From a bacterium (GTDB lineage: Bacteria > Bdellovibrionota_C > UBA2361 > RFPC01), in assembly GCA_009926305.1 (NCBI GenBank), contig RFPC01000015.1:1-42842 (forward strand): 42,842 nucleotides of DNA. Direction: 5' to 3'. This document shows positions 1 to 42,842 of this stretch, piece by piece. The position numbers were made by a program, and so were the translations under genes. The notes under the pieces are model-generated. The model was not told where the DNA came from. It saw nothing but the letters and a program-made list of their open reading frames with translations, and did no database searches. Position 1 is the stretch's first letter. Each line of letters starts with the position of its first letter.

Positions 1-1136
1 CCTTCATTTCCCTGATTTAATGGTGCCCCCATTGAAGATGGAGATAGAGAGGCTCTTCCTTGGGATGTCCCCCCGATTCTTCCACTGTCCTGAGGTGATG
101 AAAAAATAGGAAGCAGTCCCTTTATCGCAGGGTCGACCACGGTGAAATTACGGACCTTTTTAAACATGTCTTGTACAAGTTCAAGATAAATACGTGTTCG
201 CGTTACTGCCGGAGCTTTTTCATATTCTTCTAAGATTTGCTCGAATCGGGAAGCATCACCGATGGCGCGATTCACAACTGCCTCTCGGTAACCGCGTGCT
301 TCAGAAATTCTTCGGTTTGCTTCACCATGCGCTGCAGGGATTTTGCTGTTCTGATCCTCGAGAGCTTTGTTTATCTCTTGCTTTTGCTCTTGAAGTGCCG
401 AATTGACCTGGTTGAAAGACGGTTGTACGGGCTCTGGGGGAGCCACGTCCTGAAGAATTACTTCCTCTATCGAGATTCCCATTTTGTAGGTCTCATCAAT
501 AACTTTTTGCATATCAACCTGTACGGCCGACTGTATTTCTCCTCGACCCGTAGTGAGAATATCGTTAATAGACCTATCGCCAACGACCTTACGCATAGTG
601 GTCTGAGTGAGGTCACGAATGTTCTTTACTGGGTCCGCAACGTTGAAAAGGAAGTCTTTGGGATTAATAACACGATATTGTACAACCCACTCAACGTCGG
701 CTACGTTCAGATCTCCAGTAAGCATGAGCGACTCTTCGTCGACATTCCGTTTCCCGCTCGTTCGTGAGGAACGCAGGAAAATATTATCTCTTGAGCGAGA
801 GTCTGTCGTTCTCCTATCCAACCCGAGCTCTCGTCCCGTCGGGGTAAACCCAAAAGCTTCTTCTTGAACTTTCGTCGGAACAAGGACAACCCGATCCACA
901 CCAAATGGCAGCTTGAAGTGCAGACCTTCATCAGCAATCCGAATGAATTCACCAAAGCGAGTTACTACCCCCTTCTCTTGGGGTCGGACCATGTAGTAAG
1001 AGGAGAAAATACCCGAGCCGATTACAATAGCGAGGATAACAAAGAGCAGTGCACTCGGTCGGTCAATGATATCTTGCAGGTATTCCTCAAAAGATCTTTC
1101 AGGTCCGTTTCCATTATGCCGCCTATTCCAATTCAT
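1..1136 (-). CDS. hflK: HflK, FtsH protease modulator (partial, C-terminus off the left edge)
   Basis: The protein begins MNWNRRHNGNGPERSFEEYL and has one membrane segment at about residues 29-50. A band-7/SPFH domain follows, starting at the segment YMVRPQEKGVVTRFGEF. Then come the alanine/glutamate-rich helical region and the motif EARGYREAVVNRAIGDASRF, typical of HflK just before its C-terminal coiled coil. About 378 codons are present and no stop is reached, so the end lies outside the window. HflK partners HflC in a membrane complex that surrounds and restrains the FtsH protease; hflC would be expected just beyond the left edge. The ATG at 1136 is supported by AAGGA ten bases upstream; an out-of-frame ATG just upstream ends in a TGA overlapping this start. 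Family assignment is firm. Confidence 0.93.
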   Translation of the reverse strand, partial: MNWNRRHNGNGPERSFEEYLQDIIDRPSALLFVILAIVIGSGIFSSYYMVRPQEKGVVTRFGEFIRIADEGLHFKLPFGVDRVVLVPTKVQEEAFGFTPTGRELGLDRRTTDSRSRDNIFLRSSRTSGKRNVDEESLMLTGDLNVADVEWVVQYRVINPKDFLFNVADPVKNIRDLTQTTMRKVVGDRSINDILTTGRGEIQSAVQVDMQKVIDETYKMGISIEEVILQDVAPPEPVQPSFNQVNSALQEQKQEINKALEDQNSKIPAAHGEANRRISEARGYREAVVNRAIGDASRFEQILEEYEKAPAVTRTRIYLELVQDMFKKVRNFTVVDPAIKGLLPIFSSPQDSGRIGGTSQGRASLSPSSMGAPLNQGNE

Positions 1137-1440
1137 ATTAACAGTATCCTTAACTTCATGTTCTTTATCTTCATGAGCTATTCTTTTTCCTCGTGCTACA
1201 TGCCTGTAGTGACACGTGCCTAGAGTATTACAGCCCTCTTGCCCTAATGGTTCCTTGGTTCCACCAATGGTTCCTTTCGACGGCGGCTCCTTACTATCAT
1301 ACTCCTTGCTCTGATAGACGAGGGGGAAATAGCATATTTCGGAGAGCGCAGCTGCTGCCGTCGACAGCCACTCGTATAGCAACTCCCTTCATGGTTTCTC
1401 CCTCCGGTATCCCACTCAGACAACCTACTTCCGATAACCG

Positions 1441-1480
1441 ACCTACGATAACCCGACCTACGATAACCCGACCTACGACA
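1441..1480. repeat. 15-bp tandem repeat
   Basis: Two perfect consecutive copies of ACCTACGATAACCCG (1441-1455 and 1456-1470) are followed by a diverged partial copy, ACCTACGACA. A related word, ACTTCCGATAACCG, precedes them near 1426-1440. It looks like replication slippage in non-coding DNA. Confidence 0.85.
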
Positions 1481-1506
1481 ACCTACGAGTTTTTCGAGAC
1501 AATGAA

Positions 1507-1528
1507 TCTCAGGAGACAAAACCTGAGA
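1507..1528. other. Hairpin, 7-bp stem
   Basis: TCTCAGG (1507-1513) pairs with CCTGAGA (1522-1528) across an 8-base loop. A short T-run (1535-1540) follows on the plus strand, six bases after the stem. No plus-strand gene precedes it, so its role is unclear. It could be a processed 3' end for the transporter operon. Confidence 0.4.
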
Positions 1529-1630
1529 GCATCGCTTTTTGTGACCCCAGGAGGAGAGACGATCCTTAACAAGAGAACTATCAATTTTGGCATCTCAGCA
1601 CAATAATTTCTTGGCGAAAGGGTACGAATG

Positions 1631-3040
1631 TTAACTTTTATCAATCTCTCTGCTCGCTATTTTTGAAGGAGAGAGAGGAATACGTTTCCCATGAGGGTCA
1701 TTCCTGGGCTCAGGCGTTGCACGAGCGAGAGCGTGGTCTTGTGATTCCGAGGTAAAGTGTTCAAGAGCTTCAGCAGTTTCATGGACATGATCCGGCTCAA
1801 CTCCGGCTTCTTCAACAAGGTAGCTCTCGAGTAATCGATGAGTTCTGATCAGTTTTCGCGCTTCATTTCGACCATCTGCTGTGAGCCCGACAAGCGCTCC
1901 CTTCCTGACAAGAAAATTGTTATCAACAAGTCTCTTGACGGTGCGCCGTTCTCGCTTTCTATAGTCCGCAGTATCGGATGTAGCAGATGACTTTTTAAGA
2001 ATCTCTTGGACGGCTGCTTGTGAGAAGAGACGAGTTTCTTTACTAGCGTCTTCCTCTAAACGGAATAGCGCGGCGAGAATATCTTCTTGTAGGATTCTAT
2101 TTTGCAGCACATTTTTTCTATAACGACGCCCTATAGTCCCATAGCGAGGTGAGAAGCAAATTGAGCCGATCAGGAGGATGCCTCCCAGTGCAGCAATCAT
2201 CCCAGCAGCATTCAATGAGGAGGAGCTCCCAAGAATGAGAGGCAGAAATACTGCTACACAATATCCTCCTACGCTCATGAGTATTGCAAACAGAACGCTG
2301 AGCATGAGTTGCGTATTCAACTTATCGGTGAACAGTCGCGCACATGCAGCTGGAGAAATAATCATCGCAATAACAAGAATAGAACCGACCGCTTTAAAGG
2401 AAGCCACCACGGCAACCGCCAGCACAAGCATCAGCAGGTTGTTAAGCATGTTGCTTGAAAATCCCATTGAAGTCGCAAGTGTTGGATCAAAGGAGGAGAG
2501 AGTTAGCTCTTTCTTGAATAGGAGGATGATGAAGAGAACCGAAAGAAAGCAGAGCGCTGAAGTTATCAGCTCCTCTGGAAGCAATTGAAGAGATGATGCC
2601 GTTAGCAATGTGGTGATATCGGATGGTGGAAGCCAGAATATGCTTTCAAGTTGCCCGTAGAGTAAGCAATCAGCATCGAGATCCACATGTCGTGCAGCCG
2701 CTTGCTCTATTAGTAATACGCCCAAGGCGAAAAAAAGTGGGAAGACTATCCCAATTGTTGCACTTGTTTCAACAAAGCGATTCCGACGGAGGAATTCGAT
2801 GCAAAGTGCGCTTACGACACCCGCAATAGCTGCTCCCAAAAATACTGATAGGCTGCTTCGATGAGAGGAAAGAAGAAAAGCAATAACAATTCCTGGAAGA
2901 ACAGAGTGAGCAATCGCATCTCCCATGAGACTTTGTCGCCGTAAGATCAGATAATTCCCAAGAAGTCCACATGCGCTTGAGGATAGGATCGCAGTAAGGA
3001 GTGGAGGAAGGTCAATAGCGATGAATTCCCAGGAAGTCAT
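1631..3040 (-). CDS. mntD: Metal ABC transporter permease fused to a C-terminal MntR/DtxR-like domain
   Basis: Residues 1-295 form an ABC-3 family permease (TroD/MntD/ZnuB type) with about eight membrane segments. The diagnostic stretch RRQSLMGDAIAHSVLPG is at 34-50. Residues about 311-460 are not permease but align by eye with the DtxR/MntR repressor family: a winged-helix-like part (QAAVQEILKK...VKRLVDNNFLV) and the metal-binding dimerisation helices. Every principal ligand position after the first helix is filled: H401, E405, H420, E424, E427, H428. Glu rather than Cys at the DtxR C102 position, and D320 at the DtxR M10 position, are MntR-like choices. The tail HGKRIPLSP resembles the conserved GNPIP stretch of DtxR. 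At 469 residues it is about 170 longer than a plain permease. Its start overlaps the upstream permease by ATGA. Chlamydial YtgCR is a known permease-repressor fusion of this kind; whether this one is cleaved or binds DNA is inference. Confidence 0.9.
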   Translation of the reverse strand: MTSWEFIAIDLPPLLTAILSSSACGLLGNYLILRRQSLMGDAIAHSVLPGIVIAFLLSSHRSSLSVFLGAAIAGVVSALCIEFLRRNRFVETSATIGIVFPLFFALGVLLIEQAAARHVDLDADCLLYGQLESIFWLPPSDITTLLTASSLQLLPEELITSALCFLSVLFIILLFKKELTLSSFDPTLATSMGFSSNMLNNLLMLVLAVAVVASFKAVGSILVIAMIISPAACARLFTDKLNTQLMLSVLFAILMSVGGYCVAVFLPLILGSSSSLNAAGMIAALGGILLIGSICFSPRYGTIGRRYRKNVLQNRILQEDILAALFRLEEDASKETRLFSQAAVQEILKKSSATSDTADYRKRERRTVKRLVDNNFLVRKGALVGLTADGRNEARKLIRTHRLLESYLVEEAGVEPDHVHETAEALEHFTSESQDHALARATPEPRNDPHGKRIPLSPSKIASREIDKS

Positions 3041-4413
3041 AATTCTTGCCCCTGCTCATTCTCATCAATGGGGTCTTGGCCTGCACCTTGAGATCTCTTT
3101 TCTAGTTTTTCAAGAATATCTGAAGATATGAAGTGCTCGACATAATCAGCAGAGAGATCGAGATGAGAAGGAGGAAGCTCCTCCTGGACGGAGGAGAGAT
3201 AGGCCTCCCATAAGTGATGACTTTTTTCTCGCATCTGTCCTATGCGGTATCCTTTCGTAGTGAGTTGTATGCCCTGAGAAGAAAAGTATGCAAGCCCTCG
3301 AAGACAAAACAGGAGTGAATGAATGATGCGAAGACTGAGAGACCAGTTTTGAGCTATGCTTAGCTCGCTATAGCGTATGAGTGGGAGTGGTGAAGAATCG
3401 AAGGGAGTGTTCTTTTCTGAAAGACAGCCAATAACCTCTCTCAGAACGTGATCCCGCAATACTCGTAATCGTAACCGAAGTTGTCTGAATCCTGATGCGA
3501 TAAGACCTCGCTGAGGTGCGAAGAGTAGGCTACAGAAGAAGAATACTCCTGCGGTAAGGGTAATCACAGCCCCTGCCGGGAGACGAGGAAGAAGGGCGGA
3601 GAGTCCTGAGCCGAAAAAACCGCTTGCACCACCAATTATTGCGCTGAGCAGGGTCATGGTAGTTAGCCGATCGGTCCAGAAACGTGCTGCTGCAGGAGGA
3701 ATTATGAGAAGTGACACAATGAGGAGTACTCCCACAACGTGTAGCCCTGCCACTGCTACGACCACGAGGAGTGTCATAAGATATAAATCAAGAAGGTGTA
3801 CTGGCCAGCCATCAGAGCGCGCAAAATCTTCATCAAAGCAAATAAGTCTTATCTCTTTGAGTGGAATAAGAGCTCCAATGGTGACAAGGCAGGCAATCAA
3901 CAGTAAGAGACGTGCATCATCATAATTTAACGAAGCAGTTTGTCCAAAAATAAAGTGGCTAAGACCGCCCTCGTCGCCAGTCCCGAGCACTTGAATTACG
4001 CTAATCAGGACAATGCCCAGCCCAAAAAAAGAGCTGAGTACAACACCGATAGCAGTGTCTTCATGGAGACGAGAAGAGCGAACGATCCACTGCACAAGTC
4101 CTACACCTAATATCCCTGTAAAACTTGCTCCCACAAGAAGTGAGGGCAGGTGCTTCCCATTGACTCCGATTGTCGTTCCAAGGAGGAATGCAAGAGCTAG
4201 GCCTGGAAGTGTGCAGTGAGCAATCGCATCTGCCATGAGTGCTCGTTTTCGGAGGATGCTCATCGTTCCAACGACCCCTGCAGCGATTCCCAGTACCGAG
4301 GTGCCGAGCAGGACCAGATTCGCATTTAAGCCACTCTGAAATGATACGATACTGATCCATTCGCTCCAAAGGGCGGATTCACTGAAATGTGCTGTGGAGA
4401 GGGGTGTTGCCAT
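3037..4413 (-). CDS. mntC: Metal ABC transporter permease with a degenerate C-terminal DtxR-like domain
   Basis: An ABC-3 family membrane permease occupies residues 25-305, with the signature RKRALMADAIAHCTLPG at 55-71 and about eight hydrophobic segments. Residues 320-440 are an extra cytoplasmic domain. The helix LTTKGYRIGQMREKSHHLWE and the later SADYVEHFIS match the metal-binding helices of DtxR/MntR. Ligand-like residues are H399, E403, D423, E426 and H427. The position of DtxR H98 is Asp, and the segment where the DNA-reading helix should be (350-380) is hydrophobic and not obviously a helix-turn-helix. So this second fused domain may keep metal sensing but lose DNA binding. The gene is translationally coupled to the next permease by a 4-base overlap and starts 22 bases after the ATPase gene. 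At 458 residues it is much longer than typical TroC/MntC proteins. Confidence 0.88.
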   Translation of the reverse strand: MATPLSTAHFSESALWSEWISIVSFQSGLNANLVLLGTSVLGIAAGVVGTMSILRKRALMADAIAHCTLPGLALAFLLGTTIGVNGKHLPSLLVGASFTGILGVGLVQWIVRSSRLHEDTAIGVVLSSFFGLGIVLISVIQVLGTGDEGGLSHFIFGQTASLNYDDARLLLLIACLVTIGALIPLKEIRLICFDEDFARSDGWPVHLLDLYLMTLLVVVAVAGLHVVGVLLIVSLLIIPPAAARFWTDRLTTMTLLSAIIGGASGFFGSGLSALLPRLPAGAVITLTAGVFFFCSLLFAPQRGLIASGFRQLRLRLRVLRDHVLREVIGCLSEKNTPFDSSPLPLIRYSELSIAQNWSLSLRIIHSLLFCLRGLAYFSSQGIQLTTKGYRIGQMREKSHHLWEAYLSSVQEELPPSHLDLSADYVEHFISSDILEKLEKRSQGAGQDPIDENEQGQEL

Positions 4414-4435
4414 AGCTCTTACTTAACGCGCCCCA

Positions 4436-5272
4436 CTACTCGGGAAGCTTTTCTCCTCTGGTCGCTCTGGCAAGCGCCTCACCCACTTCATCGAGGAGAG
4501 ATAGTTTTCCACCAAATGTTTTTCTGAGGTTGGACTCATTGAAAACATTCTCAACTGCGCCATGAGCAATGATACGAGTATTAAGCATGAGTACATGCTG
4601 GAAGTATTCTTTGACCGTTGAAAGATCATGGTGTACCGCAATGACAGATTTACCACTTTTTCGCAGTGTGTGGAGAATTTCGATAATTGCTTTTTCCGTT
4701 GTTGCATCAACACCTGCGAATGGTTCGTCCATGAAGTATAACTCTGCTTCCTGAGCAAGCGCTCTTGCCAGAAAGACTCGTTGTTGTTGGCCGCCGGAAA
4801 GTTGATTAATTTGCCGAGAGGCAAAGTCAGAAAGACCGACTTGATGGAGGTAGTGCCGAGCAGCCTCTTGATCTGCTTTTTTCACTCTTTTTAGCCAACC
4901 AATTTTTCGGTACCGCCCCATACAGACAACTTCAAGCGCCGATATAGGGAAATTCCAATCTACGGATTCTCTCTGAGGGATATATCCGATGCGATGCTGT
5001 ACCTCGTGATATGCTTTGCCCCAAAACTCAACAATTCCCGTCGCACGGGGGATCAGTTCTAGGCAGGCCTTGATCAGAGTCGATTTGCCTGCCCCGTTGG
5101 GTCCGACAATCGCAGTGAGTTTTCCGGTAGGGCAATCAAACTCCATATCCCATAGGACGGGTCTTTGGTCGTATGCAACGGTCATGGAATGCACGGAGAG
5201 AGGATTTGCTGCGCTATGCTCGGGCATAGCCTCAAGAGTTTGAGTTCTTCCGATTTGTTTCTTTCCACTCAC
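4436..5272 (-). CDS. mntB: Metal ABC transporter ATP-binding protein
   Basis: This cytoplasmic ATPase (278 residues) drives the neighbouring permeases. It shows Walker A GPNGAGKST (57-65), the Q-loop YIPQRESVDWNFP near 97-109, the ABC signature LSGGQQQ (158-164) and Walker B LYFMDEP (178-184), followed by the switch His in VIAVHHDL. The word QRESVDWNFP is characteristic of the Mn/Zn/Fe (TroB/MntB/ZnuC) subfamily. The start overlaps the 3' end of the binding-protein gene by ATGA. The N-terminus carries about 20 extra residues before the domain, so an internal start is possible. Metal specificity cannot be read from this subunit. Confidence 0.93.
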   Translation of the reverse strand: MSGKKQIGRTQTLEAMPEHSAANPLSVHSMTVAYDQRPVLWDMEFDCPTGKLTAIVGPNGAGKSTLIKACLELIPRATGIVEFWGKAYHEVQHRIGYIPQRESVDWNFPISALEVVCMGRYRKIGWLKRVKKADQEAARHYLHQVGLSDFASRQINQLSGGQQQRVFLARALAQEAELYFMDEPFAGVDATTEKAIIEILHTLRKSGKSVIAVHHDLSTVKEYFQHVLMLNTRIIAHGAVENVFNESNLRKTFGGKLSLLDEVGEALARATRGEKLPE

Positions 5273-6318
5273 GAGAGATCCTCCTTGTGTGACTGATTGG
5301 GCTCTTTTCGCATAGCAGTTACGAAAGTAGTAATGTTGTGTTTTATCATTCCTATGTAAGTCCCTTCTGGGGTTCCTTCTTCACCCATCGCATCAGAGAA
5401 AAGCGTGCCTCCGAGTTGTACGGTATGTCCTTGTGCCTCGCTTCCCTCTCTGATTGCTCTTACATTGCGGTCGGAAACAGTACTTTCAATGAATACGGCT
5501 GGCACTTCACGTTCGATCAGTTGGCTGACTATTCCCTTAATATCGCGAATCCCTGCCTCAGATTCAGTGCTGATTCCTTGAATGCCAATTACACGAACGC
5601 GGTAGCGAGTCCCAAAATAGTGAAATGCATCATGAGCGGTCACAAGCACTCTTTTGCGCTCAGGAATTAAGCGAATTGAATCCGAAGCAAATGCGTTGAG
5701 TTCATCAAGTTGAGAGAGATAATTATTCGTGTTTTTACGAATGACGGATTCCATGTTTGGGAAATGCGTAATCAGTGAATCCGAAATGATTCTTGTTACT
5801 TCTTTCCAGAGGATGGGATCCATCCATATATGCGGGTCATAAGCTTTAGTGTATTCCTCCGGTGCGTGAAGAAGGAGGGGATTGAGCAAATCTCCAACAG
5901 CAATCACATTCTGCTTTACTTTTTGAATTCGCTCTAAGGCATGTGCAAAACGACCTTCAAGTTTCAGGCCGTTGAGAAAGATAAGATCTGCTTTTAATAA
6001 AGATGCGATGTTGTCCCTCGTTGGCTTGTACATATGAGGGTCAACTCCAGAACGCATCAGATGTTGAACGTGCGCATGCTCTTGAACGAGATTTCTTATC
6101 GTGTCTCCTAACATGCCGGTGGTAGTAACAATGATTGGTGTTCTGGTATCTGAATATGAGGTGGAGGGCGAGAGCAGAATGCAAAGAACAAGAGCTGTAG
6201 TTATTCGGAGGGTGATGAGAGCATGATGCTTGAAGGAAGCGTCAAAGCGCGTAGGGTCCGCTGTGCAGTTTGCATTCCAGTTGGAGCACAGAAGCTTCCT
6301 AGACCCATAAGTATTCAT
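5269..6318 (-). CDS. mntA: Periplasmic metal-binding protein (TroA/MntA family)
   Basis: This is a cluster A-I solute-binding protein. After an unusually long polar N-terminus of about 30 residues comes a signal peptide (ALITLRITTALVLCILLS, ending near SYS56). The mature part has the family metal ligands in TroA order: H95 in DPHMYKPT, H163 in DPHIWMDP, H229 in AHDAFHYFG and D309 in LFSDAMG. Three His plus one Asp matches TroA, which binds Zn and Mn; PsaA/MntC-type proteins have Glu at the third position. First gene of the operon, about 20 bases downstream of the inferred transcription start. No ATG, GTG or TTG lies closer to the signal peptide, so the long N-terminus may be real. Confidence 0.92.
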   Translation of the reverse strand: MNTYGSRKLLCSNWNANCTADPTRFDASFKHHALITLRITTALVLCILLSPSTSYSDTRTPIIVTTTGMLGDTIRNLVQEHAHVQHLMRSGVDPHMYKPTRDNIASLLKADLIFLNGLKLEGRFAHALERIQKVKQNVIAVGDLLNPLLLHAPEEYTKAYDPHIWMDPILWKEVTRIISDSLITHFPNMESVIRKNTNNYLSQLDELNAFASDSIRLIPERKRVLVTAHDAFHYFGTRYRVRVIGIQGISTESEAGIRDIKGIVSQLIEREVPAVFIESTVSDRNVRAIREGSEAQGHTVQLGGTLFSDAMGEEGTPEGTYIGMIKHNITTFVTAMRKEPNQSHKEDLS

Positions 6319-6344
6319 ATTCGTTTTTCTTTGCGTACCTTACT

Positions 6345-6374
6345 ATTATCAGTGTAGCATATGCTACATGTCAA
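6345..6374 (-). promoter_or_regulatory. Promoter of the metal transporter operon
   Basis: On the minus strand a perfect TTGACA (-35, plus-strand 6369-6374) is followed by an 18-base spacer and GATAAT (-10, plus-strand 6345-6350), five of six matching the consensus. Transcription would begin near 6338, about 20 bases before the mntA ATG at 6318. The spacer is almost entirely occupied by the palindromic operator. Confidence 0.8.
6353..6368. promoter_or_regulatory. MntR-type operator, perfect 16-bp palindrome
   Basis: TGTAGCATATGCTACA is its own reverse complement. It lies between the divergent mntA and mntR genes, exactly between the -35 and -10 of the mntA promoter, so a bound repressor would block RNA polymerase. 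The TAGCA/TGCTA half-sites resemble known MntR boxes (E. coli type, ATAGC...GCTAT). A weak mntR promoter (TTGCGT at 6331-6336, TAGCAT at 6355-6360, 18-base spacer) also overlaps it, suggesting autoregulation. Confidence 0.8.
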
Positions 6375-6432
6375 GGTCTCGAGAGGACAAATCAAGGTTT
6401 TATCTGGGTGCTTTTATGGTGGAAGAGAGAAG

Positions 6433-6912
6433 ATGAGGAGAAAACCGAACAAAGATAGTAAAAAGCGGCGTGAGCCCAGAGATTCCTCAGATGCGAAGAG
6501 TTTGAGTTTTCGGGCAAGCCACTTCGAGACGAAGCGAGAGCAACACAATCTTGAGGCCGCGGAAGATTATACTGAGCTCGTATACGAACTTGAACAACGG
6601 ATTGGTGAGGCCCGTACCGGCACAATAGCAGAGCACCTCGGCATCTCCCACGTTACGGCACTTCGGACGATTAAGCGATTGCAGGCACTTGGATATCTGA
6701 AAACGGCACGTCAAAAGCCAGTAGAACTTACGGCCAAAGGAAGAAAGCTCGCTATCGCATCCAAAGCTCGTCATGAGATGCTAGTTGATTTTTTTGTATC
6801 ATTAGGAGTGCCAAGAGAGATAGCCGAACATGATGTGGAGGGTGCAGAACATCATTTTAGCAAAGTTACGCTTCGAAGAATCAGGCAGGAATTAGAAAGA
6901 CGGACGGACTAA
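6433..6912 (+). CDS. mntR: MntR, manganese-responsive DtxR-family regulator
   Basis: This 159-residue protein resembles E. coli MntR along its length: a charged N-terminal tail, EDYTELVYEL (44-53), a winged helix with GTIAEHLGISHVTALRTIKR (63-82), and the metal-binding helices ARHEMLVDFF and DVEGAEHHFS. Ligand positions are D45, E48, H114, E136, E139 and H140. The residue equivalent to DtxR E83 is Val. An ATG at 6361 in the same frame is rejected because it lies inside the palindromic operator and near the probable transcription start. The ATG at 6433 has GGAAGAG just upstream. Divergent from the transporter operon it very likely controls. It lacks the C-terminal SH3-like domain of long DtxR proteins, as MntR does. 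Confidence 0.92.
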   Translation: MRRKPNKDSKKRREPRDSSDAKSLSFRASHFETKREQHNLEAAEDYTELVYELEQRIGEARTGTIAEHLGISHVTALRTIKRLQALGYLKTARQKPVELTAKGRKLAIASKARHEMLVDFFVSLGVPREIAEHDVEGAEHHFSKVTLRRIRQELERRTD

Positions 6913-6940
6913 TCCGAATCTTATCAAGAATCTTCCCTCT

Positions 6941-8431
6941 CTACTTACTGACAAGACTTAAAATCGTTTCTCGAGATTTTCTGATTACGAGGTCAATCTC
7001 ATCTGAGGAGATTAAAAACCAGGGCGTATAACGGAGGGAGTTCTTTCCTCCATGGATGACATTTACTCCTGTTCTTCTCAGCCGTTGCTCAGCCCCATCA
7101 TTTCCAACGACAAGAATCTCTGGCGAGAGTTCTGCTGACAAGAGGAGTCCTGTGCCCTGAACTTTTAGAATTAAGTCGGGAAGCTCTTGCTGAAGTGCTT
7201 GCAGCTTTGTAAGAAACTCTTTCCCTTTCGAGCAGATATTCTTTTCCAAAGATGGGGAGCATGCCTTTAAGACTTGAGAAGCAACATCAAGTGCGCGAGG
7301 AGCTGCCGTCATTGTATTTCCATACGTGCCTAACGCATATTCGTCAGCAGCCCACTGTTGCATTGCCAAAACGGAAAGTGGATATTGCCCGCCATTGAGA
7401 GCCTTAGAGTACACCTCCATATCAGGCGGTTCGCAGGTTTCAAACTCTGGATAGTCAATAACACTTAAGACTCCATGAGCCCTTAGACCAGCTTGGATTG
7501 AGTCGATGATGAGGAACGATCCGTGTTCTTTCGTCCGTGCTCTCGCAGCATCATAAAATTCACGGGAGAGCGGATAGCCTGGATTCCCTTCCCCCATGAC
7601 AGGTTCAAGGACCAGGGATTCGATGAAGCATTCTTCTCGAACGAGATTGTCAAAAAGTTCGTGAAATCGACTCACATCGTTTACGGGGACTTCAATCCAG
7701 TCTGAATGATCTGAGAAGGACGCCAATGCAGCCTCATATTTATTACTGGTTGAACCTGAGATTCGCGCAGCGCGGTAAGTGCGGCCATGGAATGAGCCTC
7801 GAAAACTCATTATTCGGACACGTTTCCCTCTATGCTGTCCCCCAGTATCTGTGGCTTTCTTCGCATGTGCATCGGAGATTCTCAGAGCGACTCCCATCGC
7901 CTCGGAACCGCTGTTCATAAAGATAAATTTAGAGAATGGACACTGCTGCGTTGAGTGTTTGTGACCAATCAAGGCCTTTAACTGTTTGCCGGTGCGATGC
8001 TGAGAAAAAGAGGGTGTCATGATATTCGCCATTGTTTGACGAGTTGCCATTGCTTCTCTTATGCAGTCTGGATCATGGCCATGCCCGAGCATTCCATACC
8101 CACCAGCTTCATAGATAACGGCTCCACCAGCGGTAACTATCCAAGGCCCGCGTGCAGCAAGTGGAACGTATGGGCTTGAAGTCTCGGGAGGATAGAAATT
8201 TAAGAAATCTTGTCCCAAAGATTGTTGAAGCGCATCTTCGGTGAGTTCTTTCAGTCCAGGAAACTCCAGATCGATGAATTGAATATTGTCGATTGCTTGC
8301 TCAATAGCCTGTCGTAATAGGGGATCACGCGAGAAAAAATATTCAACTTCATCGTTTGAAAGGCCGCAAACGCTACTCTGTCTCGTGAACGCGCGGAGTT
8401 GCTCCAGTAGTTTTACTCCAGTGTATCTCAT
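6941..8431 (-). CDS. PLP-dependent class III aminotransferase
   Basis: This 496-residue fold-type I aminotransferase (acetylornithine/4-aminobutyrate/lysine 6-aminotransferase group) shows the phosphate loop NSGSEA (173-178), FRGSFHGRT (210-218), the cofactor Asp in LIIDSIQAG (D310) and the Schiff-base Lys in YSKALNGGQYP (K343). The usual DEVQTGFGRTG stretch reads DSIQAGLRAHG here. That deviation, plus about 90 N-terminal residues before the conserved core, argues against simple ArgD or GabT. Substrate cannot be assigned; lysine 6-aminotransferase or a related omega-aminotransferase is possible. The gene stands alone on the minus strand, convergent with mntR (28-base gap), so its neighbours give no pathway clue. 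Confidence 0.87.
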   Translation of the reverse strand: MRYTGVKLLEQLRAFTRQSSVCGLSNDEVEYFFSRDPLLRQAIEQAIDNIQFIDLEFPGLKELTEDALQQSLGQDFLNFYPPETSSPYVPLAARGPWIVTAGGAVIYEAGGYGMLGHGHDPDCIREAMATRQTMANIMTPSFSQHRTGKQLKALIGHKHSTQQCPFSKFIFMNSGSEAMGVALRISDAHAKKATDTGGQHRGKRVRIMSFRGSFHGRTYRAARISGSTSNKYEAALASFSDHSDWIEVPVNDVSRFHELFDNLVREECFIESLVLEPVMGEGNPGYPLSREFYDAARARTKEHGSFLIIDSIQAGLRAHGVLSVIDYPEFETCEPPDMEVYSKALNGGQYPLSVLAMQQWAADEYALGTYGNTMTAAPRALDVASQVLKACSPSLEKNICSKGKEFLTKLQALQQELPDLILKVQGTGLLLSAELSPEILVVGNDGAEQRLRRTGVNVIHGGKNSLRYTPWFLISSDEIDLVIRKSRETILSLVSK

Positions 8432-8563
8432 GCCTATTTTCTATTCCCCCGATACAGCCCTCAACAACAAGAATGGTTCCATTGCTGATAACTCCTGCTA
8501 TGCCCGCTTAGGAATTAGCGAGAGTGCCTTTGGACGGCGACACTCAGTGAATACCATCTCCTT

Positions 8564-8592
8564 TGGATTCAACCCTTATTACCGTTATTATA
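8564..8592 (+). promoter_or_regulatory. Possible promoter for proS-trhO
   Basis: TTGGAT (8564-8569) and TATTAT (8587-8592) are separated by 17 bases, about 110 bases before the proS ATG. The -10 matches five of six; the -35 only three of six. The rest of the 8432-8705 gap holds nothing else I recognise. Confidence 0.35.
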
Positions 8593-8705
8593 GCGGCGCA
8601 TTCAACAAAGGGCGAGTTCTAAAAAGAGTAAGTATTGAGAAATATTGAGCAAGCGTCCATACTATTGTTCACTACCATGATGTACTTGGAGCTCTACAGA
8701 GTGTT

Positions 8706-10226
8706 ATGACGAAAAGCGAGAAGAATGCAATCTCTCCGCGGAGGGGAGAAGATTACCCTGAGTGGTACCAACAAATAGTCCGAGCTGCTGATTTAGCTGA
8801 GAACTCACCGGTCCGTGGATGTATGGTCATTAAGCCTTGGGGATACGGAATCTGGGAACGAATTCAAAGAGAGCTCGATGATCGAATCAAGGCTACAGGC
8901 CATGAAAATGCATACTTTCCACTTCTTATTCCGCTAAGCTTTCTTGAGCGAGAGGCTGAGCATGTCGAAGGATTTGCAAAGGAGTGTGCGGTCGTTACTC
9001 ATCATCGATTAGAAGAAAGAGATGGAAAGCTCATCCCAGCAGGTGAGCTTGATGAACCATTCGTCATTCGACCAACATCGGAGACGATTATCGGAGAAAC
9101 CTTCGCCAAATGGGTTCAGTCGTATAGAGACCTTCCCTTGTTGATCAATCAGTGGGCGAATGTGATGCGCTGGGAGATGCGGACAAGGTTGTTTCTGAGA
9201 ACTTCAGAATTTCTCTGGCAGGAAGGGCATACCGTACACGCTTCAGAGGCAGAAGCGATGGAAGAGACGATGAACATGTTAGAGGTGTATCGTGAGTTGG
9301 CAGAGGATGTAATGGCGATGCCAGTCTTCACGGGCGAGAAAAGTGCAGGCGAACGGTTCCCAGGGGCTGAGAGAACGTTCTGTATCGAAAGTATGATGCA
9401 AGATCGGAAGGCACTGCAGGCAGGCACCTCACATTACCTTGGACAAAACTTTTCAAAAGCGTCTGGAATTCGATTTGTAGACGAAAGTGGAGAAATCCAA
9501 TTTGGATACACTACGTCTTGGGGCGTTTCCACCAGACTAGTGGGCGGACTGATCATGACTCACGGGGATGATGATGGATTACGCTTGCCTCCAAAATTAG
9601 CTCCACAACAAATTGTTATTCTCCCCGTTATTCCAAAAGATGAGCATCGGGAAAGTGTTCTTGCATTTGCTGAGAGCCTTCAAAAGGAGCTTTCCTCCCT
9701 TCGCTATTCTGACGAGCGTGTTCGAGTGGTGGTTGATAAAAGAGATCTTCGAGGTGGAGAAAAGTCCTGGCAATGGGTTAAAAAGGGTGTTCCGATACGA
9801 ATAGAAGTAGGTCCACGAGATATCGAGAGTGATAAAGTCGTTTGTTATCGACGAGACCGTGGAGTAAAGGATAAAGAGTTCTTCGATAGAAGAGAGTTTG
9901 TCTCGCGCGTGCCAGAGATTCTGGAGACTATCCAAAACACCCTCTTTTCTGAGGCCAAATCGTATCGTGACTCGCATGTCAATACTGATATCACCAGCCT
10001 TGACGAGATGAAGGAGTTCTTTACTCCGCAAAATGTCGAGAAGCCCGAAATTCACGGAGGATTTGTACGGGCTCCCTGGTGTGGCGATCCAGATACGGAA
10101 CAAACGCTAGCCCAAATGAAGCTATCTATTCGATGTCTCCCATTCGATGGCAACCATGCTGAAGGAAAGTGTGTCGTTTCGGGCCGACCTGCTCAGCGCG
10201 AGGCGATAATTGCAAAATCATACTGA
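8706..10226 (+). CDS. proS: Proline--tRNA ligase, archaeal/eukaryal type
   Basis: This class II aminoacyl-tRNA synthetase charges tRNA-Pro. Motif 1 region is GCMVIKPWGYGIWERIQREL; motif 2 is FVIRPTSETIIGETFAKW followed by LINQWANVMRWEMRTR...LRTSEFLWQEGHT; motif 3 is GVSTRLVGGLIMTHGDD. An anticodon-binding domain follows (PQQIVILPVI onward), then a zinc-like C-terminal domain, ending in AKSY. The compact 506-residue form, without the large editing insertion of E. coli ProS, and the C-terminal aromatic end are features of the archaeal/eukaryal-type enzyme, which is found in scattered bacterial lineages. Followed 21 bases later by trhO, probably co-transcribed. Confidence 0.96.
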   Translation: MTKSEKNAISPRRGEDYPEWYQQIVRAADLAENSPVRGCMVIKPWGYGIWERIQRELDDRIKATGHENAYFPLLIPLSFLEREAEHVEGFAKECAVVTHHRLEERDGKLIPAGELDEPFVIRPTSETIIGETFAKWVQSYRDLPLLINQWANVMRWEMRTRLFLRTSEFLWQEGHTVHASEAEAMEETMNMLEVYRELAEDVMAMPVFTGEKSAGERFPGAERTFCIESMMQDRKALQAGTSHYLGQNFSKASGIRFVDESGEIQFGYTTSWGVSTRLVGGLIMTHGDDDGLRLPPKLAPQQIVILPVIPKDEHRESVLAFAESLQKELSSLRYSDERVRVVVDKRDLRGGEKSWQWVKKGVPIRIEVGPRDIESDKVVCYRRDRGVKDKEFFDRREFVSRVPEILETIQNTLFSEAKSYRDSHVNTDITSLDEMKEFFTPQNVEKPEIHGGFVRAPWCGDPDTEQTLAQMKLSIRCLPFDGNHAEGKCVVSGRPAQREAIIAKSY

Positions 10227-10247
10227 TTGAAAGCCTGAGAGATAGAA

Positions 10248-11144
10248 ATGAATAGTGAAAAGTATCCCATTGCAGTCACGACATTTTATACCTTTGCTCC
10301 CCTTAGTGAAGAAACGCTCAACGAATGGGAACAAAAAATCTTTACGTTTTCTGAGTCGAGTGGCTTATTTGGGCTGATTATTTCGGGTGCAGAGGGGTTA
10401 AATGCGACCGTTGCTGGCTCAGATGATACCATCGGCTCGTTTAAAGCACTTATTCGTTCAATCGATGGATTTCAAGATACTATTTTCAAAGATAGTAGAG
10501 CGGCAAGCATTCCATTTAAGCGATTTAAGATTAAGCGACGTGACGAGATTGTTACTCTGAAAAGACCAGAATTTGTGCCTGCTTCATCAAACAACAATCA
10601 CCTTTCACCAGAGGAGTGGGAGAAGGTGCTCCAAAGTGAAGAGGATTACGTTCTGATCGACACGAGGAATAGCTATGAGGTTGAGGTTGGCAAGTTTGAA
10701 GGTGCCATTGATCCGGAAATGCACATGTTCAGTGAGTTTGGCAACTTTATCGATCGAGCTGAGATTCCGAAAGAAAAGAAAGTTTTGATGTATTGTACCG
10801 GAGGTATTCGGTGTGAAAAAGCAATTCTCGAAATGCAGTCAAGAGGCTATGAAGATGTCTATCAGCTAGAGGGAGGTATCCTTAACTACCTCCAAAAATA
10901 TCCCAATTCAAAGTATGAAGGGGAGTGCTTCGTATTTGATCACCGCGTTGCAGTGAATCAGGAGCTGCTTCCATCGACTACCTTCAAATTATGTCCGCAC
11001 TGTGGAGATCCGGGCAATGTACGTGTGAGCTGTGCTCTTTGCGAATCAGAAGCCATTGTGTGTGCGGAGTGCAGGTCTCTCAGTTATGGAGAGACCTGCT
11101 CAAAGAACTGTGCGTATCATCTGCGAACTCAGTCGATAGGTTAG
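10248..11144 (+). CDS. trhO: TrhO, tRNA uridine-34 5-hydroxylase (rhodanese family)
   Basis: The 298-residue protein belongs to the YceA/TrhO family, which makes 5-hydroxyuridine at the wobble position of some tRNAs using O2. An acylphosphatase-like N-terminal domain (TTFYTF...GAEGLNATVAG) precedes a rhodanese domain with VLIDTRNSYEVEVGKFEGA and the catalytic loop MYCTGGIRCEKA (C183, C189). The family-specific FDHRVAV is at 230-236. The C-terminus carries paired cysteines (CPHCG, CALCE, CAECR, CSKNC) suggesting a zinc-binding tail. It lies 21 bases after proS in the same direction, linking two tRNA functions in one probable operon. Confidence 0.93.
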   Translation: MNSEKYPIAVTTFYTFAPLSEETLNEWEQKIFTFSESSGLFGLIISGAEGLNATVAGSDDTIGSFKALIRSIDGFQDTIFKDSRAASIPFKRFKIKRRDEIVTLKRPEFVPASSNNNHLSPEEWEKVLQSEEDYVLIDTRNSYEVEVGKFEGAIDPEMHMFSEFGNFIDRAEIPKEKKVLMYCTGGIRCEKAILEMQSRGYEDVYQLEGGILNYLQKYPNSKYEGECFVFDHRVAVNQELLPSTTFKLCPHCGDPGNVRVSCALCESEAIVCAECRSLSYGETCSKNCAYHLRTQSIG

Positions 11145-11215
11145 TTTGCGAGATCCTCGACAATGATCAATATGCAGGATGCCAGCGTTGTATTGTTGAA
11201 GCACAGTTGTTTGCT

Positions 11216-12112
11216 TTAACGACTGACTCTTGCTGCGCCATCAGCGATCGGAAAAGAAATCGTTCTTCCGTCCGTTAGCTGTGCAACGACATAAACATTA
11301 TCAGGGTAGCTCTTTCCGGAGCGCGAAAATCGAAAATGCGCTCGACCTCCATTATGAGAATCCCCACTAAATCGCCCTTCCTCAACAAGATTTTCTTTTG
11401 AGGGAGGCATTGCTTCATAGATGCCGGCCGAGAGAATATTCCCTGTATATTGAGATGGAAAGAGTACCACGAGCTTTCCATCGCTCTCTGAGCTTGGTTT
11501 CCAAAGGAATTCGCCAGACCCGCCAGAGGCATGCGTTCCAATGTTGTGAGTTGAAGGCAGGGTGTTTGATGGCGCATTTAAAGCGCGGCTCCCGATGTTG
11601 AGTTCTCCCGATTTTTCGCGACTTAGGATATCGATTGCTTTACGCGTAGCCTGGGACACAGACGCCGTTGCAATTGTATCATCGCCTGGTCCACCGCGGC
11701 CGTCATACAACGCATCAAGCCGTTCATCGAGTTGTGCAGCGCGAAATGAAATTCCGTTAACACGTTCTGCTACATCTTTCGTAACCAGACCGTTCTCTAC
11801 AAGCGATGAGAGGGCAGATTTAACCGCATCTTCAGCTGAGAGTCCTTGTTTTTGTGCTTTCTTAAATTGCTTCTCATAAGCACTTGCCAGAGATTGATCT
11901 TGCTCTTCAAGTAGGTAACGAACAAGCGCATGCTGAAAGGCTTCCTCATCAATTTCCCCGGTATTTCCAATCTTGAAAGGATCGCTATCAAGCGGGGGTG
12001 GAGCAGAGTTATCGAGTCCCATCTCACCATTTAACGTATTGATTCGTTGAGGTGTTAAAGCAAAATCGATTCTTGAGAGTGATTGCAGCGACGGATTAAT
12101 ATTCATATTCAA
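11216..12112 (-). CDS. Hypothetical protein, 298 residues
   Basis: I do not recognise a family. The protein begins MNMNINPSLQSLSRIDFALT, with no signal peptide or membrane segment. Residues about 50-120 are charged and helical (EEAFQHALVRYLLEEQDQSL). The middle is Gly/Ser/Asn-rich and flexible. The last 85 residues look beta-rich (GKLVVLFPSQYTGNILSAGIYE, then HFRFSRSGKSYPDNVYVVAQL), like a small all-beta sandwich. The gene is convergent with trhO. About 195 bases separate it from the next minus-strand gene upstream. Codon use looks like its neighbours. Confidence 0.75.
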   Translation of the reverse strand: MNMNINPSLQSLSRIDFALTPQRINTLNGEMGLDNSAPPPLDSDPFKIGNTGEIDEEAFQHALVRYLLEEQDQSLASAYEKQFKKAQKQGLSAEDAVKSALSSLVENGLVTKDVAERVNGISFRAAQLDERLDALYDGRGGPGDDTIATASVSQATRKAIDILSREKSGELNIGSRALNAPSNTLPSTHNIGTHASGGSGEFLWKPSSESDGKLVVLFPSQYTGNILSAGIYEAMPPSKENLVEEGRFSGDSHNGGRAHFRFSRSGKSYPDNVYVVAQLTDGRTISFPIADGAARVSR

Positions 12113-12307
12113 CTCCAGCGTTAAGTGAAAGGATGTCTCGTTCTCATTGTTATTCGTGAGGGTCGAATGATTTGTTTCGTGAATGAGTGCGGTTTATATC
12201 GAAGTGTCCCGTCTTATGTGCTGATTACACAGTGGGTTCCGCACTGACCTTGTCAATTTCGATTTGAATCAACGTTCATGTTTTCGAGTGTTGGAGCTGG
12301 TCTCGCC

Positions 12308-13303
12308 TTAGAGAGCAACAGAACGCTCTGCTTCTCGTTCCTCGTGATAGGCCTCGAGGTCCGCAGCACTCATCTGTATAGAGAAGAGTTTACTTAAGTA
12401 GGCTCTGCCTGAGTCTGCCAGGATACAAACAGCCACATCGTCTCGTTTTAGGTGTTGAAGTTGTGTCGACAGCGCATAGAGCACTGCGCCACTACTTGGT
12501 CCGACCAGATATCCCTTCCGAGCATACTCTCGAGCCGTTTGAAAGGCATGCTCATCATAAATGGGCACCACGGTATCAACAAGTTGGCGCTGTAGAACCT
12601 CTGAGAAGACATCTACTCCGATACCCTCAACTGCATAAGCTCGAGGAGTTTTTGCAGAGAGAAGCGAATGGGCAGAGTCCGCACCTGTTACTACTATTTG
12701 GGAGTTTTTCTCTTTCAGAAACTTTGAAGTGCCAGAGATTGTTCCGCAACTCCCCATCCCACAAAAGAAATGAGTTATCTCTCCATTTGTCTGTTCCCAT
12801 ATCTCGGGGCCAGTGGACGCGTAGTGTGCTTCTGCGTTTTTTACGTTGTAATATTGATTTGGCATGAACGCCCCAGGGATCTCTTGAGCCAGCTTCTGCG
12901 CTCTCTTGCTGTACGAGTCAGGATCATCGTGACTAGAAGCATCAGGAGCGATGTGGAGCTCTGCGCCATAGGCTCGGAGAGCAGCTTTCTTCTCAGAGCT
13001 GGTGTGTTTTGGAACAACGATGATGACACGATATCCCTTGACGGCTCCTATCATTGCAAGAGCAATTCCCTGATTGCCCGACGAGCCCTCAACGATAGTT
13101 CCTCCTGGCTTTAAGAGCCCACGTTCTTCGGCATCTTCTACCATGTACAGGGCAGCTCGGTCCTTGATACTTCCCCCAGGGTTAAGAAACTCTAATTTTG
13201 CGTATACGGTGGCCTCGGTCGGGAGATCTAAACGGACGAGTGGTGTGTTACCGATCAGAGAAAGCAGTGGATTCTGGAGATTTTGTAGAGTTTTTGTCGT
13301 CAT
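12308..13303 (-). CDS. Cysteine synthase / cystathionine beta-synthase-like PLP enzyme
   Basis: This 331-residue fold-type II PLP enzyme is of the CysK/CysM/CBS catalytic-domain family. The N-terminus has LLSLIGNTPLVRL, then the PLP lysine in NPGGSIKDRAAL (K47), the substrate loop EGSSGNQGIA and the phosphate-binding loop CGMGSCGTISGT. The late SerPLP contact is in SGRAYLSKLFS. The expected activity is beta-replacement on O-acetylserine or serine to make cysteine or cystathionine. The substrate loop reads SSGNQG rather than TSGNTG, as in CysM/CBS-like members, so I leave the symbol blank. It lies 105 bases downstream of fabD on the same strand. Confidence 0.9.
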   Translation of the reverse strand: MTTKTLQNLQNPLLSLIGNTPLVRLDLPTEATVYAKLEFLNPGGSIKDRAALYMVEDAEERGLLKPGGTIVEGSSGNQGIALAMIGAVKGYRVIIVVPKHTSSEKKAALRAYGAELHIAPDASSHDDPDSYSKRAQKLAQEIPGAFMPNQYYNVKNAEAHYASTGPEIWEQTNGEITHFFCGMGSCGTISGTSKFLKEKNSQIVVTGADSAHSLLSAKTPRAYAVEGIGVDVFSEVLQRQLVDTVVPIYDEHAFQTAREYARKGYLVGPSSGAVLYALSTQLQHLKRDDVAVCILADSGRAYLSKLFSIQMSAADLEAYHEEREAERSVAL

Positions 13304-13408
13304 TTCTTTTTCGTTTGTTATGCCACTTTTTGAATGATATCGATTATTTTCCTGTTAGACATCTTCATCGGAGCAATGCTACTCATGTGCTCTGCTCGTT
13401 GCGATATT

Positions 13409-14323
13409 TCAGACAATATCCTCATACTCACATATGTTCATCGTCTGAACGGTTTTGTTGATGCGACGCATGAGACCAGTGAGAACTTTACCGCTGCCAA
13501 ACTCAACACTATTCGTTACTCCGCATAATTGAATCGCACTTTCTACACATTCAACCCACCGTACCGAACCACATACCTGTTTTACAAGGTTTTCTCGAAT
13601 TATCTTCGGATCTTCCGTGAGTGCAGCAGAGACATTTTGAACGATTGGAAACTGAGGGGTATGAAGCTCTACCTCAGCAAGTAACGGGGCCAGTTGTTCT
13701 TCAGCTGGCTTCATAAGGCTACAGTGGAACGGAGCGCTCACCTGAAGTTTCTTTATCTTCCACGCAGGATTTTTTTCACAAAAAATTTCAATATCACCCG
13801 CCGTACCAGCAAGTACCACTTGTCCAGGAGCATTGATATTAGCCATTTGTACTGTCGTCCCTGCGCAGTCGGTAATAGCAGCCTTAATTTCGCTCAGCTC
13901 TTTGCCGAGTACAGCAATCATACTGCCTTCGCCTTCTTTCACTGCTCCTTGCATGAATTTCCCCCTATTATGGACGAGGAGGAGTGCATCTCGGAATGAA
14001 ATTGCTCCGCTTGCCACGAGCGCAGAGTATTCGCCAAGGCTATGTCCTGCAGCTACTTTAATCTGGATATCAGGATTTTTCTGTCTCCAGGCTTCATAAG
14101 CGATTACACTGACGGTGAGTAGGGCGGGCTGAGTAATCTCGGTTTTCGTAAGTTGTTCTATCGGTCCCTCAAAACAAACCGTTGATAGCTTCATGGAGAG
14201 CGCGTCATCTGCTTCTTGGAACCGTTCTTTTGCATGTGAAGAATTCTCGAAGAAGCTCTTGCCCATACCGACCATTTGAGCGCCTTGTCCGGGGAAAAGG
14301 GCAAAAATTGATGCATTTTCCAT
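13409..14323 (-). CDS. fabD: Malonyl-CoA:ACP transacylase
   Basis: FabD (304 residues) loads malonyl onto acyl carrier protein to start fatty-acid elongation. The N-terminal LFPGQGAQMVGMG, the nucleophile motif GHSLGEYSA (S95), the Arg/His region SAPFHCSLM near residue 200 and the Q-rich NVSAALTEDP-type tail are all as expected, and the length is typical. Unlike in many genomes, no other fab gene (fabH, fabG, acpP) is adjacent; a cysteine synthase-like gene follows instead. The start is the ATG at 14323, with GGAG ten bases upstream. Confidence 0.96.
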   Translation of the reverse strand: MENASIFALFPGQGAQMVGMGKSFFENSSHAKERFQEADDALSMKLSTVCFEGPIEQLTKTEITQPALLTVSVIAYEAWRQKNPDIQIKVAAGHSLGEYSALVASGAISFRDALLLVHNRGKFMQGAVKEGEGSMIAVLGKELSEIKAAITDCAGTTVQMANINAPGQVVLAGTAGDIEIFCEKNPAWKIKKLQVSAPFHCSLMKPAEEQLAPLLAEVELHTPQFPIVQNVSAALTEDPKIIRENLVKQVCGSVRWVECVESAIQLCGVTNSVEFGSGKVLTGLMRRINKTVQTMNICEYEDIV

Positions 14324-14531
14324 GTATTCATTTCTCCGTAAAATTAAGGTGGAAAGCTTATCGAGTTGACCAGATTTTGTCCATTTTTTCAGGTGGATAC
14401 CCAGACTTTCCAGAGGAAATCACTATATGTAATCTTAATGGGTTATAGAAGATTTCCGTCAAGATATCTGAAAAATATGCCGACCTTTCCATGTATCAGC
14501 CGAGAAAGTGTGTGTTCTTAGTGTGGTTTTC

Positions 14532-15662
14532 ATGATGTTGTCAGACGAAGAATCAAATCTTCCATCAATCCTGCTCGTTGATGATAACGAGACTATTCTT
14601 CAAATGCTCAGAACGCTTTTTCGTGCGAACGGGTTTCAAGTGCAATCTGCGATGAACGGAGTGGCAGCTCTAGACCTCGTTCAAAAAGGAAGATGCGATA
14701 TCGTTATTTGTGATGTCATGATGCCTCAGCTGGGAGGATTTGATTTTCTGAAAGAAGTTCGCGCAATTCCCGAGGCCTCTCATATCCCATTTGTTTTCTT
14801 GTCAGCGTTAGCAGAAAAGGAAGAGGTTCATGCTGGCTTGAAGAGTGGAGTGGATGACTACGTGACCAAGCCATTTGATCCAGAGCACCTCCTTGCGGTT
14901 GTTCGTGGAAAACTAACGCGTTCAAGTGAATTACATGCGCGAGGAGTGCAACTCCAAGAGAAATTTCAAAAACGGGTTATTCATACTCTCTCACATGAGT
15001 TTCGTACACCTTTAGTAGCGATTAATACAGGGGCAGAGCTCTTGCTGGAACATGCTGAATCGCTCTCGGAAGACCGAACGCGAACATTGCTTGAGGCTAT
15101 CTATCGAGGAGGGCAGCGTCTCGAGCGTCTCGTGAATGATTTTATGCTCATCCAACAAGTAGAAGCTGGCATAGCAGGTCGATTATTTCAGGAACGAGCT
15201 GAGCATATGGTGGTGGCGGATCTCGTTCAGGAGACGATGGAGTCACAGTATGACGCTGAGCTCTGTAATGAATGCTCATTTTCTTTCAAGAATCAGGCTC
15301 CTCATCAGAAAGCCTATCTTTATCGACCGCAATTTCAGGACGTCATGGTGCGAATCTTCGAGAATGCTGGGAAATTTTCGAGTAAGGGAGGTGCTATCGA
15401 AGTGCAGTTAAGACGTGAAGATGGATATTTAGTGCTGGAGGTCCATGATAGGGGAATTGGTGTCTCGTCTTCGCAGGTAGAGCAGGCGATGGAGATGTTT
15501 GGTCAGGTAGGAAGAGAGACGTTGGAGCAACAGGGCGGGGGGCTAGGCCTCGCTCTCGTGAGCCGTTACATTGAGCTGTTTAGCGGAAGTTTCGCTCTTC
15601 ATGAGCGGGAAGGGGGTGGAACGACCGCGCAGATTCGAATACCTATTTCTCAGAGCGCTTAA
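14532..15662 (+). CDS. Response regulator-histidine kinase hybrid (REC-HisKA-HATPase)
   Basis: Residues 12-127 are a receiver domain: VDDNE at the acidic pocket, phospho-acceptor D61 in VICDVMMP, and K113 in TKPF. HisKA follows, with phospho-acceptor H155 in HTLSHEFRTP. The HATPase_c domain has N-box FENAGKF (N278), G1 DRGIG and G2 GGGLGLAL. The protein is soluble with no membrane segment, so input comes from phosphorylation of its own receiver or a partner. Receiver-first kinases act in phosphorelays. GTG at 14508 is an alternative start; I chose ATG 14532 because the receiver domain begins soon after it. No output regulator is adjacent, so its target is unknown. Confidence 0.92.
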   Translation: MMLSDEESNLPSILLVDDNETILQMLRTLFRANGFQVQSAMNGVAALDLVQKGRCDIVICDVMMPQLGGFDFLKEVRAIPEASHIPFVFLSALAEKEEVHAGLKSGVDDYVTKPFDPEHLLAVVRGKLTRSSELHARGVQLQEKFQKRVIHTLSHEFRTPLVAINTGAELLLEHAESLSEDRTRTLLEAIYRGGQRLERLVNDFMLIQQVEAGIAGRLFQERAEHMVVADLVQETMESQYDAELCNECSFSFKNQAPHQKAYLYRPQFQDVMVRIFENAGKFSSKGGAIEVQLRREDGYLVLEVHDRGIGVSSSQVEQAMEMFGQVGRETLEQQGGGLGLALVSRYIELFSGSFALHEREGGGTTAQIRIPISQSA

Positions 15663-15835
15663 GGCATTGTTCAGAAGAGGGAGGATAGCGAGCTCGAAAT
15701 TTTTAGTGCGCACTTACCCACCTGTTCAGAACTCTTTTTGGTGACTTCTGAAGATGCATGCTTGTCCGATTGTGAGAGGAGTGAGACTATTGATTTGGCA
15801 GTTTATTCTGCAGAAAAAATCTCCTCATTGGTGTT

Positions 15836-17359
15836 ATGCTGACTCTTTATAAAAGTTTTTTATTTTTCATTCTTTTCCCTCTGATAACTTGTCTTCCTTT
15901 TTCTCACGCTGATTCCAACGAGCAAGCGGGCGATAAGCTTCTCAGTGTGCAGTCTTTCGAACGACTTGAAGAGGGTGTAGAGGAGTTCGTTTTAGACAAT
16001 GGTTTGCGGGTATTGTTTTATACGCGAGATGTTGCTCCTGTGTTCTCGGGAGTCGTCTCGGTACGGGTAGGGGGAGTGAATGAAGTGCTCGGCAAGACGG
16101 GAGCCTCACACTTGTTTGAACACCTTGCGTTTAAGGGAACTCCAGAAATCGGAACCTCTAACTATGAGCGGGAAAGAGAGCTGTTAAAAGAGCTTGAGAA
16201 GCTCTACGGGAAAAGTGACTTCGGGGAAGCGCTCTCAAGTGAAGAACTTGCGATGAAGACAAGTCTCTTGGATGAGTTAAACCGTCTATGGAGGGTAGAA
16301 GAATTCACGAATCTCTACCGGAAGTGGGGTGCTCATGGGATGAACGCGACCACGGGGAAGGAGTTAACAAATTACTTCACGAGCTTTCCGGTTACTTCTT
16401 TTGAATTTTGGTGCTGGATGGAGTCAGAGAGGCTAATGCGTCCGGTCGCCCGCCAGTTTTTTAAAGAGCGCGATGTTGTCATAGAGGAGCGTCGGGGGAG
16501 ATATGAGAATAGCCCGTCTGGAAAGTTGTATGAGCACTTATTAAGCCAGGCGTTTCAACGGCACCCTTACCGCAATCCAGTAATTGGGTATGAAGGGGAT
16601 ATTCGTCGTATTCAGCCGCAAGACGTTTTGGATCTCCATAAAAAGTACTACGTTGCTTCTAACATTGTAGTGAGTATCGTTGGTGCACTATCAAGTGATC
16701 AGGCTTTGCCCATTATCGAAAAGTACTTTGGCCGGGTCTTGCGCGGACCGCGTCCAGAGGGCCCGACGGAAATTGAGCCGAAACAAAATGGTGAGAAGCG
16801 ATTTACAGTCATTCATGATGCAGAGCCGTCTCTGTTTATCGGTTACAAAAAACCCGTGTATCCCGATCCACAGGACGTAGCAATTTCTCTTTTTCTCGAG
16901 TATGCAATGGGCAGCCGAGTGTCTCCAATTTTTCGCGAGCTGGTTCTTGAGAAAAAGATTGCTTCAAGCCTTGGGTTTTTTGAAGCTCCTAGCGTTGCAT
17001 ATCCCAATTTGGCCGTGATCTATGGTGAGCCCACGGCATCGCATTCTAATCAAACTCTACTGCGGGCATTCGACAAGAGCCTTCGAGAACTTCTTCAGCA
17101 GGAAGTCCCTGCTGAAGAGCTGACGATTATCAAGAGGACGTTGATGAAAAATGCGATGCTGGGTCTGGTGAGTAATATGGGCCTTGCAAAACAGCTCGCT
17201 GAGTTGGAGCAGCAGTTTGGTAGTTGGCGTGTCATGTTTGACTGGTATTCACAAATGTTAGCAGCCACCCCAGAAGAAGTAAGGAGTGTGGCGCAAGAGC
17301 TGTTAACGAAAAAAACTCGTACCGTCGGCTTTCTTTCACGAAAGGATGGCAATCTATGA
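15836..17359 (+). CDS. M16 zinc peptidase, catalytically active member of a pair
   Basis: A signal peptide (about residues 1-25, ending near SHADS) is followed by an M16 (pitrilysin/PqqL/mitochondrial processing peptidase-like) fold. The inverted zinc motif HLFEH (H92, E95, H96) is intact, and the distal Glu ligand is in VIEERRGRYEN. The second, non-catalytic half follows to residue 507. It is predicted to act in the periplasm or at the outer membrane. The next gene, overlapping by ATGA, encodes an M16 homologue lacking this motif, so the two likely form an active/inactive heterodimer as in other bacterial M16B pairs. First gene of a three-gene operon that ends with an OmpA-like lipoprotein. 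Confidence 0.93.
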   Translation: MLTLYKSFLFFILFPLITCLPFSHADSNEQAGDKLLSVQSFERLEEGVEEFVLDNGLRVLFYTRDVAPVFSGVVSVRVGGVNEVLGKTGASHLFEHLAFKGTPEIGTSNYERERELLKELEKLYGKSDFGEALSSEELAMKTSLLDELNRLWRVEEFTNLYRKWGAHGMNATTGKELTNYFTSFPVTSFEFWCWMESERLMRPVARQFFKERDVVIEERRGRYENSPSGKLYEHLLSQAFQRHPYRNPVIGYEGDIRRIQPQDVLDLHKKYYVASNIVVSIVGALSSDQALPIIEKYFGRVLRGPRPEGPTEIEPKQNGEKRFTVIHDAEPSLFIGYKKPVYPDPQDVAISLFLEYAMGSRVSPIFRELVLEKKIASSLGFFEAPSVAYPNLAVIYGEPTASHSNQTLLRAFDKSLRELLQQEVPAEELTIIKRTLMKNAMLGLVSNMGLAKQLAELEQQFGSWRVMFDWYSQMLAATPEEVRSVAQELLTKKTRTVGFLSRKDGNL

Positions 17360-18915
17360 AAACGTGGATGTTACAGCGTGCCCCTCTTTTGCAGTGTCAT
17401 TCTCTTTTGCAGTGTCATTCTCTTTTAAGGCTAAGACGTTGGGTGAAATTGAAAATGCTCCTGGGAGTAGCCCTTGCTGCACTTCCAGTGTGTCTTTCGG
17501 GATGTATTTTTCAGAGTTCGCATCAAAGAGCCTTTCAAGAGTTTAGCGGGAAACTTCCAGAGCCAGTAGCTATTCAGTACCCACAGCCAGAGATGTGGCA
17601 GATTGATAATGGTTTGAAGGTTATGTTTATTCGAGACGATGAGTTGCCGATGGTCTCTGGAGCACTCTTTCTGAAAGGTGGAATCTTCCATGCCGAAGAA
17701 TCTGAGTACCGCTCTCTTGATGCCATGGGAGAAATGCTTCGATTCGGCGGAACAAAGAAGCTTTCAGCTGAACAACTTGATGTGCGTTTACGTGAATTGG
17801 CGGCGTCCATTAGCTCTGGATACTCAGCTGAGTTTGGCAAAGTTTCATTTAACTCGCTCTCTGTCGATCTTGACCAGGTATTCGCTTTGTTTACGGATGT
17901 CTTGCTCCATCCTCGATTTGATGAAAAGCGACTGGAGGTCTTAAAAACACAGTTTCTAGAGTCTATTCGGCGTAGTGATGATGATCCGAACTCTATTGCG
18001 AGCATTACCTCAAATTACCTTCTGTATCGTAAGTCGCCATTCGGCTCGGTTAGTGAGTCGAGCGATGTTGAGCAGTTGAATCGGCTTGCACTGTTGAGGG
18101 CACATCGTCGTTATGTAAGGCCAGATGGTGCTGTTCTCGTCATAACAGGAGATGTTTCGCGGGATGAGGTAGATAAGCTCGTTACCAAATATCTTTCAAA
18201 GTGGACTCCTCGTGGGTCTCTACTTCCCGAGCCGAAACGGAATATTGAAGTCGCACCCCCCGGAATATATTTTGTTGAAGGAAATCATACTCAGGCCGTC
18301 ATCCAGATGGTGCAAGCTGGTCCTGAGCGTCATACCGAGGATAAGTACGCAATTAGTCTTTTGAATAGTATTCTTGGAGATGGATTGGATTCTCGTCTTG
18401 CAAAAAAAATCAGAGCGGATCTCGGATTGGCCTACGTTGTTTATGGATTCGTATCTCCTGGCTATCAAGAGGGAAAGAACACGCTTTTCATCCAGACAAA
18501 ATCAGAATCAGCCTATGATGCCTTGGAGCGAGCGTTTGATGAATTAGATTTGATACGGAATGCTGCACCTTCGGCCGAGGAATTAGCTGTGGTGCAGCAT
18601 GCAGCACAAAGCGGTTTTGTCTTTCGCTTTACTTCTCCAGGGCAGGTTTTGGAACGCATGGTTCTGCTCGATTACTTCAACTATCCTGCCGACTATGATG
18701 AGGCATATGTTGATAATATTTTTGCCGTTTCTCGTGATGCAGTGAGTAGTGCGGCAAATCGATGGTGGAACTTAAGCGAGCTTAGAATTGTTGTGGTAGG
18801 GAATAGCGAGGCAATTGCCGAGATAAAAAGAAACGCTGGGTCTAGTCCGTACTTATCTCAATATACGATGAGAGACCTGGCATTTGATGAGATTCCGAAG
18901 GAGAAGGAGTTATGA
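17356..18915 (+). CDS. M16 peptidase-like lipoprotein, zinc motif lost
   Basis: This M16-family protein lacks HxxEH: the aligned stretch is RSLDAMGEMLRFGGTKKL. It should be the non-catalytic partner of the upstream peptidase. The C-terminal half keeps the family RxxxxLGLAYVVYG pattern. A lipobox LSGC marks it as a lipoprotein, with Cys at residue 50 from the first ATG (17356) or residue 17 from the ATG at 17455. The second start gives a normal signal peptide (LKMLLGVALAALPVCLSGC). The first is favoured by the 4-base overlap with the upstream stop but gives an odd 33-residue extension containing a tandem duplication. The true start is therefore uncertain. Confidence 0.9.
   Translation: MKTWMLQRAPLLQCHSLLQCHSLLRLRRWVKLKMLLGVALAALPVCLSGCIFQSSHQRAFQEFSGKLPEPVAIQYPQPEMWQIDNGLKVMFIRDDELPMVSGALFLKGGIFHAEESEYRSLDAMGEMLRFGGTKKLSAEQLDVRLRELAASISSGYSAEFGKVSFNSLSVDLDQVFALFTDVLLHPRFDEKRLEVLKTQFLESIRRSDDDPNSIASITSNYLLYRKSPFGSVSESSDVEQLNRLALLRAHRRYVRPDGAVLVITGDVSRDEVDKLVTKYLSKWTPRGSLLPEPKRNIEVAPPGIYFVEGNHTQAVIQMVQAGPERHTEDKYAISLLNSILGDGLDSRLAKKIRADLGLAYVVYGFVSPGYQEGKNTLFIQTKSESAYDALERAFDELDLIRNAAPSAEELAVVQHAAQSGFVFRFTSPGQVLERMVLLDYFNYPADYDEAYVDNIFAVSRDAVSSAANRWWNLSELRIVVVGNSEAIAEIKRNAGSSPYLSQYTMRDLAFDEIPKEKEL
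17384..17426. repeat. 18-bp tandem repeat in the 5' coding region
   Basis: CTCTTTTGCAGTGTCATT occurs at 17384-17401 and again at 17402-17419, with a third partial copy CTCTTTT to 17426. The unit length is a multiple of three, so it duplicates the peptide LLQCHS in frame if translation starts at 17356. Confidence 0.9.
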
Positions 18916-19652
18916 ATCTTTCAGTATCAAAACGAAGCCTCAGGGCACGCTGTGTTGTTTTGTTTTTTCTTTTATGTGGAGTGTGCGTAACTTTGGTTGC
19001 TTGCACGACACCTCGTCCAGGACCTGATAAGCAGTCGCAGGGGGCGCTACTTGGCGCTCTTTCTGGTGCAGGAACGGGAGCGATTACTGGTGCTCAGGTG
19101 GCCTCAGCTACTGGTCCGGGAGCACTGATTGGTGCGGGCTTCGGTATTGTCTTCGGAGGAATTCAGGGGGCTGTCCAGGATAGCTTTGAGGAGGACCTGA
19201 TGCAGGTGGCTCGCGATATCCGTCGTGAGCGTGCAAGGGCATTCGCGCATGAGGTGCTTGCGCATCACTATGAACGGAAGAAAGAGATTCATCCATCACG
19301 CGATATATTCCCAGCCGATATGTTTTTTCAGCCCGATGAGATTGTTCTTCGACCATCTGCCCTTCCTATTCTTGAGGAGCTCGTAGCAATTCACCGAGAT
19401 AGATTTGGTTGGTCAAGATTTCGAGTCTATTCCTACGTGAAGTCGAAAGATGTGAATAACGAGTATGGTCGTTATCTTGCAGAGCGCCGAGCAGAGGAGT
19501 TAGGAAATCAGCTGGCCAGATTTGGGATAGAGCCGCGGCGTATCAGAGTGCAGGGGGTCCTCGTCAGTGAGCCGATCCTTGTAGATCCCCTTGATCCAGA
19601 CCCTTTGCGCTATGGAGCAGCGATTGAATTTGCTCCTGTAGATGCGTTTTAA
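18912..19652 (+). CDS. OmpA-like lipoprotein with glycine-zipper segment
   Basis: The signal peptide ends in the lipobox LVAC (Cys about residue 31). Residues about 43-87 are a glycine-zipper-like stretch (GALLGALSGAGTGAITGAQV and following) of the kind seen in outer-membrane lipoproteins. The C-terminal 110 residues (FFQPDEIVLRPSALPILEEL, later RYLAERRAEELGNQLARFGI) follow the OmpA/peptidoglycan-binding pattern, though the canonical Asp/Arg positions are not all obvious. It is expected to anchor at the outer membrane and contact the cell wall. Its ATG overlaps the upstream stop (ATGA) behind a strong AAGGAG, so it is translated with the M16 pair and may tether or localise it. Confidence 0.87.
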   Translation: MNLSVSKRSLRARCVVLFFLLCGVCVTLVACTTPRPGPDKQSQGALLGALSGAGTGAITGAQVASATGPGALIGAGFGIVFGGIQGAVQDSFEEDLMQVARDIRRERARAFAHEVLAHHYERKKEIHPSRDIFPADMFFQPDEIVLRPSALPILEELVAIHRDRFGWSRFRVYSYVKSKDVNNEYGRYLAERRAEELGNQLARFGIEPRRIRVQGVLVSEPILVDPLDPDPLRYGAAIEFAPVDAF

Positions 19653-19858
19653 AGTAGAGAGTTATCGAAAGAGCGAATATTGATAAAAGATTGAGCCGAA
19701 TGAGGGTAATTCCCCATCTTAGGAATACGAGGGGCGTTTTTTAGTATGTCCTTGCTCAGGTGGCCTCTAGAAATGCCGTCTTGGGACTTTTTAGACTTGC
19801 CTTTCATTGGTAGCATGGGGAAGTATCTCAGTAACGAATAGAATTGGAGAAAAATACG

Positions 19859-20203
19859 ATGGCGGCTTCTGGTTCAAAAAAGAAAAATTCGAAGGCTCAA
19901 ACTGGCACTTCTACTGGTGGCTCCCGTAGCTCGTATCAAGGTGAAATTACAAACAGTAAGGATTTGAAGGAGTTCCTTCTTTCAATCCGCGACCGTATGG
20001 AAGATGACCAAGCATCTCCAGTGAATGTTATCAGCGTCATGAACTACATCTTCAATATCTCTAATATTGAAGAGCTTCTTGATAAGGATTCGAAAGAGAT
20101 TGCTCGCGATATCTGGTTACGGGTAAAGCAAGCAGGTGTTCAGCTTCGAAATCCAGGTCTTCTATTCGATACGGATGAGGAGGTTTTTCCTCAAAATCCA
20201 TGA
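19859..20203 (+). CDS. Small hypothetical protein, 114 residues
   Basis: I do not recognise the family. A Lys/Ser/Gly-rich, probably disordered N-terminus (about residues 1-30) is followed by a compact helical domain, KDLKEFLLSIRDRMEDDQAS to EEVFPQNP. No signal peptide or membrane segment. The start is chosen at 19859 (ATG GCG GCT) because GGAG lies nine bases upstream; an in-frame ATG at 19844 lacks a binding site. The gene stands alone with about 200 bases on the left and about 310 on the right. A partial GGGG/CCCC hairpin with a T-run near 19730-19741 may separate it from the M16 operon. Confidence 0.75.
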   Translation: MAASGSKKKNSKAQTGTSTGGSRSSYQGEITNSKDLKEFLLSIRDRMEDDQASPVNVISVMNYIFNISNIEELLDKDSKEIARDIWLRVKQAGVQLRNPGLLFDTDEEVFPQNP

Positions 20204-20514
20204 AGTTAGGATAGAAGCCGTCTGGGGGTGTGCTGAAGGTGCGTTATGCTCCTACGGAGTTAATCAGCGAGAAAAGCTGGTTCTGGTGTTTAGGCACTTC
20301 GCATCTGGGGTTGCCTCCGATAGTAGATTTTTCACAGGTTATACGCGTAAGTGGGTGAGCGAAAAAGCGAGGCTTGCCTGTCTCGGAGTGCTGGAAACGG
20401 GCGGTATCAGTCTATTTCCCAATAAATATTGGCGTTTATTTGCTTAGCGCACGAATGTATCCTACAACAGGGGCTCTCGGGGATTCGGACGTATACAATA
20501 AAAAGGGATATGCA
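20204..20514 (+). other. Gap before the TauE-like gene
   Basis: About 310 bases without a convincing gene. In-frame extensions of the TauE-like gene upstream to 20374 exist but encode unconserved-looking sequence and are not preceded by a ribosome binding site. I see no clear terminator or promoter. Confidence 0.4.
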
Positions 20515-21069
20515 ATGTTTGCATCAAGTGCGGTGCTCATAATTTTGGGGGCGGCGGCCGGCTTTTTAAGTGGCCTGCTTGGTATTGGTGGTGGAGTTAT
20601 CTACGTACCAGCTCTCATGTACTTTGCGGCCGTTCCCGTACATACCGCCATTGGGATTTCCCTTTTTCTGATTGTTCCAAGCTCTGCGGTGGCAGCTTTG
20701 AGGCACTATATGGGCGGGAGCGTTGATCTGAGTTTGGTGGCTATAGTTCTTCCAACGGCCTTGATAGGAGCATATTTAGGGGCTTACGCGAGTAGCTATC
20801 TTTCTGCGCCTCTTTTGAAAAAGATATTTGGTGTGGCTCTGATTCTTATAGGGGTCAACTCTCTTTTTGGCTTCACAGAAAAGTTACTCGCTCGTCAAAT
20901 GAAAGATGCAGTGAGGATGTCATCAGCCGATAAACTCTCAGGTAGCGTGGATGTGGTGAGAGAGACTACACCATCGCTTGGGAGAGGTTCAGGGCTGGTA
21001 GACAATCTTCCCTCAACGAACACTCAGGGACCAGAAGACAGTCAGGAGCTTCAGCTGCCGATAGAGTAG
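20515..21069 (+). CDS. Half-size TauE/SafE family membrane protein
   Basis: The 184-residue protein has four membrane segments in its first 125 residues. It carries the TauE/SafE signature GFLSGLLGIGGGVIYVPALM near 16-35 and a second motif AIGISLFLIVPSSAVAALRH. Full family members have about eight segments in two repeats; this has one repeat, so it would need to dimerise or is a truncated form. The remaining 60 residues are polar and probably cytoplasmic. Family members are putative exporters of sulfite, sulfoacetate or other organosulfur anions; the substrate here is unknown. The ATG at 20515 follows AAGGGAT at a normal distance. Confidence 0.85.
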   Translation: MFASSAVLIILGAAAGFLSGLLGIGGGVIYVPALMYFAAVPVHTAIGISLFLIVPSSAVAALRHYMGGSVDLSLVAIVLPTALIGAYLGAYASSYLSAPLLKKIFGVALILIGVNSLFGFTEKLLARQMKDAVRMSSADKLSGSVDVVRETTPSLGRGSGLVDNLPSTNTQGPEDSQELQLPIE

Positions 21070-21427
21070 TAACAAGAGCGTCACAGGACAGCGGCAAAAG
21101 ACCAGAGCGGCTCTCTGCCAGTTATACCAATAAAGATACTTTCTGTAATTTGCATAAGATCCAGCTATAACTTTTGATTCTACTACGCTGGTTGGCGAGC
21201 TGTAAAACCGGCGGGAGATTCTGTGGCGGTGTTCAACGGGTATGGGAGTGCTAGGTGGTTACCGAGCTTGCAGCGCCAGTGATGTCATGTAACCCAGCAA
21301 TATCAAGTGACAAGGGGTGTCATACGGGGGTCTGTCTCGGACGAAGCCCTCACGTGCCCTTACTCAACGTTCATAGCGATGAGCCTTTATGTCAGTAATT
21401 TTTCGGTGAAGTGGATTTTTCGTCGTT
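21070..21427. other. Non-coding gap between convergent tauE-like gene and rpmB
   Basis: About 360 bases with stops in all frames. A short AGAG/CTCT hairpin lies near 21105-21115. I looked for tRNA-like T-loops and terminator U-runs and found none convincing. Confidence 0.4.
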
Positions 21428-21685
21428 CTAAGCGAGAATGTCTTGCACGTTAATGCCGTACTTCTTAAGAGCACCACGAACACCAAGCTTGTCGATGGTT
21501 CTCATAACGCGAGTAGAAACTTTCACTTTAACGTACTTTCCACCTTCGGGAGCACTCGCATCTGGAATAAACAGTTTGCGGCTCTGTAAATTCGGCTTGA
21601 AAAGATGCTTGGTACGGTTTTTTGCGTGACTCACTCGGTGTCCAAACTGTCCCTGTTTTCCTGAAATATCACATCGACGTGCCAT
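21428..21685 (-). CDS. rpmB: Large ribosomal subunit protein bL28
   Basis: 85 residues starting MARRCDISGKQGQFGHRVSH, the typical N-terminus of bL28. FGHRVSHAKNRTKHLFKPNL is the rRNA-binding basic stretch, and VSTRVMRTIDKLG is the conserved C-terminal helix. The start at 21685 is chosen over an in-frame ATG at 21739 because GAGG precedes it and homologues begin MxRxC. Unlike in many bacteria, rpmG (bL33) is not adjacent; gspK lies upstream on the same strand. The 21686-21936 gap carries a 6-bp hairpin (TGACGC/GCGTCA, 21852-21866). Confidence 0.96.
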   Translation of the reverse strand: MARRCDISGKQGQFGHRVSHAKNRTKHLFKPNLQSRKLFIPDASAPEGGKYVKVKVSTRVMRTIDKLGVRGALKKYGINVQDILA

Positions 21686-21936
21686 CTTTTTTGACCTCTT
21701 TGTTTCTAATTCTCTAAATCTCGTTTTGCGAAGGAGCATGCGAGACGCAAGCTTTCGACCTCTCCACTCTCTCGCGTACTCTCAAGCTTTCACTCTCTTT
21801 CAGCGAGAGAGCTGTTATTTGCCAGAGTGCACTTTTTCTCGGGCATGATTCTGACGCTTTGCGTCACCGGCCAAGTATCCGCCTTACCCTCTATTCTGCT
21901 GTAAGATGCCAGAAAGAGCGTGAAAAATCCAATAGC

Positions 21937-22971
21937 TCACGAAAAAATCTCTGAAATTCTAACGATTGGGAGTTCTCCCGTCTGGGTCTGAGAGACGTAT
22001 GCTCTCATAAAAGAGGTTGAGGCTCCGTAATCAACCTTTGCAATAATCTGAAACCAACGGCTCTGGACATCGATCATCGAGGCAATTTCATCATAGATAT
22101 CCGCACCAATTATCTGAGATAACAAGACTTTTCGATTTTTGTTATCGAAGGGGGTTTCTGACCGTCGAATCTCCAATATAGCCTCAACTTCGGCTGGGCC
22201 AATTTCAGGGCTCAGAGACTCAAGCACTACTTGAGGGGCAAGGTTAATGTTAATCCTTCGTCCAGAGCCAAAGCTCGTCAAAAATGGTGAGATCCGCCTA
22301 ATTCTGCTCTGGTTCATTCCAGGAACGTTATGAAGCTCTCCAAGCCACCGAATATGCTGATTAGCAAAGACGTCTTTTTCTAACGTTGACTCTAGGCCAA
22401 GAGGAAATTCGTTCGCCTGATAGTTCTCGTTGTCAGGGTCCATGTAGTCAATCAGGTTTGCAACAACCTCACTCGCGTTAAAGACCCGCCCGGGGAATAG
22501 ACCACTTTCATCAGGAAGATTGTCATCATCGAAGCCCATTTTTCGAAAAAATCGGACAAAAACATCCCGCCATTTTTCATTGCCGCGTCTTCCACTTACT
22601 AAGGAGCGGAGGGGGAGCTTCCCCTCCTCTGGTCGAATCTCTAATTCAATCCGCACCGCTGGGTCTTCGATATTTAATACCTCCCGCGGAAGTTCTAATC
22701 CAGTCAGGAAGGGTGCCCAAAAATCACGCTCTGTATCTTCTGGCGATATGTCTGTTTTAAGAATCGCTCTGCCAAAGTTTATAGTTGACTTGAGAAGGTA
22801 CTCAGCTTCAAGCGAGCGTTTCGAATACAAGTGTAGGCTTGTATCAAGGCTGCCGGTGTATGTGAGTTGAGTAATGATAATTGATGAAAGAGCGACTACA
22901 AAGAGCACCATAACCAGCGCTACGCCTGTTTCCTGAGAATGACATATCTTTGGGGGCTGCTCTTTTTTCAT
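21937..22971 (-). CDS. gspK: Type II secretion minor pseudopilin GspK
   Basis: GspK (344 residues) caps the tip of the type II secretion pseudopilus. The short basic N-terminus and hydrophobic helix GVALVMVLFVVALSSIIITQ (16-35), without the usual Glu at +5, fit GspK. The large globular domain has the family Asn/Asp calcium-site region DYMDPDNENYQANEFP, and HNVPGM before the SAM-like helical repeats (INLAPQVVLESLSPEIG). Normally gspK sits in a gsp operon with gspG-L. Here it stands alone between rpmB and a small hypothetical, so the rest of the system must be elsewhere. Confidence 0.92.
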   Translation of the reverse strand: MKKEQPPKICHSQETGVALVMVLFVVALSSIIITQLTYTGSLDTSLHLYSKRSLEAEYLLKSTINFGRAILKTDISPEDTERDFWAPFLTGLELPREVLNIEDPAVRIELEIRPEEGKLPLRSLVSGRRGNEKWRDVFVRFFRKMGFDDDNLPDESGLFPGRVFNASEVVANLIDYMDPDNENYQANEFPLGLESTLEKDVFANQHIRWLGELHNVPGMNQSRIRRISPFLTSFGSGRRININLAPQVVLESLSPEIGPAEVEAILEIRRSETPFDNKNRKVLLSQIIGADIYDEIASMIDVQSRWFQIIAKVDYGASTSFMRAYVSQTQTGELPIVRISEIFS

Positions 22972-23112
22972 GAGATGGTCAGTTTAGCGCATTTTACCGT
23001 TAGCGGGAATGAGGATATGTCTGCCCAAAAAACTTTTCATGGGGCTGACATGAACTGAAAGTGAACGGTTTTGGGAGTGGATTGCGGAACGTCGAACAGT
23101 GGAGGGTTTCTA

Positions 23113-23143
23113 GCCGTCCGTAACCCATGTGGTTACAGACGGC
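23113..23143. other. Strong intergenic hairpin
   Basis: GCCGTC-C-GTAACC (23113-23125) pairs with GGTTAC-A-GACGGC (23131-23143) around a 5-base loop CATGT: two 6-bp stems with one C/A mismatch. It lies 3' of the minus-strand gene ending at 23165 and 5' of gspK. There is no U-run on either strand, so it may be a REP-like palindrome, an RNA-stability element or a non-canonical terminator. Confidence 0.75.
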
Positions 23144-23164
23144 ATTCAAGAAGATGATATGATC

Positions 23165-23560
23165 TTAACAGAAATGCATTTTATCTGTTGAGACCTCATC
23201 ATCACTATTTAAAGAGAGTGACGATAGGATGGCTCGAGCGTCATCTCGTATCATTCCAGAGAGACCATTGATCAGTCCGACTTGACGAGTCACCTCGTCC
23301 CAATCTCCCTTTTTGATATTCTCGCAGAGTCGATGGGCGAGTTTCCGTTGTTTGTCCAGGATGGTGTCGTACGAATTCAATCGTGCAACAACTTCCTCTG
23401 GTACTTCTCCTCGCTCTTCGAGTGTTTTCCGAGCGCTGCCAATAGCCTTTTCAAGGTCTTCGAACGAACGAAAAAGGCGATCTACAATTGCATTTTCTTC
23501 TTGGTCTTGCATATTTTCCTCATCCTTTTCTGCTGTAGGTTTTTTCTGCACTTCGTCCAT
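23165..23560 (-). CDS. Small hypothetical helical protein, 131 residues
   Basis: I do not recognise a family with certainty. The protein is strongly charged and predicted almost all-helical, with a coiled-coil-like core (DRLFRSFEDLEKAIGSARKT; NSYDTILDKQRKLAHRLCEN). No membrane segment. The pattern of two long helices and a Trp-Asp-x-Val turn (KKGDWDEVTRQVGLINGL) resembles small secretion or flagellar chaperones of the FlgN/FliT kind, but this is only a visual resemblance. The ATG at 23560 (MDEVQKKP) is preferred over 23635, because it follows AGAAGA and avoids a tryptophan-rich unlikely N-terminus. It lies 193 bases upstream of gspK on the same strand. Confidence 0.7.
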   Translation of the reverse strand: MDEVQKKPTAEKDEENMQDQEENAIVDRLFRSFEDLEKAIGSARKTLEERGEVPEEVVARLNSYDTILDKQRKLAHRLCENIKKGDWDEVTRQVGLINGLSGMIRDDARAILSSLSLNSDDEVSTDKMHFC

Positions 23561-24089
23561 GATTTTCTTCTGCAAATATTTCGTATGATGAGAGACTGCC
23601 CACCATCTGAAATCCTTACGTAAGTTATTGCCCATCTTGCCAGAACGTGACGTAGATTCTTGAAGATTCTAAGAAAACTTCTTGCGTATCTAGCATTATC
23701 AGCAATATGACCATCCTTGGTACCTTCCGCAAACGAGCTGTGGCCTTTTGGGGGGGTATCGTGAAGAGTTGCTCTCTCAAAAGAGAGAGAAGGTATCGTT
23801 CACCAGTATTTTTAGGGCTCACAGAGTTGATGTCTTCATGGGGGTAATTCAACAACCCTGCCAAGTGGCATAACCCCCTAAACTTCTTTAGAGAGTATAA
23901 ATTCTCTTTCTCGGAAGCACAAAATTTTCTTTGCAGCTATTTCGTAGCTTTCAAATATTTCAATAGGTTAAGTGGACATTCATCGCCTGAAGCTGTACCG
24001 TTTTAGGACGGTGAGTGTCGTTCAAGAGTACATCACAGGGGAAGGTATGAGTTGGGTAATGCGCTTCACCCTCATCAACTTTTTGTCGC
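23561..24089. other. Intergenic region upstream of the FrhB-like operon
   Basis: About 530 bases between divergent genes. It contains a 7-bp hairpin CTCTCTC/GAGAGAG (23772-23789, AAAA loop), a run of seven G near 23749-23755 and a TATAAA-like word at 23896-23901 without a matching -35. An open frame on the minus strand (23625-23864) is not protein-like. Promoters for both flanking genes must lie here, but I cannot place them. Confidence 0.4.
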
Positions 24090-25610
24090 ATGCAAACAAG
24101 ACTGAGAATTCTACCGAATGAGAGCCCTCTGCGAATGGAGAGCTCGCCCTTCCTTGAGAGTATGGAGTGGCCTCCATCTGTTGAAGAAGAGCAGCCTAGG
24201 GCTCTGAGAGCGCTTTCAAGAATCATCGACGGTGGACTTTGTCATCGATGTGGATCGTGTATTGGAATTTGCCCCACCAAAGTGCTGGGATTAGATGAAG
24301 AGGAATATCCGACCGTTCAAAATCTCTCTGCCTGTACCGATTGTGACCTTTGCGTAAAGGTGTGTCCCGGCGATGAGTTTAGCTATGAGAATGAATTTCG
24401 CGAAAAATTTGGTCGGACTCCGAGTTTGGACGAAACTCACGGTGAATTTCAGGCGGCCATGCTTGCTCATGCCAGTGAGCAATCGCTTCGTGAGTCTTCA
24501 ACGAGCGGAGGGCTCGTTACGGCGCTTTTGATTCACCTGCTGAAGACAGGGAAGATTGATGGAGCTGTGGTTATTGAATCTGATGAAGGGCATCTTTGGA
24601 AAGGGAAGCCCGTAATTGCTCGGACAGAGGACGAGTTACTGCGAGCTACAAAATCGAAATATGCAATCAGTCCGACCAATCAAGTCTTCGAAGAAATACT
24701 TCGTATCCCAGGTCGCTATGCACTTGTTGGTTTGCCGTGTCAGATTCATGGGTTTGAGAAAGCAGCAAAGCTTCAAGAAGCACTCCGTGAGCGAATAGTG
24801 CTCACTATTGGATTGTTCTGTCACGCCGCGATCGAACACGAAGCTTTTCGCATCATTTGGGAGTCCCTTGGAGAAAAGACCTCTGGGGCGAGGAGATTTA
24901 TCTCCCGTATAGGGAAGCATCCAGGAGCTCCACACCTTCAATACGAAGATGGAAGCACCTATCCCGTCTATTTTGGTTCGAAGAAGGGGTTTCGCCCCTC
25001 TTCGATGGAAATGATTAACATCTTGTATCGACTCTATACGCCCTCTCGATGCCTAACCTGTTTTGATGGTCTTTCAGAGTTTGCGGATATTGCCGTTGGT
25101 GATCCATGGATGGCGCCTCCTGAGGATGACATTCAATTTTCGGATGGATGGAGCTTTGCTTTGATCAGAACCGATCGAGGTAGGGAGGCTGTTCAGTCAG
25201 CAGAAAGAACACAGGACATCTCATGTCGAACGTTAACGCACGCTGAAGCCATGAGTTGTAACAAGCAAATGGTGACTGAAAAACGCTGGCGAGCTTTTAG
25301 AGTGATCGAAACTCATCGACGTCAGGGGAAGAGTATTCCAAATTATGGGAGAACGACTAAGCATTTTCCCCGACACTCTGGACTTCAGTTTATAGAGACC
25401 GAGCTTCATATGCTCACTCATATTGCCTGTTTTCTTCCCTCCATCAGAGGCAAGATGCTTCGATTTTTCCTTGGAAATGGCGGTTATACGCTTTTATGGC
25501 TGAACAATAAGCGTCGTGGTTTGAAGTTCTTCATAAGAGATTTTGTAGCTCGTTTGAGAAGAAGAATTTTCGGAAGAAACGTCTCGGAGGATAGTGTTGT
25601 ATCACCATAG
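24090..25610 (+). CDS. FrhB/FdhB-like iron-sulfur flavoprotein (F420 hydrogenase beta-subunit family)
   Basis: Two 4Fe-4S motifs lie near the N-terminus: CHRCGSCIGIC (C51, C54, C57, C61) and CTDCDLCVKVC (C82, C85, C88, C92). The FrhB N-domain follows (STSGGLVTALLIHLLKTGKI) and then the C-domain (KYAISPTNQVFEEI, VGLPCQIHGFEKA, RCLTCFDGLSEFADIAVGDP). These proteins pass electrons through FAD and Fe-S clusters. Many bacterial members are found in polysaccharide or lipid loci rather than with hydrogenase subunits, as here. The start is uncertain (ATG 24090, 24135 or 24162; none has a strong binding site). It overlaps the next gene and heads a four- or five-gene operon. Confidence 0.88.
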   Translation: MQTRLRILPNESPLRMESSPFLESMEWPPSVEEEQPRALRALSRIIDGGLCHRCGSCIGICPTKVLGLDEEEYPTVQNLSACTDCDLCVKVCPGDEFSYENEFREKFGRTPSLDETHGEFQAAMLAHASEQSLRESSTSGGLVTALLIHLLKTGKIDGAVVIESDEGHLWKGKPVIARTEDELLRATKSKYAISPTNQVFEEILRIPGRYALVGLPCQIHGFEKAAKLQEALRERIVLTIGLFCHAAIEHEAFRIIWESLGEKTSGARRFISRIGKHPGAPHLQYEDGSTYPVYFGSKKGFRPSSMEMINILYRLYTPSRCLTCFDGLSEFADIAVGDPWMAPPEDDIQFSDGWSFALIRTDRGREAVQSAERTQDISCRTLTHAEAMSCNKQMVTEKRWRAFRVIETHRRQGKSIPNYGRTTKHFPRHSGLQFIETELHMLTHIACFLPSIRGKMLRFFLGNGGYTLLWLNNKRRGLKFFIRDFVARLRRRIFGRNVSEDSVVSP

Positions 25611-26421
25611 TGCGCCAGCGGTCAGTGACACTCAAAGCGAGGCATATCGCTTCGTGCAGCAGATATTTAAGCACTCGCCCTTGAAACGCGAGAAGTTTCG
25701 AATGCTACAAAAATGCCTGCCATCAGAGCTCTCAGGGAAGAACCTATGTGATATTGGCGGAGATAGCGGAGTAGTAAGTTTTAAATTAAGGCAGCTGGGC
25801 GGAGAATGGTCCAGTCTAGATCTCATTGACGAAGCCGTAGAATCAATTCGCATGATGGTTGGAGAGCGAGTTTTTAAATTAGAGGCTGAGCGGCTTCCCC
25901 TCGCTGATAAAAGCATGGATTATATTCTCGTTGTAGATATGTTGGAGCATGTAAAAGATGATAAGGCCTTTGTCTCTGAGATAGACCGTGTTCTGAAAGA
26001 TAGCGGAGAGTTAATCGTTAACGTTCCGAACCCCAAAAATGGTATTCTCCGTTGGTTCCGTCATCAGATTGGGCAAACGGACGAGGCTCATGGGCATCTT
26101 CGCCCAGGTTATACTGGTGAACAGCTAACAGAGCTCTTAGCACCTCACTTTGATATTACTCGATCATACAGCTACTCGCGCCTTTTTGCCCAGTTGGTTG
26201 ATACCGTAATCAATGGGGGGTTGACGTTACTAAAGGCAGCCAAGGGCGGAAAGAAAGGAAACCTCGTGACCCCAAGCACCCTGCAAAGAGCCAAGAAGAA
26301 CTCCCTGATTCTCGGTTTGGTAGGCCCGCTCCTTTCCATGGCTATTGTACTCGATACACTCTTTCCATTTACTCATGGTGGGATGTTAATTGTAAAAGCA
26401 AAACGACGAGTAAAATTCTAA
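25594..26421 (+). CDS. SAM-dependent class I methyltransferase
   Basis: A 275-residue protein with a Rossmann methyltransferase core. Motif I is LCDIGGDSGVVSFKL near residues 50-64, an acidic end of strand 2 follows, and then LPLADKSMDYILVVDMLEHV and DRVLKDSGELIVNVPNP (motifs II-III). A C-terminal hydrophobic segment (LILGLVGPLLSMAIVLDTLF) could associate with the membrane. The start is GTG 25594 or, better spaced from GGAGG, TTG 25597; both overlap the end of the FrhB-like gene, showing translational coupling. The substrate is unknown. Core resemblance is to family-11/25-type methyltransferases found in glycan and lipid loci. Confidence 0.86.
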   Translation: MLYHHSAPAVSDTQSEAYRFVQQIFKHSPLKREKFRMLQKCLPSELSGKNLCDIGGDSGVVSFKLRQLGGEWSSLDLIDEAVESIRMMVGERVFKLEAERLPLADKSMDYILVVDMLEHVKDDKAFVSEIDRVLKDSGELIVNVPNPKNGILRWFRHQIGQTDEAHGHLRPGYTGEQLTELLAPHFDITRSYSYSRLFAQLVDTVINGGLTLLKAAKGGKKGNLVTPSTLQRAKKNSLILGLVGPLLSMAIVLDTLFPFTHGGMLIVKAKRRVKF

Positions 26422-26445
26422 GAGCATTGTAGGTAGAAGAGCTGA

Positions 26446-27657
26446 ATGAGTGAGAGTCAGATTGCTATCGTAGGAGGAGGAATCTTCGGCACTGCAGCTG
26501 CTGAGGCGCTGGCTCGTGTAGGGTACTCAGTTGCACTATATGAGCGAGGCTCTCTTCACCATGCGACCTCAAATAATAGTCATCAGATAATTCATGGTGG
26601 ATTACGGTATCTCCAGCAATGTGATTTTAGAAGATTAGCCCGTTCACTAGCCGCAAAAAATTATTGTCTGGAAAATCTCAGTGAGTACGTAGCTCCCTTG
26701 AGGTGTGCGCTCGGTATTTCAGGGCGTGGCATGAAGCGAGCGAGTATATTAGCGACTGCAGGTATCGGGTATGGATTTATCTCAACCCTATTCGGATTTC
26801 CTACGGAATGGAATGGAATTGCTTCCAAAGAACAGTTGGCGCTCAATCAGTTTTTCAAAAATTGTAAAGAAAAGAAGTTCTTTCAGTGGAGTGACGCTCG
26901 CATTCTTAACCCCTCCGAGCTAGCGGCGCATCTGGTCCGTAGTTTTATTGATTGCGGCGGAGTCGTTCATGAGAATCAGGAGGTAGTTTCCATTCAGCAG
27001 GAAGCTGATGAGTACGTCCTGCAGATAGCAGACGGACGCAAGAAGAGAGCGAATCTCATAATTCTTTGTCTTGGACCGTGGGCGAATTGTATTGAGCTTC
27101 CAGTGCCTCTTCAGCATGATGTAGAAAACTGGGCGCTCGCTTTTAACCTGGTGCTTCACCGCAATTTAGTGGGAGAGAATGCTCTCGGTTTTGAATCCGC
27201 GGATACTCGCCAAATCTTGTTTTTTAGTCCTCGGGGAGTAAGGGTACAGGATAATGGCAGTATAAACGGGACTGAATTACACACTGCTGTCGGCACCTGG
27301 TATATCCCCTGTACGGAGCAAGGGAATGAGCCGCTTCGTGTCCCCGATTCTCACGTAGAACAAGCTCTACAAGAGATAAATAGAACATTAGCTCCTCAGC
27401 AGCCGTTACATCAGTCAGACATAGCGCGTGTAGAATGTGGAGTTCTTCCAGTTCGCAGATTTTGTGGAGATGTGCCACAGTTTTTTGGGAGTGATCGTAT
27501 AATAACGAATGCAGGAATAGCGTCTGTCCTCAGTACAAAGTATACGACATTTTCTCAAACTGCCGAGGAGCTTGTAGAATGGGTATCACGACATCCGAAA
27601 GTGATGACTCCGAAAAAGCATGAAGGTGTAGGAGAGAGAGGAGAGGAAAGAGTATGA
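26446..27657 (+). CDS. FAD-dependent oxidoreductase, GlpD-like (DAO family)
   Basis: The N-terminal FAD-binding motif is IAIVGGGIFGTAAAEALARV with the dinucleotide-binding Glu in YERGSLHHATS. The stretch ATSNNSHQIIHGGLRYLQQC closely mirrors the glycerol-3-phosphate dehydrogenase signature (SSRSSKLIHGGLRYL). The late FAD contact is near IITNAGIASVLSTKYTTFSQ. At 403 residues it lacks the C-terminal domain of full-length GlpD (about 500). So it is a GlpD-like oxidase of a glycerol-phosphate-like or other alpha-hydroxy substrate; exact activity is unknown. It starts 24 bases after the methyltransferase and overlaps the lipoprotein gene by ATGA. Confidence 0.85.
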   Translation: MSESQIAIVGGGIFGTAAAEALARVGYSVALYERGSLHHATSNNSHQIIHGGLRYLQQCDFRRLARSLAAKNYCLENLSEYVAPLRCALGISGRGMKRASILATAGIGYGFISTLFGFPTEWNGIASKEQLALNQFFKNCKEKKFFQWSDARILNPSELAAHLVRSFIDCGGVVHENQEVVSIQQEADEYVLQIADGRKKRANLIILCLGPWANCIELPVPLQHDVENWALAFNLVLHRNLVGENALGFESADTRQILFFSPRGVRVQDNGSINGTELHTAVGTWYIPCTEQGNEPLRVPDSHVEQALQEINRTLAPQQPLHQSDIARVECGVLPVRRFCGDVPQFFGSDRIITNAGIASVLSTKYTTFSQTAEELVEWVSRHPKVMTPKKHEGVGERGEERV

Positions 27658-28037
27658 AACAGAGAAAAGCAAAAACTCGATGCTGGGGATTGAGAGGATG
27701 GGCAGTTGCTACTCTTATTCTGTTTTCGGCATGTAGTCTTGCGCAGTCTTCTGATCGAGAGATCCGTTCTTATGAGGAATGCATTGAGGCTGGATTTCCA
27801 ATGATGAAGAGTATGCCTCCGAAGTGCTCCTCTGGTGATGGTAGGGTGTTTACCCGTGGGATTGCAGTTCCCCATCAAGTTCCTTCCATTCAGGAGAAAG
27901 ACCCTACACGTCCTTCCGATAAGAGAGTGTGCCAGAATAGGTGTGGTAACGGGCGGTGTGAAGAAATGGTATGCCAAGCCATTGGATGTCCGTGTGCTGA
28001 AACCCCTGTTACCTGTCCACAAGATTGCGCAAGATAA
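27654..28037 (+). CDS. Cys-rich small lipoprotein
   Basis: This 127-residue protein has a signal peptide and lipobox LFSAC (Cys27). A short conserved-looking module follows, SYEECIEAGFPMMKSMPPKC. At the C-terminus is a dense cysteine cluster, CQNRCGNGRCEEMVCQAIGC then CAETPVTCPQDC, suggesting several disulfides in the periplasm or on the cell surface. No enzymatic motif is visible. It overlaps the GlpD-like gene by four bases and so belongs to that operon. The function is unknown. Confidence 0.8.
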   Translation: MKQRKAKTRCWGLRGWAVATLILFSACSLAQSSDREIRSYEECIEAGFPMMKSMPPKCSSGDGRVFTRGIAVPHQVPSIQEKDPTRPSDKRVCQNRCGNGRCEEMVCQAIGCPCAETPVTCPQDCAR

Positions 28038-28066
28038 AGTCAGTCCGTTCGGAAGTACGTATCTAG

Positions 28067-28846
28067 ATGAACTACCTGTTTCTATTTCAAGCAGAGTGTG
28101 CCGAAGAGGAGGGCAAGTATACTACGGCAGTCGTTTCTGGTGAGCGACTCAGGTATGTCTCCGATTTGCATGCAATGGAGCTCGGAGACGAGTTTCCAGT
28201 CATCATAGAATCGTTCGGTATTGCCAAAGCACGATGTGAGCGGATAACGAGCAGCGAAATATCTTTTTGTCTTTTTGATCGGACAGAGCAAGCACCGTCT
28301 TATTTGCCAGTCACGTTATTGCAAGGGATCTGTCGCCCGCAGACATTGAAGAAGGTTCTTCAATGTGCTGCCATGTTTCGGATAGAGAAAGTAATCTTCT
28401 TCCCGAGCGTCTTAGGCGAGAAAAGTTATCGGCAGTCAAAGATGTTTCAATATCGGAGGCAACAAGCTGAGCTTGTGAAAGGCGCTGAACAGGTTGGTAA
28501 TGCATATCTTCCGAAAGTTGAGGTTCTGAATAGTATTACTGAACTCTGGTCAGACCTCTCAGCGTCTTCTGTCCGCATGGTAGGTGAGCCTGGAGCCTCT
28601 TCTTATCTTGTCCGTTCCATCATCACAGCGACTCAAGTGACGAATCAGTTTCCAGAAGGAATTGCTCTCGCAATTGGTCCAGAGGCTGGGTGGGATATCG
28701 AGGAGCTAGAGAGCTTTAAGAGCGCAGACTTTAAAGAGGTCTCAGTAGGTCACGATCATTTCCGAGTCGAGGTAGCGCTTCATGCAATGCTCGGTCAGCT
28801 TCTTCTCTGGAAAGAGGTAGCTGGTTCTTCCTTGATATCTGAGTGA
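28067..28846 (+). CDS. rsmE: RsmE-like 16S rRNA (uracil-1498-N3)-methyltransferase
   Basis: A SPOUT-family methyltransferase of 259 residues. The PUA-like N-domain is followed by the knot region with VTLLQGICRPQTLKKVLQCA, FFPSVLGEKSY, QQAELVKGAEQVGNAYLPKV and the SAM site IALAIGPEAGWDIEELESF. The final conserved FRVEVALHAMLG replaces the common LRTETA, so the gene is a somewhat diverged RsmE. RsmE methylates U1498 in the decoding region of the small subunit. It follows the Cys-rich lipoprotein by 29 bases. Its 3' end overlaps the convergent glycosyltransferase gene by 52 bases. Confidence 0.9.
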   Translation: MNYLFLFQAECAEEEGKYTTAVVSGERLRYVSDLHAMELGDEFPVIIESFGIAKARCERITSSEISFCLFDRTEQAPSYLPVTLLQGICRPQTLKKVLQCAAMFRIEKVIFFPSVLGEKSYRQSKMFQYRRQQAELVKGAEQVGNAYLPKVEVLNSITELWSDLSASSVRMVGEPGASSYLVRSIITATQVTNQFPEGIALAIGPEAGWDIEELESFKSADFKEVSVGHDHFRVEVALHAMLGQLLLWKEVAGSSLISE

Positions 28847-30039
28847 ACGCCGTCGTAGAGTCGATTCAGCTTTCTCTCAAAGACCTCAAAGGTATACTTC
28901 TCTTCTGCCAGTTTTCGCGCATTTGTACTGATCTCATCTCTGCGAGTTCTTGATGTGAGCAGAGTATCAAGCGCTTCACCAAACTCATCGGGTCTTGGCT
29001 CTGCTAATTGCGCTACCTCATCTGTTAAAACTTGGGTGTGAGTCGGAAGTTTTGTTGCAAGTAGCGGGATGCCTGCATGGAGATAAGAGTAGACCTTCAT
29101 CGGCGTATTGTTTCCAAGCGTTCGAGGCGAGGTTAAAATGTCAGCTTGCATGAGGTAGGCAGAGAGCATTGCTACGGGGCGTGGGCCAAGAAGTTGTGCC
29201 CGTTTGCTTGGAATCTCCAGTCTCAGAATCTTTTCTCTGTACGCTGTAATATGTCTATCAGTTCCTCCAATAATGAGAAGATAAGCATTTGGATGTTTCA
29301 AATGTACATGAGCAAACCCCTCTATGAGAAGATCGATGCCCTGGTATTTTTCGAGATTCCCAACATAAAGAATAATGCTCGCATCATCTGGTATGTCTGC
29401 CTCTCTTCTGAGGTCCGGTTCATCGCTAGCTAGAGAGCTGTCAGTAGCTGGATCTGTAGAATGATTGTAATCGAGAAGTGAGATATCGGGGAGTATTTGC
29501 GTTCTTTTCGAACCACCGGACTCTGCGAGAATCGCAAGGGCATCACAGACTGGAACAACGGCAACACTATTGCGTATTGCCAGATTTTCAAGCCACTGCA
29601 ACAGAGGCTCCAAGAATTTACACCACGGCATTTTCTCAATAATCTGGAGTGAGAGACTTGAATCCATGTCGTAAATATAGGGAATTCCTAAAGCCCACTT
29701 GATGACGAGCGCCATAAATACGGATTCTTCTACCGCATGGATGAGTTCAAACTGGTCATTTCGATTTTTCCAAAGCGCCTTGAGGATAGCACCGAAGAAA
29801 AACAGGTCGGTATAGAGCTTCTTGAGCGAGAAGCCTGGTTGGATATTCGAGAGCGCTGGAATTGGAGAGACTCGAACATGGGACACATTCGGAATTGGTA
29901 CGTCTGTACCCTCTTGATAGGTCATAAGGGTGACGCGAACATCGTGTCGTCTCGCGATCACTTCAGAAGCAAGGCGAACCGCGATTGGCGTGCCGCGCTC
30001 TTGGTAAAATGGTTGTGGAGCAAGAAATAGGATCTTCAT
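28795..30039 (-). CDS. GT4-type glycosyltransferase
   Basis: 414 residues with a GT-B fold. The acceptor-side N-terminal glycine-type loop is LAPQPFYQERGTPIAVRLAS, the interior strand is YIYDMDSS, and the nucleotide-sugar C-domain has ILYVGNLEKYQGIDLLIEGF, LLIIGG and the EX7E region PRTLGNNTPMKVYSYLHAGI. This matches retaining family 4 enzymes (phosphatidylinositol- or polysaccharide-type). The acceptor and donor sugars cannot be told. It is convergent with rsmE and shares 52 bases with its 3' end. Together with the methyltransferase and GlpD-like genes it hints at a glycan or glycolipid locus. Confidence 0.9.
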   Translation of the reverse strand: MKILFLAPQPFYQERGTPIAVRLASEVIARRHDVRVTLMTYQEGTDVPIPNVSHVRVSPIPALSNIQPGFSLKKLYTDLFFFGAILKALWKNRNDQFELIHAVEESVFMALVIKWALGIPYIYDMDSSLSLQIIEKMPWCKFLEPLLQWLENLAIRNSVAVVPVCDALAILAESGGSKRTQILPDISLLDYNHSTDPATDSSLASDEPDLRREADIPDDASIILYVGNLEKYQGIDLLIEGFAHVHLKHPNAYLLIIGGTDRHITAYREKILRLEIPSKRAQLLGPRPVAMLSAYLMQADILTSPRTLGNNTPMKVYSYLHAGIPLLATKLPTHTQVLTDEVAQLAEPRPDEFGEALDTLLTSRTRRDEISTNARKLAEEKYTFEVFERKLNRLYDGVHSDIKEEPATSFQRRS

Positions 30040-30229
30040 ATGTAACTTAAGGAGGATAGCAGCTTGCCTGCCATCTGTCGCTTTTCCACTGTATTTTTCG
30101 CCTAACGAAACATCATTATGAAATTCAACCGATAAATAATTGATCTTACAGTGAATCCTTGTCGCGTATTGAGGAATCTAACACTATGGTGAGAGATCTT
30201 CGAACAAGGAATACTGGAAAAGAAGCAAA

Positions 30230-30811
30230 ATGGCAGAAGAAGACGAAGAAGAAGGAACCGAGGGAGAAGGTGGAGCAGAGGCACCCGAGGGAAAGAAAAA
30301 GAGCAAGTTGCTCTTGATCATCATTGTTGCTGTCGTTCTCCTCTTAGGTGGTGGTGGAGCTGCATTTTTCCTTATGAGTGGTGGAGACACCCCAGAGGGG
30401 GAAGAAGTTGAGGAGGAGCAGGTAACGATTACCTACGGGACTGTGGAGATGAAGCCGTTCATCATTAATCTCGCTGATAACCGGAGTTATCTCAAAACAA
30501 TATTGCTTCTCGAATATGAACCTACTCTTGTTGGAGAACTACCAGAGCAAGATGAGGAAGCGCCAGTAAGTCCAAATTCTGGCGAGAGGGCACCACTAGC
30601 CGGGAATCTGCCTGGGAAGTTGCGGGTTCGTGAGCCAATGATTCGAGACGCTGTTCTTACGCTTATTTCGAATAAGCGCCGAGAAGATTTAATTAGCTCT
30701 GAAGGTAAAGAGATTCTTAAAGAAGAGCTCCTTGAAGTCATTAACGATGCAGGTGGGCTTGAAGATGCAGCTATCATAGCAGTTTACTTCATAGACTTTA
30801 TCATTCAGTAA
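30230..30811 (+). CDS. fliL: FliL, flagellar basal-body associated protein
   Basis: FliL supports stator function of the flagellar motor. A short acidic, low-complexity N-terminus (EEDEEEGTEGEG) precedes a single membrane helix (about 26-48). The periplasmic domain starts ITYGTVEMKPFIINLADNRS and carries the stretch YLKTILLLEYEP, ending DAAIIAVYFIDFIIQ. An insert of about 30 residues (QDEEAPVSPNSGERAPLAGN) interrupts the usual domain. fliL normally lies beside fliM and fliN; here it is isolated between a glycosyltransferase and the threonine operon. GGAA lies upstream of the ATG. Confidence 0.86.
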   Translation: MAEEDEEEGTEGEGGAEAPEGKKKSKLLLIIIVAVVLLLGGGGAAFFLMSGGDTPEGEEVEEEQVTITYGTVEMKPFIINLADNRSYLKTILLLEYEPTLVGELPEQDEEAPVSPNSGERAPLAGNLPGKLRVREPMIRDAVLTLISNKRREDLISSEGKEILKEELLEVINDAGGLEDAAIIAVYFIDFIIQ

Positions 30812-30823
30812 GCTGACTTGTTC

Positions 30824-32155
30824 TTACGAAGATAAGAGGCACTCTTTGAGCTTCGCAAATGAAGGCGGGAGTGCTGTAAACTGCTTCTCCTTCTGAAATA
30901 TTGTTCTTACTGATTCCGGCATCGGTGGCAGGGTTCCGCAGGTTTCTTCTACTGTGTCGGAAAATTTTATTGGATGGGCAGTCCCAAGAGCAATAACAAC
31001 TTCAGATTCGCCATTCGCTAACTGAACGCACTGTTTCTCGAGGTATTCGCGAGCTGCTGATATTGCTACAGCAGTATGAGGTTCTGTGAGATATGACCAT
31101 TGCTCAAGGCACTTTTTCATCTCTGCTCGAGTTGTCTGGTCGTCAAATGCAAAGCCTAATATTTCTTGAGAGAGACCTGTATGCTCTCCCTGATAAAGAG
31201 CATCCAGCCTTTCAAAGTTGCTCGGATTGCCGACATCCATAGCATTTGAAATCGTACTCTTTGCCGGTCGCGGTTTAAAGGAGCCGCTTTGTAAATAGCG
31301 AGGGAGCGTGTCGTTTACATTTGTGGCTGAAATGAGATGTTTGATAGGAGCCCCCATTTTCTTTGCGAACACGCCTGCTGTGATGTTTCCAAGATTGCCA
31401 CTCGGGACAGAGAAGGAAACCGGGATTTTTTGAGGGCTGCCCGCTGAATACATCGTGCTGAGGGCATACAGATAATAGAAGGTTTGAGGTATGAGTCGAG
31501 CAATATTTATGGAGTTTGCCGAAGAGAGATTTTTTCTCTCTTGTAGCTCATTATCAAGAAATGCTTCTTTTACCATCCGTTGGCAGTCATCAAAGGTGCC
31601 CTCGACTCTATATGCTTCAACATTCCCTGCGTTCGTTGTCAATTGTCGCTCTTGAATCTCAGTAACGCCTCCATGAGGATAGAGAATTGATACCGTGATC
31701 CCCGGAACATTAAGAAATCCATCCGCGACTGCTCCACCGGTATCTCCTGAGGTCGCAACGAGAATATGAAGTGGATTGTCTTTTTGCTTAACGAACCAAC
31801 CCATCGTCTGAGCCATAAATCGTGCTCCAAAGTCTTTAAAAGCGAGAGATGGCCCATGGAAGAGCTCTAAAACGCTGAGAGAGTCAGAAAGTTTTGTGAT
31901 AGGAGCGGGGAAAGTGAGCGAGTTTTTAATTATGTGATTGATGCCCTCTTTTGAAACCTCATTCTCTACGAAGAGGCTTGTTGTGAGTTCGCCAATTTCT
32001 TGGAGGGAATATTCGGCAATATGTTCGAGAAAGTGGAGAGGGAGCTGAGGAGTCACCTCAGGTAAATAGAGTCCTCCGTCAGGCGCTAACCCTTGAAGAA
32101 TTGCATCCTCGAACGAAACGGGTTGGCAATTTCTGCGTGTGCTCACATATCTCAT
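30824..32155 (-). CDS. thrC: Threonine synthase
   Basis: Fold-type II PLP enzyme converting O-phosphohomoserine to threonine. The N-terminal MRYVSTRRNCQPVSFEDAIL, the PLP lysine in LAFKDFGARFM, the phosphate-binding VATSGDTGGAV and the late conserved ALGTAHPIKF are diagnostic of the bacterial ThrC class with an N-terminal domain. The length (443) is typical. It follows thrA by four bases, so the two are one operon covering aspartate to threonine apart from thrB and asd. The stop lies 12 bases from the convergent fliL stop. Confidence 0.96.
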   Translation of the reverse strand: MRYVSTRRNCQPVSFEDAILQGLAPDGGLYLPEVTPQLPLHFLEHIAEYSLQEIGELTTSLFVENEVSKEGINHIIKNSLTFPAPITKLSDSLSVLELFHGPSLAFKDFGARFMAQTMGWFVKQKDNPLHILVATSGDTGGAVADGFLNVPGITVSILYPHGGVTEIQERQLTTNAGNVEAYRVEGTFDDCQRMVKEAFLDNELQERKNLSSANSINIARLIPQTFYYLYALSTMYSAGSPQKIPVSFSVPSGNLGNITAGVFAKKMGAPIKHLISATNVNDTLPRYLQSGSFKPRPAKSTISNAMDVGNPSNFERLDALYQGEHTGLSQEILGFAFDDQTTRAEMKKCLEQWSYLTEPHTAVAISAAREYLEKQCVQLANGESEVVIALGTAHPIKFSDTVEETCGTLPPMPESVRTIFQKEKQFTALPPSFAKLKECLLSS

Positions 32156-32159
32156 CTTG

Positions 32160-34640
32160 CTAATTTGAACCTCTTGTTTTCAGGTGCTGTATCGTCTCAA
32201 TGATATCGAAGAGAACACCAGAGGCTGTAACTTCTGGTCCAGCCCCTGGCCCCATAATAACGATGGGCTCATTGCGGTATCGTTCAGTGGTAAACGCCAC
32301 TAAATTTTGTGTCCCACTTAAATTATAGAAAGGGCTATTTTTGTTTACCGCCTCTAGTTGAATAGAGACCTCTTTCTTTCTACCATCCACACGTCCAATA
32401 TAACGAAAAAGAGATTCCCCATTTGAGTTCTGCGAGAATCGTTCTTCAAAATATCGATCAATTTTTGGAAGAGCTAAGAGAAATTCTTCATAGGGCACAT
32501 CATCCTGAATAATCTCATTCGGAATCAAGGGGTCAACGCTTATATCTTCAAGCTCGGCTCGGATCCCGATCAGCCGAGATAGGATTAAGAGCTTTCGTTT
32601 AAAATCAGATCCTCTCAAGTCTTCTCTCGGATCTGGCTCAAGGTACCCTTCCATTTGAGCTTGTTTGAAGGCAGTCGAGAAAGAATCTCCTTTCTGCATG
32701 GTATCCAGTATGAAAGCGAGTGAGCCCGAGAGTGTGCTTTCAATCTTGATGATTGAATCTCCAGTAGCAATCAGTGATGAGAGCGTTGAGATAATGGGCA
32801 GTGCAGCACCAACACTTGTCTCGAATCTCCAGGAAACGGACGAATTCTCCTGAAGAATGTCATGAATTGCATCAAGAGATTGCATTGGTCCTGTCTGGAC
32901 GTGTTTATTAGCCGATACGATTGAAATGCCATGCCTTAGAAGCGTCTGATACATATCTTGAAAAGTATCAGCAGCTGTGCAGTCAGCCACGATGAGCCTC
33001 GGAAGGTTTAGTGTGGTAAGAGCAGTCGCAAGCTGATCGGGCCTATCAAAATGCTGAGGGGAAATCTGTTGCTCTGCCTTTCTCCATTCATGAAAAGCTA
33101 TTCCTGCTTTATTGAGGAATGCCTTATTTCGTTTCACAATCCCGACAAGTTGTATGTCACGCCGCAGAGTAGTACTTACGTCGGAAATGTGTGCGGCAAG
33201 TTGCTCTATGAGTGCCGAGCCGACTTTTCCGGGGCCAATAATCACAAGATGTACTTTGGTCTGATCATGAAAAAACTGTGAATGGAGTGTTTGAACAGCA
33301 AGAATCTCATCTGATCCTTTTACCACAAATGAAATATTCTCTTCAGAGCATCCTTGAGCAATCGCAATGACATTGATCTGTTGATCTCCGAGTGCACTGA
33401 AGACAATTCCAGCGATTCCAGGCTGATGTTTCATCCCTTCACCTACAACAGAAATAATAGAGCAGTCGTTGTCGTAGTGTACTGGATTGATGGTGCCTCG
33501 TACTTGTTCCTGATGAAACTCTTCGTTAGTCGCATCAATTGCCGCCTCTACTTGGTCATTCTTAACAGCAAAGCATATCGAATGCTCAGAGGAGGCTTGT
33601 GTAATCAGTACTATATTGACTCCTCTTTCAGAGAGTGCTCCGAAGAGACGTTTTGAAATCCCAGGGATTCCGATTAATCCTGAGCCAGAGAGAATGAGAG
33701 TTGAGATAGAGGAAATGGAGGAGATTGCGGTAATTGGCCGCAAACGCTCTTCCAAGAGAGGAGTATTAGAGACTCGAGTGCCTGGGCACTGAGGATTCAT
33801 AGTGTTTCTGACGTACAGCGGGATCTCTTTTTCTCTTACTGGTTGAAGTGTAGGAGGATAGAGAACTTTAGCACCGAAGTGAGACAGTTCCATAGCTTCT
33901 ATATAAGACAGCTCGGAAACAAGTTGAGCATCTGAGACATAATGAGGGTTTGCGGTTAGTACTCCGTCTACATCAGACCAAATCTCGACCATGGAAGCAT
34001 CGAGTGCATTTGCAATTAACGCGGCTGTATAATCTGAGCCGCCTCGTCCAAGATTAGTAGTTTTCCCTGACTGGCTTCTTGCGATAAAACCAGTTGTGCA
34101 TTGAAGAGCAGGGTGTTGAGAAAAATACTCTCTGATTGCCTCATAGGATGCGGGTCTCAGAGGCCTAGCTCCCCCGCAAGTTTCATCAGTACGAATTAAC
34201 AAGCGGGCATCGAGAAATTCAGCATGAACTCCGGCTGACTGCAGGCTATGGGTCAACAGAGTAGTTGACAACAGTTCGCCAAAGCTAAGTATAGAATCCG
34301 AGAATTCAGGCAGGTGAAGAGTATTAGAATGCTTGGTGGCAAGGCAGGACTGTAAATCCTCAAAAAGAGCGTTCAGGTCAGCAAGACAGTGCTTTTCTGC
34401 ATCCCCTGTCAGGAGAGAAGAGGCCATCGAACTGTGGCGGTCGATGAGTTCATTTACTAGAGGTGAATGGTGTTCAGGTGAACACTGAGCGAGTTCTAGC
34501 AGCGAATCTGTGACGCCGCTTAAAGCAGAAAAAATGATAGTTCGGGGATTCGTCTTGGTAGCATGAACGAGACTAATAATTCTTCTTATATTATCTGAGC
34601 TTCCAACTGAGGAGCCCCCAAACTTCCAAACAACTGGCAT
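32160..34640 (-). CDS. thrA: Bifunctional aspartokinase / homoserine dehydrogenase
   Basis: The first and third steps of threonine synthesis are fused. Residues 1-300 are the kinase (VVWKFGGSSVGSS near 3-15; FIARSQSGKTTNLGRGGSDY). About 310-450 are tandem ACT domains, which in this family mediate feedback by threonine (LILSGSGLIGIPG; NIVLITQASSEHS). About 465-826 are homoserine dehydrogenase (VIIGPGKVGSALIEQL; SANKHVQTG; SLSGSLAFILDT; DLRGSDFKRKLLILSR). I chose ATG 34640 over an in-frame GTG at 34649, because aspartokinases begin close to the KFGG motif. thrC follows by four bases. Confidence 0.94.
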   Translation of the reverse strand: MPVVWKFGGSSVGSSDNIRRIISLVHATKTNPRTIIFSALSGVTDSLLELAQCSPEHHSPLVNELIDRHSSMASSLLTGDAEKHCLADLNALFEDLQSCLATKHSNTLHLPEFSDSILSFGELLSTTLLTHSLQSAGVHAEFLDARLLIRTDETCGGARPLRPASYEAIREYFSQHPALQCTTGFIARSQSGKTTNLGRGGSDYTAALIANALDASMVEIWSDVDGVLTANPHYVSDAQLVSELSYIEAMELSHFGAKVLYPPTLQPVREKEIPLYVRNTMNPQCPGTRVSNTPLLEERLRPITAISSISSISTLILSGSGLIGIPGISKRLFGALSERGVNIVLITQASSEHSICFAVKNDQVEAAIDATNEEFHQEQVRGTINPVHYDNDCSIISVVGEGMKHQPGIAGIVFSALGDQQINVIAIAQGCSEENISFVVKGSDEILAVQTLHSQFFHDQTKVHLVIIGPGKVGSALIEQLAAHISDVSTTLRRDIQLVGIVKRNKAFLNKAGIAFHEWRKAEQQISPQHFDRPDQLATALTTLNLPRLIVADCTAADTFQDMYQTLLRHGISIVSANKHVQTGPMQSLDAIHDILQENSSVSWRFETSVGAALPIISTLSSLIATGDSIIKIESTLSGSLAFILDTMQKGDSFSTAFKQAQMEGYLEPDPREDLRGSDFKRKLLILSRLIGIRAELEDISVDPLIPNEIIQDDVPYEEFLLALPKIDRYFEERFSQNSNGESLFRYIGRVDGRKKEVSIQLEAVNKNSPFYNLSGTQNLVAFTTERYRNEPIVIMGPGAGPEVTASGVLFDIIETIQHLKTRGSN

Positions 34641-34650
34641 AATAGACACC

Positions 34651-34666
34651 CATGAGATTTCTCATG
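34651..34666 (-). promoter_or_regulatory. Hairpin in the thrA leader
   Basis: On the minus strand CATGAG-AAAT-CTCATG forms a 6-bp stem with a 4-base loop. It starts three bases after the stop of a possible leader peptide (34670) and ends ten bases before the chosen thrA start, next to its GGGTG binding site. It could control access of ribosomes to thrA. Confidence 0.5.
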
Positions 34667-34669
34667 AGA

Positions 34670-34801
34670 TTAAGTTTGGTTGCTCTCCTTTGCAACTGCA
34701 AATAGGCGAGTTTCGGAGAGAAAAGTTGGGCTAAGAGTTAGGGAGGTTCCCGAATAACAGCAGAAGAACTCCAATGTAGGACGAATAAGAATTTTTCTCA
34801 T
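34670..34801 (-). CDS. Possible thr leader peptide
   Basis: A 43-codon frame directly upstream of thrA encodes MRKILIRPTLEFFCC and ends ESNQT. It contains six Thr and many Leu, with start ATG behind AAGAGAT. The Thr codons are spread out, not clustered as in the E. coli thrL peptide, so this is tentative. Its stop sits next to the hairpin at 34651-34666. If real it would act in translational or transcriptional attenuation rather than have its own function. Confidence 0.28.
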   Translation of the reverse strand: MRKILIRPTLEFFCCYSGTSLTLSPTFLSETRLFAVAKESNQT

Positions 34802-34898
34802 AAATTTTATCTCTTGTTTGCTACATTTCCAATCTTCTTCCGCATAACAATCAATGAACCCTGACCTTGTCTCGGGAAATAGGTTGTTTAGGAATTTT

Positions 34899-35579
34899 AT
34901 GGCAGAAGAGTTAGAGCACAGCACATCGAAAGGTTCTCCGGAGAGCAGTGATCATGAGTCCGTAATGGAAGCCACTCAGCAAGGATCCGTCTCTCTGGAT
35001 CAGAGCATGCATCCCTCTCAAGAAGTGGATTTATCCAACTACGCAATGAGGGGTATAAATGGAGCCACTGTCGAGGAGCGAAAACAGGTAGGTGTCGCCC
35101 GCATGCTTGCATTTGCGCAGGGGAAAGAGATTGCAAATGCTCCAGAAGTTGGTGCTCTGACGCAGCAGGAATTTGCGTTATCTGAAATAGTAAGCGCTCA
35201 TGAGGAATTTTTACAGAACTACAATTTTTCACCTGCACTACAGAGCACTTTGGCAGATAACCCAGATTTTCTTTTCATGGATCCAGCTGCCGGACAGCTA
35301 TCAGCAATAGAACACAGAACGGGTAATTCCATTGGTCGAGAACATCCAGATCTTCAAGAGATAAGGGACAAGGCACAAAGTTATATTCCGAGTGAGTTGC
35401 CAGGTGGATTTTCGAAAGACAGACTGCCGTCCTTGGGGCTGGTAAACGGGGAGGATATGAGGGTTATTGAAGAAGCGGCTAAGGAGCATGCGGCTGAGGA
35501 GCATCGCAATGAAAATATTACATATGAGCTTCGGGAACGTTGGGAAGGATTAAAGGAGGCAACAAAAGCAGCAGCTTAG
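34899..35579 (+). CDS. Hypothetical acidic protein, 226 residues
   Basis: I do not recognise it. No signal peptide or membrane segment. The first 50 residues are Ser/Glu/Gln-rich and likely disordered. The rest is helical with ARMLAFAQGKEIANAPEVGA and EEAAKEHAAEEHRNENITYE. No catalytic motif. The ATG at 34899 follows AGGA by five bases; an earlier in-frame ATG at 34854 has no binding site. It lies 13 bases upstream of the next gene and is probably co-transcribed with it. Divergent from thrA. Confidence 0.72.
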   Translation: MAEELEHSTSKGSPESSDHESVMEATQQGSVSLDQSMHPSQEVDLSNYAMRGINGATVEERKQVGVARMLAFAQGKEIANAPEVGALTQQEFALSEIVSAHEEFLQNYNFSPALQSTLADNPDFLFMDPAAGQLSAIEHRTGNSIGREHPDLQEIRDKAQSYIPSELPGGFSKDRLPSLGLVNGEDMRVIEEAAKEHAAEEHRNENITYELRERWEGLKEATKAAA

Positions 35580-35592
35580 TTGGAGGAGTAGA

Positions 35593-35997
35593 ATGGAAAG
35601 CGAAAAATCAATGAAAGAGCATATTGACGAGTTATTTTCAATCGAAATTGACGGTTGGTGTTATGGCATTCAGAATTTCCCTGGAGAGATTTATCCTGGT
35701 CTTGTTCATGCTGTGATACGTGAGCTCGCTCCGAGCTTTCGAGTAGCACTCGACCACAGTCATATTTTTGATGTTATTGATGTATCAAAACGTATTTCAC
35801 GAGCAGCGAAATATCTCGTACATGAGAAAGAGATCTGCTTTAGTATTCTGGCTCAGCTCCCAAATCCTTCAATTCTTGATGAGGAAGGACAGTATGCACT
35901 TGCTCAGCTTATCGACCAGGTCGAACAAAAACATGGAGGTGCGTTAGTGCGGCTTCAAAAGAAGTGGGCGTGGGAGCGCAAGAAAGAGGCGGCATAA
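35593..35997 (+). CDS. Hypothetical protein, 134 residues
   Basis: No family recognised. A small soluble protein, mixed helix and strand, with LFSIEIDGWCYGIQNFPGEI and a helical middle (DVSKRISRAAKYLVHEKEIC). It ends with a Lys/Arg-rich helix (LVRLQKKWAWERKKEAA). A strong GGAGG lies seven bases before the ATG. It is downstream of and coupled to the 226-residue hypothetical gene, convergent with the acyltransferase gene. Confidence 0.75.
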   Translation: MESEKSMKEHIDELFSIEIDGWCYGIQNFPGEIYPGLVHAVIRELAPSFRVALDHSHIFDVIDVSKRISRAAKYLVHEKEICFSILAQLPNPSILDEEGQYALAQLIDQVEQKHGGALVRLQKKWAWERKKEAA

Positions 35998-36051
35998 TTT
36001 TCTGTCCTAAGCCGCGTATTCTTTGCGATAACTCAAAGCGTATTTGCTCAC

Positions 36052-36771
36052 TCATTTCTTCATAAATGTTCTACTTGCTACTTCCTTTAGCCGATTCAGC
36101 TCCTCTTCTAAGCGGAGCGCATACTCAGTAAGCTCTTCGGCTGAAATATTTTTTGGTACGAAAAAAGGATTGCCACCAATGAGTCTTCCTCTGGTCCCTG
36201 GTTTAGGAATGATCATTTTATCCCAGCTTTTTACAGACCACGAGCGCTCATATCCGAACGCAACAGGAATGATCGGAGCCCCCGTCATTGAGGCAACACT
36301 TATCACCCCAAGTTTTACTTTCCATATCGGACCTCGCGGTCCATCCGGTGTAATCGCTAGATGGCACTGCTCTTTTTCGATTGTTTTTCTCATTGTTAAC
36401 ATTGCCTTCACCGCTCCTCGAGAAGAAGAGCCTCCGATATTGTAAAGACCGAGTCTTTCGAGGATGCCAGCAATAAGGCGCCCATCGGAGTGCAGGCTAG
36501 TAAGAGCCTTCAACTTGCGTGGTGCGTTTCCCCCTAGTGGCAGTGACCTCAGAAAGTAAGGCTGAGGCCCTGAATTAGAATACCTCCAGTGCGAGATACG
36601 GTATGCCCAGGGAGCCATGAGCTGATCACCGTGCCATACCGTGAGAATGCTTGGTTGGCCGAAGCTCCAATGGATTCCATTTACTTCCAGACCCTCACGT
36701 TCCCACTGTATGCTCCAGTGAAGAAAGCGTAGGAGATGGCTTCCAAGGACGCTTGTTATGAAGTGTTTCAT
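36052..36771 (-). CDS. Lysophospholipid acyltransferase family protein (DUF374)
   Basis: A 239-residue member of the LPLAT/PlsC superfamily, DUF374 branch, often linked to lipid A or lysophospholipid acylation at the inner membrane. Visible are ILTVWHGDQLMAPW (acceptor-binding His-x-Asp-like), the central helix RAVKAMLTMRK-type region, and the signature LAITPDGPRGP near residues 135-147, typical of DUF374. The start is set to 36771 (MKHFITSVLG), because the earlier ATG at 36804 lies inside the terminator hairpin of the upstream RRM gene. It follows that gene on the same strand but after a strong terminator, so it probably has its own promoter. Confidence 0.87.
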   Translation of the reverse strand: MKHFITSVLGSHLLRFLHWSIQWEREGLEVNGIHWSFGQPSILTVWHGDQLMAPWAYRISHWRYSNSGPQPYFLRSLPLGGNAPRKLKALTSLHSDGRLIAGILERLGLYNIGGSSSRGAVKAMLTMRKTIEKEQCHLAITPDGPRGPIWKVKLGVISVASMTGAPIIPVAFGYERSWSVKSWDKMIIPKPGTRGRLIGGNPFFVPKNISAEELTEYALRLEEELNRLKEVASRTFMKK

Positions 36772-36790
36772 GCCCGTAGCTTTGGTAAAA

Positions 36791-36832
36791 AAATCCCCTC
36801 CCACAGCTCGTAAAGGCTGGAGGAGGGGATTT
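36791..36832 (-). terminator. Rho-independent terminator of the RRM gene
   Basis: Read on the minus strand, AAATCCCCTCC (36822-36832) pairs perfectly with GGAGGGGATTT (36791-36801). The inner CAGC/GCTG stem extends it, and a T-run follows (plus-strand A-run 36787-36793). It lies 30 bases after the RRM stop. The symmetric A and T runs mean it may also work on the plus strand. Confidence 0.9.
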
Positions 36833-36861
36833 TTATATATCAGATTTATTCTGAATAGAGA

Positions 36862-37254
36862 TTACCAGCGGTTACCGCCGTCTCCTCTATCGCCACGGTT
36901 GCCGCCGCCGCCGCCATAGCCGCCACGACCGCCATCTCTTCTGCCGCCGCCACCGCCGTAGCCGCCACGACCACCATCTCTACGACCTCCGCGACCGCCG
37001 CCGCCTTCAGTTTTTGCTCGAGCTTCACTCACTCGGAGCTTTCTGCCTTGAAATTCATTTCCATCTAACTCGGTGATCGCAGCCTCAGCGGCGCTATCAT
37101 CTTCCATTTCAATAAAGCCAAATCCTTTCGAGTTATTGGTGAACTTGTCTTTGATGATATTGACAGAAGCAATCTCTCCGTGAGCACTGAACAGCTCTTT
37201 GAGATCATCTTCTGATGCATCATAACTTAAGTTCCCAATGTACAATTTTTTCAT
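36862..37254 (-). CDS. Glycine-rich RRM RNA-binding protein
   Basis: A single RNA recognition motif occupies residues 2-80: RNP2 is LYIGNL (4-9) and RNP1 is KGFGFIEM (43-50), both with the aromatic RNA-stacking residues. It is followed by an RGG-type tail (residues 85-130: GGGGRGG, GGRRDGGRGGYGGGGG repeated). This architecture is that of bacterial/cyanobacterial cold-inducible Rbp proteins that act as RNA chaperones. The 5' region is unusually structured, with an 8-bp inverted repeat and a Fur-box-like palindrome, and a terminator follows directly. Confidence 0.93.
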   Translation of the reverse strand: MKKLYIGNLSYDASEDDLKELFSAHGEIASVNIIKDKFTNNSKGFGFIEMEDDSAAEAAITELDGNEFQGRKLRVSEARAKTEGGGGRGGRRDGGRGGYGGGGGRRDGGRGGYGGGGGNRGDRGDGGNRW

Positions 37255-37302
37255 CTTTCATAATCCTTAAGAGGAGTCTGACTGGTGAGGTGTTCTAGCA
37301 TT

Positions 37303-37323
37303 GAACAACAACCAATGTTGTTC
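37303..37323. promoter_or_regulatory. Inverted repeat upstream of the RRM gene
   Basis: GAACAACA-ACCAA-TGTTGTTC: perfect 8-bp arms with a 5-base loop, about 50 bases before the ATG. A second overlapping inverted pair (TGTTC at 37291-37295 with GAACA at 37303-37307) could form an alternative structure. It may be an operator or a 5' UTR switch; cold-shock genes often carry structured leaders. Confidence 0.6.
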
Positions 37324-37329
37324 TTTTCT

Positions 37330-37344
37330 TAATAATGATTATCA
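37330..37344. promoter_or_regulatory. Fur-box-like 7-1-7 palindrome
   Basis: TAATAAT-G-ATTATCA matches the Fur core TGATAAT-N-ATTATCA at 13 of 14 defined positions. It lies about 75 bases upstream of the RRM start. The AT-rich setting means a chance or promoter-derived match is possible. Confidence 0.4.
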
Positions 37345-37756
37345 AGTAACTACGACTGGAACTCCCTCACACCCAACAGACTCAAAGAGTCATTACCCGA
37401 GAGGCCGCACTTTGCTTTTCTCTCGTTGAGCAAGACCGTGAAGGGAGGACAAAGACAAGAGGAGCGCTTCAGCTACCAGAGATATTCTCGGGAAGAGACA
37501 TTCTCGGGCACAGACGCTTTCACCTTAGACCTGCGCTACATAGACCTGCGGTCGGTAATTCAAAACATGAGAATGTTCTCATGGATTTCGCCTCTATGCA
37601 ATCATATCCACGGTACGAGACATAAAATCGCGCCATCCCCTCTAAGGGTCTTGAGCACACTTTTCTGGGAATATCGAGAGAGCGAAGATTCGGCGTAAGC
37701 CGATGGAATGAATACTTATTCTAGGGAAGTACTCTTTTCTCGCTTAAGAGCTGTGA
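37345..37756. other. Non-coding gap with short spaced repeats
   Basis: No supported gene. Contains ATTCTCGGG twice (37484-37492, 37500-37508; 16-base period) and TAGACCTGCG twice (37526-37535, 37541-37550; 15-base period). An open frame at 37426-37698 starts with TTG and encodes nothing protein-like. Confidence 0.45.
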
Positions 37757-38056
37757 GTGGAATACAGTGTGGAGATGGAAGCCTCGCTCGTTAGAAAAGG
37801 GTTCGATTCTGAGCCAGAAACAGGAGTTCAAACTCCAGATTTCCGATTGCCTTCTCTTGATACGGCGACAAATGTTCTTGGGGCTTCCATCGATATCTAT
37901 CGTGCAACACAGAGGGAAGACTACGAAGCAGCAGCAAAAATTGCTGGTACAGCAGTAGCCACTGAAGCCGCTGGACAACTTTGTGATCTGGCTGTCCCAG
38001 GGGCAGGCCCACTGTGTCGTCTCGGGGCAAAAGCTCTAATCCAGAAGGTGTCCTGA
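37757..38056 (+). CDS. Small hypothetical protein, 99 residues
   Basis: Begins with GTG (or ATG at 37775). The first half is polar; the second half is Ala/Gly-rich and hydrophobic (AAKIAGTAVATEAAGQLCDL, then AVPGAGPLCRLGAKALI), which could be a membrane-active or amphipathic segment. No family recognised. Its last 22 codons and 94 bases of downstream DNA are duplicated at 41116-41278, where the reading frame is broken by a one-base insertion but the stop codon is kept. No strong ribosome binding site, so coding status is moderate. Confidence 0.5.
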   Translation: MEYSVEMEASLVRKGFDSEPETGVQTPDFRLPSLDTATNVLGASIDIYRATQREDYEAAAKIAGTAVATEAAGQLCDLAVPGAGPLCRLGAKALIQKVS

Positions 38057-38150
38057 ATAACTTTAACAGCTCCTGCATAACAGAGCCGTTCGTGCATCAT
38101 ATAGGAAGCAGAGGAGGGCTTTCTGATCACCCTGAGCCTTCCCCCTTCTC
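37990..38150. repeat. Long direct repeat, copy A (left of the algI/algJ-like pair)
   Basis: About 161 bases, roughly 93% identical by eye to 41116-41278 in the same orientation. It covers the 3' end of the 99-residue gene and its downstream region. It ends 16 bases before the stop of the AlgJ-like gene. Confidence 0.92.
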
Positions 38151-38165
38151 AAGTGCCCCCACTCA

Positions 38166-39368
38166 TTAGGACCCAGCTTTTTTTTCGTTTGGCTTCTTGT
38201 TCGTTGTGGGGAACTTCTGATTTGAAACATGCAGCAAAAAATGTTCGGCGAATCCAAAGCTTGCTTTTCCGAGAGCAGATTGATTGATTTCAATAAGAAC
38301 TAGGGTCTTCTCCTTCAGCGCAGCGTCAAAATCAAAGGTAGCTCTCTTTAATGGATTTCCAGGATCAGCTGAGCTTTCCGAACGACGTTGAAAGTAGTAG
38401 AGGAATTCAGTCTGTTTTGCTACCTTCGCAGCTTCCACTTGTCTCAGGAACTCCCACATAAAACTGGAGCCGATGATTAAGAGCCGCGGCTTTTTGCTCC
38501 CTTCTGGAAAGTGACCACGCGTTACAACGAGCGGGGCAGGTTTCAGGAGTGCCTCTGGCCACCATAGATTAGTCATGTGCAGGAGATCTGTGTCAGGAAA
38601 GGCTGGTCTTGTTCGTTCCCCCTCGATAGTGCAGGAAATCTCAGGAAGTATAACACGCGTGAGGGCTGTGGCATGCCGAAACACCTCTGCAGCAATCACG
38701 CATCCTCCAAGTTGATTCCAGTGTGTTCCAGTATTTGCAAAAACCGGTCGTCCTTGCTCGGTGGAGAATCGCTTCAGGTGCTCATAGCCATTTATCAATG
38801 GGACACCCTTTTCAGTGAGACTCTTGACGAAAAGATTCAGATTTTCAAAGTGTGAACCGACAGGCCGTAATCGATACCGAGATGGAATCGCCTCCTGTTG
38901 CATTGCTGCTTTATTCGGACTCACGAGTACCAGCATAGGGATGTCGCGTTCTTGAAGGGCCCGATGGAGCTCGACGAGGCGCGAGACCGCTTTCTCTTGT
39001 CTCTTTTGAAGCACCCGACCCAGCTGAACATTGGCTCTGAGATAGGTACGCTCTAGTAGCTCACGATCATTGCCAAGTATAACATTTGACTTTGGATTTG
39101 AAGAGAGTTGATGAAAAACAAGATAGTTCAGCTGATTGTCAGATTTTATGAGGTAGCCATGGAGACCTGTTTTATGAATGAACTCCTTCTCAAATGAGCT
39201 CTGAAAGGATTGATTGAGAAGATCTCTGACTGAAAATGTTTTTTCTTCATGTGCTGTTGTTACCCCTGAAAGCTCAATGCTTTTGAGTCCTATAAGCATA
39301 GTTATGATCGGAAGGAAGAAAACTCCTCCTATGATAAATGCTACAAGCCTTTGAACCGATACCCGCAT
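38166..39368 (-). CDS. AlgJ/AlgX-like SGNH-fold O-acetyltransferase
   Basis: A 400-residue protein with one N-terminal membrane helix (about 8-28) and a periplasmic SGNH-hydrolase-like domain. Visible are VILGNDRELLERTY, IPMLVLVSPNKAAM, TGTHWNQLGG (His of the catalytic dyad near residue 216) and the nucleophile block LLIIGSSFMWEFL. In AlgJ/AlgX the HxW motif is usually DTHW; here the Asp position reads Gly. With the adjacent AlgI-like MBOAT it should transfer acetyl groups onto an exported polysaccharide or cell-wall component. Two bases separate it from algI, so the two are co-translated. The target polymer is unknown: no alginate synthesis genes are present. Confidence 0.87.
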   Translation of the reverse strand: MRVSVQRLVAFIIGGVFFLPIITMLIGLKSIELSGVTTAHEEKTFSVRDLLNQSFQSSFEKEFIHKTGLHGYLIKSDNQLNYLVFHQLSSNPKSNVILGNDRELLERTYLRANVQLGRVLQKRQEKAVSRLVELHRALQERDIPMLVLVSPNKAAMQQEAIPSRYRLRPVGSHFENLNLFVKSLTEKGVPLINGYEHLKRFSTEQGRPVFANTGTHWNQLGGCVIAAEVFRHATALTRVILPEISCTIEGERTRPAFPDTDLLHMTNLWWPEALLKPAPLVVTRGHFPEGSKKPRLLIIGSSFMWEFLRQVEAAKVAKQTEFLYYFQRRSESSADPGNPLKRATFDFDAALKEKTLVLIEINQSALGKASFGFAEHFLLHVSNQKFPTTNKKPNEKKAGS

Positions 39369-39370
39369 AA

Positions 39371-40810
39371 TTAAAACTTAAAATATAAAAATGGAGTGTG
39401 TCCTCTCGCTGCGAGAAACGTGGTGGCTAGGAGTAGTGTCACGACGCTCATACCGCCGTAGGCAAGCGTTCGGCGTATTGAGAGTTCTGTTCGAAGCTCT
39501 AAGAGTTGCTTGCGAGCTTGCGGAAGGAATTGGGGAGTAAAACATAGCATTGTTGCCACGAGAAAGATTACGGAGCTCCTGTTGTCGACGATAAAGCCTG
39601 CTGGTGAGGGGAGGTATGGGGACGGAGTGCCTCCAAGGAGTATCTCCATGAAGTGTAAAGCCTCCGGTAAGCTCTCAGCGCGAAAGAGCGACCAACCAAA
39701 GAGAATGATGATAAAAGTAATGAGCGTGTTTACAGGAGCTGGAATGGTCCGTGAAAGCCGTAGCCAGAAGAGCCTGTCAAGAATTAAGAATGCTCCGTGG
39801 AATATCCCCCAGAGAATAAAAGTCCATGCGGCTCCGTGCCAAAGTCCTGAGAGAAGAAATACCAGGAGGAGATTGCGATATGTTACGACAGTGGAGCGTC
39901 GACTCCCACCCAGTGGAAAATACAGATACTCACGAAAGAATGTTGTGAGTGAGATGTGCCAACGCCGCCAAAACTCAGTGACTGTTTGACTGATATATGG
40001 TTGGTTGAAGTTTTCTTTAAAGCGTAATCCGAACATGGCGCCGAGTCCAATTGCCATATCGGAGTACCCAGAGAAGTCAAAGTAGATCTGATATGCGTAC
40101 GCGACGATTCCCACCCAAGCCCATGAGGTGGTCAGGGAAGCATCAGGAAGAGCAAAGACGGCATCTGCAACGCTGCCCATTGAGTCTGCAATAAGGACCT
40201 TCTTGCCCAGCCCGAGGCAAAATCGAAATACCCCAGAGAGAAAGAGGGGAAGAGTCTCTCTTCGTTTCGTAAGTTGCTCCGCTATATCATGGTAGCAAAC
40301 AATTGGCCCTGCGATGAGTTGCGGGAAGAGAAGTACATAGAGGGTGTAGTCAAAGATGTTTCTAGCAACGGGGGTTACTCCACGGTAGACATCAACGAGG
40401 TAAGAGATCTTTTGGAAGGTAAAAAAGGAAATTCCTATTGGAAGTGCCACTGCAACCCACGAAAAGGGGTGAAGAGAGAGGCGCTCAAGAGTGGTGTTGA
40501 GTTGTTCAATAAAAAAGTTGGCGTACTTAAAGTACCCAAGCATAGAAAGGTTTAGGGTAATTGCGAGAGCAAGTATGAGCTTTCGTTTTTGAGGCGCTAA
40601 TTTTCTGTTTGTAGAGAGATAATTACTCAGCACGTAGTCGAGTGAGCAACTGATGAGAAGAGGGATTACAAGTGTGGGTGCTCCCCAAGCATAGAAAAAG
40701 ACACTCGCACTCAGGAGCACTCCATTTCGTAACGTTCGAGGACTTATAAAGTACACTGCTACCGTCAAGGGAAGGAAGAGGTACAAGAAGATAAACGAGC
40801 TAAACACCAT
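39371..40810 (-). CDS. AlgI-like membrane-bound O-acyltransferase (MBOAT)
   Basis: A 479-residue membrane protein with about eleven hydrophobic segments. The family core is present: FFTFQKISYLVDVYRG, FPQLIAGPIVCYHDI, YFDFSGYSDMAIGLGAMFGL, FREYLYFPLGGSR and the catalytic His in LSGLWHGAAWTFILWG. It belongs to the AlgI/DltB/PatA group that moves acetyl from the cytoplasm across the membrane to a periplasmic transferase, here the AlgJ-like neighbour two bases downstream. No polysaccharide synthase is nearby, so the acceptor may be peptidoglycan (PatA/PatB-like role) or an exopolysaccharide encoded elsewhere. Confidence 0.93.
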   Translation of the reverse strand: MVFSSFIFLYLFLPLTVAVYFISPRTLRNGVLLSASVFFYAWGAPTLVIPLLISCSLDYVLSNYLSTNRKLAPQKRKLILALAITLNLSMLGYFKYANFFIEQLNTTLERLSLHPFSWVAVALPIGISFFTFQKISYLVDVYRGVTPVARNIFDYTLYVLLFPQLIAGPIVCYHDIAEQLTKRRETLPLFLSGVFRFCLGLGKKVLIADSMGSVADAVFALPDASLTTSWAWVGIVAYAYQIYFDFSGYSDMAIGLGAMFGLRFKENFNQPYISQTVTEFWRRWHISLTTFFREYLYFPLGGSRRSTVVTYRNLLLVFLLSGLWHGAAWTFILWGIFHGAFLILDRLFWLRLSRTIPAPVNTLITFIIILFGWSLFRAESLPEALHFMEILLGGTPSPYLPSPAGFIVDNRSSVIFLVATMLCFTPQFLPQARKQLLELRTELSIRRTLAYGGMSVVTLLLATTFLAARGHTPFLYFKF

Positions 40811-41115
40811 CGAAAGAAGGGTACAGATTCCGATACAGAAAGACCACTCATCAAACCATATGTCCGACTGGAAATTGAGGTTTTATCCCACGCATGTGTG
40901 AAATTTTACTTTATGAGGTTAAGAACCGAGATGTGCGTTTTAGGGAGAACGTATGAGAATAGGGAGAGAATCTTAAAAATGCAGTATTCGCTGTTGTTTA
41001 GAATGGCTGTAGCTATCAGGAGAGCTTTAGGCTGATTCAACTGTTCTCTGAACGCACAAATGCCGCATAGGCATTTTTGACGGTGTTATTAATTCGCTAA
41101 GCGGCGAGATTGAGA
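40811..41115. other. Gap between the algI-like gene and repeat copy B
   Basis: About 300 bases, AT-rich, with no supported gene. It must include the promoter of the algI/algJ-like pair near 40811-40950, but no clear -35/-10 pair is visible. Confidence 0.4.
41058..41076 (+). terminator. Weak terminator-like hairpin
   Basis: AAATGCC (41058-41064) pairs with GGCATTT (41070-41076) around a 5-base loop, followed by TT. The stem is perfect, but the U-run is short and no plus-strand gene ends just upstream. Confidence 0.35.
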
Positions 41116-41278
41116 GGCTGTCCCAGGGGCAGACCCACCTGTGTCGTCTTGGGGCAAAAGCTCTAATCGAGAAGGTGTCCTGAATAATGTGAATAGCTCC
41201 TGCATAACAGAGCCGTTCGTGCATCATATAGGAAGCAGACGAAGGGCTTTCTGATCACCCTGAGCCTTCCCCCTTTTC
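41116..41278. repeat. Long direct repeat, copy B (right of the algI/algJ-like pair)
   Basis: Diverged direct copy of 37990-38150 with about eight substitutions and a few one-base indels. One insertion breaks the reading frame of the copied gene end. Its right edge abuts the fadJ-derived repeat at 41279. Confidence 0.92.
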
Positions 41279-41377
41279 TGAGTGAAGGAATGGTTGGATT
41301 TCTCAGTGAAGTTGGACTGCTTCGTAGAAACTCTTGTTTTGCTCGGCTCTTTGGATGATTCCTGAATGAGGAGCAAA
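41279..41377. repeat. fadJ-tail direct repeat, copy 1
   Basis: Identical over 99 bases to 42744-42842 (offset 1465), in the same orientation. The second copy runs off the window, so the full repeat may be longer. Together the copies flank the LD-carboxypeptidase gene. Confidence 0.95.
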
Positions 41378-41515
41378 CCGTTCGAGGTGCCGCAATTTTT
41401 CAAGTATTGCTTTGGCTCCTAAGGAATTCGCATACGAGATAAGGCCTCCACGGAAAGGGGGGAACCCGATTCCCATAACGGTGCCGAGATCGATCTGATT
41501 TGTGACGTCTCTTCT
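41303..41515 (-). pseudogene. 3'-terminal fragment of a fadJ/fadB-like hydroxyacyl-CoA dehydrogenase gene
   Basis: Translation on the minus strand reads DVTNQIDLGTVMGIG, then FPPFRGGLISYANSLGAKAI, and ends FYEAVQLH before TGA. GFPPFRGG followed by an aromatic-Ala and SLGAKAI is the C-terminal signature of the FadB/FadJ multifunctional fatty-acid oxidation protein. The fragment has no start. It begins immediately after the TAG of the LD-carboxypeptidase gene and is in frame with it. It is about 70 residues of a protein usually over 700, and is a duplicated end rather than a functional gene. Confidence 0.85.
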
Positions 41516-42607
41516 CTAAAAGCTGATAGTTATCTTTTGGTCTGAGCAGTTGATTATCGTGTGGCTGCCCATTGGCAGGCAGATCTGGGGATCGGTATGC
41601 CCAAAGTCCATATTTTGCACTATAGGGACCTCCTTGTTGTATCGCCTCACCGTCTCTCGAACAGCCTTCATCTGAGCCTCTGTGTATGCCTTTTTCATTT
41701 GATCTGTGTTCGGCTTTTCGAATGACCACGCTTTGGGTCTTCCAACAAGCACTCCTTGAACTCGTTGTAAGATTCCTAATTCACCAAGTGCTCGAAGAAT
41801 CCGAGAAACGTAAGGAGCCTCAGGGAGCTCCTCAGAGGTTGCGAAGTAGAGCACTATGTTTGTAAACTGCTCCGGAGTGGGAAGAGGCATCCTATGCCGG
41901 AGCAACTCATCAATCGACTCAAGGCATCCGCCCCAGGTAATACCTGAAAAATCACCAGGAGTCGCTATCTCTCCAAGGTCCCAGTGCCAACCATCATTCG
42001 GTTGATATCGTCTTTTCTGTGCGAGTGTTGCCGGATCTTCCCATGCAAGATCTTCGTCGTTAAAGGTTTCTGATGCTCGTAGTTCAATAATACTATTTTC
42101 GAAGAGTGCTTTTTTGAGGTAGTCGACAGTGAAAGAGTCCATCTCGTACTGACGAGCAAACTGGATAAAGAGTGCTCCACCGTAAAAAGATGGAACGCCA
42201 CATTGCCAAAGATGATGGGCAATATGTGTGTTATCACTGTATCCAAAAAAAGGCTTTGGGTTCTCTTGAAATGGTCTTTGAGGAAGATCTCGGACCCACT
42301 CAATCTGATCGTCGCCTCCGATCGTCGCTATGACTGCTTTGATATCAGGCCTTTCAAAAGCCTCAATGAGGTCGGCAGCTTTCTCTTTATGAGTAGCGTC
42401 TTTATTCGTTGTGGACGGGAAGGCGATTGGCTCTAACCCAAAAACATCTCGTAGTCGTGTAAGCCCTAGCTCATATATATGAGGAAAGTAAGCAGGAGCT
42501 ATGAAAGACGGGGAGAGAATGGCTACTTTATCTCCTTGTTGAAGTTTTGGGAGAGGAGAGAATTTCAGATCAAAAGTGTTGAAGCTTGAGGGTAACGATA
42601 TTGTCAT
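41516..42607 (-). CDS. S66 family LD-carboxypeptidase / MccF-like serine peptidase
   Basis: 363 residues. The N-terminal domain has GDKVAILSPSFIAP, AVIATIGGDDQ and the nucleophile motif FFGYSDNTHI (S124). The C-domain has the catalytic Glu in GGCLESIDELL and His in MDFGHTDPQICLPMG, completing the Ser-Glu-His triad of S66. The family includes LdcA, which trims muropeptides for recycling, and MccF, which detoxifies microcin C. The YSDNT and IGGDD variants look MccF-like, but the distinction is uncertain. The ATG at 42607 follows GAAGG; an upstream ATG at 42655 has no binding site. The gene is flanked by identical direct repeats of a fadJ end, a sign of recent acquisition. Confidence 0.9.
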   Translation of the reverse strand: MTISLPSSFNTFDLKFSPLPKLQQGDKVAILSPSFIAPAYFPHIYELGLTRLRDVFGLEPIAFPSTTNKDATHKEKAADLIEAFERPDIKAVIATIGGDDQIEWVRDLPQRPFQENPKPFFGYSDNTHIAHHLWQCGVPSFYGGALFIQFARQYEMDSFTVDYLKKALFENSIIELRASETFNDEDLAWEDPATLAQKRRYQPNDGWHWDLGEIATPGDFSGITWGGCLESIDELLRHRMPLPTPEQFTNIVLYFATSEELPEAPYVSRILRALGELGILQRVQGVLVGRPKAWSFEKPNTDQMKKAYTEAQMKAVRETVRRYNKEVPIVQNMDFGHTDPQICLPMGSHTIINCSDQKITISF

Positions 42608-42743
42608 CGAAGAGCCTTCGTGATTCGTAAATATAGTAATCACCAAGGGTAGCATTGGATCCAGAGAATAGCGAGAATTTATTACGAGGCATGGCCCGAT
42701 TAGTGGCCGCCTTTCCCCTTCTCTTCATCGCGTTGAACCAACA

Positions 42744-42842
42744 TGAGTGAAGGAATGGTTGGATTTCTCAGTGAAGTTGGACTGCTTCGTAGAAACTCTT
42801 GTTTTGCTCGGCTCTTTGGATGATTCCTGAATGAGGAGCAAA
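42744..42842. repeat. fadJ-tail direct repeat, copy 2 (continues off the window)
   Basis: Identical to 41279-41377. Identity reaches the last base of the window, so its right boundary is not visible. Confidence 0.95.
42768..42842 (-). CDS. C-terminal end of a fadJ/fadB-like gene (partial)
   Basis: The last 24 codons and stop of the same frame as the fragment at 41303-41515 (FAPHSGIIQRAEQNKSF, ending AVQLH). The gene presumably continues intact beyond the right edge as a fatty-acid beta-oxidation enzyme; only the tail can be seen here, so the identity rests on the longer internal copy. Confidence 0.6.
   Translation of the reverse strand, partial: FAPHSGIIQRAEQNKSFYEAVQLH

Follow-up and report, generated by a model that had tools for sequence, protein, structure and literature searches.

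YtgCR of Chlamydia trachomatis is a permease-repressor fusion for which cleavage and DNA binding have been reported (PMC5599777, PMC7755916), and orthologous single permease-repressor fusions in 11 phyla are credited, in PMC5599777, to Thompson et al. (2012). In the trans-inhibited importers MetNI and ModABC, the regulatory domain is carried by the ATPase (PMC10710835), while the manganese importers PsaBC and MntBC are described in one account as homodimeric (PMC11779740). Few ABC importers are known from structures to be under direct feedback, and one review names no divalent transition-metal ABC importer among them. Here we describe a metal importer in which both permeases are fused to a DtxR/MntR-like domain.

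Domain architecture and metal ligands of the two permeases

The window, which is the whole 42,842-nt stretch of DNA that was analysed, contains a compact minus-strand operon as determined by open reading frame calls and Pfam, with the gene order periplasmic metal-binding protein (SBP), ATPase, first permease (P1) and second permease (P2), and a divergent MntR gene (Table 1). The P1 gene overlaps the start of the P2 gene by 4 nt. ABC-3 permeases, a ZnuA-type SBP and an ABC ATPase were all found within this one operon, identifying it as an ABC-3 (Mn/Zn/Fe) importer. The transported metal is probably Mn2+, and possibly Fe2+, because the ATPase and MntR match manganese families best. The SBP scored best to the zinc family AztC, with all of its NCBIfam matches below cut-off, and the assignment to manganese is therefore not certain.

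Table 1. Coordinates of the features of the importer locus in the window
Feature	Position	Strand	Evidence and remarks
Second permease P2, 469 aa	1631..3040	-	ORF, Pfam; ABC-3 membrane domain aa ~1-297 + DtxR-like domain; PsaC/PsaBC fold match
First permease P1, 458 aa	3037..4413	-	ORF, Pfam; ABC-3 membrane domain aa ~1-299 + divergent DtxR-like domain
DtxR-like domain of P2, aa 317-455	1676..2092	-	D320, H401, E405, H420, E424, E427, H428; DPHGKxIP tail; HTH region eroded
DtxR-like domain of P1, aa 319-443	3085..3459	-	H322, H399, E403, D419, D423, E426, H427; HTH region eroded; without DPHG tail
ATP-binding subunit	4436..5272	-	ABC_tran; nearest NCBIfam is MntA/manganese-type
Periplasmic metal-binding protein (SBP), ZnuA family	5269..6318	-	Pfam/NCBIfam matches
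Palindrome TGTAGCATATGCTACA, probable MntR operator, common to both divergent promoters	6353..6368	.	Perfect palindrome; conservation across loci
Stand-alone MntR, HTH intact	6361..6912 as called	+	Pfam, NCBIfam, alignment; probable start at ATG 6433

By Pfam, ABC_tran was the sole domain of the ATPase (278 aa), and the extra domains of this transporter sit on the permeases instead. The ABC-3 domain was found in P1 and P2 alike, followed in each by about 150 to 170 further residues, confirming the reading frames and coordinates given in a preliminary description of this DNA. Within these extensions, Fe_dep_repr_C was matched at aa 387-455 of P2 (E 1.2e-19) and at aa 385-448 of P1 (E 1e-4, under the Pfam curated cut-off). 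Among the fused proteins compared, the PF02742 metal-binding/dimerisation domain was detected in 21/21 (11 P2 and 10 P1) at E<=0.1. Comparison of orthologue profiles with solved DtxR-family structures recovered the whole two-domain core in both cases, over aa 319-449 of P2 (E 3.9e-24) and aa 322-437 of P1 (E 6.7e-7). AlphaFold models of both permeases, built on shallow alignments (10-11 sequences), displayed a PsaC-like permease and DtxR/MntR topology, consisting of a long first helix, two HTH-like helices, a wing, a long helix and the metal helix, with mean pLDDT values of 77 and 73 and with the P1 metal helix partly below 50. Foldseek matched the P2 model to PsaBC and then to DR2539/DtxR, and the P1 model to PsaBC and then to MntR (E ~0.06, probability 1.00). 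The proposal that both permeases have DtxR/MntR-like C termini was thus upheld by Pfam, by profiles of solved structures and by predicted folds.

The metal-coordinating residues of DtxR/MntR were conserved, with all core ligands in P2 and a conserved variant set in P1, and every ligand residue previously named for the two proteins was found in place. Across 85 orthologous P2 domains, conservation was 100% for D320, 99% for H401, 96% for E405, and 100% for H420, E427 and H428; position 424 was E in 72% and M in 20%. Across 80 orthologous P1 domains, conservation was 100% for H322 where present, 94% for H399, 86% for E403, 98% for D419 and for D423, 99% for E426 and 100% for H427. The two sets are near-invariant yet distinct, D-H-E-H-(E/M)-E-H in P2 versus H-H-E-D-D-E-H in P1, and the most frequent strings were DHEHEEH (57/85) and HHEDDEH (63/80). 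The invariant H322 of P1 occupies the position of D320 in P2, and D419 of P1 that of H420 in P2. P2 domains have a DPHG tail, which is absent from P1 domains. The P1 of the window forms a long branch and retains the full HHEDDEH set. Since P1 has its own conserved ligand set, the possibility that its domain is a decayed copy was rejected.

Occurrence and ancestry of the paired fusion

A survey of ABC-3 permeases showed the double fusion to be no peculiarity of this genome. Adjacent double fusions were present in 10 of 32 genomes of the window's class that were at least 85% complete. Counted as adjacent long-frame matches, they were present in at least 11 of 78 genomes in an even draw of Planctomycetota, to which the Rhodopirellula locus (L129) belongs, and in 7 of 79 genomes of the phylum containing Lentisphaeria. 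The 80 best named loci came from Phycisphaerae, Rhodopirellula, Thalassoglobus, 'Bdellovibrionales' MAGs and others, and in all 73 of them where both permeases could be read, both were fused; these loci were picked by their P2 match, so the figure indicates that a P2 fusion of this type brings a P1 fusion and is no measure of frequency in bacteria. In one further named locus, P2 was cut by a contig end. The relatives compared were mostly metagenome assemblies. Single fusions also occur in both versions, with P1 only or P2 only. In several phyla, this transporter family therefore commonly has the paired fusion, and a rarity peculiar to this genome was rejected by the class, phylum and named-locus surveys. 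As a consequence of this wide occurrence, the arrangement is better supported as functional.

Other arrangements were observed in these surveys. In some Planctomycetota (L133:1013-2239, L134:1124-2233), P2 has a shorter extension in which a winged-helix-like stretch is kept and the metal domain is absent, the reverse of the usual erosion. In three other Planctomycetota loci (L137, L138, L139), both permeases are extended and P1 is without most metal ligands (RNRWIQW...DLDEEDIEKLL). One permease gene per operon was recognised at L142, L143 and L148; its fused DtxR-like domain is longer and has an additional segment at the C terminus, and one member of this set had a FeoA match. An 806-aa open reading frame adjoining the transporter at L135:5348-7768 has a DtxR-like domain at aa 592-722 and is possibly another DtxR fusion.

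Phylogenetic analysis of the permease domains resulted in a clean split between P1 and P2 (SH-aLRT 100). The fused C-terminal domains displayed the same split (SH-aLRT 88-90), and grouped together apart from the adjacent MntRs (SH-aLRT 99). The P1 and P2 domains are each inherited with their own permease, and the neighbouring MntR was rejected as their donor because it falls in a separate clade. Many forks of these trees are open, and their simplest, though weak, reading is that both permeases were already fused in an ancient pair and that one of the two domains was lost later in several lines.

DNA-reading region, linker and operator

The preliminary description had considered the DNA-reading region lost in P1. 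This was the case, but the loss was not limited to P1. In the part that reads DNA in DtxR, from the first helix to the wing, pairwise identity averaged 0.16 in P1 and P2 alike, as compared with 0.59 in their metal domains; the HTH columns align poorly, and 0.16 is about background. In stand-alone MntRs of the same loci, the corresponding values were 0.52 and 0.56, and the HVT of the recognition helix was invariant. The DtxR HTH domain (PF01325) was detected at E<=0.1 in 0/11 P2 and 0/10 P1 proteins versus 12/12 neighbouring stand-alone MntRs, and in 1/14 single fusions (E 0.038). Independently of any alignment, the length of the HTH stretch varied from 54 to 84 residues in P2 and from 55 to 99 in P1 (spread 30-44). 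The P2 of the window has an insertion of about 10 residues inside the HTH (aa 354-363) that, bar its last residue, is found in at most 6% of orthologues. An HTH eroded in this way could still bind DNA weakly or at lineage-specific sequences.

The linker was of fixed length. It starts at the conserved PxxG that follows the last membrane helix and reaches the first metal ligand after exactly 22 residues in 85/85 P2 and 74/75 P1 proteins. The AlphaFold models place the linker and the first ligand on one uninterrupted helix (aa 302-331 and 304-333) that includes the first helix of the DtxR-like domain. No conserved internal start was detected in the linker, an ATG with SD being found in 9/79 P2 and 3/71 P1 sequences versus 18/237 and 9/210 in the respective controls. 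Production of a soluble regulator from an internal translation start was rejected on these grounds.

The MntR previously noted beside the operon is present with its HTH intact. The palindrome TGTAGCATATGCTACA is the sole perfect TGTAGC-N4-GCTACA in the genome. With at most one mismatch, this motif precedes the SBP gene in 38/64 related loci, as compared with 2/300 matched control stretches; it is found in this position across phyla (L033-L132) and also at single-fusion loci (L041, L048, L049, L051). At L068, L085 and L089 it is arranged in tandem pairs. The sequence comparisons suggest that this motif is a conserved operator whose most plausible reader is the stand-alone MntR with its invariant HTH. 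The MntR gene as called would begin within the operator, and its true start is probably the downstream ATG. A stand-alone DtxR-like gene was present in 34/73 double-fusion loci within the stretch examined, and short stand-alone DtxR-like genes were present in the whole genomes checked. On contig 10 of the window's own genome, a second short DtxR-like gene (L153:2959-3375, 138 aa) is missing most metal ligands, has no operator nearby, and lies near genes that by eye are cytochrome oxidase subunit II-like, SCO-like and YqeY-like.

A proposed role in transport feedback and its alternatives

We consider it rather probable that this locus encodes an importer with two permease-borne cytoplasmic DtxR-like metal sensors that give post-translational feedback on the transporter. 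With plentiful metal in the cytoplasm, the fused domains of P1 and P2 would bind it and pack differently, and the helix that connects them to the last transmembrane helix would transmit this change to the permeases or ATPases, keeping these from transporting (trans-inhibition). MntR and its operator would provide a second, transcriptional layer of control. Gating of transport by the fused domains is inferred. It is an even call whether the DtxR fold has been turned from a gene switch into an allosteric gate, with two asymmetric sensors that shut off transport directly and whose P1 and P2 sites are tuned to different affinity or metal.

Among the interpretations offered earlier, three related sensor domains for one transporter with a built-in shut-off agree best with the evidence. 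An obligate P1-P2 heterodimer is disfavoured by the homologues of both versions in which one permease is fused. Release of the domains as repressors is likewise disfavoured. The HTH is eroded in P1 and P2, internal starts show no conservation, the linker has a fixed length and looks helical, and transcriptional control is already explained by a separate MntR with an intact HTH and its conserved operator. Against sensors on the permeases, the existence of single-fusion homologues indicates that the pair is not essential, and the known trans-inhibition domains of MetNI and ModABC are on the ATPase and not the permease (PMC10710835).

The C-terminal domains might instead act as metal-dependent repressors of the operon, either cleaved off or tethered, since their overall architecture is that of the chlamydial fusion with its reported cleavage and DNA binding (PMC5599777, PMC7755916), and the models still show a DtxR core with its winged-helix topology. 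However, with HTH identity at background, PF01325 unmatched in P1 and P2, an insertion in the HTH of the window's P2, no conserved internal start, and a conserved operator that goes with a stand-alone MntR of invariant HTH, we regard such repression as very unlikely. Conserved ligands that differ between P1 and P2, as expected of two sites of unlike affinity, and fusion at a constant spacing from the channel would also be consistent with a metal relay or buffer, in which the domains bind the ion leaving the channel and either hand it on to cytoplasmic targets or prevent its back-flow, leaving transport ungated. DtxR-type sites, however, are known as sensors coupled to conformational change, and loss of one domain in several lineages suits modular regulation equally well. 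We consider a relay unlikely. The decay of the HTH, the loss of most ligands in some Planctomycetota pairs (L137-L139) and the P2 extensions left with a winged helix and no metal site (L133, L134) could point to structural relics of an ancestral fused repressor that only hold the permease pair together. This is hard to reconcile with ligands conserved at near 100% while the HTHs were randomised, or with a fixed linker length, and we give it little credence.

Relation to known systems

The sensor, linker and operator of this widespread family (Planctomycetota and others) are readable from sequence. The family suggests that a repressor role should not be presumed for DtxR-permease fusions; if the DtxR fold has become an allosteric gate, many of the 'permease-repressors' catalogued outside Chlamydia would be transport regulators. 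The locus is a variant of the known permease-DtxR fusion and, as a pair, is apparently undescribed: open-access literature searches for paired fusions, or for a DtxR domain as a transporter regulator, returned nothing beyond the chlamydial papers.

As in PsaBC and MntBC, the permease fold is that of manganese importers (7kyp/7kyo), but those importers are homodimeric, and the solved PsaC chain, at 282-290 residues, is too short to include a DtxR domain. MetNI and ModABC serve as a working analogy only, being importers with a C-terminal cytoplasmic domain of the kind that here would sense substrate; their sensor is of another fold and on the ATPase, whereas here it is on the permeases. The fused domains resemble MntR, DtxR, SloR and DR2539 in their two-domain core fold and in most of their metal ligands (best matches 5zr4, 8pvt, SloR and DtxR), and of the two Pfam domains of this family they have PF02742 and lack PF01325; unlike those regulators, they have no recognisable DNA-recognition helix and are fused to a membrane protein. 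Similar to YtgCR, an ABC-3 permease and a C-terminal DtxR/TroR-like domain with conserved metal ligands are joined in one chain, within an SBP-ATPase-permease-permease operon. In contrast to YtgCR as described in its publications, the fusion extends to both permeases, the ligand set of P1 is its own, the DNA-binding HTH expected of YtgCR-type fusions is eroded (PF01325 in 0/21 at E<=0.1), and the locus also has a separate MntR and a conserved operator.
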